Below are positions 1 to 51,589 of a stretch of DNA of 51,589 nucleotides, piece by piece. The stretch covers positions 1 to 51,589 of the forward strand of contig JAFQFH010000004.1 in NCBI GenBank assembly GCA_017398685.1, written 5' to 3'. The translations under genes were made by a program, and so were the position numbers. The stretch comes from Oscillospiraceae bacterium. Its GTDB lineage: Bacteria > Bacillota > Clostridia > Oscillospirales > Oscillospiraceae. The notes beneath the pieces were generated by a model, which made no database searches, had not been told where the DNA came from, and worked only from the letters and a program-made list of their open reading frames with translations. Position 1 is the stretch's first letter; each line of letters begins with the position of its first letter.

Positions 1-1
1 C

Positions 2-2482
2 GATGAAGCGCTGCTGATGAAGAACCCTGCCCCCAATAGTACTTCTGTAACTGCCGATACGATAGAAATTATTGGCCCCAAAATTGTGTACGTGGGACAC
101 CCGATTACTTTCGCATATAAGCTGACTCCCGCAGACTCAAACGATACTATTACATGGAGTAGCTCTGATACTGCCATCGCTACAGTTGCACAAGATGGTA
201 CAGTTACCGGTGTAAGTGCCGGCAGTGTGGACGTAAAAGCCAGTGGCGATAATTCAAGTAGGACTGAGACAATAACCGTTAAGGTTCCTGTGAATGTAAT
301 ACAGATTGACGATGCAAGCCTTGAACTTGGCGGTACGCTCAAGCTTAATCCAGTCATATCTCCTGACAATGCTGCCGATAAGACCGTCACATGGTTAAGC
401 TCCGACACAGCTGTTGCCACCGTTGCTGCCGACGGCACTGTTACCGGCCTTAAAGAAGGCTCCGTGACCATCACCGCCACCGCTGCCGACGAACAGGGAG
501 CCACAGACACGGCGACAATAACCGTAACACCCATAAAGGTGAAAAAGATAAATATCACCGGTGCAGAGCTGATTAAGGTAAAAGAAGAAACAACACTTAC
601 TGCCACGGTTCTCCCCAGCACAGCTGAAAACCGGACCATTGAGTGGAGCAGTGATAAGCCCAGCGTTGCCACTGTTGACAAAAATGGTGTTGTTAAAGGT
701 GAGAGTACAGGAACTGCAATTATAACGGCAACAGCCAAGGACGGCAGCGGAGTCAGCAAAGGATACATGGTTTATGTTCAGAATACATATACTCCGTATA
801 TTTATGCTGATAGGCAGACGTTGTATGTAGGTGATACAGTTTCCGTGGAGCTCAGACATGCGACCTTTAAGAATTTTACCGATGTTAATTGGACATTCTC
901 CAGGAATGATGATGAAGTTGAAGCGTCAGGAAGCGGTACAAAGATCAGCGTTAAGGCGAAAAAGGCAGGAGGGGTTGGTATATCTGTCAAATACGACTCA
1001 AATGAGGGCAACGGAACAATTACCAACGGAATATATCTCACCATACTTTCTGAGGATCAAAAGCCGGCTCCTGTCCCTGTGACCGGTATAGAGATTTCCG
1101 GGCCTGACGCTGTTCTTGCAGGCGACACCATCCCCCTCACCGCCGCGGTCACTCCCGAGTATGCAGATGATACCAGTGTAACATGGACAAGCTCTGATGA
1201 CACCACAGCCACAGTTGATGGAAACGGTGTTGTCACCGGCGTAAAGGCGGGCACAGTGACAATAACTGCCACAGCAAACGGTGGAGCAAATGTTTCCGCT
1301 ACCCATAGCGTCACGGTTGAGGAGATAGCTGTAAGCATTGATGGTGAAAATTCTGTATACATCGGAAAGAGCACGACTCTTATCGCAACTGTTACTCCGG
1401 AAGGGCTGACTGACAGGTCTGTCAGATGGAGCAGCAAAGAAGAGGATATTGCCACTGTTGACCCGGCCACCGGAGAGGTCACCGGCGTGGCCGTAGGCAA
1501 GGTGACGATTACAGCCACCTCCAATGCTGACCCCGACAAGTCTGCCACCCATGAGATAGAGGTCAAGGCCATCCTTGTCACAGAAATCCAAATTTCCGGT
1601 GATTCTGCTGTACTTGTAGGGAGCACCATCGACCTTGATGCTGCTATTACTCCCGATGACGCATCCGATAAGACCCTTACATGGTCAAGCTCCCGCCCCG
1701 ATATTGCCACAGTTGACGAAAAGGGTGTTGTCAAAGGCGTAAATGCGGGCACAGTGAAGATCACCGCCACCTCCAATGCAGACCCCACCAAGTCTGCAAG
1801 CAAGGAAATCACAGTCACCGCTCCCAGCCTGACTGTTTCCGGCCCCAGAACTGTGGCTGTTGGAAACACCATCACGCTCACTGCCAAAGTCAGCCCGGAT
1901 GAAGTGACAGACAAGACCGTCACATGGACAAGTTCTGACAGCACCATAGCTACTGTTGATAAGAATGGTGTCGTAAGGGGTGTAAAAACCGGTGAGGTCG
2001 TCAGGATAAAAGCCACTTCAAACTATGACAGCAAGCTCTCTGCGGAGCACAGTGTCAGGGTTATTGCTCCCGTATACCTATACTACGGCAATGGCACCCA
2101 CTTCAACGGCATCCACGCCATGCCCTTTGTCTCCAGTGACCTGTGGGCAGGCGGCGCTGGAGTGAGCGTTGTGATAAACGGCATCCCCCTTGTCCCCGGA
2201 AGGGACTTCAGCTGCTACAGCTCACCTCACGGAATGATAGGCGTGACGGTAAATCCCGGAATGCTTCGTCTGCTGCCCCAGAACGCGTGGCACAGTATTG
2301 AGATAATTTCCGCCAACGGTATTGCCGCAGGCAGCTTCTCTACCGGATATTTCGGCAGCTACAATATTTACGGCGTCAAGACGGGAGATGACAGTACCCC
2401 CTTGCTCTGGGCTGCACTGTGTCTGCTGGGTATCAGCGGCGCGGGTATTATCCTTGTAAAGAGCCGTAAGCGCAAAGCATAA
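2..2482 (+). CDS. BIG2 (Ig-like) repeat surface protein, wall-anchored, 5' truncated by window edge
   Basis: The reading frame is open to the left edge, so the true start lies outside the window and at least 826 residues are visible. The visible part is a string of about eight Ig-like units of roughly 80 residues. Seven show the BIG2 pattern (hydrophobic-G-x-T-x-x-L near the start, then W-S-S-S-D-x-x-I-A-T-V and G-x-V-T-G-V-x-x-G). The fourth, around residues 255-350 counted from the first ATG, is degenerate. A unique region of about 100 residues follows. The end is a sorting-signal-like tail: K-T-G-D-D, a hydrophobic helix, then K-S-R-K-R-K-A. This fits an exported, sortase-anchored adhesin or scaffold. 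The ligand is unknown and no enzyme domain is visible. Confidence 0.85.
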   Translation, partial: DEALLMKNPAPNSTSVTADTIEIIGPKIVYVGHPITFAYKLTPADSNDTITWSSSDTAIATVAQDGTVTGVSAGSVDVKASGDNSSRTETITVKVPVNVIQIDDASLELGGTLKLNPVISPDNAADKTVTWLSSDTAVATVAADGTVTGLKEGSVTITATAADEQGATDTATITVTPIKVKKINITGAELIKVKEETTLTATVLPSTAENRTIEWSSDKPSVATVDKNGVVKGESTGTAIITATAKDGSGVSKGYMVYVQNTYTPYIYADRQTLYVGDTVSVELRHATFKNFTDVNWTFSRNDDEVEASGSGTKISVKAKKAGGVGISVKYDSNEGNGTITNGIYLTILSEDQKPAPVPVTGIEISGPDAVLAGDTIPLTAAVTPEYADDTSVTWTSSDDTTATVDGNGVVTGVKAGTVTITATANGGANVSATHSVTVEEIAVSIDGENSVYIGKSTTLIATVTPEGLTDRSVRWSSKEEDIATVDPATGEVTGVAVGKVTITATSNADPDKSATHEIEVKAILVTEIQISGDSAVLVGSTIDLDAAITPDDASDKTLTWSSSRPDIATVDEKGVVKGVNAGTVKITATSNADPTKSASKEITVTAPSLTVSGPRTVAVGNTITLTAKVSPDEVTDKTVTWTSSDSTIATVDKNGVVRGVKTGEVVRIKATSNYDSKLSAEHSVRVIAPVYLYYGNGTHFNGIHAMPFVSSDLWAGGAGVSVVINGIPLVPGRDFSCYSSPHGMIGVTVNPGMLRLLPQNAWHSIEIISANGIAAGSFSTGYFGSYNIYGVKTGDDSTPLLWAALCLLGISGAGIILVKSRKRKA

Positions 2483-2498
2483 ATCCCATAAATTCTCA

Positions 2499-2526
2499 GC
2501 CGCCCCGGCCTTGTCGGGGCGGCTTA
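2499..2526 (+). terminator. Rho-independent terminator after the BIG2 gene
   Basis: A 9-bp GC stem (GCCGCCCCG / CGGGGCGGC) with a 7-nt loop starts 16 nt after the stop codon and is followed by a T-rich stretch. Confidence 0.8.
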
Positions 2527-2545
2527 TTTATAGTATCATAGGCAC

Positions 2546-3679
2546 ATGGATGCTACAGTAAAGAAAAAAAGCGGCATAGCCGCCATATGGAAAATCTGTC
2601 CTCTGCGGCATATTGTTTTGCTTGTTTCTCTTTTACTTACAGGCTTTCACCTGTATCTGAGGAAAAATGAAAGCCTTGCGGAAAAGGTATCAGAAGTCTT
2701 CATACGCCCTGCCCTGCGTCTGATGGCAAGGTATACCGCCCATCTGCCCTTTTCGCTGGCGGAAGCGCTCATTGCCGCAGCGGTGCTTGGCTTGCTTTCG
2801 TACACGGTGTTTTGCATATACCGCATGGCAAAAGGGAAAGGGCGGCTGGCATCGCTGTATAAAATGCTTGTAACACCGCTTGTTTTGGCCTTTTTGGTGT
2901 ATGCCCTTTTCAGCTCATTATGGGGTGCTTTTTTCTACATAGACGACTTTGCGGAGACTTCGGGCCTGGAGTCCGGCCCGGTGTCAACTGAGCAGCTTGC
3001 CGCAGTCACGGAGTATTTTGCCGCCCTTGCCAATGAGTACAGCGTACAGGTGCAGCGCAACGAGAACGGCGTGTGCTCCACCGACAGGGCGGAGGTTCTT
3101 GAAAAATCCGCCCGTATATATGACAATGCTGAAAGCCTGTATCCCCGGCTTGAAGGAGAAGATGTGCCGGTAAAGGGTATATTTTTCTCGAAAATCATGA
3201 GCTATCTGGACTTTACCGGGTTTTTCTTTCCCATCACGGGAGAGGCCAACGTGAATATGGACTTTCCGCCCAGCCAGTTTGCCGCTACCGTGGCCCACGA
3301 GATAAGCCACCAGAGAGGAGTTGCCAGAGAGCAGGAGGCAAACTTCGTGGCCGTGCTGGCCAGCCTTGAAAGCGGCGATGCGGACTATTGCTATTCAGCG
3401 GCGCTGCTGGCCTATACCCATCTGGGCAACGCCCTCCACTCGGCAGACTATAGTGAGTGGCAGCGGATATACGGGACACTCAACGACCATGTCCTCCGTG
3501 ACTTTGCCGCAGACCGGGCCTACTGGCAGCAGTTTGAAACGCCGGTGCAGGAAGTGTCAAACAGCTTTTACGAGGGTTTTTTGCACAGCTACGATCAGGA
3601 GCTGGGCCTGAAAAGCTACGGCGCCTGCGTGGATCTTCTGGTGAATTACTATTATGATGAAGCCGTGAAAAAGGACTGA
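2546..3679 (+). CDS. DUF3810 membrane protein with HExxH motif (putative zinc metallopeptidase)
   Basis: 377 residues. Three hydrophobic segments (about 21-37, 67-92 and 108-131) are followed by a soluble C-terminal domain. That domain contains H-E-I-S-H at 251-255, followed by Q-R-G and, a few residues on, Q-E-A-N-F, which resembles a gluzincin-type zinc site with a downstream glutamate. This matches the DUF3810 family as I know it. Peptidase activity is inferred from the motif, and the substrate is unknown. The gene stands alone between two terminators. Its ribosome binding site is poor, and the ATG was chosen because it is the first in frame after the upstream terminator. Confidence 0.8.
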   Translation: MDATVKKKSGIAAIWKICPLRHIVLLVSLLLTGFHLYLRKNESLAEKVSEVFIRPALRLMARYTAHLPFSLAEALIAAAVLGLLSYTVFCIYRMAKGKGRLASLYKMLVTPLVLAFLVYALFSSLWGAFFYIDDFAETSGLESGPVSTEQLAAVTEYFAALANEYSVQVQRNENGVCSTDRAEVLEKSARIYDNAESLYPRLEGEDVPVKGIFFSKIMSYLDFTGFFFPITGEANVNMDFPPSQFAATVAHEISHQRGVAREQEANFVAVLASLESGDADYCYSAALLAYTHLGNALHSADYSEWQRIYGTLNDHVLRDFAADRAYWQQFETPVQEVSNSFYEGFLHSYDQELGLKSYGACVDLLVNYYYDEAVKKD

Positions 3680-3698
3680 GCCTGGCTCAGTCCTTTTT
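3668..3698. terminator. Bidirectional terminator between convergent genes
   Basis: A 13-bp perfect stem (AAAAAGGACTGAG / CTCAGTCCTTTTT) with a 5-nt loop has A and T runs on the two sides. It serves both the DUF3810 gene and the convergent ZIP gene and overlaps the DUF3810 stop codon. Confidence 0.85.
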
Positions 3699-4450
3699 CA
3701 GCCCAATGCCACATCCAGAACCATCATCAGCGCAAAGCCGCCGATGAAACTGAAAGAGCCGAGTCCTCCCCGGGCCTCCGGCAAAAGCTCATGGGCGGTG
3801 ACATAGAGCATGGCTCCTGCCGCAAAGCTTAAAAACCAGGGCATAAGCGGGTGGACAAATCCGGCAACAAGCACTGCGGCTATACCGAACAAAGGCTCAA
3901 CAGCGGCGGATAAAATACCCACGGCAAAGGCCTTGCCCCGGCTCAGCCCCAACTGTCTCAGCGGCAGGCTGACAGCCGCACCCTCCGGTAAATTCTGTAT
4001 CCCTATCCCAAGACTCAGCGCACAGGCGGCGGCAAAGCTCTCACCGTCGGCAGCAAGGGCGAAGGCCAGACCCACGGCCATACCCTCGGGTATGTTGTGC
4101 AGGGTAATGGAGCTTACAAGCATTGCCGCGGAATGGTCAAGGACTGCGGTTTTCCCCCGGCGAAATAGGGCAGAGTCCAGCGCAGAAAGGAATACAGCCC
4201 CCAGAAAAACACCGCTCACAGCAGGGACCCAGCAGGGCATATGCCCCACGCCGGACTGCTGCTCCATTGCGGGAATAAGGAGACTCCACACGGAAGCTGC
4301 ACTCATGACACCCGCAGTAAAGCCCATGAGCAATGCCCGATGCCCAAGCTTCACATCTCCGGCCATAAATAGAACCACCGATGCGCCCACAGCGCTCATA
4401 ATGAAAATAAAACCTGTTCCGGCGGCAGCCCACAAAAGTTCGTCAAGCAT
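3698..4450 (-). CDS. ZIP family divalent metal transporter
   Basis: 250 residues with about eight hydrophobic segments. The two ZIP signature helices are present: H-N-I-P-E-G and, about 35 residues later, Q-N-L-P-E-G, which form the binuclear metal site in ZIP proteins. The compact length matches ZupT/GufA-like bacterial members, which import Zn2+, Fe2+ or Mn2+. ATG at 4450 is preferred over the adjacent TTG because AAGG lies about 9 nt upstream. It is transcribed alone from a promoter at 4498-4527. Confidence 0.88.
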   Translation of the reverse strand: MLDELLWAAAGTGFIFIMSAVGASVVLFMAGDVKLGHRALLMGFTAGVMSAASVWSLLIPAMEQQSGVGHMPCWVPAVSGVFLGAVFLSALDSALFRRGKTAVLDHSAAMLVSSITLHNIPEGMAVGLAFALAADGESFAAACALSLGIGIQNLPEGAAVSLPLRQLGLSRGKAFAVGILSAAVEPLFGIAAVLVAGFVHPLMPWFLSFAAGAMLYVTAHELLPEARGGLGSFSFIGGFALMMVLDVALG

Positions 4451-4497
4451 CAAATCAACGCCTTTTCAAAAGATCAGGGCGTCATTCCGCCCATATC

Positions 4498-4527
4498 ATT
4501 ATAGGCAGCGGAATATCAATGTGTGAA
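4498..4527 (-). promoter_or_regulatory. Promoter for the ZIP transporter
   Basis: On the minus strand, TTCACA and TATAAT are separated by 18 bp, about 45 nt upstream of the ZIP start. Confidence 0.5.
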
Positions 4528-4528
4528 A

Positions 4529-4559
4529 AAAGCCTGCCGTGGACAACACGGCAGGCTTT
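4529..4559 (-). terminator. Terminator of the GT2 glycosyltransferase
   Basis: A 13-bp stem (AAAGCCTGCCGTG / CACGGCAGGCTTT) with a 5-nt loop is followed by a T run on the minus strand, just past the stop codon at 4574. Confidence 0.85.
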
Positions 4560-4573
4560 GAATATTGAATATA

Positions 4574-5524
4574 TTATTCTTCCCAGGTGCGCTCGCTTAT
4601 AATGTAGCGTGGGCGCTGCTTGGACTCCATGTATATCTTGCCGATATACTCGCCGATGATACCAAGGCAGATAAGCTGCACGCCGCTGACAAAGCAGATG
4701 ATGCAGGTCATGCTGGCCCAGCCGGAAACGCTGTGGCCAAGAAGAGCGGTAACAAGCGCCCAGATAACACCGATAAAGCTGACAATGGCCACAAACATGC
4801 CAAAGCCCATGATAAGGCGCAGGGGCTTGACGGAGAGGCTTGTGATACCGTCCACTGCCAAAGCTATCATCTTCTTGAGAGGATAGTGGCTCTCACCGGC
4901 GATACGCTCAGCCCGGGAGTAGCTGACGCTGGTGCTCTTGAAGCCCACCAGCGGCACCATGCCGCGCAGGAAAAGGTTCACTTCCTTGAAGTTTGCAAAC
5001 TCCTTGAGTACCTTGCTGCTTATAAGCCGGTAGTCAGCATGGTTATATACCACCTCAGCGCCCATCATTGCAAGGAACTTATAAAAGCTCTGAGCGGTAA
5101 AGCGCTTGAAGAAGGTGTCCGTCTCGCGGCTGGAGCGCACACCGTAGACGACCTCACAGCCGTCCAGATAGGCATCCACCATCTCATCCATAGCATTGAT
5201 ATCGTCCTGACCGTCGCAGTCGATGGAAATGGTGATGTCGCAAACATCCTTGGCTTCCATGAGCCCTGCCAGAACGGCGGCCTGATGACCCCGGTTACGG
5301 CTCTGGCATATGCCGATATAGTGCTCGTCCTGTACGGAGAGCTCCTTTATGATGTTCCATGTATTGTCCTTGCTGCCGTCGTTTACAAAAAGGACGCGGC
5401 TGTCCTCAGTCACCTTGCCGGCTGCGGCGAGGGACTTTATCTTTTCAAGGAACATGGGCGCGGTAATGGGAAGAACCTCCTGCTCATTGTAGCAGGGGAT
5501 AACAATATATAATCTGGGTACCAT
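4574..5524 (-). CDS. Family 2 glycosyltransferase, DPM1/GtrB-like, with two C-terminal membrane helices
   Basis: 316 residues. The N-terminal GT-A domain begins Y-I-V-I-P-C-Y-N-E-Q and carries V-N-D-G-S-K-D and the metal/nucleotide motif D-C-D-G-Q-D-D. Two hydrophobic hairpin segments occupy about residues 225-300. This is the layout of polyprenyl-phosphate sugar transferases, which charge undecaprenyl phosphate with glucose or a related sugar for wall polymer decoration. The start at 5524 follows AGGAGG at proper spacing, whereas the longer open frame upstream has no ribosome binding site. The donor sugar cannot be read from sequence. It is a single-gene unit with its own promoter and terminator. 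Confidence 0.88.
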   Translation of the reverse strand: MVPRLYIVIPCYNEQEVLPITAPMFLEKIKSLAAAGKVTEDSRVLFVNDGSKDNTWNIIKELSVQDEHYIGICQSRNRGHQAAVLAGLMEAKDVCDITISIDCDGQDDINAMDEMVDAYLDGCEVVYGVRSSRETDTFFKRFTAQSFYKFLAMMGAEVVYNHADYRLISSKVLKEFANFKEVNLFLRGMVPLVGFKSTSVSYSRAERIAGESHYPLKKMIALAVDGITSLSVKPLRLIMGFGMFVAIVSFIGVIWALVTALLGHSVSGWASMTCIICFVSGVQLICLGIIGEYIGKIYMESKQRPRYIISERTWEE

Positions 5525-5555
5525 AGTGCCTCCTGAAAATCTTGATGATATGGTT

Positions 5556-5584
5556 ATTATACCCTTTTTACCACGGTTCGTCAA
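5556..5584 (-). promoter_or_regulatory. Promoter for the GT2 gene
   Basis: On the minus strand, TTGACG and TATAAT are separated by 17 bp, about 30 nt upstream of the start codon. Confidence 0.7.
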
Positions 5585-5603
5585 TGAGAGCATGAACATG
5601 AAA

Positions 5604-5637
5604 AAGGAGCTGCTGCAAATTTTGCAACAGCTCCTGA
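5604..5637 (-). terminator. Terminator of the APC permease gene
   Basis: An inverted repeat (AGGAGCTG.TGCAAAA / TTTTGCA.CAGCTCCT) with one mismatch is followed by a run of T on the minus strand, just past the permease stop. Its TTGCA core resembles the hairpins at 21505 and 37705. Confidence 0.7.
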
Positions 5638-5648
5638 AATGTTTGTGC

Positions 5649-7046
5649 TTATGCCTTGCTCTTGCCCTTGAAGAGCTTGCCGATGAGCATCACAACTGCG
5701 AAGAAAACAGCGAAGCCAAGGCACTGCTGTGCGCCGTAGCCAACCCAGATGGCGTAGCAGAACAGCAGGCAGCAGCCAAGACCCAGAACGGGCAGCACGA
5801 AGCGGCGGAAGAAGCCCAGATCCTTTGCCTTGACCATGAGACCTATCATCATGGGGATGTACATCAGGTACAGGCAGATGATACCGATTTCATCAGGCTC
5901 CCATGCCAGCCACTGAATGTTGTGGACTGCACCGAAGAGGCCGGGGCCGCCCATCCAGACCATAACGGTCCATGCGTACCAGAAGCCGCCCAGAGCCATA
6001 GCCAGAACGGAGGACTTGATGGCGAAGTTGTTCTGCTTGTCGATATCGCCGAAGAACTCGGGAGCGGGGCCCATGCCGCGTGCGGACAGGGCGTAGAAGG
6101 AACGGCAGTGAGCCATGATAAGGCCGTTCATGGTGCCAAGGCAGGAGATGGTGATGAAAACGTAAACCACAGTGCCTACCACATTGCCGAAGAGGTTGGA
6201 GAAAGCCAGACGGGGCAGAGTCTCACCAAAGGGCCAGGTGGCGATGATGGTGTCAACATTGCCAAGAGAGCTCATTGCGAAAATGTAGAGAGCGTAGATG
6301 ACGATGGTCACAAGGCAGCCGGAGATGAGAGCCAGAGGCAGGTTGCGCTTAGCGTCCTTCAGCTCGGCGTTGATGGAGGTGGCAAGAATCCAGCCTTCAT
6401 ATGCAAAGGCAAAGCCGACAATGGCCTTGAAGAAGCCGCCTTCGGGAGCCACAAACTCAGGGGTGTTCACATAGTTGAGAACTTCCAGAGTAGTGCCGTT
6501 GACAAGACCGGCGATGGTGCCCACAACACCCATGATAACCAGGGGGATGAGCTTGATAACAGTCATGCCTACCTGCAGCTTGCCTGCGATTTTGGGGGAG
6601 AGTGCGTTGATGGCGTAGCCGAGCATAAGGAAGCCTGCGCCCACGCCGATTGCCACGGAGTTGACCTGACCGTTGGCAAAGTCAACAGCGGAGATGCCGA
6701 AAAGCTGCAAAAACATCATTGCGGAGAAGAAAGCCAGCATGGCGCACAGTGCGGGGGTGTAGATGGTGGCCATGAACCAGCCCACGTAGTATGCATAGCT
6801 GGGGCCGAGGGCAACTTCTGCATAGTCAACAACGCCGTTGACCTTCTCGTAGCGGGAGCCCAGCTCTGCAAAGACCAGAGAGCAGATAAGGCAGATAAGA
6901 CCCACGATACCCACAACAGCAATGCCCTGAAGCATGTTGCCGCCGGTGAGACTGAGGACCTTGCCGCCCTTGATGAACACGCCGGAACCGATGACTATAC
7001 CGATAACCATGGATATAGCAGTCGGCAAACCATATCTCTTTTCCAT
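5649..7046 (-). CDS. APC family amino acid permease
   Basis: 465 residues with about 12 hydrophobic segments. The first helix carries the APC-fold substrate motif (I-G-I-V-I-G-S-G-V-F), and F-A-Y-E-G-W around residue 210 is typical of the LAT-like branch. The length is normal for the family. The substrate is presumably an amino acid, but the specificity cannot be read. ATG at 7046 follows AAAGGG. It is transcribed alone from a strong promoter. A second, distinct APC permease lies at 16961. Confidence 0.88.
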   Translation of the reverse strand: MEKRYGLPTAISMVIGIVIGSGVFIKGGKVLSLTGGNMLQGIAVVGIVGLICLICSLVFAELGSRYEKVNGVVDYAEVALGPSYAYYVGWFMATIYTPALCAMLAFFSAMMFLQLFGISAVDFANGQVNSVAIGVGAGFLMLGYAINALSPKIAGKLQVGMTVIKLIPLVIMGVVGTIAGLVNGTTLEVLNYVNTPEFVAPEGGFFKAIVGFAFAYEGWILATSINAELKDAKRNLPLALISGCLVTIVIYALYIFAMSSLGNVDTIIATWPFGETLPRLAFSNLFGNVVGTVVYVFITISCLGTMNGLIMAHCRSFYALSARGMGPAPEFFGDIDKQNNFAIKSSVLAMALGGFWYAWTVMVWMGGPGLFGAVHNIQWLAWEPDEIGIICLYLMYIPMMIGLMVKAKDLGFFRRFVLPVLGLGCCLLFCYAIWVGYGAQQCLGFAVFFAVVMLIGKLFKGKSKA

Positions 7047-7101
7047 ATTTTTCCCTTTCTTTTGCTGATATGTTCAGCTTTTTTGTGAAAACACAAGAGT
7101 T

Positions 7102-7130
7102 AGTATATCAGAAAACAATATTCAGGTCAA
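7102..7130 (-). promoter_or_regulatory. Promoter for the APC permease
   Basis: On the minus strand, TTGACC and TATACT are separated by 17 bp, about 55 nt upstream of the start. Confidence 0.65.
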
Positions 7131-7151
7131 TATTGCGTAAAGGCAAAAAAA

Positions 7152-7176
7152 GCCGGAATACACAGGGTATTCCGGC
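7152..7176 (-). terminator. Terminator of the CobW-CobW-HAD operon
   Basis: A 10-bp stem (GCCGGAATAC / GTATTCCGGC) with a 5-nt loop is followed by seven T on the minus strand, downstream of the HAD gene. Confidence 0.85.
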
Positions 7177-7190
7177 AAAAATAATACATT

Positions 7191-7841
7191 TTATACAAGA
7201 AATCGGTCAAGTTCCCCCACAGACTTGAAATAGAATGAGCAGTTTTGACGCATGAAAGTCTCAATCTCCGGCACATCATTGCTCCAGCCCACAGCTGCAA
7301 AGTCCACTCCGCAGCGTTTTGCCATGTCATAGCCGGGCTTCAGGTCATCAATCATCAAAAGCTCGTGAGCCTCAAGGGAAAAGCGGCGCATTATGTCCTC
7401 AAGAGGGAAAGGATAGGGCTTGCGCTCCTCTATGGGGCGGGACCAGCCGTAGACTGCATCCGGTTCGGGCAGGCTGTTGGCCTTGAAATCCCGCAGGATG
7501 TTGTGCTCAAAGGAGTGGGACACAACGCAGATAAGCCCGCCCTCGGCCCTGTGGCGTTCCATGATCTCCTTCATCCCGGCGTAGGCCGAGGGAATGTGGT
7601 TTTTCACGTATTCACGCCAGTACTCGGTCTCAACTACAAGGTCATCATCGCTCAGACCATAGTCTTCCTTGCACATCTGCACAAAGCCGGGATGGAAATT
7701 TTTTATAAAATATTCCTCCAGAGAGCAGCTCATCCCGGGACGGTATTCACCCAGAAACTTCACAAAACAGGGATGATGTATGGTGGCGGTGCTGTTTACA
7801 AGGGTGTCGTCATGGTCAAATACAAGGCATTTATATCTCAT
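7191..7841 (-). CDS. HAD superfamily hydrolase
   Basis: 216 residues. Motif I is F-D-H-D-D-T-L-V-N near the N-terminus, with the first aspartate as expected nucleophile. Motif II serine/threonine lies in V-V-S-H-S, and motif IV is M-I-D-D-L-K-P-G. The helical insertion after motif I puts it in the phosphoglycolate phosphatase-like subfamily I. The phosphorylated substrate is unknown. The start at 7841 has GAGG about 5 nt upstream and lies 16 nt after the stop of the preceding CobW gene, so it is probably the last gene of that operon. Confidence 0.85.
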   Translation of the reverse strand: MRYKCLVFDHDDTLVNSTATIHHPCFVKFLGEYRPGMSCSLEEYFIKNFHPGFVQMCKEDYGLSDDDLVVETEYWREYVKNHIPSAYAGMKEIMERHRAEGGLICVVSHSFEHNILRDFKANSLPEPDAVYGWSRPIEERKPYPFPLEDIMRRFSLEAHELLMIDDLKPGYDMAKRCGVDFAAVGWSNDVPEIETFMRQNCSFYFKSVGELDRFLV

Positions 7842-7857
7842 ATGTACCTCGTCAGGC

Positions 7858-8814
7858 TCAGAATGCGGCAACCGGCTGTTCGGGAGCTTCGCAGTACTCC
7901 ATGTCAACAAAGCTCAGCACAGGGCCTTTGCCGGCGTAGGCCTTATGACGCTTGAAATTGATGCGGGCTGTGAGTATCATCCAGGACTTGTTTTTCACCT
8001 CCGCTGCCTTTTCCCACTGGCACACAAGCCCGGCAAACTGAATATCGTCGGCGCAGCAGGTCATCATGTGGCGTCCCACAAGAAAGCAGCCTGCGGGAAT
8101 TTTGCTGTGCACCACCGCGTTGCACTTGAAGCGCACGGTCTTGTTTTCGTACTTGTCCGGCTCTTCGGACATATCCCTGTACCATACGGCGTAATCATCG
8201 TCGCCAATATCAATGATGTCTGCCTCAAGGTCAAAGGGCAGGGGGTCTTCAATATCGTCGTACTCTACCTTGCCGCCTACGTACTCATAGGCAATGTCTG
8301 CCCGTCTGGAGGCGCCGCGGACAATTTTATGAAACTCCATCTTGTCCATGGTGCCGTTGAAGCGGTTGAAAACTGCCAGCTCGCAGCTTTTCAGCTTGTC
8401 ATAGACAAGCTGGCGCATATTGGCATTGTAGCTTATGAAGGTAGAAGCATCGGCGAAGAAAAACTCCTGATACACCACCCAGCCCTCGGGCATCTCATTG
8501 TAGAGCCTGTCCAGCATCCACATGCCGTTATACTCCACCAGTACACGCTGGGCCTTTGTCTCTGCCAGAAAACGGCTGAGATTGTCCCGTGTCAGCTCAT
8601 CTTCTGACTCCAGAACACGGATAAAGGTATCTTTTCCTGCAAACTGGTCGGGCGCGTATTCCTCCTCGCCCTCCTCGCACACTAAAAGCAAGGTGCGCTC
8701 ACCCTTGCCAAAACGCCTGTCCTCAAGGGTTTCCTGTATGAATTTGGTCTTGCCGCTTTCAAGAAAACCGGTAAAAAGATAAACGGGGACGTCCTTATTC
8801 TTAATCAAGTTCAA
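7858..8814 (-). CDS. CobW-like GTPase fused to a YcgQ/DUF1980-like C-terminal domain
   Basis: 318 residues. The N-terminal P-loop is G-F-L-E-S-G-K-T (16-23). The C-x-C-C metal motif typical of zinc-handling COG0523 proteins is absent, and the usual [NT]KxD guanine motif is replaced by N-R-F-N around 150. From about residue 220 the C-terminus resembles the soluble domain of YcgQ/TIGR03943 proteins, including a M-T-C-C-A-D-D stretch at 251-257 that could bind metal or participate in thiol chemistry. Its start overlaps the end of the upstream CobW gene by 14 nt, implying translational coupling. The family suggests metal allocation to client proteins. The fusion and that role are my inference. 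Confidence 0.75.
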   Translation of the reverse strand: MNLIKNKDVPVYLFTGFLESGKTKFIQETLEDRRFGKGERTLLLVCEEGEEEYAPDQFAGKDTFIRVLESEDELTRDNLSRFLAETKAQRVLVEYNGMWMLDRLYNEMPEGWVVYQEFFFADASTFISYNANMRQLVYDKLKSCELAVFNRFNGTMDKMEFHKIVRGASRRADIAYEYVGGKVEYDDIEDPLPFDLEADIIDIGDDDYAVWYRDMSEEPDKYENKTVRFKCNAVVHSKIPAGCFLVGRHMMTCCADDIQFAGLVCQWEKAAEVKNKSWMILTARINFKRHKAYAGKGPVLSFVDMEYCEAPEQPVAAF

Positions 8815-9925
8815 ACAGCTCCTTCAAGGCCTGCTCATTAAGGGCAGAACCGATAACGCAGAGTCTTCCTGTGACGGATGCGCTGCCACGGCGCAGACTT
8901 GCCTCGCCGGGTACATAGTCAAAGTATATCCACTCACCGTCCACACTGTCCACAAAGCCCTTGGCGCGCAGTACGGTGCCGTAGCTGTCCTGTTCGGCAA
9001 GCTTGTCGAGAGCGGCTTCGATTTTTGCAATGTCAAACTTTTTGGGTGTTTCCACGCCCCAGCTGACAAAAACCTCATCGGCATGGTGGTGCCCGTGGTG
9101 GTCATGCCCGCAAGAGCAATGCTCGCCGTGCTCATGGTGGTGCCCGTGATGCTCATGGCCGCAAGAGCAATGTTCGCCGTGCTCATGGTGGTGTTCGTGG
9201 TGCTCGTGTCCACAGGAGCAGTGTTCGCCGTGCTCATGGTGGTGTTCGTGATGCTCGTGTCCGCAGTTGCAATGCTCACCGTGCTCGTGGTGATGGCAGT
9301 GCTGCTCATGCTCCAGCTGCTCCATGTCCTTTTTAAGAGCATTGCCGTCCATGGCCTCTTTTATAAGCATACCATCCAGCTTGTCCCATGGGGTGGTGAT
9401 GAGGCTGGCATCTGCATTGAGCCCCTTGAGAAGCTCGGCGGCGGCAAGAACCTTGCTCTCTGCTGCGGTGTCGGTGCGGCTCATTACGATTATGTCGGCA
9501 TTTTCCACCTGATCGTTGAAAAATTCGCCGAAGTTTCGCATATACATGCGGCATTTGCCGGCGTCCACAACGGTCAGCTTGCAGCCAAGCTCTGCGCCCT
9601 CCACTTCTTTTACGGCGGCGGCCACATCGGAAAGCTTGCCTACACCGGAAGGCTCAATAATGATACGGTCAGGGGAAAAGTCCTCCATAACCTTTTTCAG
9701 GGCCTTGGTAAAGTCACCCACCAATGTGCAGCAGATACAGCCGGAATTCATCTCGGTTATCTCCACGCCCGCATCTTTCAGAAATCCGCCGTCAATGGCG
9801 ATTTCACCGAACTCATTTTCTATCAGCACCAGCTTTTCACCCTTGTAGGCCTCGCGGATAAGCTTGCGGATAAGGGTAGTCTTACCGGCACCCAGAAAGC
9901 CGGAAAATATATCTATTCTTGTCAT
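8801..9925 (-). CDS. CobW/P47K family GTPase with histidine-rich metal-binding repeats
   Basis: 374 residues. The P-loop is G-F-L-G-A-G-K-T-T (9-17), and the metal motif C-I-C-C is at 63-66, as in COG0523 zinc metallochaperones. The guanine motif position reads S-R-T-D (149-152) rather than NKxD. Residues 209-281 are four copies of a 17-residue unit rich in His and Cys (pattern [15 protein letters not shown]), inserted before the C-terminal CobW_C domain. The insert probably stores or passes Zn2+ or a similar ion. ATG at 9925 has AAGGAGG upstream. It is the first gene of a three-gene operon. Confidence 0.87.
9083..9295 (-). repeat. 51-bp tandem repeat, about four copies, coding His/Cys repeats
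   Basis: In-frame tandem DNA repeat inside the CobW gene. Each 51-bp unit encodes 17 residues, and the copies differ by only a few substitutions. It could expand or contract by slippage without breaking the frame. Confidence 0.85.
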
Positions 9926-9963
9926 AATAAATCCTCCTTGGGGTCTTATTTTTCTAAAATCAC

Positions 9964-9992
9964 ATTATATCACTTTTCAAGGCCGGGTACAA
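9964..9992 (-). promoter_or_regulatory. Promoter for the CobW-CobW-HAD operon
   Basis: On the minus strand, TTGTAC and TATAAT are separated by 17 bp, about 38 nt upstream of the start. I saw no recognisable Zur-type palindrome in it. Confidence 0.65.
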
Positions 9993-10018
9993 TCACTTTG
10001 TTTTGTCTGCTCCCCGCC

Positions 10019-10047
10019 TTGCAATTTAAGGCTCAATGGTTTATACT
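10019..10047 (+). promoter_or_regulatory. Promoter for rfbA-rfbB
   Basis: TTGCAA and TATACT are separated by 17 bp, about 45 nt before rfbA. It diverges from the CobW promoter. Confidence 0.65.
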
Positions 10048-10091
10048 CAAAATGTATTACTGTGTCAAAAAAAATAAACAGGAGGCTTCAT

Positions 10092-10964
10092 ATGAAAGGC
10101 ATAATCCTTGCGGGCGGTACCGGCTCAAGGCTGTATCCCATTACCCGCTCCATCTCAAAGCAAATTCTGCCTATCTACGATAAGCCCATGATATACTACC
10201 CCCTTTCCGTACTCATGCTGGCAGATATAAGAGAGGTGCTTATAATCTCCACAGAAAGGGATATTGACTCCTTCCGTGAGCTTCTGGGTGACGGCAGCGA
10301 TATAGGTATGCGCCTTGAGTATGCGGTGCAGGAGAAGCCAAGGGGCCTGGCAGAGGCATTTATAATAGGTGAGGAATTTATCGGCAGCGACAAGGTCTGC
10401 CTTATCCTTGGTGACAATATCTTTTACGGCGGCGGCATAAGCGTAGCGGTGAAAGAGGCGGCGAAGCTTGAAAAGGGCGCTGTTATCTTCGGCTATCCCG
10501 TACCCAATCCCAGAGCCTTTGGCGTGGTGGAGTTTGACGAGAACAACAATGTTGTATCCATCGAGGAAAAGCCGGAGCATCCCAAGTCCCGCTATGCAGT
10601 TCCCGGCCTTTATTTCTACGACAATGACGTGGTGGAGATTGCAAAGACCGTTCAGCCCTCAGAGCGCGGCGAGATAGAGATAACCAGTATCAACAATGAA
10701 TATCTCCGCCGGGGCACTCTCAAGGTGCAGCCCTTTGGACGTGGCCTTGCCTGGCTTGATACCGGCACCCATGAAAACCTTCTGGCGGCGGCAAACTTTG
10801 TTCAGATAGTCCAGAAGCGTCAGGGTGTTTACATAGCGTGTATAGAGGAGATAGCATACCGCATGGGCTATATCACCAAAGAGCAGCTTATAAAACTTGC
10901 CCAGCCCATGCTCAAGACTGAGTACGGGGAATACCTGGTGAAAGTTGCGGAGGGCGAAATATGA
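10092..10964 (+). CDS. rfbA: Glucose-1-phosphate thymidylyltransferase
   Basis: 290 residues. The nucleotidyltransferase signature G-G-T-G-S-R-L-Y-P (8-16) is followed by [16 protein letters not shown], characteristic of RmlA/RfbA. It makes dTDP-glucose from dTTP and glucose 1-phosphate. The start at 10092 follows AGGAGG; the open frame extends further upstream but has no ribosome binding site there. Its stop overlaps the rfbB start by 4 nt (ATGA), so the two are coupled. Confidence 0.95.
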
Positions 10965-12019
10965 AAAGAATACTTGTGACCGGCGGCGCCGGCTTCATAG
11001 GCTCCAACTTTGTCCACTATATGCTGGGTGAGTATGATGGGCTTGAGCTTCTTGTGAACCTTGACCTTCTCACCTACGCCGGTAACCTTGAAAACCTTGC
11101 CGCTGTGCAGGATGATAAGCGCTATGTCTTTGTCCACGGTGATATCCGGGACAGAGCGCTTGTGAATGAGCTTTTCGATAAGTACGGTTTTGACACCGTT
11201 GTTCACTTTGCGGCTGAGTCCCATGTGGACCGCAGCATCCTCGAGCCGGAGCTTTTCCTCACAACCAATGTGGTAGGCACCCAGTGCCTGCTGGACGCTG
11301 CCAAAAGGCACTGGAACCTTGAACCTGACAATAAGTACTGTCAGGAATATAAAGAGGGCGTTGTCTACCTTCAGGTCTCCACTGACGAGGTTTACGGTGC
11401 TCTGGGCAAAACCGGTATGTTCACCGAGACAACCCCCATCGCCCCCAACAGCCCATATTCTGCTTCCAAGGCCAGTGCGGACATGGTGGTGCGGGCCTAT
11501 AACAGGACCTACGGCATGCCCGTGAACATTACCCGCTGCTCCAATAACTACGGCCCTTATCAGTTCCCTGAAAAGCTTATACCCCTCATGCTCCACAACG
11601 CCAAAAACGACAAGGAGCTTCCCGTCTACGGTGACGGTATGCAGATACGCGACTGGCTGCATGTGAAGGACCACTGCGTTGCCATCCGTACAGTCCTTGA
11701 AAAGGGTGTGCGGGGCGAGGTCTACAATATAGGCGGCAACAATGAGAGAGCCAATATTGAGATAGTAAATCTCATTCTGGACGTGCTTGAAAAGCCCCAG
11801 AGCCTTATCCGCCACGTGCAGGACAGACCCGGCCACGACAGACGCTACGCCATCGACAACACCAAGATCACCACACAGCTGGGCTGGGCGCCTGAGTATA
11901 CTTTCCAGCGCGGCATGGGCGAGACAATAGAGTGGTATCTTCAGAACAATGTGTGGGTGGATCATGTGATAAGCGGCGATTATCTGGATTACTACACAAA
12001 AATGTACGCAAAAGCCTGA
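10961..12019 (+). CDS. rfbB: dTDP-glucose 4,6-dehydratase
   Basis: 352 residues. The Rossmann NAD motif G-G-A-G-F-I-G-S is at the N-terminus, the dehydratase motif S-T-D-E-V-Y-G around 140, and the SDR dyad Y-S-A-S-K shortly after. It converts dTDP-glucose to dTDP-4-keto-6-deoxyglucose. It is coupled to rfbA by a 4-nt overlap. No rmlC or rmlD homologue lies in the window, so the final sugar (rhamnose or another 6-deoxy sugar) is not determined here. Confidence 0.95.
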
Positions 12020-12052
12020 GGCACAGGAAAAATATAAAAGAGGAATACTGTC

Positions 12053-13696
12053 ATGCCTGAAAAGAGTGAAGTTCTCAAAAAGAATATCTGGCGCGAAAAC
12101 CCGGACAGGCATATTGCGGTACTTTTGTCTCTTTTGGTGTTTGTGCTCTTTTTCTTCAGTCTGGACAATAACTGTCTCTGGGGCGATGATTTTGCAGCCT
12201 ATCTTTCTGAGGGCATAGCCATTGCCGAGGGGCGGCTGGATGAGCAGGCAGAGCTTAACACCATGATGCACCTGACAGAGCTGCCCGAGAGGTCTCAGGG
12301 TAAGCCCATCGTCTACGCATGGGGTTATCCTCTTGTGCACAGCCTTGTGTACAGACTGGCAGGCTTTGACAGGGTGGAGTATAACGACCTTGTATACTAT
12401 AAGCTTGTAACGGTTTTTGCATTTGCTGCGGCAGCCGGGCTTTTTTATCTTCTTTGCAGAAAAAGCTTTGGCAGGCTCAGCTCTGTGCTTTTGTGCGGTA
12501 TTCTCTGCCTCAATCCCGAGTTTGTGGAGGCGGCAGGAACACTTTACAATGACCTTTTGTTTGTGTCTCTTGGCATTGGAGCCATCTGGCTTGCGGAAAA
12601 CTGCGCAGAAGAGGAGAACGTAAAAAAGCGGCGGATAAAGGCTTTGGTTTTGGGTGCGCTGCTGTGGTATATCTACTGTGTCCGACTCAACGGGATTTTA
12701 CTGGTGGTAACTGTTTTTATCGCCTTTCTCCGCGCATATGCCAAAAAGCCGAAGGCAATGGCCTCAAATGTGCTTTTTGTTTTTTCAAGCTTTGCGGCCT
12801 TGTATCTGGTTTTCAATCTTCTTATCTTTCCCAAACCCAGCTCACTGAGCAATGCCATGGAGAACATGAGCATACCGTGGATAAAGGAGGGCCTGACCCG
12901 GCAGTTTTACGAGCTGAGCTACTGGTATCATTACATTGTTCAGATCTCAACGCAGAGTGTTTTTTCAATCATTTCAAAGCTCAGTCTGCTTGTGGGCAGC
13001 TATGAGTTTTCAATGGGCGTCAGCACGGCGCTTATAAAGCTTTCCCTTTTTTGCGTGTACCTTCTTATGGCCCTTTCCCTTGTGGGAATGGCTTATGAGC
13101 TCAAGAAATATCCGCATCTGGTGTTTTTTGTGCTGGTGAGCTTTATTGGCACTTCCGCCGTGAATCTTGTGCAGGGAATGCGCTATCTTTACCCGATACT
13201 GCCCTTCATGCTCATCTTCACAGCCGCCGGACTGAAAGCTGTTTTCAAAGCTGTGAAGCTTTCGTGGGCGAAATCCGGCGGGAAAGGAAAGCGCAGCTCC
13301 GCCTTCTGGCAGAAGTTTGGCACAGCGGTACTGGCCTTATATGTGCTTGCGGTTTTGTTTACGGCCTCAAAGCCCATAGTACAGGCAGATATTCAAAATG
13401 TGCTATATCCGCAGAGAGATGAAAAAACAGCCTACTCGGAAGCTGCGGTGGATATGTACGCATATATACAGGAAAATGTCCCGGAGGACGCAACTGTTGC
13501 CTTTTTCAAGCCCCGTGCGCTGTATCTGAATACCGGACGGCACGGCCTTTCCCCCTATGAGCCTCAGTATGAGATCACGGATACGGACTATTATCTCCAC
13601 TACTGTGAAGAAAAGTTTCTCATAGACGAGACTGTGGAGGATATGTATGAGCTTGTGTACGAAACCCCCGAACTGGCCTTGTATAAAAAGAAATAA
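12053..13696 (+). CDS. Polytopic membrane protein, GT-C (ArnT/PMT-like) glycosyltransferase candidate
   Basis: 547 residues. A cytoplasmic N-terminus leads into about ten hydrophobic helices, then a soluble C-terminal domain of about 110 residues. The first extracellular loop carries W-G-D-D, matching the acidic pair that GT-C family 39-like enzymes use for metal or catalysis. It starts 34 nt after rfbB with AGAGGA upstream, so it is probably in the same transcript. The sugar donor would be a lipid-linked sugar, perhaps made by a GT2 enzyme such as the one at 4574. The overall fold is reasonably clear. Donor and acceptor are inference. Confidence 0.7.
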   Translation: MPEKSEVLKKNIWRENPDRHIAVLLSLLVFVLFFFSLDNNCLWGDDFAAYLSEGIAIAEGRLDEQAELNTMMHLTELPERSQGKPIVYAWGYPLVHSLVYRLAGFDRVEYNDLVYYKLVTVFAFAAAAGLFYLLCRKSFGRLSSVLLCGILCLNPEFVEAAGTLYNDLLFVSLGIGAIWLAENCAEEENVKKRRIKALVLGALLWYIYCVRLNGILLVVTVFIAFLRAYAKKPKAMASNVLFVFSSFAALYLVFNLLIFPKPSSLSNAMENMSIPWIKEGLTRQFYELSYWYHYIVQISTQSVFSIISKLSLLVGSYEFSMGVSTALIKLSLFCVYLLMALSLVGMAYELKKYPHLVFFVLVSFIGTSAVNLVQGMRYLYPILPFMLIFTAAGLKAVFKAVKLSWAKSGGKGKRSSAFWQKFGTAVLALYVLAVLFTASKPIVQADIQNVLYPQRDEKTAYSEAAVDMYAYIQENVPEDATVAFFKPRALYLNTGRHGLSPYEPQYEITDTDYYLHYCEEKFLIDETVEDMYELVYETPELALYKKK

Positions 13697-13700
13697 AATA

Positions 13701-13740
13701 AAAAAACGATGCAGACTTTATAAATCTGCATCGTTTTTTT
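13701..13740. terminator. Bidirectional terminator
   Basis: A 15-bp stem (AAAAAACGATGCAGA / TCTGCATCGTTTTTT) with a 9-nt loop and flanking A/T runs lies between the GT-C gene and the convergent FMN enzyme. Confidence 0.9.
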
Positions 13741-13751
13741 ACACCTAAGTA

Positions 13752-14768
13752 TTAAAACCTCACCATGTCCCTTGTGATATCGTCAAGCTTTCTTGCACCG
13801 CACATATACATGGTATCGGAAAGCTCTGCACTGAGCTTGTTGAGAAGGGCGCTAATACCTTCTTCACCGCCGCCGAAGTAGCAGGTGATAAAGGGACGGC
13901 ACATCATAACTGCGTCTGCACCCAGAGCCAGAGCCTTGAATATATCAAGACCGGAGCGGATACCACCGTCAACGATAATCTGCATCTTGCCGCCTACAGC
14001 GTCGGCTATCTCCGGAAGCACCTCGGCAGTGGCGGGAGTACCGGGCAGCACACGGCCGCCGTGGTTTGACACGATAAGCGCGTCAGCACCGGCTTCAAGA
14101 GCTTTCAGTGCGCTCTTTGCGCTCATGACACCCTTGACCACAAAGGGTATGCCTGCGTGCTCCTTCAGCTTTGCAAGCTGCTCAATGGTCTTGGTGCCGG
14201 CGGAAATATTCTTTGCTCTCAGATGGGGAAGCCCGGCGCTGTCGATAACCACGCACATGGCAAAGGGATCAAACTTACGGCAAAAATCCATCTTCTCCAT
14301 GATCTCTTCGTCAGAGTAGGGGTTAAGCACGGGCATTGAGATACCGCCATGCTCTGCACCGAACTGGATAGTGTCAGGCAGTACGGCAGGGTCGATACCG
14401 TCACCGAAGGAGGCGGCAGCCCCGGCCTTCTCGCAGGCGAGAATAATGGCTCTGTTATACTCTCTCACGTCGCTGTCCGGGTGGTACTGCCACTTGATAG
14501 AACCCACAGGGCCGGTAATTATAGGCAGTTTGAACTCACGGCCCAGCAGCTTTACGGACATATCCACCGCGGTGCTGGGGGCGATAACATCCATGTTAAC
14601 CTTCACATTGCGCCATGCCTTCCAGTTGTCGTTGGCGCCGTTGCCGGGGGCCTTGGAGCCGGGGCCGGGCATGGTATTGCCGCAGGCCAGACCGTTGCAC
14701 TCAGCGCAACCCTTGCAGGAAAGCCCCTGTATCTTTTTTACGTTTTCCAATACTTCCTTGTATTCCAT
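13752..14768 (-). CDS. FMN-dependent alpha-hydroxy-acid dehydrogenase
   Basis: 338 residues with a TIM-barrel FMN enzyme pattern. V-S-N-H-G-G-R carries the catalytic histidine and substrate arginine, and D-G-G-I-R-S-G is the FMN phosphate loop, as in lactate and glycolate oxidases. An N-terminal cysteine cluster (C-K-G-C-A-E-C, then C at 29) is not part of the classical enzyme and may bind metal or a cluster, suggesting an anaerobic dehydrogenase rather than an oxidase. The substrate is probably lactate or another 2-hydroxy acid. Single gene with GGGAG before the ATG. Confidence 0.82.
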   Translation of the reverse strand: MEYKEVLENVKKIQGLSCKGCAECNGLACGNTMPGPGSKAPGNGANDNWKAWRNVKVNMDVIAPSTAVDMSVKLLGREFKLPIITGPVGSIKWQYHPDSDVREYNRAIILACEKAGAAASFGDGIDPAVLPDTIQFGAEHGGISMPVLNPYSDEEIMEKMDFCRKFDPFAMCVVIDSAGLPHLRAKNISAGTKTIEQLAKLKEHAGIPFVVKGVMSAKSALKALEAGADALIVSNHGGRVLPGTPATAEVLPEIADAVGGKMQIIVDGGIRSGLDIFKALALGADAVMMCRPFITCYFGGGEEGISALLNKLSAELSDTMYMCGARKLDDITRDMVRF

Positions 14769-14811
14769 TTTCTCTTTCTCCCTTTTTTATTGAAATCCGA
14801 TGCTTGATGAT

Positions 14812-14841
14812 ATTTTACCACAGATAGAGCCGATGCCACAA
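14812..14841 (-). promoter_or_regulatory. Promoter for the FMN dehydrogenase
   Basis: On the minus strand, TTGTGG and TAAAAT are separated by 18 bp. Confidence 0.45.
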
Positions 14842-14842
14842 G

Positions 14843-15079
14843 CTATGAGAAGAAAACCACAACAGAAACCACGAATATAAAGCCGGCGCAGCAAAACCCG
14901 GTAATGGCGGCAGCCCTGTCATTTTTCCAGTTTCCTATACCCTGCAATAAAAGCATAAGCCCTACCATCGGCACAGCCACATTGACAGCCTTTGGGTGCA
15001 GACCCGTTATCTGAATGACAGCGGCAGTAATGACAACAAGCGATACGATTATCTGAAAAACAAAAAGGACTTTTCTCAT
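14843..15079 (-). CDS. Small membrane protein of unknown function
   Basis: 78 residues made of about three hydrophobic segments (roughly 3-25, 34-49 and 56-77) with a short basic loop between the last two. I do not recognise a family. ATG at 15079 is preceded by GAGG at 9 nt. It follows the neighbouring 86-residue membrane protein by 10 nt and is likely co-transcribed with it. Confidence 0.6.
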   Translation of the reverse strand: MRKVLFVFQIIVSLVVITAAVIQITGLHPKAVNVAVPMVGLMLLLQGIGNWKNDRAAAITGFCCAGFIFVVSVVVFFS

Positions 15080-15089
15080 TTTTCTGTCC

Positions 15090-15350
15090 TCAAAAACTCA
15101 TTCTGGTCATAAATGAGAATATTATCTCAAACACTGCCAGTATCCTTATAAAGACGCGGCACTTCTTCTCACTCCAGTACACCCGCAGACTGCCCGGCCA
15201 GACCGGATGGATAAGCAGAAAAACACCCAGACTTGCCATGAAAAAGCTGTGCAGCAGGGGGCTTTTGAAGGTGTATGCGTTAAACAGACTGAAAAGAAGC
15301 CCCAGTGCAAACCATGTGCAGAAAACCTTGGAAAAAGTCAGATTTTTCAA
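15090..15350 (-). CDS. Small membrane protein of unknown function, TTG start
   Basis: 86 residues with three hydrophobic stretches (about 9-24, 32-48 and 65-82) and a basic connecting loop. No ATG is available, but a TTG at 15350 sits 9 nt after a strong AAAGGAGG, which supports it as the start. It is first of a two-gene unit with the 78-residue protein, behind a plausible promoter. The function is unknown. Confidence 0.6.
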   Translation of the reverse strand: MKNLTFSKVFCTWFALGLLFSLFNAYTFKSPLLHSFFMASLGVFLLIHPVWPGSLRVYWSEKKCRVFIRILAVFEIIFSFMTRMSF

Positions 15351-15372
15351 GTAAAAGCACCTCCTTTTCTAC

Positions 15373-15402
15373 ATGATACAATAGATAAATACCATCATGC
15401 AA
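15373..15402 (-). promoter_or_regulatory. Promoter for the two small membrane proteins
   Basis: On the minus strand, TTGCAT and TATCAT are separated by 18 bp, about 23 nt before the TTG start. Confidence 0.5.
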
Positions 15403-15522
15403 TAGAGGGAAAATGCGGGGCAAATTTGCTTTGCAAGATAACGAAAGCATTTAAAACTGAGCGCAAATCCCCAATAATTTTTGTACAAATCCAAGAAAAA
15501 ATAATCACATTGCAAAATACAC

Positions 15523-15569
15523 TTTACAGCTTTTATGAATTACTGTATCATATCAGATATATCCTGATA
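15523..15569 (+). promoter_or_regulatory. Promoter with overlapping palindromic operator candidate
   Basis: TTTACA (15523-15528) and TATCAT (15546-15551) are separated by 17 bp. The palindrome TATCAG-N7-CTGATA (15551-15569) covers the predicted transcription start, a usual place for a repressor site. It precedes the amidohydrolase operon. Confidence 0.5.
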
Positions 15570-15584
15570 ATATGGTAGAATACT

Positions 15585-16949
15585 ATGAATATACTCATTC
15601 GCTCAGGGCGCGTTATAGACCCTGCAAATTATGTGGACTCCGTTCTGGACATATACATATCCGATGGAAAGATAGTCCCACCCTCGGCAGACTTCAGGGC
15701 TGAGCGTGTGATAGATGCCACGGGCAAAATCGTCTGTCCCGGCTTTGTGGATATCCATATGCATGAAGACCCCGTCCTGCCTGACGGCAGCATCTATAAG
15801 GACGAGGAAAAGGCCATTTTCAACTGTATGCTCCGCATGGGCGTGACCTCTGCCATCGCGGGTAACTGCGGTGAGAATAAGTATCACCCGGCGGACTATC
15901 TTGATCTGGTGGATGCTCAGGGCACGGCAGTGAACGTGGGCATGATGGCGGGACATGAATATTTCCGCCATGAGGCCGGAGCGTTGGATAAGTACGCCCC
16001 CGCCACGAAAGAGCAGAAAGCGCACATGGCCCGCCAAGTGGAAAAATGCCTTGAAAGAGGCTGCGTAGGCGTATCCTTCGGGATAAGATATATCCCCGGC
16101 ATAGATATGGATGAGCTTCTGGAGACGGCCTCCGGCTGCAAAAAGCACGGCGGGCGCATCTCCGCCCATATCCGCAGCGACGCTGAAGAGGTGTACGACG
16201 CTGCAAGAGAGTTTCTGGATGCAGGGCTTACGCTGGATGTACCCGTTCAGCTTTCCCATATAGGCAGCATGGCGGGCTTCGGTCAGATGGAAAAATTCCT
16301 GACTCTGGTGGACTCCTATAAGATAATAAAACCGGACATCGGCTGTGACTGTTATCCCTACGATGCCTTTTCCACCGGCCTTGGCTCTACCACCTATGAC
16401 GAGGGCTGGCTTGAGCGCTACGGCTGTGATTACTCGGTGGTGGAGCTGGCGGAAGGGAAGTACAAGGGGCAGCGCTGCACAAAGGAGATATTTGACGAGG
16501 TTCGCCGTGAGCACCCCGAGTGCATGACCATCTGCTACGTAATGCAGCAATCTCAGGTGGATCTGGCGCTGACACATCCCGGCGTAATGCTGGGCAGTGA
16601 CGGTACGCTCAGCGAGGGGCAGGGCCACCCCAGAGCGGCAGGGGCATTCCCCAGATTTATTGACCGTTATGTCAAAACCGGAAAACTCAGCCTTTTTGAA
16701 GCCATAAACAAGATCACCGCCGTTCCCGCCCGTCAGCTCAACCTTAAAGATAAGGGCAGGCTCAGCGCAGGCGCAGATGCGGACGTGGTCATCTTCGATT
16801 TGGAGAGGATAGCGGATAAAGCTACATTTGAGCAGCCTCTCCTGCCCCCGGAGGGCATGGACTATGTTATCGTCAACGGTGTCATCGCCGCTGAAAACGG
16901 CAAAATCCTGTCTTTCAACTCCGGCAGATCAATTCGTAAACAAATTTAG
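15585..16949 (+). CDS. D-aminoacylase / N-acyl-D-amino-acid deacylase-like amidohydrolase
   Basis: 454 residues of the metal-dependent amidohydrolase superfamily. The HxH metal site is in D-I-H-M-H, followed by G-N-C-G around residue 93, which supplies the cysteine ligand typical of D-aminoacylases. Later histidines lie in A-H-I-R-S-D and L-S-H-I-G-S, and the catalytic aspartate in G-S-D-G-T. It should release free D-amino acids from N-acyl derivatives, though related enzymes act on other cyclic or acyl amides. The ribosome binding site is weak. It is first of an operon with an APC permease and a serine hydrolase, which suggests uptake and cleavage of one compound class. Confidence 0.8.
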   Translation: MNILIRSGRVIDPANYVDSVLDIYISDGKIVPPSADFRAERVIDATGKIVCPGFVDIHMHEDPVLPDGSIYKDEEKAIFNCMLRMGVTSAIAGNCGENKYHPADYLDLVDAQGTAVNVGMMAGHEYFRHEAGALDKYAPATKEQKAHMARQVEKCLERGCVGVSFGIRYIPGIDMDELLETASGCKKHGGRISAHIRSDAEEVYDAAREFLDAGLTLDVPVQLSHIGSMAGFGQMEKFLTLVDSYKIIKPDIGCDCYPYDAFSTGLGSTTYDEGWLERYGCDYSVVELAEGKYKGQRCTKEIFDEVRREHPECMTICYVMQQSQVDLALTHPGVMLGSDGTLSEGQGHPRAAGAFPRFIDRYVKTGKLSLFEAINKITAVPARQLNLKDKGRLSAGADADVVIFDLERIADKATFEQPLLPPEGMDYVIVNGVIAAENGKILSFNSGRSIRKQI

Positions 16950-16960
16950 GAGGAAATAAA

Positions 16961-18352
16961 ATGTCTAAGAACAACAAGAACTCAGGCGGCAAGCTCAGAA
17001 AGGAACTGGGTCTGTTCTCCGGCGTCAGCCTTGTTGCCGGTATGACCATCGGCTCCGGTATCTACTATCTGGGCAGCTACGTGCTCGAGCGCACCAATAT
17101 GTCCATGGGCATGGCCCTTATCTGCTGGCTGGTGGGCGGCCTTGTCAGTATCCTCGGCGGTCTTTGCTTTGCAGAGCTGGGCGCTGAGATGCCCGTCACC
17201 GGCGGTCTGACCACCTACCTTTCCAAGGCATATCACCCCATGCTGGGCTTCATCAACGGCTTTGCAGGCTTCCTGCTCATTTGCTCCGGCTCCATTGCAG
17301 CCCTTGCCATTGCCGCTGTCACCCAGTTTGCTGAGATTTTCAATTTCAGCGATCTGACCGTGAAGCTTCTGGCCATTGCCATCATCGTCATATTCACCGC
17401 CCTTAACCTGCGCGGTGTCAAGTTCGGCGCAGCCTTCCAGAACTTCTCCATGGTCGTCCGCGTCATCCCTCTGGCACTTGTCATTATCGTGGGTATCTTC
17501 TTTGGCACCCAGACCCCCGATCTCAGCCCCTCCACCGCATTCCAGGGCGAGAAGGCAAGCATCGTTGATGCCATCAAGCTCATAAGCTTTGCCACCTTCG
17601 CAAGCCTCTGGGCCTACGAGGGCTGGACCAACCTGAACACCGTCGCCGGTGAGATGAAGAAGCCCCGCCGCGACATTCCCCTTGCAATCATCATCTCCAT
17701 GGGCGCAATCACCCTTATCTACACCCTTTTCAATCTGGCGATCTACCGCATCATCCCCGCCGAGGAAGTCAATTCCATGATCGCCGGCGGCAACCTCTAC
17801 CTTGGCACTGAGGCCGTAGGCCGCATCCTCGGCAGCGTTGGCAAGTGGGTGGTGCTGGTTGGTATGTTCATCGGCATTATCGGCACTGTCAACGGCGACT
17901 GCCTTGTATTCCCCCGTACATACTACGCCATGGCCAAGGGCGGCTACTTCTTCAAGTCCATGGGCGAAGTAAACGACAAGGGTGTGCCCGCAAACGCAAC
18001 TCTGGCCTCCTCCGCAATGGCCATCATCCTTGTCTGCTTCAACTCCCTCCAGTCCCTGACCGACTGGCTCATCACCGTCAGCGCCCTTATCAATCTGCTG
18101 GCCATCATCGCGGTTCTGGTGTTCCGCTTCCGCTTCCCCGATATGGAGCGTCCCTACAAGGTCTGGGGCGGTGTTCCAGTCATCATCCTGACTGTTATCT
18201 GCTTCCTTGTACTGCTGGTCAACAACTTCGTTGAAGACCCCGTCACTTCTCTCAAGGGCCTTATCATCATTGCAATCTGCATCCCCATGTACTTTGTCTT
18301 CCGCAAGATGAACGGCGGCAAGGAGTACGATACCGACCTTATAGATAACTGA
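16961..18352 (+). CDS. APC family amino acid permease (LAT-like)
   Basis: 463 residues with about 12 hydrophobic segments. The N-terminal motif G-M-T-I-G-S-G-I-Y and the W-A-Y-E-G-W motif around 215 mark the LAT-like APC branch. It begins 11 nt after the deacylase, with an AGGAGG ribosome binding site. Context suggests it imports an amino acid or the N-acylated substrate of the deacylase, but this is inference. Confidence 0.88.
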   Translation: MSKNNKNSGGKLRKELGLFSGVSLVAGMTIGSGIYYLGSYVLERTNMSMGMALICWLVGGLVSILGGLCFAELGAEMPVTGGLTTYLSKAYHPMLGFINGFAGFLLICSGSIAALAIAAVTQFAEIFNFSDLTVKLLAIAIIVIFTALNLRGVKFGAAFQNFSMVVRVIPLALVIIVGIFFGTQTPDLSPSTAFQGEKASIVDAIKLISFATFASLWAYEGWTNLNTVAGEMKKPRRDIPLAIIISMGAITLIYTLFNLAIYRIIPAEEVNSMIAGGNLYLGTEAVGRILGSVGKWVVLVGMFIGIIGTVNGDCLVFPRTYYAMAKGGYFFKSMGEVNDKGVPANATLASSAMAIILVCFNSLQSLTDWLITVSALINLLAIIAVLVFRFRFPDMERPYKVWGGVPVIILTVICFLVLLVNNFVEDPVTSLKGLIIIAICIPMYFVFRKMNGGKEYDTDLIDN

Positions 18353-18361
18353 GGCAAAACC

Positions 18362-19114
18362 ATGACCAAAGACGAAATACTCTCCCGCCTTGCCTCCCTC
18401 CCCGGCGATATCGGGTTTTACTATAAAAACCTCTCCACCGGCGAGAGCTTCGGCTACAGGGAAAGGGATATGTTTCAGGCGGCAAGCGTTATAAAGCTGC
18501 CCATCTATGCCGTTGTAATGAAGCTCTGGGCAGAAGGGAAGCTGGAGCTTTCGGAAAAGATAGTCTGCCGGGATGAGGATAAGCTGCCCCCCTGCGGTGC
18601 GCTGTACTTTTTCACAGGTGACGTGGAGGTGGATATAAACACCCTCTGCGGCCTTATGATAAGCCTTTCCGACAATGCTGCCACAAACCTTCTCATAAAG
18701 CGTCTGGGCCTTGACTTCCTCAATGAGCAGTTCAAGGAGATCGGCCTGAAGGACACCCATCTGGAAAGACTTCTTTTTGATGCAGAAAGCTCTGCCAAGG
18801 GCCTTGAAAACCGCATCGTCCCCGCCGAGATGGGCGAACTTTTAGAGCGTATCTACCGCCACAGCTTCATAAACGAAGAAGTCAGCACCCGCATGGAAAA
18901 GCTCCTTTTAGAGCAGCAGATAAACCACAAGATCCCCGGCTACCTCCTGGAGGGTACGCCGGTTGCCCACAAGACCGGCGAGGATGACGGTATCACCAAC
19001 GATGTGGCCGTGGTGTACTCTGAAAATCCCTGCATCATCTGCTTTGCCTCCAACTTCACCGATGTACCCGCCGCCGAGCGGGCCATCAGAGAAATCTCTC
19101 TGGCACTTATATAA
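18362..19114 (+). CDS. Class A beta-lactamase-like serine hydrolase without signal peptide
   Basis: 250 residues with all three serine beta-lactamase/PBP motifs: S-V-I-K (42-45), S-D-N (103-105) and K-T-G (204-206). No signal peptide or membrane helix is present, so the protein should be cytosolic, unlike true beta-lactamases. The start lies 9 nt after the permease stop, and the gene ends the operon at a terminator. A peptidase or amidase acting on imported D-amino-acid derivatives fits the context. Antibiotic resistance is unlikely for a cytosolic form. Confidence 0.8.
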   Translation: MTKDEILSRLASLPGDIGFYYKNLSTGESFGYRERDMFQAASVIKLPIYAVVMKLWAEGKLELSEKIVCRDEDKLPPCGALYFFTGDVEVDINTLCGLMISLSDNAATNLLIKRLGLDFLNEQFKEIGLKDTHLERLLFDAESSAKGLENRIVPAEMGELLERIYRHSFINEEVSTRMEKLLLEQQINHKIPGYLLEGTPVAHKTGEDDGITNDVAVVYSENPCIICFASNFTDVPAAERAIREISLALI

Positions 19115-19118
19115 AATC

Positions 19119-19152
19119 AAATCGGCCTGTGTGTTTTCGCACAGGCCGATTT
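19119..19152. terminator. Bidirectional terminator
   Basis: A 13-bp stem (AAATCGGCCTGTG / CACAGGCCGATTT) with an 8-nt loop is followed by a T run, between the serine hydrolase and the convergent cytidine deaminase. Confidence 0.88.
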
Positions 19153-19161
19153 TTTGAGCTT

Positions 19162-19557
19162 TTATTTTATCCACCACTCCGGCGTTATCTCGCCCAGCTT
19201 TACGGTACGCCCTGTGGCGTAATCCAGCATTATCTCAACATCCTGATAATGCCCAGCCATAAGCTGCACCATAAGCTCCCGGCAGGCACCGCAGGGAGCG
19301 CCGTTGGAGCCGTCCGGCAAGATGCAAAGCACCTTGTCTATCTCGGACTCGCCGTTTGTGATCATATTGAAAATGGCGTTTCTCTCAGCGCAGATGCCCA
19401 GGGTTGAGCAGGTATCAATGCACACGCCTGTGTATATCCTGCCCGACTTTGATAAAACCGCCGCCGCCACCTCGCCGCAGCTCACATAGTCGGATATCCT
19501 CCGCTCGCAAAGCACGCTCTTTGCAGCCTCATACATTTCAGTCCAGACTTTATCCAT
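19162..19557 (-). CDS. Cytidine deaminase family protein
   Basis: 131 residues. The zinc-dependent deaminase motifs C-A-E-R-N and P-C-G-A-C-R-E are present with the expected spacing, and the size fits homotetrameric Cdd or the related blasticidin-S deaminase-like group. It would deaminate cytidine or deoxycytidine for pyrimidine salvage. The ATG lies 1 nt after the stop of the upstream methyltransferase, so the two are translationally coupled. Confidence 0.82.
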   Translation of the reverse strand: MDKVWTEMYEAAKSVLCERRISDYVSCGEVAAAVLSKSGRIYTGVCIDTCSTLGICAERNAIFNMITNGESEIDKVLCILPDGSNGAPCGACRELMVQLMAGHYQDVEIMLDYATGRTVKLGEITPEWWIK

Positions 19558-19558
19558 A

Positions 19559-20317
19559 TCAAAGCTTCCTCGCAACAACTATCGGCTGATAAAAGCCGCT
19601 ATCCTCTGTATACTTCCACTCAATCTCAGTGCAGCCCGCATCTTCGAGGAGCTTTGTCAGCTCATCCCGCCGGATAGTTCTGTACTCGCATTCAAAGCGG
19701 CTCACTTCAAGGCTCTCTTCATCGTCAATAATGTACTGGACAAGCCGGTAGTTATCACCCTCCCAGTCCCAGGTCTGGAAAGATACCCGCTGCCCCTTGG
19801 CGGTCTTGTGGATGTAGGGCGGGGAGTAGGGTGGCTTGGTCATCAGGAGAGCGTCATAGTCTCTTATGCTGGCTACGAATATACCGCCGGGCCTGATTTG
19901 CCCCGTTATGCTGTCTATCGCCTTTTTCAGCGCGCCACAGGTCAGCATATGGGGCAGGGCATTGTCCATCACGATAACAATGTCAAACTTCTCATCAAAG
20001 CTGTCCGACAGTGCGCAGAAGTCAGCCCGCTCAAAGGGGATGCTTACATTGTTCTTTTTAGCTCTCTCCCTTGCCTCGCAAAGCTCACCCTCGCTTATGT
20101 CCGATGCAGTCACGCTGTAGCCCAGAGCGGCAAGGCCGATGGCCTGCGTGCCAATGCCGCAGGCACAGTCCAGAACGGAAGCTGCGCGGTCAAAGCCCTT
20201 TTCAGCAAATATCCGCTCCAGAATTACCGCCTGCTCATGGGTCGTGGCCTGCCAGTCGAGAAAAAGCTTGTCATACTGTGTGGCCATATTATCGTAAAAG
20301 CTCTGTGTAATGTCCAT
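19559..20317 (-). CDS. Class I SAM-dependent methyltransferase
   Basis: 252 residues. Motif I is L-D-C-A-C-G-I-G-T, with a following acidic motif A-S-D-I-S and V-M-D-N-A near motif post-II. The C-terminal half is beta-rich, as in small-molecule methyltransferases. The substrate cannot be assigned. ATG at 20317 follows GGAGGA. It is coupled to the cytidine deaminase gene, which hints at a nucleoside-related substrate but does not prove it. Confidence 0.8.
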   Translation of the reverse strand: MDITQSFYDNMATQYDKLFLDWQATTHEQAVILERIFAEKGFDRAASVLDCACGIGTQAIGLAALGYSVTASDISEGELCEARERAKKNNVSIPFERADFCALSDSFDEKFDIVIVMDNALPHMLTCGALKKAIDSITGQIRPGGIFVASIRDYDALLMTKPPYSPPYIHKTAKGQRVSFQTWDWEGDNYRLVQYIIDDEESLEVSRFECEYRTIRRDELTKLLEDAGCTEIEWKYTEDSGFYQPIVVARKL

Positions 20318-20345
20318 GTCAGTTCCTCCGCTTGCTGTTTTTCAG

Positions 20346-20375
20346 ATTTTATCATAAAGCAGACACGGCGCACAA
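20346..20375 (-). promoter_or_regulatory. Promoter for the methyltransferase-cdd operon
   Basis: On the minus strand, TTGTGC and TAAAAT are separated by 18 bp, about 30 nt before the start. Confidence 0.5.
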
Positions 20376-20402
20376 GTACAGCTTTATAAAATACGGCCTT
20401 TA

Positions 20403-20411
20403 TGCTATAAT
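20403..20411 (+). promoter_or_regulatory. Extended -10 promoter for the PAP2 phosphatase gene
   Basis: TGCTATAAT (TGnTATAAT form) lies 26 nt before the PAP2 start. The -35 (TTTATA at 20383) is weak. Confidence 0.5.
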
Positions 20412-20436
20412 CGTAAAAAAATCAAAGGAGCGACAT

Positions 20437-21375
20437 ATGGAATTTCTGAAACTTCTTGAGGGTATCCGCATCCCGGCGCTGACCGGCTTCATGTCCGCCA
20501 TAACCTACCTTGGGGATGAGGTCTGCTTTATGGCGATGGCGCTTTTGATATTCTGGTGCATTGATAAGCGTCGTGGCTATTATGTTTTTATCGTGGGGCT
20601 TCTGGGGACTGTGGTCAATCAGTTTTTAAAGCTCTGGTTTCGCATCCCCCGCCCATGGGTAATAGACCCGGATTTTAAGCCTGTTGAATCCGCAATCGAG
20701 GGCGCGGGAGGCTATTCCTTCCCCTCCGGTCATACCCAGACCGCCGTGGGCACCTACGGCAGTATTGCCCTTGGCTTCAAAAAAGCCTGGGTCAGATGGC
20801 TCTGTCTCGCCGTTATAGTCATTGTACCTTTTTCCAGAATGTACCTTGGCGTTCATACTCCGCTGGATGTGGGCGTGTCCTATCTTATCGGCGGCGGACT
20901 TGCAATCGGGCTGTACTTTTGCTTTAAGGATGAAAGAAGCTTTGAAAAGTGTGCAAAATACGTGTTCGTATTGCTTCTGGCGGCCTGTGTGGCCTATGCC
21001 ATCTTTGTCTTTACGTACACTTTCCCTGAAAATACAGATGCCCACAATCTTGCCAGCGGCGTGAAAAATGCCTGCACCGTAGGCGGCACAAGCCTTGCCT
21101 TGCTGGTTATTTATATTTACGATACGAAAAAGCTCAATTTTTCCACCGAGGCACCCCTGTTGGGCCAGCTTTTGAAGCTTGTGCTGGGGCTTGCACTGGT
21201 GGTGGCAATAAAAAGCGGTTTCAAACCTGTCCTCAACGCCTTCTTCGGCCTTTTCCTTGATGGCGCGGTCAGGGACAATGTTTCAAACTTTGTCCGCTAT
21301 TTCCTTATGGGCATCTTCGCCGGCTGTATCTGGCCCCATACCTTCCCGCTCTTTGCAAAATTAGGAAAAAAATAA
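20437..21375 (+). CDS. PAP2 superfamily membrane phosphatase
   Basis: 312 residues with eight or so hydrophobic segments. The phosphatase signature is complete: K-x6-R-P around residues 68-76, P-S-G-H near 100, and S-R-x4-G-x-H-x3-D around 133. Members dephosphorylate lipid phosphates such as undecaprenyl diphosphate or phosphatidic acid at the membrane. The C-terminal half has extra helices beyond the core, as seen in the PAP2 family of Firmicutes. The start at 20437 follows AAAGGAG, while the longer frame upstream does not have one. Confidence 0.87.
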   Translation: MEFLKLLEGIRIPALTGFMSAITYLGDEVCFMAMALLIFWCIDKRRGYYVFIVGLLGTVVNQFLKLWFRIPRPWVIDPDFKPVESAIEGAGGYSFPSGHTQTAVGTYGSIALGFKKAWVRWLCLAVIVIVPFSRMYLGVHTPLDVGVSYLIGGGLAIGLYFCFKDERSFEKCAKYVFVLLLAACVAYAIFVFTYTFPENTDAHNLASGVKNACTVGGTSLALLVIYIYDTKKLNFSTEAPLLGQLLKLVLGLALVVAIKSGFKPVLNAFFGLFLDGAVRDNVSNFVRYFLMGIFAGCIWPHTFPLFAKLGKK

Positions 21376-21381
21376 AACATC

Positions 21382-21503
21382 AAAGGACTTGCTGCAAAAA
21401 CAGCATTTGAGACAGATAGAATTTTCAGGGGCTCTTATCAAGCGCCCGTGAGCGGATAATATCCCCCTCCTCTACGGCCACAAGACGCAGATTATTACAT
21501 AAC
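21382..21503. other. Intergenic stretch with a broken hairpin and a possible decayed coding fragment
   Basis: It begins with AAAGGACTTGCTGC, which matches one arm of the hairpin at 21505 but lacks the full partner arm. On the minus strand 21430-21500 reads as about 20 codons (…L-V-A-V-E-E-G-D-I-I-R-S-R-A-L-D-K-S-P, stop) without a start, resembling the end of a lost gene. This is weak evidence. Confidence 0.3.
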
Positions 21504-21504
21504 T

Positions 21505-21540
21505 AAAGGACTTGTTGCTTCATTTTGCAACAAGTCCTTT
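21505..21540. terminator. Dispersed-type hairpin terminator, copy 1
   Basis: A perfect 14-bp stem (AAAGGACTTGTTGC / GCAACAAGTCCTTT) with an 8-nt loop lies between the convergent PAP2 and proC genes. The arms are identical to those at 37705-37740. Confidence 0.8.
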
Positions 21541-21545
21541 GTTAT

Positions 21546-22352
21546 TTATTCGCCCATTTCGCGGCTTTTCTCGTATGTCTTTATAACAGCCTCCATGCAG
21601 GCTGAGCGAAAGCCGCCCTTTTCAAGTTCACGTACGCCCACTATGGTGCTGCCGCCGGGGGAGCAGACCGCGTCCTTAAGCTCACCGGGGTGCCTTTCAC
21701 TTTCAAGGTACAGCTTTGCTGCGCCCTGAAGCATCATGGCGGCATAGCTCATGGCCTTTTTTCGGGGCAGGCCGCACAGAACACCGCCATCCGCAAGAGC
21801 CTCAATGAACATATCCGCAAAGGCCGGACCGCTGCCGGATACGGCGCTGCCCGCGTCAATAAGCTTTTCCGGCAGGGCATCCACAAGCCCTGCCTGCGCC
21901 ATGGCGGCGCAGAAGTCCTCAACAGCCTCTTTTGGTACATTTTCCGTACAGTCGTAGAGTATCACACCGCAGCCAACAGATACGGGGGTGTTGGGCATGA
22001 TGCGGATAACGGGATAATCGCCGCCTGCCATCTTCTGTATCTTTTCCATTTTAAGTCCGCCCGCCATGCTGATAAGCACGAAGGGCTCCACGCGTGCAGC
22101 GAGAACGGGCGCTATATCCGCCAGAAGAGCCTCCATCATCTGAGGCTTTACTCCAAGGAATATATAGTCGCACTTTTCAGCCACTGTCCTTACGTGTACA
22201 GCAAGGCAGCCCAGCTCTTCGGCCAGCGCTTCAGCCTTGGCGTGGCTGCGGTTTGAAAGCCATACATTGGCCGGGGTAATCTCCTTGACGGCGGCTCTTG
22301 CAAGGGCGGAACCCATATTGCCCGTGCCGATAAAACCGAAAGTTTTTTCCAT
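21546..22352 (-). CDS. proC: Pyrroline-5-carboxylate reductase
   Basis: 268 residues. The N-terminal NADP motif is F-I-G-T-G-N-M-G-S-A. The C-terminal signature (S-G-S-G-P-A-F, then about 45 residues on P-G-G-S-T-I-V-G-V) is diagnostic of ProC, which makes proline from pyrroline-5-carboxylate. The length is typical. The start at 22352 has GGAG about 9 nt upstream. The longer frame upstream crosses the promoter and is not used. Confidence 0.94.
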   Translation of the reverse strand: MEKTFGFIGTGNMGSALARAAVKEITPANVWLSNRSHAKAEALAEELGCLAVHVRTVAEKCDYIFLGVKPQMMEALLADIAPVLAARVEPFVLISMAGGLKMEKIQKMAGGDYPVIRIMPNTPVSVGCGVILYDCTENVPKEAVEDFCAAMAQAGLVDALPEKLIDAGSAVSGSGPAFADMFIEALADGGVLCGLPRKKAMSYAAMMLQGAAKLYLESERHPGELKDAVCSPGGSTIVGVRELEKGGFRSACMEAVIKTYEKSREMGE

Positions 22353-22381
22353 AATAAATTTCTCCAAGTCCTTTTTTGAAA

Positions 22382-22410
22382 ATTTTACAGCATAAGTCAG
22401 GACTTGGCAA
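22382..22410 (-). promoter_or_regulatory. Promoter for proC
   Basis: On the minus strand, TTGCCA and TAAAAT are separated by 17 bp, about 30 nt before proC. Confidence 0.6.
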
Positions 22411-22489
22411 GCAATAAATAAAGGGAGAGATGCAAAATGCAGTAGTTTCAGGATGAATGTTGGCAATATGCAGTATATTTGTACTCGCT

Positions 22490-22660
22490 ACACAGGCTCT
22501 TATCAGTATAGCGGAATAAGCGGATAAAAGTGGCCCTTTCACTTGAAAAAGACCGCAGAAATTATTTCCATTGAATTATCCGCTTATTCTATTTATCATT
22601 TGTTTAGTATAAATGATAAATATATTGTGAATATTGCACAATAATCAGCTGGATGTTTTA
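22490..22660. promoter_or_regulatory. AT-rich non-coding region with three inverted repeats
   Basis: The gap of about 420 nt between proC and the XRE gene holds no credible ORF. It has a 13-bp inverted repeat GAATAAGCGGATA (22514-22526) / TATCCGCTTATTC (22577-22589), a perfect 11-bp repeat ATTTATCATTT (22591-22601) / AAATGATAAAT (22611-22621), and TATTGTG (22623-22629) / CACAATA (22637-22643). These look like operator sites or RNA hairpins. Confidence 0.5.
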
Positions 22661-22696
22661 GCTAAAATTTAGCAGAATTAAACTGCTGGTTGAGTT

Positions 22697-22734
22697 GGAG
22701 ACGTAAAATTCAATATCGTCTCCATTGTTTTTTT
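22697..22734 (+). terminator. Intrinsic terminator with no upstream gene on its strand
   Basis: A 7-bp stem (GGAGACG / CGTCTCC) with a 13-nt loop is followed by ATTG and seven T. Since proC reads away to the left, it must end a short leader or small RNA, or attenuate the XRE gene. Confidence 0.6.
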
Positions 22735-22754
22735 AGAACACCTAATCTTATAAT
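22725..22754 (+). promoter_or_regulatory. Promoter for the XRE-methyltransferase gene
   Basis: TTGTTT and TATAAT are separated by 18 bp, and AAGGAG follows a few nt past the predicted start. The -35 overlaps the T run of the orphan terminator. Confidence 0.45.
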
Positions 22755-22774
22755 CTTAAGTGTAAGGAGTAGCT

Positions 22775-23596
22775 ATGAAAGATGTAATGGGTAAAAACAT
22801 ATCCCGGCTTCGCAAGGAACAGAAACTGACTCAGGAGAATCTGGCACGCGCAGTCGGAGTAAGTGCTCAGGCTGTTTCCAAGTGGGAGAGCGGACAGTCA
22901 TATCCGGATATTGAGGTTTTGCCGAAGCTGACGGATATTCTGGAAACCAACATAGATTCTCTGCTTGGGCATATACCGGGGGACTTGAAAAAGACACTCT
23001 ATCAGGCGGCCTATCTCAGCGACGACTATTACTGGGGGTTACAGCCCAACGACCTGTGTTACGAGGTTTTGCGGCTGGTTCCTCCCGGCAAGGACACCAA
23101 ACTGCTGGAAATTGGCTGCGGAGAGGGAAAGGACGCCTTTTTCTTTGCCCGCAACGGCTATAATGTCACCGCCTTTGACATTGCCCAAAGCGGAATAAAC
23201 AAATTGCAGCGTCTGGCGGAAATGTACCATCTGCATATAAACGCTTTCCGCGCGGATATGCTCAGTTACAGATTGCAGGAGGAGTACGACGTTATTTACT
23301 CCAGTCGTGCACTGCACCATATCAAGCCTGAGCTCAGAAAAGAGATATTTGAAAACTACAAGCAGCACACAAAGTTAAATGGTATCAACGCCATGAACGT
23401 ATATTTGAGGAAGCCTTTCATTGAGCCGCCACCGGAACAGGATGATTTTGCCTACCTGTGGGAATCAGGGGAGCTGCTGATGAAGTATTCCGACTGGCGC
23501 ATAAAGCTGATTGAGGAAAAAATATATGACTGTATGTCCTCAAATGTAAAGCACCAGCACGCAATTGACATTATGATCGCAGAGAAGGTCATGTAA
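22775..23596 (+). CDS. XRE-type HTH regulator fused to a class I SAM methyltransferase
   Basis: 273 residues. Residues about 8-62 are a Cro/C1-type helix-turn-helix (I-S-R-L-R-K-E-Q-K-L-T-Q-E-x-L-A, then V-S-x-Q-A-V-S-K-W-E-S-G). Residues about 80-273 are a Rossmann methyltransferase with motif I L-L-E-I-G-C-G-E-G-K (110-119), a TehB-like subtype. One open frame covers both parts with a strong AAGGAG start. The protein may link DNA binding to sensing SAM or a methyl acceptor, or it may methylate a toxic compound under its own control. The function is not known to me. Confidence 0.82.
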   Translation: MKDVMGKNISRLRKEQKLTQENLARAVGVSAQAVSKWESGQSYPDIEVLPKLTDILETNIDSLLGHIPGDLKKTLYQAAYLSDDYYWGLQPNDLCYEVLRLVPPGKDTKLLEIGCGEGKDAFFFARNGYNVTAFDIAQSGINKLQRLAEMYHLHINAFRADMLSYRLQEEYDVIYSSRALHHIKPELRKEIFENYKQHTKLNGINAMNVYLRKPFIEPPPEQDDFAYLWESGELLMKYSDWRIKLIEEKIYDCMSSNVKHQHAIDIMIAEKVM

Positions 23597-23718
23597 AAAG
23601 TGAGTTAGTCATCAATGTAAAGCGCAGGGAAGAGCCTGAGACATAATTTCTCGTGTCAAGGGATCTGAAAGGCCTTTGCAGAGACGGCAACAAAATAAAA
23701 ACAAAAAAGGAGAAAAAC

Positions 23719-24732
23719 ATGAAAAGATTGATCGCACTTGTCATGGCACTGTGCATGGTATTGGCTCTCGGCGGAGCTGCCTGTGCTGACGACAAACCCA
23801 TCGTTGTCCGTATTTCCGATACCAACAACGAAGACTCCCTCCAGGGCGACACCACCAAAATGCTCTTCAGCCTCATCGAAGAGAAGACCGGCGGCAAGCT
23901 CGTTCCTGAGTATTACTGGAGCGGCAGCCTGGGCGACAAGACAGCCTCTATGGAAGGCCTCCGCGCACACACCATTCAGGTAGCTCAGATTGCATCCACA
24001 GACCTTGCTGTTTATGCTCCCGGCTGGTCCGTATTCTCCCTGCCCTTCCTCTTTGGCGGCGATGCTGCTACTGAGCTTGCCTGCTACAAAGATGAGCAGT
24101 TCCTTGAGTTCCTGGACAAGTCTCTTGAAGAGGCCGGAATCAAGGTTCTGATGTTCAACACCACCGGTTACAGAAATCCCATGAACACCCTCCGCGAGGT
24201 TCGTTCTCCTGAAGATGCAAAGGGCATCCGCGTCCGCGTCCTGCAGAACACCTATCTGGCAAAGGCATTTGAAAACATGGGCTTCACTCCCGTTGCTCTG
24301 GGCTGGAGCGAGGTATACTCCGCACTGCAGCAGGGCACCATTGACGGCGCCGAGCAGAGCGCAGCTCTCCTGCTTGACAACCAGCTTGCTGACTACGGCA
24401 AGTACCTGACCATTCTGGATGCTATCGGTATCTGCGGCATGTACGTAATGGACCTTGACTTCTACAACGGTCTGCCCGAAGAGTACCAGAAGGCCATAGA
24501 CGAGGCATGCCTTGAGACCACCGACTGGGAGTGGGCAGCATTTGCCGACTACGAAGCCGAAGCCACTCAGGGCCTCATCGACAAGGGCGTTCAGATCACC
24601 ACCCTGACCGACGAGGAGAAGCAGGTATTCATCGATGCCATTTCCGGTATCAAGGATGAGATGTTTGCAGAGACTCCCGAGACCGAAGAATTCTACAACG
24701 AGATTCAGGAGACCATCGCACGCATCGGCTGA
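23719..24732 (+). CDS. TRAP transporter substrate-binding protein, DctP family
   Basis: 337 residues. An N-terminal signal peptide (K-R then a hydrophobic core, likely cleaved after A-C-A at 21-23) precedes a DctP-type fold. The conserved substrate region reads G-I-R-V-R-V, then W-S-E-V-Y-S-A-L-Q-Q-G-T-I-D-G-A-E, where the arginine usually binds a carboxylate. The ligand is therefore probably an organic or sugar acid. The start at 23719 follows AAAGGAG. It is first of a six-gene cluster. A clear promoter was not found in the 122-nt gap before it. Confidence 0.9.
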   Translation: MKRLIALVMALCMVLALGGAACADDKPIVVRISDTNNEDSLQGDTTKMLFSLIEEKTGGKLVPEYYWSGSLGDKTASMEGLRAHTIQVAQIASTDLAVYAPGWSVFSLPFLFGGDAATELACYKDEQFLEFLDKSLEEAGIKVLMFNTTGYRNPMNTLREVRSPEDAKGIRVRVLQNTYLAKAFENMGFTPVALGWSEVYSALQQGTIDGAEQSAALLLDNQLADYGKYLTILDAIGICGMYVMDLDFYNGLPEEYQKAIDEACLETTDWEWAAFADYEAEATQGLIDKGVQITTLTDEEKQVFIDAISGIKDEMFAETPETEEFYNEIQETIARIG

Positions 24733-24753
24733 TTGTTCCAGGCTTACCGTGCC

Positions 24754-24779
24754 GGGGCTGTGTCATAAGACACAGCCCC
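24754..24779 (+). other. Strong intercistronic hairpin between dctP and dctQ homologues
   Basis: A perfect 11-bp stem (GGGGCTGTGTC / GACACAGCCCC) with a 4-nt loop and no T run. In TRAP operons such hairpins usually protect the message of the binding protein or reduce read-through, giving more binding protein than permease. Confidence 0.65.
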
Positions 24780-24807
24780 AGTCATAAACAAAGCAAAGGA
24801 GCTTAAA

Positions 24808-25359
24808 ATGGATAAACCTTTCAACCTGAGAGAAACAAAATTCATGAAGTGGTTTTACAAGCTGGAAGAGGGCGTGGCGATCCTTACTGTCACCACTATT
24901 ATTTTGCTCACCCTCTACAACGTAATTCTCCGCTTTGTGTTCAGGCGTGGAAACATGTGGATAGATGAATTTATAGTCTTCCTCATGGTGCTCATGTCCA
25001 TGCTTGGTATGGCAATGGGCGTAAGGGATAAAACCCACAGTGCTCTTGAAAGCCTTGTATGTAAGCTGCCGCGGAAGGTGCAGAAGGTCATCTACATTTT
25101 TGACAGTATTGTAGTAGCCATCTTCCTTGCCGTTGCATGCTACGGCGGGTATCTTTTCCTTGACCTGGTCAAAATTCAAAAAATGGTCATACTCAAATGG
25201 CCTGTATCCATCATGTACAGTTTTATAGTGATAGGCTGTGTGATAGCCCTCATTGAACATATCATCAATACAGTGCATGACATAAGAACAGACGAGTGCC
25301 GCTTTATTCCTCTGGAAGAACAGATGGAAATGGAGCAGGACTTCAGCCAGGCTGTCTGA
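24808..25359 (+). CDS. TRAP transporter small permease, DctQ family
   Basis: 183 residues with four hydrophobic helices (about 23-43, 54-72, 93-117 and 132-151). The characteristic W-I-D-E-F stretch lies between the first two helices. It is the small membrane subunit that pairs with the DctM protein encoded next. ATG follows AAAGGAG. Confidence 0.88.
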   Translation: MDKPFNLRETKFMKWFYKLEEGVAILTVTTIILLTLYNVILRFVFRRGNMWIDEFIVFLMVLMSMLGMAMGVRDKTHSALESLVCKLPRKVQKVIYIFDSIVVAIFLAVACYGGYLFLDLVKIQKMVILKWPVSIMYSFIVIGCVIALIEHIINTVHDIRTDECRFIPLEEQMEMEQDFSQAV

Positions 25360-25397
25360 TGCGGACTGCTGAACATCCATCATAAGGAGAAATAAAT

Positions 25398-26687
25398 ATG
25401 ACAATAGGATTACTGGCAGTTCTGCTGATCGTGATAGTGTTCCTGGGAGTCCCTATCACCTGGGCTCTCGGCTTTACCGGACTTGTGGGCCTGTTGGCCC
25501 TTGGCGGCAATCCCCTTACTCTGATACCCCAGTCAATTTATAATGGTGTTGCATATTTCCCGCTTTTGGCCATACCTTTCTTCCTCTTTGCGGGAGAAAT
25601 AATGAACAAGGGCGGTATTACAAAGAAGCTTATAGATTTGTCATCCCTGATAGTTGGCCGTGTACCGGGCGCACTGGCACACGTCAACGTTATCTGCTCA
25701 CTGTTCTTCGGCGGCATTACCGGCTCCGCCGTGGCAGACGTGTCCTCTGAGGGCACTATGATAGTCCCCGCAATGCACGAGCAGGGCTATGAAAAAGAGG
25801 AAGCCGTTGCTGTTACGGTTGCCTCCTCCGTCATGGGTCCCATCATTCCCCCCAGCATCATCATGGTTATCTACGGCAGCGTAATGAACGTATCCGTGGG
25901 CGCACTCTTCATGGGCGGCATTATCCCCGGCGTTCTGGTTGCAGTAGCTCTCTGCACCGTTATCATACTGCGTAACCGCACCCACCACTTCCCCAGAAGA
26001 ACCGAGAAGTACTCTTCCGCAGAGGTAAAGCGCATCCTTATTGAATCAGCAGCTCCCCTCGGTATGCCGGTCATTATAATGGGCGGTATTCTGGGAGGCG
26101 TATGCACTGCCACTGAGGCAGGCTGCCTTGCATGTATTTACGCACTCATTGTTTCCTGCTTCGTTATGAAGACCGTCAAGCTCAGCGAGCTGCCCGGCAT
26201 GCTGCTGAACACTGTCAAGATGACCGGTACCGTTCTTATTATCGTTGGCTGCTCCAAGACTCTCAGCTGGGCTCTCACTCTGCTGCAGGTTCAGGCAGAG
26301 CTCACCAACTTCTTCACCACTGTTATCAGCAGCAAGGTTATGTTCCTGCTGGCAGTCAACGTTCTCTATCTGTTCCTTGGCTGCTTTATGGAGCCTGCTT
26401 CCGCTCTGCTGATGTTCGGCCCGATACTTGCCCCCATCGCTATGAAGTACGGCATCAACCCCGTGCAGTTCGGCCTTATCTCCTGCATCAACCTTAACAT
26501 AGGCAACGCAACTCCCCCTCTGGGTCAGTGCCTGTTCATAGGCTGCAAGATAGGCAAGGTTTCCATCGGCAGAGAGTCCAAGTATCTCCTGCCCTACGTT
26601 GGAGCACTGGTCATTGTGCTGATGCTTGTCACCTACATCCCGGAAATAGGACTGTATCTGCCCACCGCAGCCGGTCTTATAGACTAA
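25398..26687 (+). CDS. TRAP transporter large permease, DctM family
   Basis: 429 residues with about 12 hydrophobic segments. DctM features include G-G-I-T-G-S-A-V-A-D near residue 110, P-I-I-P-P-S-I near 155, and N-x-G-x-x-T-P-P-L-G-Q near 370. It forms the ion-coupled translocation channel, usually Na+-driven. The start has AAGGAG, and 38 nt separate it from dctQ. Confidence 0.93.
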   Translation: MTIGLLAVLLIVIVFLGVPITWALGFTGLVGLLALGGNPLTLIPQSIYNGVAYFPLLAIPFFLFAGEIMNKGGITKKLIDLSSLIVGRVPGALAHVNVICSLFFGGITGSAVADVSSEGTMIVPAMHEQGYEKEEAVAVTVASSVMGPIIPPSIIMVIYGSVMNVSVGALFMGGIIPGVLVAVALCTVIILRNRTHHFPRRTEKYSSAEVKRILIESAAPLGMPVIIMGGILGGVCTATEAGCLACIYALIVSCFVMKTVKLSELPGMLLNTVKMTGTVLIIVGCSKTLSWALTLLQVQAELTNFFTTVISSKVMFLLAVNVLYLFLGCFMEPASALLMFGPILAPIAMKYGINPVQFGLISCINLNIGNATPPLGQCLFIGCKIGKVSIGRESKYLLPYVGALVIVLMLVTYIPEIGLYLPTAAGLID

Positions 26688-26727
26688 CTTAACTCATTAT
26701 TTATTTTAAATAATATGGAGGAACAAT

Positions 26728-28128
26728 ATGAAAACTTATCTTGAAAAAGCACGTGAACTTCCCGTACGCGGCGAATATGACGTAATCGTTGCCGGCGGCG
26801 GCACTGCCGGTTTTGCAGCAGCCATAGCTTCTGCCCGCAGAGGTGCAAAGACCCTCGTTATCGAGCGTATGAACTGCCTTGGCGGCCAGATGACTGCCGG
26901 TATCATGGGCATTTTCTGCGCAATCAACGACCAGGAGAAGGTCGTTATCCGCGGTCTTGCCGAGGAGTTCTTTGATGAGCTTCATGAGCTGGGCGGCGTC
27001 AATGACGGTCTGCTGGGCTACGACAGAGTAAAGTCCGAGGCTCAGTTCATCGACTACGACGCCGAGGCTGCAAAGTCCCTGTGCAACGAGTATGTTCTCC
27101 GTGAGCGTGCCAAGGGCAACACTCTGGACATTCTCTATGAAACCTGGCTTGCCGACGCAATCGTTGAAGACGGCGTTGTCAAGGGCGTTGTTGTTGAGAA
27201 CAAGACCGGCAGAAGCGCATACTATGCCAAGTGCATCGTAGACTGCACTGCCGACGCAGATATCATCGCATGGTCCGGCGCTGAGTACGAGCAGCTCCCC
27301 GTAACCGAACTGCATCCCGTCACCCTCATCACCAAGCTTGCCGGTATTGACAAGCAGCGTGTGCTGGATTACTACTACAACGAGCATCCTGACTGGGTCC
27401 ACAACTCTCCCACCAAGGGCTGGAAGGAAGGCATCTTCCACAAGTTCGGTATCCACAACGAGCTTCAGGGCGTTGAGCTTCCCCCCGAGCTGGACTACCT
27501 GCGCAGCTGGTTCATGCTTATTTACGAAAGCCCCAGAGATGGCGAAATGTACCTGAACATGACCGGCGAGTTCCATGTTGACGGCACCAAGACCGAGGAA
27601 ATCTCCGAGTCCATCACCATCTCCAGAAAGCGCATTGACGAGTGCGTCAGCGTTCTGAAGAAGATTATCCCCGGCTACGAGAACGCCTACATTCTGGCCA
27701 CCTCCTCCATCATGGGCATCCGTGAGACCAGACAGGTAAAGGGCCTTTACAAGCTCACCGAGGACGACCTCTTTGCATTCAGAAAGTTCGATGATGCTGT
27801 TGCCACCATGAGTGCCCCCATAGGCCACCACACTGCTGACGGCGAGAGCGCCATCTTCAGAAATCCCGACGGCGGCAACTCCTTCGACATTCCTCTCCGC
27901 TCCCTCGTTCCCTGCAAGATGGACGGCGTTATCGTTGCAGGCCGCTGCATTTCTGCCTCCCACGATGCAATGGGTGCCACCCGCATCATGCCCGGCAGCT
28001 TTGCTATCGGTCAGGGCGCAGGCGTTGCAGCCGCTCTGGCAGTTGAGCTGAATGTACAGCCCAGAGACATCCCCTCCGACAAGCTCCGTGCTGCACTTCT
28101 TGAGCAGAACGTAAACTTCGAGGCATAA
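26728..28128 (+). CDS. FAD-dependent oxidoreductase (FAD_oxidored family)
   Basis: 466 residues. The N-terminal dinucleotide-binding motif V-A-G-G-G-T-A-G (21-28) is followed by the E-R-x-x-C-L-G-G-Q-M-T-A-G segment typical of the FAD_oxidored family found in sugar and sugar-acid clusters. The C-terminal FAD segment has A-G-R-C-I-S-A-S-H-D-A-M-G and G-Q-G-A-G-V-A-A-A. It may oxidise a hydroxyl of the imported substrate. The gene lies directly downstream of the TRAP permease with a GGAGG site, so it is very likely part of that pathway. Confidence 0.85.
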   Translation: MKTYLEKARELPVRGEYDVIVAGGGTAGFAAAIASARRGAKTLVIERMNCLGGQMTAGIMGIFCAINDQEKVVIRGLAEEFFDELHELGGVNDGLLGYDRVKSEAQFIDYDAEAAKSLCNEYVLRERAKGNTLDILYETWLADAIVEDGVVKGVVVENKTGRSAYYAKCIVDCTADADIIAWSGAEYEQLPVTELHPVTLITKLAGIDKQRVLDYYYNEHPDWVHNSPTKGWKEGIFHKFGIHNELQGVELPPELDYLRSWFMLIYESPRDGEMYLNMTGEFHVDGTKTEEISESITISRKRIDECVSVLKKIIPGYENAYILATSSIMGIRETRQVKGLYKLTEDDLFAFRKFDDAVATMSAPIGHHTADGESAIFRNPDGGNSFDIPLRSLVPCKMDGVIVAGRCISASHDAMGATRIMPGSFAIGQGAGVAAALAVELNVQPRDIPSDKLRAALLEQNVNFEA

Positions 28129-28140
28129 TAATTAATTCTT

Positions 28141-28176
28141 ATTGTTCATGCGGCTTATTTCAGCCGCATGAACAAT
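28141..28176 (+). terminator. Strong intercistronic hairpin, possible partial terminator
   Basis: A perfect 15-bp stem (ATTGTTCATGCGGCT / AGCCGCATGAACAAT) with a 6-nt loop, followed after a few nt by ATTTTTG. It lies between the oxidoreductase and the aldolase, so it may attenuate rather than end the transcript. Confidence 0.6.
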
Positions 28177-28198
28177 AGCTGATTTTTGTGAGGTTTTT

Positions 28199-28981
28199 AT
28201 GTCTTCATTAAAAGAAAAATTAAGAAACTGCGAGCCTGTTGCCGGAACACATGTATTTTTGAAGGATCACTGCGTGTCTGAGCTTTGCGCATCTTTGGGC
28301 TACGACTGCGTCTGGATAGATACTGAGCATACGGCCATAGACTACTCTATACTTGAGCAGCATATAATAGCAGCTCATTCCGGCGGCACGGAATCCATTG
28401 TACGTGTCCCCTGGAATGACCATATCCTTGTAAAGCGAGTTCTTGAAATGGGACCTACCGGCATACTTTTCCCCACTGTGAACACCGTGGAGGAACTGGA
28501 TTATGCCATGAAAGCCACACTCTATCCTCCCGAGGGAATCAGAGGCTTCGGACCAATGAGAGCAATTCGCTACGGCGTGGATGACTCTCTGGAGTACATA
28601 AAGAAAAGCAACAAAGAGCTTGTGCGCATTGTTCAGCTGGAATCCTATATAGCCATACAAAACCTTAAGGAAATGGTCAAGAACCCCTATGTTGACTGCT
28701 TCCTCTTTGGCCCCAACGACCTCTCCGGCTCCATAGGCAAGCTGGGTGATGTATTCAATTCTCAGACCAGTGCGCTGATAGATGAAGGAATTAAGATAAT
28801 CAGGGATGCAGGCAAGTCCATTGGCGTATCCAGCGGCGACTGGAATCCCCAGACCATTCAGTACTGGCATGATAAGGGCATAAATGTTCTCTTTATGGGC
28901 ATAGATTATCTCCATCTCTTCAAGGGTGCCAAGGACGAACTCAGGGAGATTCGCCGCATCCAGCAGAGCGACAAAGCCTGA
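28199..28981 (+). CDS. HpcH/HpaI family class II aldolase
   Basis: 260 residues. Family catalytic positions are in place: D-T-E-H (41-44) with the base histidine, R69 for substrate carboxylate, E148 in Q-L-E-S, and D174 in G-P-N-D-L-S. The glutamate and aspartate bind the divalent metal. Such enzymes cleave 4-hydroxy-2-oxo acids (for example 2-keto-3-deoxy sugar acids) to pyruvate or a related keto acid plus an aldehyde. Together with the TRAP system this suggests catabolism of a sugar acid or aldarate. Confidence 0.9.
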   Translation: MSSLKEKLRNCEPVAGTHVFLKDHCVSELCASLGYDCVWIDTEHTAIDYSILEQHIIAAHSGGTESIVRVPWNDHILVKRVLEMGPTGILFPTVNTVEELDYAMKATLYPPEGIRGFGPMRAIRYGVDDSLEYIKKSNKELVRIVQLESYIAIQNLKEMVKNPYVDCFLFGPNDLSGSIGKLGDVFNSQTSALIDEGIKIIRDAGKSIGVSSGDWNPQTIQYWHDKGINVLFMGIDYLHLFKGAKDELREIRRIQQSDKA

Positions 28982-28999
28982 CAGAACAGAGAGAATGCC

Positions 29000-29452
29000 A
29001 TGATCTTAGATTTATTGGAAAACAGCGGCTATTATTCCGCACAAAATCCCGGCTTGGAGCTGGCCTTTGATTTTCTGCGCAAGCATAGCGAAAGTCCCTT
29101 CCCGGCAGGCAGATATGACCTGGATGGGGACAATGTTTATGCCATGGTATCCGGCTATGAAACCCAGCCGTACGAAAACATAGCCTATGAAAGCCACAGA
29201 AGCTACATTGATGTGCAGTATGTCAGATCGGGCAGGGAATACCTGTACTGGGCCTTGATGGATGACAGCACGGTAAAGGTGCCTTATGATGAGAAAGGGG
29301 ATGTATGCTTTTTCCCCGACATGGAGGGAACGGCGCTTCCTCTTGATAAAGGCAGCTTCATAGTCCTCTATCCCGAGGACATACATAAGCCCCGCTGTAT
29401 TGCCGGGTGCCCCACGCAAGTGGAAAAAGTTGTAATTAAAGTTAGACTCTGA
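29000..29452 (+). CDS. YhcH/YjgK/YiaL family protein
   Basis: 150 residues, a cupin-like beta fold family protein (DUF386). It shows the typical segments E-S-H-R-S-Y-I-D-V-Q-Y and F-x-P-E-D-x-H-x-P (here Y-P-E-D-I-H-K-P). Relatives sit in sialic acid (nan), TRAP and sugar-acid operons and are thought to handle sugar anomers. It is last in the TRAP cluster, 18 nt after the aldolase. The ribosome binding site is AGAGAG, weaker than its neighbours. Confidence 0.87.
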   Translation: MILDLLENSGYYSAQNPGLELAFDFLRKHSESPFPAGRYDLDGDNVYAMVSGYETQPYENIAYESHRSYIDVQYVRSGREYLYWALMDDSTVKVPYDEKGDVCFFPDMEGTALPLDKGSFIVLYPEDIHKPRCIAGCPTQVEKVVIKVRL

Positions 29453-29457
29453 AATGT

Positions 29458-29500
29458 TACCCCGGCGGCTTTGTTCCATGGAAACAAGGCCGCCGGGGTA
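29458..29500 (+). terminator. Terminator-like hairpin of the TRAP cluster
   Basis: A 12-bp GC-rich stem (TACCCCGGCGGC / GCCGCCGGGGTA) has additional inner pairing, just past the yhcH-type stop codon. No long T run follows, so termination may be incomplete. Confidence 0.6.
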
Positions 29501-29537
29501 GTCCAACTTAGAGTCGAACACGCACCGCATAAAAAAT

Positions 29538-29561
29538 AGGGGAGAGCGCAGGCTCTCCCCT
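29538..29561 (-). terminator. Terminator of the ATP synthase operon
   Basis: A 10-bp stem (AGGGGAGAGC / GCTCTCCCCT) with a 4-nt loop is followed on the minus strand by A-T6, just downstream of atpC. Confidence 0.88.
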
Positions 29562-29570
29562 GATTTCATA

Positions 29571-31390
<1,820 letters not shown>

Positions 31391-31404
<14 letters not shown>

Positions 31405-32311
31405 AATACAAATCTCCCGCTGCAGATGTCCGCTGCCGCTTCAGGGCTCTGACACCTGCGGTTATTTCTATCATTTCGTTGGTGATGGTAGCCTGACGGA
31501 TCTTATTATACTGGACCTGGAGGGTCCTGAGCATTTCCTCGGCATTGTCGCCTGCATTTTTCATAGCCATCATGCGAGATTGCTGCTCGCTGCAAAAGCT
31601 CTTCACAAGGCAGCCGTAGATATAGCCCATGATATAGCTTGGCACAACACCATCAAGAACGGTATCCGCATCCGGCAAAAACTTCTTTTCAATATGCCTG
31701 CTTTCAGTACCGGCATCGCCGAAATGCGCCCCATTGAGAGGGAGCAGAGTGCTGACACGGCATACACCGGGCTTTGCGCCCACATAGTCTGTGTAAACAA
31801 CGCTTATCTCATCGAGCTTGCCGGACTCGTAGTACTCCAGAAGCTCAGCGCAGATCTTTCTTGCATCATAGAGACTGGGGCTCACAAGAGAATAGTGAAA
31901 ATCCTGCCGGAAGGGGATTTTGTGGTTTGTAAAATACTGCCTGCCAAATTCACCGATGACAAAAAGCGTGGTCTGAGGATGCTTTTTCATAAAGCCCTCG
32001 CAGGCGCGGATGACATCCTGGTTATATGCACCGGCAAGTCCTTTATCCGCAGTTATCAGCAATATCCCGTGGTTCTTCACAGCTTCGGGGCTCTCTGCTG
32101 AGCGGCTGAAGTAGCGGCTTTCGGTGTTGGGGATGTGGCAGAGAAGCTCACTGATTTTTTCGGACAGGCTGTCAAAATAGGGAACTGTGCTTTCAAAATC
32201 TTTCGTTGCTCTTCTCAGCTTGACGGAGGAGATCATATACATGGCATCAGTTATTTTCTTGGTATCCCGGACACCTGCGATCCTGCTTTTTATCTCGCTT
32301 GCGGTTGCCAT
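31391..32311 (-). CDS. atpG: F-type ATP synthase gamma subunit
   Basis: 306 residues. The N-terminal helix reads I-K-S-R-I-A-G-V-R-D-T-K-K-I-T-D-A-M, and the C-terminal helix M-M-A-M-K-N-A-G-D-N-A, as expected for the central rotor shaft. The middle Rossmann-like domain starts I-T-A-D-K-G-L-A-G-A-Y-N. It ends 14 nt inside atpD and follows atpA by 15 nt. Confidence 0.94.
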
Positions 32312-32326
32312 GCGCTACATCTCCTC

Positions 32327-34105
32327 TCATTTAAGATTTGCCATAAACTGTCTGGCAACTTGGATAATGTCGTTTTTCAGTTCTTCCGAATATGTTCTGC
32401 CGACCGTGATTCTGTGGCAGATATCGCTGTGCTGCTGCTCGAAATGAGCGATAAGCTCTTTTTGTACAGCTTTGATCTCTTTCACCGGCACATCCACAAA
32501 AATTCTGGCCTGTGCACAGATAAGGGTGATGACCTGTCTCTGGAGGGAAAGCGGGGAATTGTTGGGCTGCCTGAGAAGCTGCATCAGACCCGCGCCGTAC
32601 TTGAGCTGGCGGGCAGTGCTTGCGTCAAGGTCGCCGCTGAACTGGGAGAAGGCCTGCATTTCGCGGTACTGAGCAAGGTCAAGACGGATAGAACCGACGG
32701 ACTTTTTCATAACATTGGTCTGGGCTGCGCCGCCAACTCGGGAAACGGAAAGACCAACGTTTATGGCGGGACGCTGACCGGAGAAGAACAGCTCACTTTC
32801 AAGGAAGAGCTGACCGTCAGTTATGGAAATTATGTTTGTGGGGATATAAGCGGAAACGTCACCCGCCTGAGTCTCAACGATAGGCAGGGCGGTTATGCTG
32901 CCGCTGCCCAGATTGTCGGAAAGCTGGGCGGAACGCTCCAGAAGTCTTGAATGCAGATAGAAAACGTCGCCGGGGTAAGCCTCACGACCGGGGGAACGCT
33001 CCAGAAGAAGGCTCAGGGTACGGTATGCAACAGCGTGCTTGGAAAGGTCATCGTAGATGATAAGCACGTCTTTGCCCCGGTACATGAAATACTCCGCCAC
33101 GGCGCAGCCTGCGTAGGGTGCAATATATTGCAAGGATGCAGAGTCACTGGCAGGGGAGGAAACCACCACGGTGTAGTCCATGGCGTCATGCTTTCTAAGG
33201 GTGGACACAACCTTTGCAATGGATGTGGCCTTCTGACCGATACCGACGTAAACACAAATGACGTTCTTGCCCTTCTGGTTGATAATGGTGTCGGTTGCAA
33301 TAGTGGTTTTGCCGGTCTGTCTGTCGCCGATGATAAGCTCACGCTGACCGCGGCCTATGGGGAACATGGAGTCTATGGCCAGAATACCTGTCTCGAGCGG
33401 ACGGTTGACGGCCTTACGGTCAATAATGGGAGGTGCGGGGCGCTCAATGGGGAAATATTCCACAGCGTTGATCTCGCCGGCACCGTCAACAGGCTTGCCC
33501 AGAGGATCTATGATCCTGCCGAGAGTTTTCATGCTCACGGGGATACCGGCGGTACGCTTGGTTCTCACCACGCGGCTGCCTTCGGAAATCTCAGAGTCGT
33601 CGCCGAAAAGAACAACGCCGTTGGTGCCGTCGGCGCGGATATCCTGCACCATGCCCTTGACACCGCAGTCAAAGAGCACTATTTCGCCGTATTCTACCTC
33701 GTGCAGACCGCGGATTATGGCAATACCGTCACCCACGGAGGTAACGAAGCCCACGGGCTGATGCCCTGCATGAAGCTCAAAGTTCTTTATATCCTCGCGC
33801 AGAAGAGAAATTATCTGAGCGGGGTCACTTTCTTTTGCCAGAGCCTTGATAGACTCATTAAGCTGGCGGACACGGCCCTGAGTACTCCAGTCGTAGTTTT
33901 CGTCGCCTACAAAGATGCGGAAGCCACCCAGAACACTGGGGTCTTTCTTTATGACAAAGTCCACATCGTCAGTGCCGTACTCAGCGGCGAAGAAGTCGCG
34001 CATTTTTGCAAGCTGAGCTTCACTGGGCGGGGTGACGCACTGGATCTCTACCGTGAGAACATTACGCTTTTCTTCTTCGGGAAGGTCAAAATTACTTTTT
34101 ATCAT
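32327..34105 (-). CDS. atpA: ATP synthase alpha subunit with the delta C-terminal domain fused at its N-terminus
   Basis: 592 residues instead of the usual 500 or so. Residues about 16-89 match the C-terminal domain of subunit delta (OSCP): L-T-V-E-I-Q near the start, D-P-S-V-L-G-G-F (55-62), then G-D and Y-D-W-S-T-Q-G-R-V-R-Q-L. From about 93 a complete alpha subunit follows, with P-loop G-D-R-Q-T-G-K-T (260-267). There is no separate delta gene between atpF and this gene, and the N-terminal helical bundle of delta is missing. The start at 34105 is the ATG overlapping the atpF end by 14 nt and has GAGAGG upstream. A longer frame exists but lies inside atpF. Confidence 0.93.
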   Translation of the reverse strand: MIKSNFDLPEEEKRNVLTVEIQCVTPPSEAQLAKMRDFFAAEYGTDDVDFVIKKDPSVLGGFRIFVGDENYDWSTQGRVRQLNESIKALAKESDPAQIISLLREDIKNFELHAGHQPVGFVTSVGDGIAIIRGLHEVEYGEIVLFDCGVKGMVQDIRADGTNGVVLFGDDSEISEGSRVVRTKRTAGIPVSMKTLGRIIDPLGKPVDGAGEINAVEYFPIERPAPPIIDRKAVNRPLETGILAIDSMFPIGRGQRELIIGDRQTGKTTIATDTIINQKGKNVICVYVGIGQKATSIAKVVSTLRKHDAMDYTVVVSSPASDSASLQYIAPYAGCAVAEYFMYRGKDVLIIYDDLSKHAVAYRTLSLLLERSPGREAYPGDVFYLHSRLLERSAQLSDNLGSGSITALPIVETQAGDVSAYIPTNIISITDGQLFLESELFFSGQRPAINVGLSVSRVGGAAQTNVMKKSVGSIRLDLAQYREMQAFSQFSGDLDASTARQLKYGAGLMQLLRQPNNSPLSLQRQVITLICAQARIFVDVPVKEIKAVQKELIAHFEQQHSDICHRITVGRTYSEELKNDIIQVARQFMANLK

Positions 34106-34613
34106 TGTTGGCCCTCTCTCTCGCTGCCGAATCTCCGGCGAGACGTATGAACTCATCATAAAGTGCACTGTCTCTTTCGGGGTTGGCAGTGTCGCTGAGC
34201 AGCTTCTGGGTTGCGGAGACGACCAGCTCGCCTATCTCGGCCTGAGCACTTTGGAGAATATGGCCCTTTCTCTCCTCAGCCTCATTTTCGGCCTTGAGGA
34301 TGATACGGGCGGCCTTTTCTCTTGCTTCCTTTATGTACTGGGCAGAAACATCGGCGCATTCCTTCTCGGCAGATTTTTTCTTCTCTGCGATCTCGGTGTC
34401 TGCATCTCTGAGCTTCTGCTCGTACTGAACACGGAGCTGTTCGTTTTTCTCAGCGTCCTCCAGGTTCTTCTTTTCTGTCTGCACAAACTGCTCACGACGC
34501 TGCTCCAGAAAACGGTTGACCGGCTTGAAAAGAAGGAAGGTCAGACCGCCTGCAAGGATAACGAAGTTGAGCATATGCAGAAGTATCTGCAAAAAATCAA
34601 TGTTAAGCGGCAT
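34092..34613 (-). CDS. atpF: F-type ATP synthase b subunit
   Basis: 173 residues. One N-terminal membrane helix (about 8-29, beginning L-Q-I-L-L-H-M-L-N-F) is followed by a long charged coiled coil rich in E, K, A and Q. The helix and length are typical of bacterial b. There is no fused delta domain here, in contrast to the b-delta fusions known in mycobacteria. It overlaps atpA by 14 nt and follows atpE by 12 nt. Confidence 0.92.
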   Translation of the reverse strand: MPLNIDFLQILLHMLNFVILAGGLTFLLFKPVNRFLEQRREQFVQTEKKNLEDAEKNEQLRVQYEQKLRDADTEIAEKKKSAEKECADVSAQYIKEAREKAARIILKAENEAEERKGHILQSAQAEIGELVVSATQKLLSDTANPERDSALYDEFIRLAGDSAARERANNDKK

Positions 34614-34625
34614 ATCCTATCCCTC

Positions 34626-35000
34626 TTACAGAACGAAAATAACGAGAATTGCGATAACCAGAGCGTAGATGATAGCGGTTTCAATGAAAACCAGACCCAG
34701 CATCATTGCGGAGTTGATCTTGCCTGCCATCTCGGGCTGACGTGCCATGCTCTCAGCGCTCTTGGAAATGGCCATACCCATTGCGATAGCACCGGCAGCG
34801 CCGACGATACCCACAACGATTGCGGAAGCCATGGCCTTGGAGGAGAGAAGATCGTTTTCGTTGGAGCCGGCTTCAGTTTCGGCAACGGCAGCGGCCTCAG
34901 CCTCGGCTGCGGGCTCTTCTGCAAATGCGCGGACGGACATAAGTGCGGTGAAGCTGAACACCATGATAAGGGTCATAAGAATAACTGCAAACTTTTTCAT
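34626..35000 (-). CDS. atpE: F-type ATP synthase c subunit with signal-peptide-like leader
   Basis: 124 residues, well above the usual 70-90. Residues 1-27 look like a signal peptide (K-K, hydrophobic core, A-F-A cleavage site). Residues 28-50 are an acidic Ala/Glu linker. The c hairpin then starts near 55, with the polar loop A-R-Q-P-E (86-90) and carboxylate E107 in helix 2. The glutamine that marks many Na+ rings is a methionine here, so H+ coupling is more likely, though E107 is followed by T. ATG at 35000 follows AAGGAG. A longer frame lies inside atpB and has no ribosome binding site. Confidence 0.88.
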   Translation of the reverse strand: MKKFAVILMTLIMVFSFTALMSVRAFAEEPAAEAEAAAVAETEAGSNENDLLSSKAMASAIVVGIVGAAGAIAMGMAISKSAESMARQPEMAGKINSAMMLGLVFIETAIIYALVIAILVIFVL

Positions 35001-35004
35001 TTTA

Positions 35005-35871
35005 TTATATCTCCTTTGCTTTCTTGGCTTTCTTTGTTTTTTCTTTCTTGGGCTTGGGCTCCACGGCTTCACCGTAGAAGATGGATACAAGTGTTGTAAG
35101 CACGTAGGCCTGAATTGCTGCATGCAGCAGGGTAAAGAGCACAGCCACAACGATGGGCAGGGCAAAGCTGAGGCTTATGGAATAGTAGACAAGCTCCGTC
35201 ACCAGAAGGCCGCTGAGCAGTGCGCCGAAAAGACGGAAGCTCATGGATATGGGCAGGGAGAAGTCCTTGAGTACACCCAGTGCACCCTTCACACCGCCGA
35301 ACACGATGCCGCCGCCAAGGATCACCACATAGGACATGACGCCCATGGCGATAGCTGCGTTTATGTCCGAAATGGGTGCAGGCAGGCTCATGGAGTGACC
35401 TGCGGTAGTTATCCACTGCACACCGAACAGCTCAAATATGGTGCTGAAGAATATGTACACACCGGCGCTGAATATATATGCGCCCACAAAATGAGGCTCG
35501 TGGTGACTGTTGCTGCGGGCCATGCCGGAAAAGAAGTCCACCAGCATTTCAATTACGCTCTGGAACTTTCCGGGCACAGTCTTGAATCTGGGTATGGCGA
35601 ATATGCGGATGAGAGCAGCCCCCACCAGCAGTATTGCCGTGACCATATAGGCCGAAATAATTCCGGGGTTGACCACCAGCCCGAAAAACGCCATCTTGTT
35701 GTGCTCGTGGAGAACACTGTCTTTCATTACCGTCTGTATGCTTTCGTGCTTTTCACCGGGCGGCAGCATAATGATGATGCCCACAAGGATCAAAGCAATC
35801 AGAGCAAGCCAAAGTACAAGGAAAACGTTCTTTTTGCCCTTGCCTTTGGAGACTATTGCGCTATGCTCCAT
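35005..35871 (-). CDS. atpB: F-type ATP synthase a subunit
   Basis: 288 residues with several membrane helices. The conserved proton-channel arginine is in S-M-S-F-R-L-F-G-A-L, and the C-terminal helix has A-A-I-Q-A-Y-V-L-T-T-L. The C-terminus is a lysine-rich tail, which is unusual. ATG at 35871 follows AGAAAGGAG at 6 nt. It is the first gene of the operon, with no atpI upstream. Confidence 0.93.
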   Translation of the reverse strand: MEHSAIVSKGKGKKNVFLVLWLALIALILVGIIIMLPPGEKHESIQTVMKDSVLHEHNKMAFFGLVVNPGIISAYMVTAILLVGAALIRIFAIPRFKTVPGKFQSVIEMLVDFFSGMARSNSHHEPHFVGAYIFSAGVYIFFSTIFELFGVQWITTAGHSMSLPAPISDINAAIAMGVMSYVVILGGGIVFGGVKGALGVLKDFSLPISMSFRLFGALLSGLLVTELVYYSISLSFALPIVVAVLFTLLHAAIQAYVLTTLVSIFYGEAVEPKPKKEKTKKAKKAKEI

Positions 35872-35923
35872 TTTTTCTCCTTTCTGCCTTTCGGTTAGGA
35901 AACTTACCGAACAATACAAGCAT

Positions 35924-35932
35924 ATTGTAGCA
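35924..35932 (-). promoter_or_regulatory. Possible extended -10 promoter for the atp operon
   Basis: TGCTACAAT on the minus strand lies about 55 nt upstream of atpB. No matching -35 is visible. The remaining divergent spacer to 36207 is AT-rich, without an ORF I can support. Confidence 0.3.
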
Positions 35933-36207
35933 GTCAGTTATACAGTATACACGAAGATGTATGAACAAACTGTTAACAAATTGCTCTTTCCAGAACATTG
36001 TTAAAGTATAAACTGGTATTTTTGACGATAGGACAAGGATAAAATATTGTGTTTTTGCGGTTTATACTCCCAAATAGCATATATAAATGGCAAATATATG
36101 ATTATATTGCTTTTTTATAGTGGCTCGTGGCTGTTTATATCGTCATTTTCAACAGAATTATGGCTTTTTTCATCGCGGGGTGATAAATGCAGAATCTGAG
36201 CATTTTC

Positions 36208-36236
36208 TTGTCAGCAAAGCCCGTTCATGCTATAAT
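36208..36236 (+). promoter_or_regulatory. Promoter for the CD1871A-like/polyferredoxin pair
   Basis: TTGTCA and TATAAT are separated by 17 bp, about 40 nt before the start at 36276. Confidence 0.7.
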
Positions 36237-36275
36237 AAAAAAAGAAAAAACGACAGGAAAGGGGATGGACAGACC

Positions 36276-36719
36276 ATGGAAAAACTGAGTAGTACCCTTA
36301 AAATAGCTGTAGCTGTGGCAACGGTTTTGCTCCTGGCTTTTCTTGCGTGGAGCTGTGTGGATATGTATCTTGCCGGCAGCAGTGCAGAAAACCTCACGGA
36401 GAGCGGGCTTCATATTTACCCGGTTTTCAGCCGCGATGCGGTGGCTGCCCGGCTCAGGCCCCTGCTGCCGTGGACGGTGGCTTATATCGGGCTGCTTTGC
36501 GTGTGTACGGCGGTGACGGCAAAAGATAAGGTAAAAAGGAACAGAAGTTCAAATGCAGCCTATGCAAGAGCGGGGGAAGGGAAGAATACCGGGCTTGTGC
36601 GCATGGTGCTTCTGGCTGCGGCCATACTGTTCATCCTGCTGGGTGTGATGAACGGCGGCGCAGGCGATGTGCTTATCAAGGCAAAGAATATCTGTACGGA
36701 GTGTATAGGCCTTGGCTGA
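36276..36719 (+). CDS. Membrane protein with CD1871A-like CxxC C-terminus
   Basis: 147 residues. Hydrophobic segments lie at about 8-28, 64-82 and 107-124. The last 13 residues (K-A-K-N-I-C-T-E-C-I-G-L-G) match the conserved CxxC ending of the small CD1871A family of clostridia, here on a larger protein. That family is known next to iron-sulfur membrane proteins, as here. A redox or electron-transfer role is inferred. The start at 36276 is preceded by GGAAAGGGG. It overlaps the next gene by 8 nt. Confidence 0.65.
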   Translation: MEKLSSTLKIAVAVATVLLLAFLAWSCVDMYLAGSSAENLTESGLHIYPVFSRDAVAARLRPLLPWTVAYIGLLCVCTAVTAKDKVKRNRSSNAAYARAGEGKNTGLVRMVLLAAAILFILLGVMNGGAGDVLIKAKNICTECIGLG

Positions 36720-37701
36720 CATTATAAAAACCATCAAGGCTCATCTGCCCACCCAGCGCAGACTTATACAGCTTTATTCGGCCCTGCTTTACAATGCCCA
36801 TGTAAAGGGCTTCATTTCCGGCAACATATTCACCGGCGGCAGCAAGCTTCTCTGCGTCCCCGGTCTGAACTGCTATTCCTGCCCGGGGGCTGTGGGCGCC
36901 TGCCCTCTGGGTGCGCTGCAAAATGCCCTGTCAGCTTCCAATAACCGGGCTCCCTTTTATATTCTTGGTATCCTCATGCTGTACGGACTCATACTTGGAC
37001 GCACCATCTGCGGCTATATCTGCCCTATGGGACTTTTGCAGGAGCTTTTGCACAAGATACCAACGCCCAAAATAAAAAAGAGCCGCCTGACAAGGTGGCT
37101 GAGTTACCTGAAGTATGTATTTCTTGCGGTGCTGGTGATAGCGCTGCCCCTGTGGTATGCCAGCCAGTATATTCCGGTTCCGGCTTTCTGCAAGTATATA
37201 TGTCCTGCCGGCACTCTTGAGGGTGCAGTAGGACTTCTCTCAAACCCGGCAAACACTCCGCTCTTTCCCATGCTGGGCGCACTTTTCACCCAAAAATTTG
37301 TTATTCTGGTGGTCATATGCGGTCTGTGCGTATTTTGCTACAGGGCATTTTGCCGGTTTATCTGCCCTCTGGGAGCTATTTACGGCTTTTTTGCCCGCGC
37401 CAATCTTGTGGGCGTAAAGGTGGAACAGGCCAAGTGTGTTGACTGCGGCAAATGCGTGAGAGATTGCGGGATGGATGTGCGCCATGTGGGCGATCATGAG
37501 TGTATAAATTGCGGCGAGTGTATAGATGGCTGTCCTACAAAGGCAATTGCCTTCAAGGCCGGTAAAATTACTCTGCGTGAGCACAACGTGGCTTCCGGCC
37601 CTGAGGAAAAGCAAAAAAGCAAGAAGATTTCCGTCACGGTCTGGTCTGTTGCAATTGCAGTTTTGCTGTGTGCATTGATTTTCGCAAATATGGGTATATA
37701 A
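36712..37701 (+). CDS. Polyferredoxin-type 4Fe-4S membrane protein (NapH/CcoG-like)
   Basis: 329 residues. Several membrane helices alternate with cysteine motifs: C-Y-S-C-P and C-P-L-G near the N-terminus, C-G-Y-I-C-P-M-G, C-K-Y-I-C-P-A-G and C-R-F-I-C-P-L-G. Two ferredoxin clusters follow (C-V-D-C-G-K-C-x3-C and C-I-N-C-G-E-C-x3-C-P). It should carry electrons across or along the membrane to an unknown partner. The start is TTG, overlapping the stop of the CxxC protein, so the two are coupled. No other suitable start is near. Confidence 0.85.
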   Translation: MADIIKTIKAHLPTQRRLIQLYSALLYNAHVKGFISGNIFTGGSKLLCVPGLNCYSCPGAVGACPLGALQNALSASNNRAPFYILGILMLYGLILGRTICGYICPMGLLQELLHKIPTPKIKKSRLTRWLSYLKYVFLAVLVIALPLWYASQYIPVPAFCKYICPAGTLEGAVGLLSNPANTPLFPMLGALFTQKFVILVVICGLCVFCYRAFCRFICPLGAIYGFFARANLVGVKVEQAKCVDCGKCVRDCGMDVRHVGDHECINCGECIDGCPTKAIAFKAGKITLREHNVASGPEEKQKSKKISVTVWSVAIAVLLCALIFANMGI

Positions 37702-37704
37702 ATC

Positions 37705-37740
37705 AAAGGACTTGTTGCAAAATAAAGCAACAAGTCCTTT
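37705..37740. terminator. Dispersed-type hairpin terminator, copy 2
   Basis: A perfect 14-bp stem (AAAGGACTTGTTGC / GCAACAAGTCCTTT) with an 8-nt loop. The arms are identical to the copy at 21505, with a different loop. It lies between the convergent polyferredoxin and larC genes. Confidence 0.85.
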
Positions 37741-37746
37741 GCTGTA

Positions 37747-38919
37747 TCATTTCAGCATTTTACGCAAGCTCTCAAGGCTTATGCCTTTTTCTGCTGCGAT
37801 AGCAGCAAGATCCTCATACTCGTACTTTTCACGGCTGACCCCGTAGCCTTCGGCTTTTTTAACACGCACATTGCCGAAAACAGTTTTTCTCGTCTCAAGC
37901 TTTCGCTCAAGTACGTAGCGTGAGCAGGTATATTCCCTTATGCCGAGAGTTGAGGTATATGTGAAAATAAGCCGGGCAAAGCGTTCCTTTTCGGATATGG
38001 GACATAACACAGTCAGGAGCACCGCCGGGCGGGACTTTTTCATGCCTATGGCAGTGGTGAATACATCCAGTGCGCCCTCATCCATAAGCCGCTCTGCGGC
38101 AAAGGCGATATCCTCCGCACTCATGTCGTCTATATTGCAGGCAAGCTCCGTCACCTGATCGCGGCTGTCAGCGCTTTCACCCAGCATTGCACGAAGGCAG
38201 TTGGCACGCTCAAAGTCCTTTTTGCCCATGCCGTAGCCGATGGCGGACACGGACATAGGCGGCATATCCCCGAAGCTCTTTACAAAGTGCTTCAGAAGAG
38301 CCGCCCCGGTGGGAGTGCAAAGCTCAGTTTTTATATTGCCTGCTGTGATGGGGATACCCTTCAAAAGCTCTGCTGTGGCGGGAGCGGGTACCGGCAGTAT
38401 GCCATGGGCGCATTTTACGGTGCCGCTTCCGGTGCAGACAGGGGAGGCATTGACACTCTCCACACCAAGCTCACTTATAAGCAGGGAAACGGCGGTAATG
38501 TCCGCAATGGCGTCCATCCGGCCAACCTCGTGAAAATGTATGTCACTCACCGGCACACCGTGCACCTTGCTCTCGGCTCCGGCGATAAGAGCATAAACGG
38601 CCAGAACATCCTCACGCACTTTTTCGGGCATGTCCAGATGGGATATGATGTGTTCAATGCTGTGCATATCGGCATGCTCATGGTGATGATGGTGTCCGTG
38701 AAGATTTTCATCTTCCTCGATACCGTGGACGGATACGGAAAAATGAGTGCCGCAGATGCCGCATTTGGTGAGCTTCTCCGCGCTTATCTTTACACCGTGA
38801 AGCCCCATATTGTTCATGCGGCGGATAAAACCATCCCTGTCCGGGTGCAGCTCCAGCAGCGCCGCTGCAAGCATATCCCCGGCCGCGCCCATGCCGCAGT
38901 CAAGATACAGGGTCTTCAT
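37747..38919 (-). CDS. larC: Nickel pincer cofactor biosynthesis protein LarC
   Basis: 390 residues. The LarC signature Y-L-D-C-G-M-G-A-A-G-D-M is at the N-terminus, with a His-rich stretch around residues 74-86 that could bind nickel, and G-A-A-L-L near 210. LarC inserts nickel into the pincer cofactor using CTP. In lactobacilli the gene is read through a programmed frameshift, but here a single uninterrupted frame encodes the full protein. It overlaps larB by 4 nt. Last gene of larE-larB-larC. Confidence 0.92.
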   Translation of the reverse strand: MKTLYLDCGMGAAGDMLAAALLELHPDRDGFIRRMNNMGLHGVKISAEKLTKCGICGTHFSVSVHGIEEDENLHGHHHHHEHADMHSIEHIISHLDMPEKVREDVLAVYALIAGAESKVHGVPVSDIHFHEVGRMDAIADITAVSLLISELGVESVNASPVCTGSGTVKCAHGILPVPAPATAELLKGIPITAGNIKTELCTPTGAALLKHFVKSFGDMPPMSVSAIGYGMGKKDFERANCLRAMLGESADSRDQVTELACNIDDMSAEDIAFAAERLMDEGALDVFTTAIGMKKSRPAVLLTVLCPISEKERFARLIFTYTSTLGIREYTCSRYVLERKLETRKTVFGNVRVKKAEGYGVSREKYEYEDLAAIAAEKGISLESLRKMLK

Positions 38920-39671
38920 CCTTTGACCTCCATATGGTTTATCATGCTGGCAAGATAGCCTGCGCCAAAGCCGTTATCAATGTTCACAACGCTCATACCG
39001 CTGGCACAGGAGTTGAGCATGCTCAGAAGTGCCGCAACGCCGCCGAAGGCCGCACCGTAGCCTACACTGGTGGGAACGGCGATAACCGGGCAGTCAGCAA
39101 GGCCGCCGATGACGCTGGGCAGGGCGCCCTCCATACCTGCCACTGCCACGATGACAGTAGCGCTCATTATGTGCTCCATGTGGCTCAAAAGCCTGTGTAC
39201 GCCGGAGACACCCACATCGTAGATTCGCACCACCTCGTTGCCAAGGCTTTCCGCTACAAGGGCAGCCTCCTCAGCAACGGGTATGTCTGTTGTGCCGCCG
39301 GTGGCAACAAGGATCTTGCCAATACCGTCTGGGGCTGGGAAGCCGCCGATGATACCCACACGGGAGCGCTCACGATAGTCAAGTTCATAAAGCCTGCCAA
39401 CATAATCTGCTGCTTCCTGAGCCATGCGGGTGATGAGTATACGCTCCTGACCGTTTGAACGCATGGTTTCTATTATACCGGCGATCTGCTCGGGGGTCTT
39501 GCCTGCACCGTAGATGACCTCGGCCACACCCTGACGGATCTTGCGGTGCAAATCCACCTTGGCAAAACCTATATCCTCAAAGGGAGCCATTTTTATCTGC
39601 AAAAGGGCCTCATCTACAGAGGTTTCGCCCTTTTTCACGCTTTCAAGCAGCTTTCTCACTTCACTGTTCAT
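38916..39671 (-). CDS. larB: Pyridinium-3,5-biscarboxylate synthase LarB
   Basis: 251 residues. The C-terminal domain resembles PurE (AIR carboxylase): V-A-T-G-G-T-T-D-I-P-V-A-E-E-A and V-A-V-A-G-M-E-G-A-L-P-S-V-I-G-G. It carboxylates and hydrolyses nicotinate adenine dinucleotide in the first step of pincer cofactor synthesis. The start at 39671 follows GGAGG and overlaps larE by 11 nt. Confidence 0.93.
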   Translation of the reverse strand: MNSEVRKLLESVKKGETSVDEALLQIKMAPFEDIGFAKVDLHRKIRQGVAEVIYGAGKTPEQIAGIIETMRSNGQERILITRMAQEAADYVGRLYELDYRERSRVGIIGGFPAPDGIGKILVATGGTTDIPVAEEAALVAESLGNEVVRIYDVGVSGVHRLLSHMEHIMSATVIVAVAGMEGALPSVIGGLADCPVIAVPTSVGYGAAFGGVAALLSMLNSCASGMSVVNIDNGFGAGYLASMINHMEVKG

Positions 39672-40413
39672 CTCTTGCCTCCATATCAAGCATCACGGAT
39701 GCGTAGTATTTTTTCAACTCATGGTTGATCTCATCGGCCTGTGCCACGGCCTTGGGCATATCCGCTGCCCTCAGCTGTATTCTGGCACAGCCATTGAATA
39801 GGCGTATGCGGAAATTTTTGAAGCCGAGGGAAAAAAGATACTCCTCCGCTCTCTCCGTAGCCTCAAGCTTTTCCGGCGTTATGGCCTCACCCGTGGGTAT
39901 TCTCGTGGCAAGGCAGGCATAGGCGGGCTTATTGTGAGTGAACAGCCCGGCCTCCTTTGAAAGACACCGTATCTCAGCTTTTGTGAGGCCGCACTCCCTC
40001 AAGGGCGAGCGCACCGAAAGCTCACGGAGTGCTCTCATACCCGGTCTGTCGGCTACGTCATCGGAGGCGTTGCTGCCGTCCAGCAAAAGACCGAAGCCGT
40101 CACGGGCGGCCTTGCTCATAATGGCGGAGAGTATGGCCTTTTTGCAGTGATAGCAGCGCTCCGGCGGATTTGAGGAAATATCATCATTTTCAAGGACATT
40201 GAGGGGGATGATCTCCATGTCCGCACCAAGCTCTGACGCAAGGCGTCTCGCATCTTCCAGCTCAAAATGTGGCTGAAAGGGGCCTTTCACATAGTAGGCT
40301 TTCACATCCGCGCCGTATTTTATTGCTGCGTACAAAAGATATGCCGAGTCTGCTCCGCCGGAAAAGGCGATGGCAGCCTTTGGGTTTTGGGCAAAAAATT
40401 CTTTCAGTTCCAT
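39661..40413 (-). CDS. larE: ATP-dependent sacrificial sulfur transferase LarE
   Basis: 250 residues. The PP-loop S-G-G-A-D-S-A-Y (18-25) binds ATP for substrate adenylation. C167 in A-C-L-A-T-R lies where LarE carries its sulfur-donating cysteine. LarE puts sulfur into the pyridinium intermediate that LarC then metallates. First gene of the cluster. No LarA (lactate racemase) or other client enzyme is encoded in the window. Confidence 0.9.
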   Translation of the reverse strand: MELKEFFAQNPKAAIAFSGGADSAYLLYAAIKYGADVKAYYVKGPFQPHFELEDARRLASELGADMEIIPLNVLENDDISSNPPERCYHCKKAILSAIMSKAARDGFGLLLDGSNASDDVADRPGMRALRELSVRSPLRECGLTKAEIRCLSKEAGLFTHNKPAYACLATRIPTGEAITPEKLEATERAEEYLFSLGFKNFRIRLFNGCARIQLRAADMPKAVAQADEINHELKKYYASVMLDMEARDEQ

Positions 40414-40451
40414 ACCGCTGTCCCATAAGTACAATATTTCCGAACATTTCA

Positions 40452-40480
40452 ATGGTATCAAAACTGCTCTTCTATTTCAA
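40452..40480 (-). promoter_or_regulatory. Promoter for larEBC
   Basis: On the minus strand, TTGAAA and TACCAT are separated by 17 bp, about 38 nt upstream of larE. Confidence 0.4.
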
Positions 40481-40495
40481 GCGTGAAATTTTGCG

Positions 40496-40525
40496 TTGAC
40501 CGATGTGCCGCAGACAGGGTATAAT
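40496..40525 (+). promoter_or_regulatory. Promoter for the VOC protein and isochorismatase-like genes
   Basis: TTGACC and TATAAT are separated by 18 bp, about 24 nt upstream of the VOC gene. It diverges from the larEBC promoter. Confidence 0.65.
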
Positions 40526-40549
40526 CTCCAAAAAAGCAAGGAGGCCGCC

Positions 40550-40918
40550 ATGATAAAATTCAACCACTTTAATTTCAATGTGCTGGACTTGGAGAAAAGC
40601 CTTAAATTCTATGAGGAGGCGCTGGGGCTGAAGCCTGTGCGGGAGAAAACTGCATCGGATAATAGCTTCAAGCTTGTGTATCTGGGCGACGGTGCAAGTG
40701 ACTTTACGCTGGAGCTGACATGGCTCAGGGACAGGGAAGAGCCCTACAATCTGGGCGAATGCGAGTTCCATCTTGCCTTCACCGCTGAGGATTATGAAGC
40801 CACGCATGCAAAACATGAGGCCATGGGCTGCATCTGCTTTGAAAATCCCGCCATGGGCATCTACTTTATTTCAGACCCTGATGGCTACTGGATAGAAGTA
40901 GTACCTGCAAGGAGATAG
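40550..40918 (+). CDS. VOC family protein (glyoxalase I-like)
   Basis: 122 residues. The two beta-alpha-beta-beta-beta units of the vicinal oxygen chelate fold are evident, with F-N-H-F-N at the start, H in E-F-H-L-A-F near 80, and E in W-I-E-V-V at the end as metal ligands. This matches lactoylglutathione lyase-like proteins. A methylglyoxal substrate is plausible but not proven. The start at 40550 follows AAGGAGG. It lies 3 nt before the next gene, so they form an operon. Confidence 0.85.
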   Translation: MIKFNHFNFNVLDLEKSLKFYEEALGLKPVREKTASDNSFKLVYLGDGASDFTLELTWLRDREEPYNLGECEFHLAFTAEDYEATHAKHEAMGCICFENPAMGIYFISDPDGYWIEVVPARR

Positions 40919-40921
40919 ACC

Positions 40922-41446
40922 ATGAACGATATTCTTATAGTTGTGGATATGCAAAATGACTTTATCGACGGAGCACTGGGCACAAAAGAGGCCGAGGCCA
41001 TAGTGCCTGCTGTTCTGGAGAAGATAAAGGGCTTTGATGGCCGGGTCATTTTCACAAGGGATACTCATTTTGACGATTACATGGATACACAGGAGGGTAA
41101 AAATCTGCCCGTGCCCCACTGTATCAAAGGCAGCGAGGGCTGGCAGATACGCGCCGAGCTTGATGCGCTGCGCACTGAGCCCGCCATCGACAAGCCCACT
41201 TTCGGCTCGGTGGAGCTCTCCGCCATGCTCACAAAAGAGAATGCTGAAAAACCTATAGACAGCATCACTCTCATCGGCCTTTGCACGGATATCTGTGTCA
41301 TATCCAATGCCATGCTGATAAAGGCAGCCATGCCGGAGCTGCCTGTCGTCGTGGATGCCGCCTGCTGTGCCGGGGTAACGCCCGCAAGCCACAATAATGC
41401 CCTTGAGGCCATGAAAATGTGCCAGATCAATGTTATAAACCAGTAA
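40922..41446 (+). CDS. Isochorismatase/nicotinamidase-like cysteine hydrolase
   Basis: 174 residues. The catalytic triad is visible: D9 in V-V-D-M-Q-N-D-F, K in D-K-P-T-F-G-S near 95, and C in G-L-C-T-D-I-C-V near 120. The D-x-H pattern around residue 48 (R-D-T-H-F-D-D) resembles the metal site of nicotinamidases, so PncA-type amide hydrolysis is likely. It is co-transcribed with the VOC gene. Confidence 0.85.
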   Translation: MNDILIVVDMQNDFIDGALGTKEAEAIVPAVLEKIKGFDGRVIFTRDTHFDDYMDTQEGKNLPVPHCIKGSEGWQIRAELDALRTEPAIDKPTFGSVELSAMLTKENAEKPIDSITLIGLCTDICVISNAMLIKAAMPELPVVVDAACCAGVTPASHNNALEAMKMCQINVINQ

Positions 41447-41451
41447 AAGCC

Positions 41452-41482
41452 ACGCCGTGCTGAACTTATCTCAGCACGGCGT
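41452..41482. terminator. Bidirectional terminator overlapping the 5-FTHF cyclo-ligase C-terminus
   Basis: A 12-bp stem (ACGCCGTGCTGA / TCAGCACGGCGT) with a 7-nt loop is followed by TTTT on the plus strand. On the minus strand it includes the last codons and stop of the cyclo-ligase gene. Confidence 0.75.
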
Positions 41483-42020
41483 TTTCCGTTACTATAATAT
41501 CCACTTTTACATCGTATACCTTGCAGTCAAGTCTGTCCATGCGCTGAACTTCAAATGCTGCAAGGATAAACTTCGCCCTGGGGCAGCGGGGCAGATACCG
41601 GTCATAATAGCCTGCGCCGTGACCAAGGCGGTTTCTTTCTTCGTCAAAGGCCACACAGGGCACCAAAACCAGGTCTATATCCTGCGGTTCAATTGGCCTT
41701 GAGCGGGCAATAACCGGAGCTTTAATCCCGTAAGCTCCCTCTTCGACAGCGTCTTTATCATCCGGTATGTACGCCTCCATATGCCCCTTTTCAAGGCACA
41801 CGGGATAGGCAATCCTGAGGCCCTGCGCCGCCAAAGCTTGGTTTACATAACTTAAATCAACTTCGTCCCATGCGGCAAGGTAGGAAAGAACCGTTTTTGC
41901 CCCCTCAAGCTCCGGCAGGGCGAGGATTTTTTCACATATGGCGGAGCTTAATTTCTCCCGCTCCTCCCTGTCCATGGCGCGGCGCAGGGCAAGGGCTTTT
42001 TCCCTTTGCAGCTTTTTCAT
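41466..42020 (-). CDS. 5-formyltetrahydrofolate cyclo-ligase
   Basis: 184 residues. The conserved ATP-binding signature G-H-G-A-G-Y-Y-D-R-Y-L is near the C-terminus, with an R-R-A-M motif at the N-terminus. It turns 5-formyl-THF into 5,10-methenyl-THF using ATP, recycling folate. Its start overlaps folT by 4 nt, so both are controlled by the upstream THF riboswitch. Confidence 0.93.
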   Translation of the reverse strand: MKKLQREKALALRRAMDREEREKLSSAICEKILALPELEGAKTVLSYLAAWDEVDLSYVNQALAAQGLRIAYPVCLEKGHMEAYIPDDKDAVEEGAYGIKAPVIARSRPIEPQDIDLVLVPCVAFDEERNRLGHGAGYYDRYLPRCPRAKFILAAFEVQRMDRLDCKVYDVKVDIIVTENAVLR

Positions 42021-42529
42021 TTCAAAACCTTTCTTGCAGCGTCAAGGAGCACAGGCATAACAGCGGTGAATACGGCGGCCTTGGCAAGGCAGATGAGTGT
42101 TCTGGGAACAATAGTGCCGAAGATATATACAAAGGAATAGTAGCCGTATACTTTGCTGTCCACGTACAAAACAAGGGTGTTCAAAAGAAAAATCAAAATG
42201 CTGCCGGTGAAGATAATAATGCCCATCCGAATTTTATCCAGATCAAAACGATGCCATTTGGCGTAAAGCCCCACCACAAGACCGCAGAGAATATATGGCA
42301 GTATCCAAAGCGGCGTTGTGACGGTAATTCCGTAGCGGAGCACCTGATATAAAAGCGTACCTATACCGCCCACCAGCATGGCGTCCACAGGGCCAAAGAG
42401 CAAAGCCGCCACAATAACGGGAAAGCTCTCAAAGGTGAGCTTCAGGTTGCCAAAGTCAAGGGAAATTGTGCCCAGAGCAGCGCACATAGCCGCAAGGACT
42501 GCGTTGAATGTAAGTCTTTTTGTGTTCAT
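42017..42529 (-). CDS. folT: Folate ECF transporter S component
   Basis: 170 residues with about five to six hydrophobic segments. The N-terminus has the S-component pattern T-F-N-A-V-L-A-A-M-C-A-A-L, and the I-S-L-D-F-G-N-L-K-L-T-F-E-S-F-P stretch is typical of FolT. It captures folate for import together with a shared EcfAA'T module not seen in this window. ATG at 42529 lies just after the riboswitch hairpin, whose 3' arm contains the AAAGGAG ribosome binding site. Confidence 0.9.
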   Translation of the reverse strand: MNTKRLTFNAVLAAMCAALGTISLDFGNLKLTFESFPVIVAALLFGPVDAMLVGGIGTLLYQVLRYGITVTTPLWILPYILCGLVVGLYAKWHRFDLDKIRMGIIIFTGSILIFLLNTLVLYVDSKVYGYYSFVYIFGTIVPRTLICLAKAAVFTAVMPVLLDAARKVLK

Positions 42530-42534
42530 ATAAA

Positions 42535-42568
42535 AACTCCTTTCGTGACGGTTGCCACGAAAGGAGTT
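42535..42568 (-). terminator. Riboswitch expression platform: terminator that also hides the folT ribosome binding site
   Basis: A 13-bp stem (AACTCCTTTCGTG / CACGAAAGGAGTT) with an 8-nt loop is followed by T on the minus strand, ending 6 nt before the folT ATG. The 3' arm contains AAAGGAG, so folding would both end transcription and block translation. Confidence 0.75.
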
Positions 42569-42587
42569 ATGATACCCTCTGGTGGCA

Positions 42588-42697
42588 GCGGAAGCGGAGA
42601 CAGCACCGCACATTCAGTCCGACTTATGTCGGATTAGTGTTTCGTCCGCAGACAACTTCCCATCCTGCGGCACTTGACGCGCTGCTCCTACTCTGTC
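42588..42697 (-). ncRNA. Tetrahydrofolate (THF) riboswitch upstream of folT
   Basis: On the minus strand the aptamer reads AGAGTAG, then GCGTCAAGTGCC, GGATGGGAAGTTGTC, GCGGACGAAAC, a variable hairpin, and a closing CTCCGCTTCC strand. The order and sequence match the THF riboswitch core as I know it. It controls folT and the downstream 5-FTHF cyclo-ligase, and a typical location is exactly upstream of folT. The prediction was made by eye, without covariance scoring. Confidence 0.88.
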
Positions 42698-42723
42698 ATA
42701 AATTATGTAAACTATATTATGTA

Positions 42724-43578
42724 TTATATATTATGTTTTCTTTCTGCGGCGCTGATAACATGCTCGGCAAGAATTGTGGCTGTAACGGAACCCACACCGC
42801 CGGGCACAGGAGTAATTGCCGCTACCAGCGGTTCTATCCTGTCAAAGCAAACATCTCCTGTAATGCCGCCCATACCGTCATCATTGATGCCCACGTCGAT
42901 AATAGTCTGCTCCGGGTTTACAAAAGTCTCCCTCACCACACCGGGGCTGCCGGCAGCAACTATGAGTATCTCTTTGTTGCGGCAGGCTTTGTAGAGGTTT
43001 CTTGTCTTGCTGTGGCACATGGTGACAGTAGCGTCTCTGTCCTGAAGCATGATGGAAAGCGGTCTTCCCACCACCAGACTGCGGCCTATAACTGAGATAC
43101 GGGCCCCGCTCAGATCATAGCCGTAGTAGTCCAGCATTTCAATGCAGGCCTGCGCGGTACAGGGGTAAAAGCCATCCCCGTGGCCGGAGAAGACACGGCT
43201 CAAGGACTGGCTTGTAACACAGTCCACGTCCTTTTCGGGAGCCAGAGCCTCACATACGTAGTCTTCGTCAATGTGTGCGGGCAGGGGACGCATGATGATA
43301 CAGCCGTGTATGCTGCTGTCTGTATTTATCTTTTTTATGGCCTCAAGCAATTCGCTCTGCTCTGCACTTTCACTCAGTGCCTCAATTCTTACAGCTATTC
43401 CAAGCCTTGCACAGCGGCTGACGGCGGCGTGTTCATAGGCCAGATCCCCGGCCTTTTCGCCCATGCGCACAATGGCGAGGCAGGGAGTTATGCCCTTTTC
43501 CAAAATCGCCTTTGCCCTTGCCTCCAGTTTTTCACTTAAATGCGCGGCCACAGGCGCGCCTTTGAGAAGCATTGCCAT
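42724..43578 (-). CDS. folD: FolD-like methylenetetrahydrofolate dehydrogenase lacking the catalytic lysine
   Basis: 284 residues with the FolD fold: NADP motif G-R-S-L-V-V-G-R-P, the P-C-T segment near 140 and the ending T-P-V-P-G-G-V-G. The active site differs from bifunctional enzymes. After Y48 the usual Y-V-x-x-K reads Y-E-H-A-A, so the catalytic lysine is A52. The conserved Q of V-Q-L-P-L-P is M96 in I-M-R-P-L-P. The aspartate of K-D-V-D is kept. Cyclohydrolase activity is therefore doubtful, and the protein may be a dehydrogenase only. The start lies 1 nt after the fchA stop, so they are coupled. Confidence 0.85.
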   Translation of the reverse strand: MAMLLKGAPVAAHLSEKLEARAKAILEKGITPCLAIVRMGEKAGDLAYEHAAVSRCARLGIAVRIEALSESAEQSELLEAIKKINTDSSIHGCIIMRPLPAHIDEDYVCEALAPEKDVDCVTSQSLSRVFSGHGDGFYPCTAQACIEMLDYYGYDLSGARISVIGRSLVVGRPLSIMLQDRDATVTMCHSKTRNLYKACRNKEILIVAAGSPGVVRETFVNPEQTIIDVGINDDGMGGITGDVCFDRIEPLVAAITPVPGGVGSVTATILAEHVISAAERKHNI

Positions 43579-43579
43579 A

Positions 43580-44206
43580 TCAGAACTCCTTCAGGGTATT
43601 CAAAACTGCGTTTGCAGTGGCTTCAAGCTCCATGGTGCAGCGGCGCAGCATTTCTTCGGTTTCGCTCTTTAATTTAAGGGCTTTGTCCGCATCTTTCACC
43701 GCCGGGAGATTTACGTATACGTTCATGGCGGCGCACTCTGCTGCAGCGCAGCAAATGGATGCAGCACAGCCCACATCGCTTATCATGATGCGGCTGCAAA
43801 TTTCAGCTATTCTCTTCAGAAGAGCGGATACAGCGACACATTCTTTCAAAATATCATAGGGCGCTGAGCAGGCAGCCAAAGAAGCTTCGCTGAGAACTGC
43901 GGCTCTGCTTACATCATCTTTTGGAATGGAGTATGCTCTGGAAAGCGGCTCAAAGGCATCGGCATCCGCATCAATCAGCTCAAGAAAACGTGCAGCATGA
44001 GTTTTGGCCGCAGCAGTGATGCCTTCAAGCTCAGCACTGTTGGGCAGAGTGCTCTTCTTGCCTATGGAAAGCTCCCCCGCCATGGAACAAAGGGCGCAGG
44101 AGAGTGCGCCGCAAAGCGCAGCTGCTCCGCCACCGCCGGGAACCGGGGCAGAGGAGGCAAGACGATTTGTAAATTCAATACACAAAGAGGAAAGATTATC
44201 GCTCAT
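43580..44206 (-). CDS. fchA: Cyclodeaminase/cyclohydrolase family protein (methenyl-THF cyclohydrolase)
   Basis: 208 residues, nearly all helical, of the formiminotransferase-cyclodeaminase C-terminal family. The conserved A-P-V-P-G-G-G-G-A-A-A loop is at about 18-28. In clostridia this stand-alone family (FchA) hydrolyses 5,10-methenyl-THF to 10-formyl-THF, the step the neighbouring FolD appears unable to do. A formimino-THF cyclodeaminase role is an alternative. ATG follows AAAGGA at 8 nt. First gene of a two-gene operon with its own promoter. Confidence 0.88.
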   Translation of the reverse strand: MSDNLSSLCIEFTNRLASSAPVPGGGGAAALCGALSCALCSMAGELSIGKKSTLPNSAELEGITAAAKTHAARFLELIDADADAFEPLSRAYSIPKDDVSRAAVLSEASLAACSAPYDILKECVAVSALLKRIAEICSRIMISDVGCAASICCAAAECAAMNVYVNLPAVKDADKALKLKSETEEMLRRCTMELEATANAVLNTLKEF

Positions 44207-44244
44207 ACCATGTCCTTTCCATAAGCCGCAGCGGTGTTGATAAG

Positions 44245-44314
44245 CCGGATCAGACCCATCCGGTGAGACGGTTCATCCTTACTGATTATAAGGATGAACA
44301 ACTGCCATTGTCAA
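44245..44314 (-). promoter_or_regulatory. Promoter and operator-like palindrome for fchA-folD
   Basis: On the minus strand, TTGACA (44309-44314) and TATAAT (44285-44290) are separated by 18 bp. A perfect palindrome GTTCATCCTTA-N7-TAAGGATGAAC (44271-44299) spans the -10 and the start site. A small hairpin (CCGGAT / ATCCGG, 44245-44263) lies in the leader. A repressor site is likely. Confidence 0.6.
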
Positions 44315-44399
44315 GTATATGGGGGAAACTTAGCTGTAAATTTGCACAAAATATATTGATATGTTTAGTCTAAAATGTCCGGGAACAGGGCTGAGACGA

Positions 44400-44429
44400 T
44401 TGACATTTCAAAGCTGCTCATGATATGCT
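44400..44429 (+). promoter_or_regulatory. Possible promoter for rdgB
   Basis: TTGACA and TATGCT are separated by 18 bp. The rest of the gap to 44555 contains a reading frame ending at the rdgB start (…V-I-S-G-F-F-L-R-G-V-K, stop TGA overlapping the ATG) but with an internal stop and no start, so I do not call it a gene. Confidence 0.35.
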
Positions 44430-44555
44430 GATCATGGACGGCAGGCCTTTGCGGTGACATCATGGCCGTACCCGACCTGCCGGAATACCCCGCGCTGAGC
44501 GTATCAAGGCGGATGAAAACGGCGTTATCAGCGGATTTTTTCTGAGAGGTGTAAA

Positions 44556-45137
44556 ATGAAACTTATAATTGCATCCAACAATGCCCACAAGCTGGAGGAG
44601 ATAAAGGCCATACTCAGCGACTTTTTCGATGAGATCGTCTCCATGCGCGAGGCAGGCATTGAGCATGAAACTGTTGAAGATGGTGAGACCTTCATGGAGA
44701 ACGCCGTCAAGAAAGCCCGTGAGATCGCCGAGATCTCCGGCTGCTGCGCCATTGCCGACGACAGCGGTATCTGTGTGGACGCACTGGACGGAGCCCCCGG
44801 CATATATTCTGCCCGATTCAGCGGTGTGCACGGTGACGACGAGGCCAACAACGATCTTTTGCTTCAGAAACTTCAGGGCCGCAGCGACCGCGGCGCCCAC
44901 TATACCTGCGCCATCGCCCTTGCCCGTCCCGACGGCAGCATTGTCAGGGCAGAGGGCTATCTCTACGGCGAGATAGGCCATGAGCGCATAGGCACAAACG
45001 GCTTTGGCTACGACCCGCTTTTCTATCTTCCCCGGTACGGCAAGACCACTGCCCAGCTGGAGCCTGCGGAGAAAAACCGTATCAGCCACAGAGCCGAGGC
45101 TCTGCACAAGCTGGTGGAGCTTCTGAAAGAGCAGTAA
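44556..45137 (+). CDS. rdgB: XTP/dITP diphosphatase (RdgB/HAM1 family)
   Basis: 193 residues. N-terminal motif I-I-A-S-N-N-A-H-K, central A-D-D-S-G-I-C-V-D-A-L and G-T-N-G-F-G-Y-D-P-L-F are diagnostic of HAM1. It removes non-canonical purine nucleotides (XTP, dITP) from the pool. The start is preceded by GAGAGG. It appears transcribed alone and ends at a bidirectional terminator. Confidence 0.95.
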   Translation: MKLIIASNNAHKLEEIKAILSDFFDEIVSMREAGIEHETVEDGETFMENAVKKAREIAEISGCCAIADDSGICVDALDGAPGIYSARFSGVHGDDEANNDLLLQKLQGRSDRGAHYTCAIALARPDGSIVRAEGYLYGEIGHERIGTNGFGYDPLFYLPRYGKTTAQLEPAEKNRISHRAEALHKLVELLKEQ

Positions 45138-45156
45138 TTTTATATCAGACAAAGAT

Positions 45157-45193
45157 AACACCCACAGACGGCATTGGGGCGTCTGCGGGTGTT
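45157..45193. terminator. Bidirectional terminator
   Basis: A 14-bp stem (AACACCCACAGACG / CGTCTGCGGGTGTT) with one mismatch and a 9-nt loop lies between rdgB and the convergent NlpC/P60 gene, followed by a T-rich stretch. Confidence 0.75.
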
Positions 45194-45204
45194 CTTTCAT
45201 TTTT

Positions 45205-47034
45205 TTAATTAACTATACGTCTGGCTTCGTAGCCTCTGGTGCTGTAGTAACCGGAGAGCTCTGATATGATGACGCCGGTGGTGGAGTTGGAGGCGTGGAC
45301 AAATCTGCCGCCGCCTATGTAAATACCGACGTGACCTATGTAGCTGCTGCCGGAGTAGAAGCAGAGAATATCACCGGGCTGTATGGCTGAGGGATCCACA
45401 TGTACGCCGTTGGAGGCCTGATCCTGAGCCACGCGGTTGAGTGTATAGCCGAACTGCTTGTACACGTAATATACCAGGCCGGAGCAGTCAAAGCCGGTGC
45501 TGGGTGAGCTTCCGCCCCAACGATAGGGAGTGCCCACATACTGCAATGCGTAGTTGACAATATCCTGACCCGTGGCAGAGCCGTTTGTACCGGTACCGCT
45601 CTGGGTGGGGGGACTTGTGTTGTAGGAGCCTTCCTTCACGTACTGGGCGTATACATAGCCTGTCTGCCCATTGTATGTGACCAGAGCCCAGTCACCCTGA
45701 ACGGCGTGAAGCGTAACCGCATTGCCGTAGAACAGCTCATCTATCACTCTGGAACTCATGGAGGGCTCGGCGCGGAAGCGCACGTTGTTGCCGGTAATAT
45801 GTGCCGGTTTGCCGCCGCTGGTACTGGGAGCGGGAGTGGGTGCAGGCGTGGCCACAGGCTGTATCACCGAAGGAGCCGGAGTGCTCTGGGGACTGGGCGT
45901 AGCCTGCTGCTGGGAGCCGGAGCTGCCGGAAGAAGAACCGTAGCTGCTCTGGCTGACTATGAGCACATAGTTTTCGTAAACATAGCCGTCAACGCCGTCT
46001 ATAGTGGCAAAGAGCCAGCCATTGTCCGCCTTGCTGTGCACCGAAATGGCCTTGCCGGTGTTGTAGGTACCCAGTATGGAATAGTTGGTGCCCGGACCGG
46101 AACGGAAACGCACGTAGGAGCCTGCAATATATGCCGGCAGATTGGCCCGCTGGGTATTTGCAGGACCGGCAGAAGGCGTAGTAACGGGAGCGGGGACGCT
46201 GGGGGAGGGAAGAACCGGCGCCTGAGTAGGCGCGGGAGTCACCACAACAATGGGAGCTTGAGTGGGGACAGGAGTCACCACGACCACAGGTGCCTGGGTA
46301 GGTACGGGCGTGACCGGGACTGCGGGCGCCTGAGTAGGCACGGGAGTGACAACAGGGTTGACCACGGTTATCCCGTTGCTGTCAGGCTGGGGCAGGGCGG
46401 ATGAACTCTGCCCGGGGGCCACGCTTATCCCACCGCTGGCTGCGCTGCCGGAGACGGAAGGAGTACCGGCAGTGACATACTGGCTGTAAACATAGCCCAG
46501 CTGTCCGTCGATTATACAGGCTGTCCAGCCGTCGGCAGTACCCAGAATGCTCACGGGCTTACCGCTGCTGTAGGTACCCAGAACCGAATATCCGGAAGAA
46601 GGTCCTGAACGGAAACGCACATACATGGCATTGATATAGCCTGTCTGCCCGGTGGCTGTGCTGTTTGAATAGCTGTCCTGAACGGGGGTGGACGGCACTG
46701 CCGGGGCATACTGGCTGTAGTCCAGAGAGGGGACTATGAAGCTGTATTCGGGTGTGCTCTGGTAGAGGTTATCCTGCACCGCCAGATAGGAAGAGGAGAT
46801 AAACCCCGTCTGTCCCCCGTACTGTACGGCATACCATGCGCCGTTGGAGCGGTCAATCACCTCAAGGGCTGTGCCGCTGTCCAAAGTGGCAAGCACGTAG
46901 TAGCCTGTTCCGGGGCCTGCACGGAGATTCACACGATTACCCACAACCACAGCGCTCTCCGCACAGGCGGAGGCAGAGAAGAAAACGCTGATTACAGCTG
47001 CGGCGAGGAAGCTCCTGAAGAAATTCCTGCGCAT
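45205..47034 (-). CDS. Secreted SH3b-repeat NlpC/P60 cell-wall endopeptidase
   Basis: 609 residues. A signal peptide (about 1-25) is followed by four SH3b wall-binding domains of about 60 residues, each with R-F/L-R-x-G/E-P patterns. Linkers are Pro/Thr-rich, the main one built of four 12-residue units with V-T-P-V-P-T-Q-A-P. The C-terminal NlpC/P60 domain has C517 in F-D-C-S-G-L and H568 in G-H-V-G-I-Y-I, with H580 as third residue. It should cleave the gamma-D-Glu-diamino acid bond in peptidoglycan stems. The message probably begins upstream, at the 93-residue gene. Confidence 0.9.
   Translation of the reverse strand: MRRNFFRSFLAAAVISVFFSASACAESAVVVGNRVNLRAGPGTGYYVLATLDSGTALEVIDRSNGAWYAVQYGGQTGFISSSYLAVQDNLYQSTPEYSFIVPSLDYSQYAPAVPSTPVQDSYSNSTATGQTGYINAMYVRFRSGPSSGYSVLGTYSSGKPVSILGTADGWTACIIDGQLGYVYSQYVTAGTPSVSGSAASGGISVAPGQSSSALPQPDSNGITVVNPVVTPVPTQAPAVPVTPVPTQAPVVVVTPVPTQAPIVVVTPAPTQAPVLPSPSVPAPVTTPSAGPANTQRANLPAYIAGSYVRFRSGPGTNYSILGTYNTGKAISVHSKADNGWLFATIDGVDGYVYENYVLIVSQSSYGSSSGSSGSQQQATPSPQSTPAPSVIQPVATPAPTPAPSTSGGKPAHITGNNVRFRAEPSMSSRVIDELFYGNAVTLHAVQGDWALVTYNGQTGYVYAQYVKEGSYNTSPPTQSGTGTNGSATGQDIVNYALQYVGTPYRWGGSSPSTGFDCSGLVYYVYKQFGYTLNRVAQDQASNGVHVDPSAIQPGDILCFYSGSSYIGHVGIYIGGGRFVHASNSTTGVIISELSGYYSTRGYEARRIVN
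46225..46370 (-). repeat. 36-bp tandem repeat coding a Pro/Thr linker, about four copies
   Basis: In-frame repeats inside the NlpC/P60 gene encode V-T-P-V-P-T-Q-A-P plus three variable residues. They act as an extended spacer between SH3b domains 2 and 3. Confidence 0.75.
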
Positions 47035-47076
47035 AAGCTCAATATCCTTTTTTCTGTATTTCCGACTTTCGTCAGA

Positions 47077-47358
47077 CTATCTGGAGGACAATGCACGCTC
47101 AAGCCAGACAGCGGCCACATCTATTGCCAGATACAGGCTGTCCTTTTCACTCTTCTTTACTATTCTGTCACGGCTCTTGATGGAAGGATCGGTGAGCTGA
47201 AGCTGAACGGAGACCTTTGTGGCCACGTCCATGTCGTTCACTTTCTTCGTGTCCAGAATTTGCAGCATGATAATGTATTTATCAGAAAAGCTGCCGTAAT
47301 AGATGATGTTGTCTTTCCTTTGGAGGGGATGTCCCTTATACTCCAATGTTTTTGCCAA
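47077..47358 (-). CDS. Small protein of unknown function, TTG start
   Basis: 93 residues, soluble, mixed alpha/beta in appearance, with no family I recognise. The frame extends to a GTG at 47367, but that codon touches the GGAGG itself. The TTG at 47358 lies 8 nt after GGAGG and is the likelier start. It has a good promoter, and 42 nt separate it from the NlpC/P60 gene, so it probably leads that operon. The C-terminal helix (Y-L-A-I-D-V-A-A-V-W-L-E-R-A-L) is hydrophobic and could be an interface. Confidence 0.65.
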   Translation of the reverse strand: MAKTLEYKGHPLQRKDNIIYYGSFSDKYIIMLQILDTKKVNDMDVATKVSVQLQLTDPSIKSRDRIVKKSEKDSLYLAIDVAAVWLERALSSR

Positions 47359-47385
47359 TTGTAGCACCTCCAGTTTTGTAACTAA

Positions 47386-47414
47386 AATGTAACATAATGA
47401 TTTTGAAATGTCAA
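47386..47414 (-). promoter_or_regulatory. Promoter for the 93-residue protein and NlpC/P60 operon
   Basis: On the minus strand, TTGACA and TACATT are separated by 17 bp, about 28 nt before the TTG start. Confidence 0.6.
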
Positions 47415-47456
47415 TGGTAATTCTTGGTATGAAATGCCCGGAAAAGGATTATGGTA

Positions 47457-49778
47457 TCAGCCGAAGAACATGGTGCCCGCATCGCCCCAGAGGTCTCCAC
47501 CCCAGTCGTTGCCGGTGTTCCAGTCATTACCGTAGCTCCAGTCGGTACCGGTGTTCCAGTCGTTGCCGTAGCCCCAATCATTGCCGGTATTCCAGTTATT
47601 GCCGGTATCCCAGTTGTTGCCGGTGTCCCAGCCGGTGAAGTCATTGGCGGTGTTGTTGCCCATGCCGGTCTGTACGCCGAAAATGCCGGTGTTGTTGCCG
47701 ATATAGGGGTAGTTGAAGGCTCTGTACTCAAGGCCGTCGTGCAAAGGCTGCATGACTTTTTTCCAAAGCTGCGCTGCCGGGTTGCCGGTGACGTTTATGG
47801 TCTCCGGCTGGTCGTAGCCGGTCCAGACTGCCGCCACGTAGTAAGGGGTCACACCGCAGAACCAACGGTCCTTGTAGTCACCGGAGGTACCTGTCTTGCC
47901 GGCGACGGGAACGCTGTAAAGTCTCGCTTCCTTGCCGGTGCCGTTTTCAACCGCATTCTGCATCATATAGGTCATGGTGTAAGCGGTGTTGGGCTTGAAG
48001 GCGGAGATGGTCTGGGGTGAATTGTCCAGAACCGTGTTGCCGTCGGCGTCAGTGACCATGGAATAGCTTCTGCCGTAGGTGAAAATACCGTCGTTCACGA
48101 AGGCACAGTAGGCCTGAGCCATCTCTCGCACGGTGCAGCCGTGGGTCAGCTGCCCCAGAGCCATGGGTGCATAGGACGCATCATCCGGCACAAGGCTTGT
48201 AAAGCCAAGCTTTGTGGTCAGAAAATTATATGCCGTCTGAGGGCCCAGCTTGTCGATTATCTGGGCTGCAACGGTGTTGAGGGAGTATTGCAGCGCCTGA
48301 TGGATGGTGACTGTGCCGTAATACTGGTTGCCGTCGTTGGCGGGGAACCAGTCGGTGCCGCTCAGGTGCAGGTTTGCCCAGTCGTTGACCATGGTGGTGG
48401 GGGTGATCAGTCCATTTTCCACGGCCGGGCCGTATGCCGCTATGGGCTTGAAGGACGAGCCGGGGGAACGGAGGGTGCCGGTGGCGCGGTTGAGGCCGAA
48501 GTTTATGGTCTTTTCGCCCACACCGCCTGCAAGACCCAGAATACGCCCGTCATAGGGGTTCATGACCACGATGGAGCTTTGCAGCTGCTTGTTGCTGTTG
48601 GTGCGGGGGATATTGTTGATATCCTTGTATATGGCATCCACGCAGGCCTGCACACCGGTGTCCAGACAGCAGTATATCTTGTAACCGCCGTTATAGACAA
48701 GTGTGGTAGCCGCCTCGTGGCTTATACCCTTGCGCTCCTTCAGATCGCGGATAACATCTTCGATTACAACTTCTTCATAGTAGCTGTAAATACGCTGGGT
48801 GTACTCCTGCTCCGGGGTGTGGGAGAAAACCAGCTCCTCCGCTACAGCATCCTTATAGGTCTGGTAGTCGATATAGCCCTGCTCATACATTTCACGCAGG
48901 ATCGTCTCCTGACGTTCCTTGTTGTTCTGCTCGTTGTAGAAGGGATCGTAATAGGTGGGCAGATTTGTGATGCCCACAATGGCTGCGGACTCGGCGAGTG
49001 TAAGGTCGGAAACATCCTTGCCGAAATAGGTCTGTGCCGCGGTCTGAACGCCCCATGCGCCCTGACCGAAGTACACGGCATTGAGATACCATTCCACTAT
49101 TTCCTGCTTATCGTAGCGCTTTTCAAGCTCCAGCGCACCGAATATCTCCGTCAGCTTTCGCTGTACAGTCACCTGATCCTGTCCGGTCAGGTTTTTGATA
49201 AGCTGCTGGGTTATGGTGGAACCACCGTAGCTGTTTTGCATGGTGGCGAACATTTCAATGAATGCGCCCGAGGTACGGTACCAGTCCACACCCTTGTGCT
49301 CGTAGAAGCGCTTGTCCTCAATGGCTACAAGTGCCTTCTCCATATACCAGGGGATGTCCTCATAGTCTACCCATATGCGCTTTTGCTTGCCTGCGAGAGT
49401 CACAAGCTCCCGCCACTCGCCGCTGGCATCCTGATAGTAGATGGTGCTGGACTGGTTGAGCTTGTAGTCATCCAGTGAAAGATCCAGCTCCGGAGTAAGA
49501 CAGGTCTTGACGTAGTAGGCGAAAACGCAGGCAAAAAGCATGCCCGTAATGGCGATGACCAGAAGCACACTGCCAATGGCCTTGAACACCATGCTCACGC
49601 TGCCGCTTATAAGGTCAACGGTGGCGTTGAAGGCACGGCGCACTATGCGTGGCTTTTTGCGCTTTTTTCTGCCTTCGGTGAGGGCTTTCTGCTGCGCGGT
49701 GGAGCTTTCCTTTATTTTGCCGGTGCGGCCTGTCTGGCTGAGGCGACCGGTATTGCTTTTCTTATCCTTGCTGCTCAT
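47457..49778 (-). CDS. Class A penicillin-binding protein (PBP1A type) with Trp/Asn/Gly-rich C-terminal tail
   Basis: 773 residues. A basic cytoplasmic N-terminus and one membrane helix (about 69-90) precede the GT51 transglycosylase: E154 in A-I-E-D-K-R-F-Y-E-H, then G-G-S-T-I-T-Q-Q-L-I-K-N. The transpeptidase has S441-x-x-K444, S-L-N and K-T-G-T-S. It polymerises and cross-links peptidoglycan. The last 60 residues are a low-complexity tail of short units built from W, N, D, T, G and Y (such as N-D-W-N-T-G) that I do not know from PBP1A. The ribosome binding site AAGGAGG lies 13 nt before the ATG, an unusually long gap. Confidence 0.92.
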   Translation of the reverse strand: MSSKDKKSNTGRLSQTGRTGKIKESSTAQQKALTEGRKKRKKPRIVRRAFNATVDLISGSVSMVFKAIGSVLLVIAITGMLFACVFAYYVKTCLTPELDLSLDDYKLNQSSTIYYQDASGEWRELVTLAGKQKRIWVDYEDIPWYMEKALVAIEDKRFYEHKGVDWYRTSGAFIEMFATMQNSYGGSTITQQLIKNLTGQDQVTVQRKLTEIFGALELEKRYDKQEIVEWYLNAVYFGQGAWGVQTAAQTYFGKDVSDLTLAESAAIVGITNLPTYYDPFYNEQNNKERQETILREMYEQGYIDYQTYKDAVAEELVFSHTPEQEYTQRIYSYYEEVVIEDVIRDLKERKGISHEAATTLVYNGGYKIYCCLDTGVQACVDAIYKDINNIPRTNSNKQLQSSIVVMNPYDGRILGLAGGVGEKTINFGLNRATGTLRSPGSSFKPIAAYGPAVENGLITPTTMVNDWANLHLSGTDWFPANDGNQYYGTVTIHQALQYSLNTVAAQIIDKLGPQTAYNFLTTKLGFTSLVPDDASYAPMALGQLTHGCTVREMAQAYCAFVNDGIFTYGRSYSMVTDADGNTVLDNSPQTISAFKPNTAYTMTYMMQNAVENGTGKEARLYSVPVAGKTGTSGDYKDRWFCGVTPYYVAAVWTGYDQPETINVTGNPAAQLWKKVMQPLHDGLEYRAFNYPYIGNNTGIFGVQTGMGNNTANDFTGWDTGNNWDTGNNWNTGNDWGYGNDWNTGTDWSYGNDWNTGNDWGGDLWGDAGTMFFG
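47470..47640 (-). repeat. Short tandem repeat coding the PBP tail
   Basis: Repeats of about 18-24 bp, imperfect, encode W-[DN]-T-G-N-[ND]-W type units at the 3' end of the PBP gene. Confidence 0.7.
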
Positions 49779-49835
49779 TCAGGACTGCACACCTCCTTGA
49801 GAGCTAAAAAATAGGCATAATAACACTAAATATAT

Positions 49836-49844
49836 ATTATACCA
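49836..49844 (-). promoter_or_regulatory. Extended -10 promoter for the PBP gene
   Basis: TGGTATAAT on the minus strand lies about 60 nt upstream of the start. A TTGACA is present (49847-49852) but only 8 bp away, so it is not its -35. Confidence 0.45.
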
Positions 49845-49910
49845 CATAATGTCAACTTGGGATAGACAAAATGTTAAATTTTCCGTGAGATTTTTCCGGA
49901 AGGGGCATAT

Positions 49911-49939
49911 GTATATTTTCCCAAAAAACGCTGATAATA
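49911..49939 (+). promoter_or_regulatory. Sigma-G-like promoter for the BofC-like gene
   Basis: GTATA (49911-49915) and GATAATA (49933-49939) are 17 bp apart. This matches the forespore sigma-G consensus (GHATR, 17-18 bp, CATWHTA) at all but one position, and no sigma-A -35 is present. Confidence 0.45.
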
Positions 49940-49976
49940 AAACAACAGAACAAGGCATTTTCGGAGAGGATGAATT

Positions 49977-50318
49977 ATGAAACTTAAAATAAGGGCGGCG
50001 CTGCTGGTGCTGCTGGCGCTCGGCGCCACGTATACGGCCATCGAAGCTTACGGAACTCTTCAGCCTGCGGGGCTGGATATTCCATCGGAGGAGATGCTCA
50101 GCGCCATTTTTGACGCGAGAGAGGGCGCGGAATATTATCTTAAAAACTGCGACGGATTTGTGGCAGTTTATTCCGGCCTTGGTACCCGCAGGCCGGACAG
50201 AGTAACAGCCATTGAAACATCAAGCCTGCGCCTTGCGGACAAGGCCATGCTGGAGCGGGGCATCCCCGTGCCGGACGGGGAAAGATTGCTGGAGCTGCTG
50301 GAAGATCTGGGCTCGTGA
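49977..50318 (+). CDS. BofC C-terminal domain-like protein
   Basis: 113 residues. An N-terminal signal or anchor helix (about 5-22) precedes a small domain that resembles the C-terminal domain of BofC: E-Y-Y-L-K-N-C-D-G-F-V-A-V-Y near 50-65, and the closing G-I-P-V-P-D-G-E-x-L-x-E-L-L-E-D-L-G-S. BofC in Bacillus is a forespore protein that moderates SpoIVB signalling to pro-sigma-K. The resemblance and the sigma-G-like promoter support a sporulation role, but the N-terminal BofC domain is missing. Confidence 0.6.
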   Translation: MKLKIRAALLVLLALGATYTAIEAYGTLQPAGLDIPSEEMLSAIFDAREGAEYYLKNCDGFVAVYSGLGTRRPDRVTAIETSSLRLADKAMLERGIPVPDGERLLELLEDLGS

Positions 50319-50326
50319 ATTTTGTG

Positions 50327-50355
50327 TTGATTTATACTCCGCTATCATGTAAAAT
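50327..50355 (+). promoter_or_regulatory. Promoter for the DUF1292 gene
   Basis: TTGATT and TAAAAT are separated by 17 bp, about 30 nt before the start. Confidence 0.55.
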
Positions 50356-50384
50356 ATAGTTACAACAAACCGGAGGTAAATATA

Positions 50385-50669
50385 ATGAGCGAGGATTTCG
50401 GCAGCGATTTTATCACCATAGTAGACGATGACGGCCAGGAGTTTGAACTGGAAGTTCTGGACACTATGGATTATAACGGCAAGACCTATACCGCCTTTCT
50501 TCCCACCAACATGGATGAGGACGATCCCGAGTTCGGTATGATCATTCTCCGCTCCGTGCTGGATGAAAAGGGTGAGGAGCTTTTCGAGTCCGTGGATGAC
50601 GATGATGAGCTTCAGGATGTGTACGAGCATTTTATGGTTTTGCTTTTTGACGACGAGGACGAGGAATAA
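50385..50669 (+). CDS. DUF1292 family acidic protein
   Basis: 94 residues, strongly acidic. It has the DUF1292 pattern: I-x-x-V-D-D-D-G-x-E-F-E-x-E-V-L near the N-terminus, Y-x-A-F-L-P in the middle, and an Asp/Glu-rich end. Members are widespread in Firmicutes, often near yqgF/yrzL-type genes, and have no firm function. ATG follows GGAGG. Confidence 0.85.
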   Translation: MSEDFGSDFITIVDDDGQEFELEVLDTMDYNGKTYTAFLPTNMDEDDPEFGMIILRSVLDEKGEELFESVDDDDELQDVYEHFMVLLFDDEDEE

Positions 50670-50719
50670 GTTTCATAAAATGGGCATATATTTCACTGTG
50701 CCCGCAAAGACTTCGTTGT

Positions 50720-50725
50720 TATAAT
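50720..50725 (+). promoter_or_regulatory. -10 element of the structured RNA gene
   Basis: TATAAT about 7 nt before the predicted RNA start. The -35 region is not recognisable. Confidence 0.45.
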
Positions 50726-50731
50726 AAAAGA

Positions 50732-50972
50732 GAAGGAGTTCCTGCTGTGTGCGTGTCTCCTTTTTAAGGTTTCACGGCCCATTAAACCCACATCTCTTAT
50801 AAGGGATGCCGATTTGAATCTGCGGATTGCAGGCCTCCCGGCATTGCGCCGGACGTTGGAAGCAGCGAAACAGAACTTAGGCGACCCACCTGCCTTAACG
50901 TGCAGGTTATAATTGGGCCGGCACGGCATTTGCGGGACACACCCCGTGGCAAAAGCCACGGGGTGTTTTTTT
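50732..50972 (+). ncRNA. ssrS: Structured non-coding RNA, probably 6S RNA
   Basis: About 240 nt between a TATAAT and a strong terminator, with no usable ORF. The 5' and 3' ends can pair (GTGT.TCTCC with GGGACAC, CGGCCCA with TGGGCCG), leaving a long imperfect rod with internal hairpins such as CCGGC / GCCGG and ACCTGC / GCAGGT. The segment GAACTTAGGCGACCCACCTG is one I associate with clostridial 6S RNA, which binds RNA polymerase holoenzyme in slow growth. The match is from memory. SRP RNA was considered because of GGAAGCAGC, but the rest does not fit. Confidence 0.6.
50940..50972 (+). terminator. Terminator of the structured RNA
   Basis: An 11-bp stem (CACCCCGTGGC / GCCACGGGGTG) with an AAAA loop is followed by seven T. 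Confidence 0.92.
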
Positions 50973-50994
50973 GCCATTATTGAATTGCGAGGCG

Positions 50995-51061
50995 GGCCTT
51001 TACCACCCCCCTCTCTGTCTCCTACGGAGACATCTCTCCCCGCCGGTGAGAGTCTTCCCCT
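50995..51061. repeat. GC-rich intergenic hairpin repeat candidate
   Basis: TGTCTCC-TAC-GGAGACA sits inside a larger C/G-rich block (CCCCCCTCTC … TCTCTCCCC), flanked by GGCGGG and CCCGCC. Similar hairpins are common between genes in gut Firmicutes, as I recall. It may also end the recombinase transcript. Confidence 0.4.
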
Positions 51062-51067
51062 CGCGCG

Positions 51068-51589
51068 TTATCGCCTTTGCTTCATATGCTTTTTCCTCAT
51101 CCTGTAAAGCTGGTGCACGTTCACTCCCAGGCACTGTGCCATCTCGGAAAGATTGATTTCCTTCCTTTCAAGCTTTTCGTACAGCGGGTAAAATTCCCGT
51201 GGCAGTGGGCTTGACGGCCTGCCCAGATGTACGCCTCTTTCCCTTGCTGCCGCTATCCCCTCGGCCTGTCTTTGCCGGATGAAGTTCCTCTCCGTCTCTG
51301 CAACATAGCTTAATAGCTGCAAAACAATGTCTGAAATAAGTGAGCCTGTCAGATCTCGGCTTGTCCGCGTGTCCAGCAACGGCATATCCAGCACCACGAT
51401 ATCCGCGCCCTTCTCCTTGGTGATAAGCCGCCATTGCTCCAGTATCTCCGTGTAGTTTCTGCCGAGCCGGTCAATGCTCTTTATTACAAGCACATCGTTT
51501 TTATCCATAAGCCCGATGAGTTTTTGGTAGCCGGGGCGCTCAAAATCCCGGCCTGACTGCCTGTCCGAGAAAATGTTTCTTTCCTCCAC
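51068..51589 (-). CDS. Serine recombinase (resolvase family), N-terminus cut by the window edge
   Basis: At least 173 residues are visible. They cover the later part of the resolvase catalytic domain (D-R-Q-S-G-R-D-F, then I-D-R-L-G-R-N-Y with the conserved arginines, and the E-R-x-F-I-R-Q-R-Q-A-E-G helix) and a C-terminal helix-turn-helix (L-S-E-M-A-Q-C-L-G-V). The catalytic serine would lie upstream, beyond the right edge. GTG at the edge is not the true start. It belongs to the small Tn3-resolvase/invertase type and may mark the border of a mobile element. Confidence 0.88.
   Translation of the reverse strand: MEERNIFSDRQSGRDFERPGYQKLIGLMDKNDVLVIKSIDRLGRNYTEILEQWRLITKEKGADIVVLDMPLLDTRTSRDLTGSLISDIVLQLLSYVAETERNFIRQRQAEGIAAARERGVHLGRPSSPLPREFYPLYEKLERKEINLSEMAQCLGVNVHQLYRMRKKHMKQRR

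Follow-up and report, generated by a model that had tools for sequence, protein, structure and literature searches.

The window, by which we mean the whole analysed stretch of 51,589 nucleotides, carries an F-type ATP synthase operon on its minus strand. Open reading frames and Pfam searches gave the gene order a, c, b, alpha, gamma, beta, epsilon (Table 1), with matches for all seven subunits and all genes grouped together, which bore out the order proposed in an earlier sequence-only reading of this DNA. It contains a single a gene and a single b gene, the same count as in ordinary F-type operons. Subunit b possesses a single hydrophobic stretch close to its N-terminus, and the stop codon of its gene (34094-34092) falls within the start region of the alpha gene, the overlap that had already been described. 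A purine-rich GAGAGAGAGGG stretch resembling a ribosome binding site lies upstream of the alpha ATG at 34105. The in-frame TAG in the beta gene is a single one and corresponds to codon 140; it represents either a base error of the draft genome, which is an easy reading, or a strain-specific break. In L092, the nearest named relative among the best 80 of 356, the beta gene is intact and its product is 96% identical to the window beta. Subunit c of the window has an N-terminal, signal-peptide-like extension of about 50 residues, which is common to L092, L044, L071, and L046 and absent from L047, L072, and the seven loci L032-L038 described below. Outside the operon, two adjoining minus-strand frames (37747-39689) resemble LarC and LarB nickel-pincer cofactor genes.

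Table 1. Genes and protein features of the F-type ATP synthase operon in the window, in order of transcription.
Feature	Position	Strand	Details
atpB, subunit a	35005..35871	-	PF00119; ATG at 35871, preceded by AAGGAG
atpE, subunit c	34626..35000	-	PF00137; ATG at 35000
atpF, subunit b, full length	34092..34613	-	173 aa; PF00430; hydrophobic 19-mer
atpA, delta C-terminal domain plus ATP synthase alpha	32327..34105	-	592 aa; ATG at 34105, stop at 32327
atpA: delta/OSCP C-terminal domain, residues 10-85	33851..34078	-	PF00213 positions 96-171 of 172, E 6e-11
atpA: linker, residues 86-94, from the Pfam delta match to the first residue aligned to ordinary alphas	33824..33850	-	
atpA: complete alpha with N-terminal helix, barrel, nucleotide-binding, and C-terminal domains	32327..33823	-	PF02874, PF00006, PF00306
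atpG, gamma	31391..32311	-	PF00231
atpD, beta	29977..31404	-	broken by one in-frame TAG at 30985-30987
atpC, epsilon	29571..29984	-	PF02823

The alpha gene was confirmed to start with a delta/OSCP C-terminal domain. The protein scores 43.2 bits with PF00213 (OSCP; cut-off 22.3), and this match is followed by ATP-synt_ab_N, ATP-synt_ab, and ATP-synt_ab_C in that order. Alignment to solved alphas begins at residue 95, which leaves an extension of about 94 residues ahead of the part shared with ordinary alphas, and 76 of these residues match delta. The sequence-only reading had spoken of about 75 extra residues, a figure that holds for the part matching delta and is too low for the whole extension. 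Comparison of residues 1-102 with PDB sequences yielded seven distinct sequences at E ≤ 0.01, each matched over its delta C-terminal domain; among them were the delta subunit of Bacillus PS3 (6N2Y, E 1.3e-4), the engineered fusion 9JC1, mitochondrial OSCPs, and mycobacterial b-delta. The delta N-terminal bundle is absent from the window protein, in which the C-terminal domain alone was matched, and its loss had been recognized correctly from the letters.

No separate delta was found in the genome (85 contigs, 94.4% complete), where PF00213 at E ≤ 10 returned the fusion as the single match with two candidates scored, and PF00306 at E ≤ 1e-5 detected one alpha gene, the fused one; at this completeness, the absence of another alpha or delta is not beyond doubt. 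The sequence-only reading had likewise assumed that no second delta exists, and that three delta tails would be present per enzyme. Neither of the two findings that would have contradicted it, a complete delta at another place in the genome or a lack of delta-family matches in the extension, turned up. Over a stretch of 32 codons spanning the alpha N-terminus and the linker, no in-frame ATG, GTG, or TTG occurs. Since the sole alpha gene is fused and the linker lacks an in-frame start, every alpha should carry a delta domain, giving three per F1, and free alpha is not expected from this gene.

Both parts of the protein are under purifying selection, with omega values of 0.02-0.21 for the delta domain and 0.01-0.15 for alpha in the nine of 14 relative pairs that had unsaturated dS. 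The linker, by our own measure, comprises 10-15 residues in 76 of 81 delta-CTD-alpha genes (CTD, C-terminal domain), with a range of 10-51. An AF2 model built from the window alpha and 49 relatives was weak (mean pLDDT 68, pTM 0.52). Within it, block means of 70-84 were attained by the delta core. In both AF2 models the delta part forms a small mixed strand/helix domain whose core has a block pLDDT of 70-86. A fold search with the alpha model placed the three fusion chains of 9JC1 as the top three of 1328 matches, at an rmsd of about 16 Å; because of this value and the weakness of the model, the fold match adds little beyond the sequence. The model of the delta domain alone, made without an alignment, had no PDB fold match at E ≤ 0.001 among 723 at E ≤ 10.

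For an overview of the family, 150 genomes including the window's own were surveyed, of which 83 had an F1 alpha, with 90 alpha genes altogether. Layouts were assigned from frame lengths and opened loci, and for G063, G103, and G057 the layout was taken from a different contig of the respective genome. The fusion seen in the window recurs in related genomes: delta-CTD-alpha accounts for 26 of the 90 alpha genes and a tandem delta-CTD-delta-CTD-alpha for one, while b-delta-CTD-alpha was found nine times, a separate half-delta five times (open frames of 76-80 aa and one of 124 aa), and b-delta-CTD with free alpha twice. A full delta is fused to alpha in nine cases and taken to be encoded separately in the other 38, of which 24 were opened and the remaining ones assigned from the length of the frame and the PF00213 matches. 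Of the 83 family genomes having an F1 alpha, 42 contain an operon that lacks the delta N-terminal domain, and in four of these 42 (G008, G053, G099, and G148) a second operon appears to retain the domain, for G099 as judged from partial contigs. G081 holds a further b-delta-CTD-alpha (L085, cut by the contig), outside the 90, together with a separate delta. The divergent delta domains of G026, G122, and G131 were missed by PF00213 at E ≤ 0.01 and found by a profile built without them; G001, with a weak PF00213 match without alpha, was left out. Also, L052 and L053, in the single-contig genome G098, are two near-identical F-type operons with half-delta, and the alpha frame of the second copy is split. 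Two delta C-terminal domains stand in tandem ahead of alpha at L039:5523-7565, and in L040 delta-CTD-alpha is preceded by a second, longer b, whose frame of 244 aa ends in a weak PF00213 match.

The named relatives considered were the best 80 of 356 (592 pattern matches). A full alpha was present in 76 of these best 80, as delta-CTD-alpha in 56, full delta-alpha in 14, and with a separate delta in six. Judging by their titles, most of the best 80 of 356 are uncultured Clostridia of gut origin, sampled from ruminants and other animals; L092, the nearest one, shows 91% over the query region, carries the label Oscillospiraceae, and comes from roe deer colon. The labels (e.g. Lachnospiraceae, Christensenella) are those of the submitters and mutually inconsistent, so that they give no firm family name, and some named loci duplicate genomes already counted under G handles. 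Classification left out 12 of 161 loci, those without a full alpha.

In a draw of 398 genomes across the phylum, 335 had PF00213, and 20 with weak matches were followed, a selection that gives no rate for the phylum. In eight of these 20 weak-match genomes, a single frame of 605-659 aa contains both the delta match and alpha, and our own profile identified G150 as a ninth fusion; the nine cover seven families besides that of the window. The draw also contained a half-delta (G431), a b-delta-CTD (G498), and a delta followed by a second delta-CTD (G194). A PF00213 match running across two stops in G150 was considered as a relic of the delta N-terminal domain and dropped, as it is the end of b in the same frame. 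In G302, G378, and G402, PF00213 matches with its N-terminal half only (profile 6-98), and no PF00306 alpha was found in these genomes.

The number of losses of the N-terminal domain was analyzed on an alpha tree of 87 rows obtained by a quick, short search. The tree omits L053 (a second copy), L142, and 62 of the 76 other classified named loci (14 were used), and includes the partial L085. Two loci were treated as having a separate delta: the half-delta of L069 is a delta cut by the contig end, and the N-terminal extension of L184 is merely a long open frame before alpha. The tree requires at least six changes, of which three are forced by starred branches, and the arrangement holding together all 47 rows without the N-terminal domain was rejected (p-AU 0.0033). 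Loss of the delta N-terminal domain did not happen once, and transfer between lineages is likely; the changes on the tree carry no direction. In the window's part of the tree, full delta-alpha fusions stand beside delta-CTD-alpha, an arrangement that fits an order in which fusion came first and the N-terminal domain would have been lost later. Among the 37 rows of the part that holds the b-delta-CTD-alpha and half-delta clades, no full delta-alpha was found.

The b-delta-CTD-alpha layout deserves separate description. In seven full examples (L032-L038), a single frame of 741-815 aa encodes a b domain, the delta-CTD, and alpha in this order; the fused b contains a hydrophobic stretch in all seven (best 19-residue mean hydropathy 1.48-2.51), and a second, free b is present in each of these operons. 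In G004 and G109, which are placed in the window's genus, such a chain is encoded by the only alpha gene found. These chains may place three b arms on each enzyme unless they are cut or restarted. In four of the seven (L034, L035, L037, and L038) an SD-like motif precedes a start at the b/delta junction, so that a chain without b might also arise, which softens any statement that three arms are hard-wired; a motif before a start near alpha occurs in one (L032), and L033 has none at either place. The b-delta-CTD-alpha chains fall into a distant clade of the alpha tree, away from the window. For this reason, G004 and G109 were dropped as candidates for the next step of the window's own enzyme, and the layout supports the idea of natural multi-stalk enzymes rather than the window case directly. 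The window's genus presumably holds two F-type lineages, by transfer or loss.

A fusion of this kind has been constructed in the laboratory. Ueno et al. (2025; PMC12229609) argue that FoF1 is held to a single stalk by the delta N-terminal domain, which lies on the threefold axis; in the Bacillus PS3 enzyme this domain was deleted and the C-terminal domain was fused to alpha. The product had up to three stalks and three a subunits, an H+/ATP ratio of 5.8 versus 3.0, and an equilibrium pmf of 68 versus 133 mV at Q 2.5, although the share of triple-stalk particles was extremely low, which was ascribed to stalk detachment (PMC12229609). The paper also names a natural fusion in Acidaminococcus fermentans and in UniProt G4Q3K6 and A0A1I2C5T3, alike to the window in being natural delta-deltaN-alpha fusions by that description, and predicts natural multi-stalk enzymes (PMC12229609). 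The architecture seen by the sequence-only reading is accordingly not unprecedented, having been engineered and solved in 2025 and reported from Acidaminococcus, and the window is a further natural case of a fusion kind that we found noted in one paper (PMC12229609). Among the matches listed in open-licence PubMed Central, no natural delta-alpha or b-delta-alpha fusions beyond those of Ueno et al. were described. New here are the breadth of the N-terminal domain loss, its repeated origin, and the b-delta-CTD-alpha layout.

The window protein is collinear with chain I of 9JC1 (residues 25-570 on 12-557), and the linkers differ by one residue. Both enzymes lack the delta N-terminal domain and a separate delta and have the C-terminal domain, a short linker, and alpha in succession. 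The PS3 enzyme, however, is designed and epsilon-truncated, and its stoichiometry, structure, and H+/ATP ratio have been measured. Acidaminococcus belongs to the Negativicutes; the window's named relatives, in contrast, are uncultured Clostridia of the gut, and fusions of a full delta to alpha occur in the wider part of the alpha tree around the window. By its C-terminal domain at the alpha N-terminus, the missing N-terminal domain, and no other alpha or delta found, the window enzyme groups with the fused delta-deltaN-alpha FoF1 type.

Other known systems resemble it less closely. In the mycobacterial b-delta fusion (e.g. PDB 7JG5 chain d), the delta C-terminal domain is also joined to another stator subunit, but delta is full length, joined to b, and present once per enzyme; the window b is a separate gene, and the difference pointed out by the sequence-only reading stands. 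The relatives L045, L087, and L199 differ from the mycobacterial case in that their b-delta-CTD lacks the N-terminal domain. A/V-type ATPases have more than one peripheral stalk per head, built of subunits E and G, whereas the catalytic and membrane parts of the window enzyme are F-type. N-ATPase operons begin with beta and epsilon, in contrast to the order a-c-b-alpha-gamma-beta-epsilon of the window. N-ATPases furthermore lack delta and have a long, E-like b (PMC5706428), while a delta domain is present here. The same source relates the A/V-type stalk subunit E and flagellar FliH to b and delta together (PMC5706428); by analogy, the combination of b-like and delta-like parts in one stalk subunit is reminiscent of subunit E and FliH.

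We consider it the best, although unproven, reading that delta in the window survives only as the C-terminal domain that grips b, now joined to alpha, and that the enzyme is a multi-stalk, low-gear FoF1 (probability roughly 0.6). Each alpha3 beta3 head would offer three equivalent b2-docking sites on its top, and with no delta N-terminal domain on the threefold axis there would be no restriction to a single peripheral stalk. One c-ring could then bind two or three b2 stalks, each with an a subunit, so that the ions per turn would rise as the number of c times the number of a. Such a low gear would allow ATP formation from a weak ion gradient and, in reverse, the transport of more ions per ATP against a weak one. 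This reading is favoured because no other delta, one alpha gene, no start in the linker, and purifying selection were found, because the protein is collinear with that of an enzyme with up to three stalks and an H+/ATP ratio of 5.8 (PMC12229609), and because relatives encode b-delta-CTD-alpha as single chains with a hydrophobic fused b in seven of seven. Counted against it are the single a and b genes, the stop in beta, the weak AF2 model, the rarity of triple-stalk engineered particles, the distant clade of the b-delta-CTD-alpha chains, and the possible restart at the b/delta junction in four of seven.

The gene counts would suit an enzyme with three delta domains, one b2 stalk, and one a, in which the other two delta domains are idle or packed together and the fusion secures assembly and replaces the separate delta. 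Ring geometry or expression could restrict a, and the tandem domains of L039 show that extra copies need not each bear a stalk. We regard such a single-stalk enzyme as unlikely, though worth serious thought, since in the engineered fusion three sites bind b2 canonically and a and b are raised about twofold (PMC12229609). The b-delta-CTD-alpha chains of relatives likewise point to several b arms per F1, with the reservation of junction restarts. If free alpha were also made, by internal initiation or proteolysis, the average enzyme could carry a single fused alpha and a single stalk. In seven of 81 delta-CTD-alpha genes, an SD-like motif precedes a start close to the alpha N-terminus, but 40 of the 81 have no start there, as is the case in the window; among non-fused alphas, the same rule detected a start in 35 of 36 and an SD-like motif in 27 of 36. 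Internal initiation was rejected as the source because the window has no start and the 81 fused genes show no general signal, and the production of free alpha is very unlikely.

A decaying or uncoupled operon, in which the fusion has no meaning for stalk number, would agree with the TAG in beta and with two V/A-type ATPase D subunits in the same genome (G000, contigs C50 and C53). It is nevertheless highly improbable in view of the intact beta of L092, the purifying selection on both delta domain and alpha, the operons without the N-terminal domain in half of the F1-bearing family genomes (42 of 83), and the ease with which the TAG is read as a draft-genome base error. The F-type enzyme is probably not the only rotary ATPase of this genome, which also has two RnfC-like matches; that a low-gear synthase would be well matched to a weak ion gradient of the Rnf type is speculation.

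The ion-to-ATP ratio is usually ascribed to the size of the c-ring, with one stalk and one a. Ueno et al. report that stalk number can also set this ratio in the laboratory and suggest that nature may do likewise (PMC12229609). In one family of gut Clostridia the genetic change required is common; it is also found in no fewer than seven further families of the phylum and does not have a single origin. At somewhat less than even odds, we propose only tentatively that gut Clostridia have repeatedly dropped the stalk-limiting delta domain and thereby obtained natural multi-stalk, low-gear enzymes, and that one clade joins b arm, delta grip, and alpha in a single chain with three arms built in, an F-type enzyme on the stalk plan of the V/A type. 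The b-delta-CTD-alpha relatives are the sharper test object, chiefly the three of seven whose b/delta junction has no likely restart site.

Subunit a also varies among the relatives. At L043:3052-4893 its frame comprises 614 aa and contains the N-terminal membrane segment three times (positions of about 16-75 of the a profile twice, then nearly the whole of a), and L110 and L075 have one extra copy of this segment. The repeated segments in L043, L110, and L075 could provide extra docking places for b in multi-stalk enzymes.
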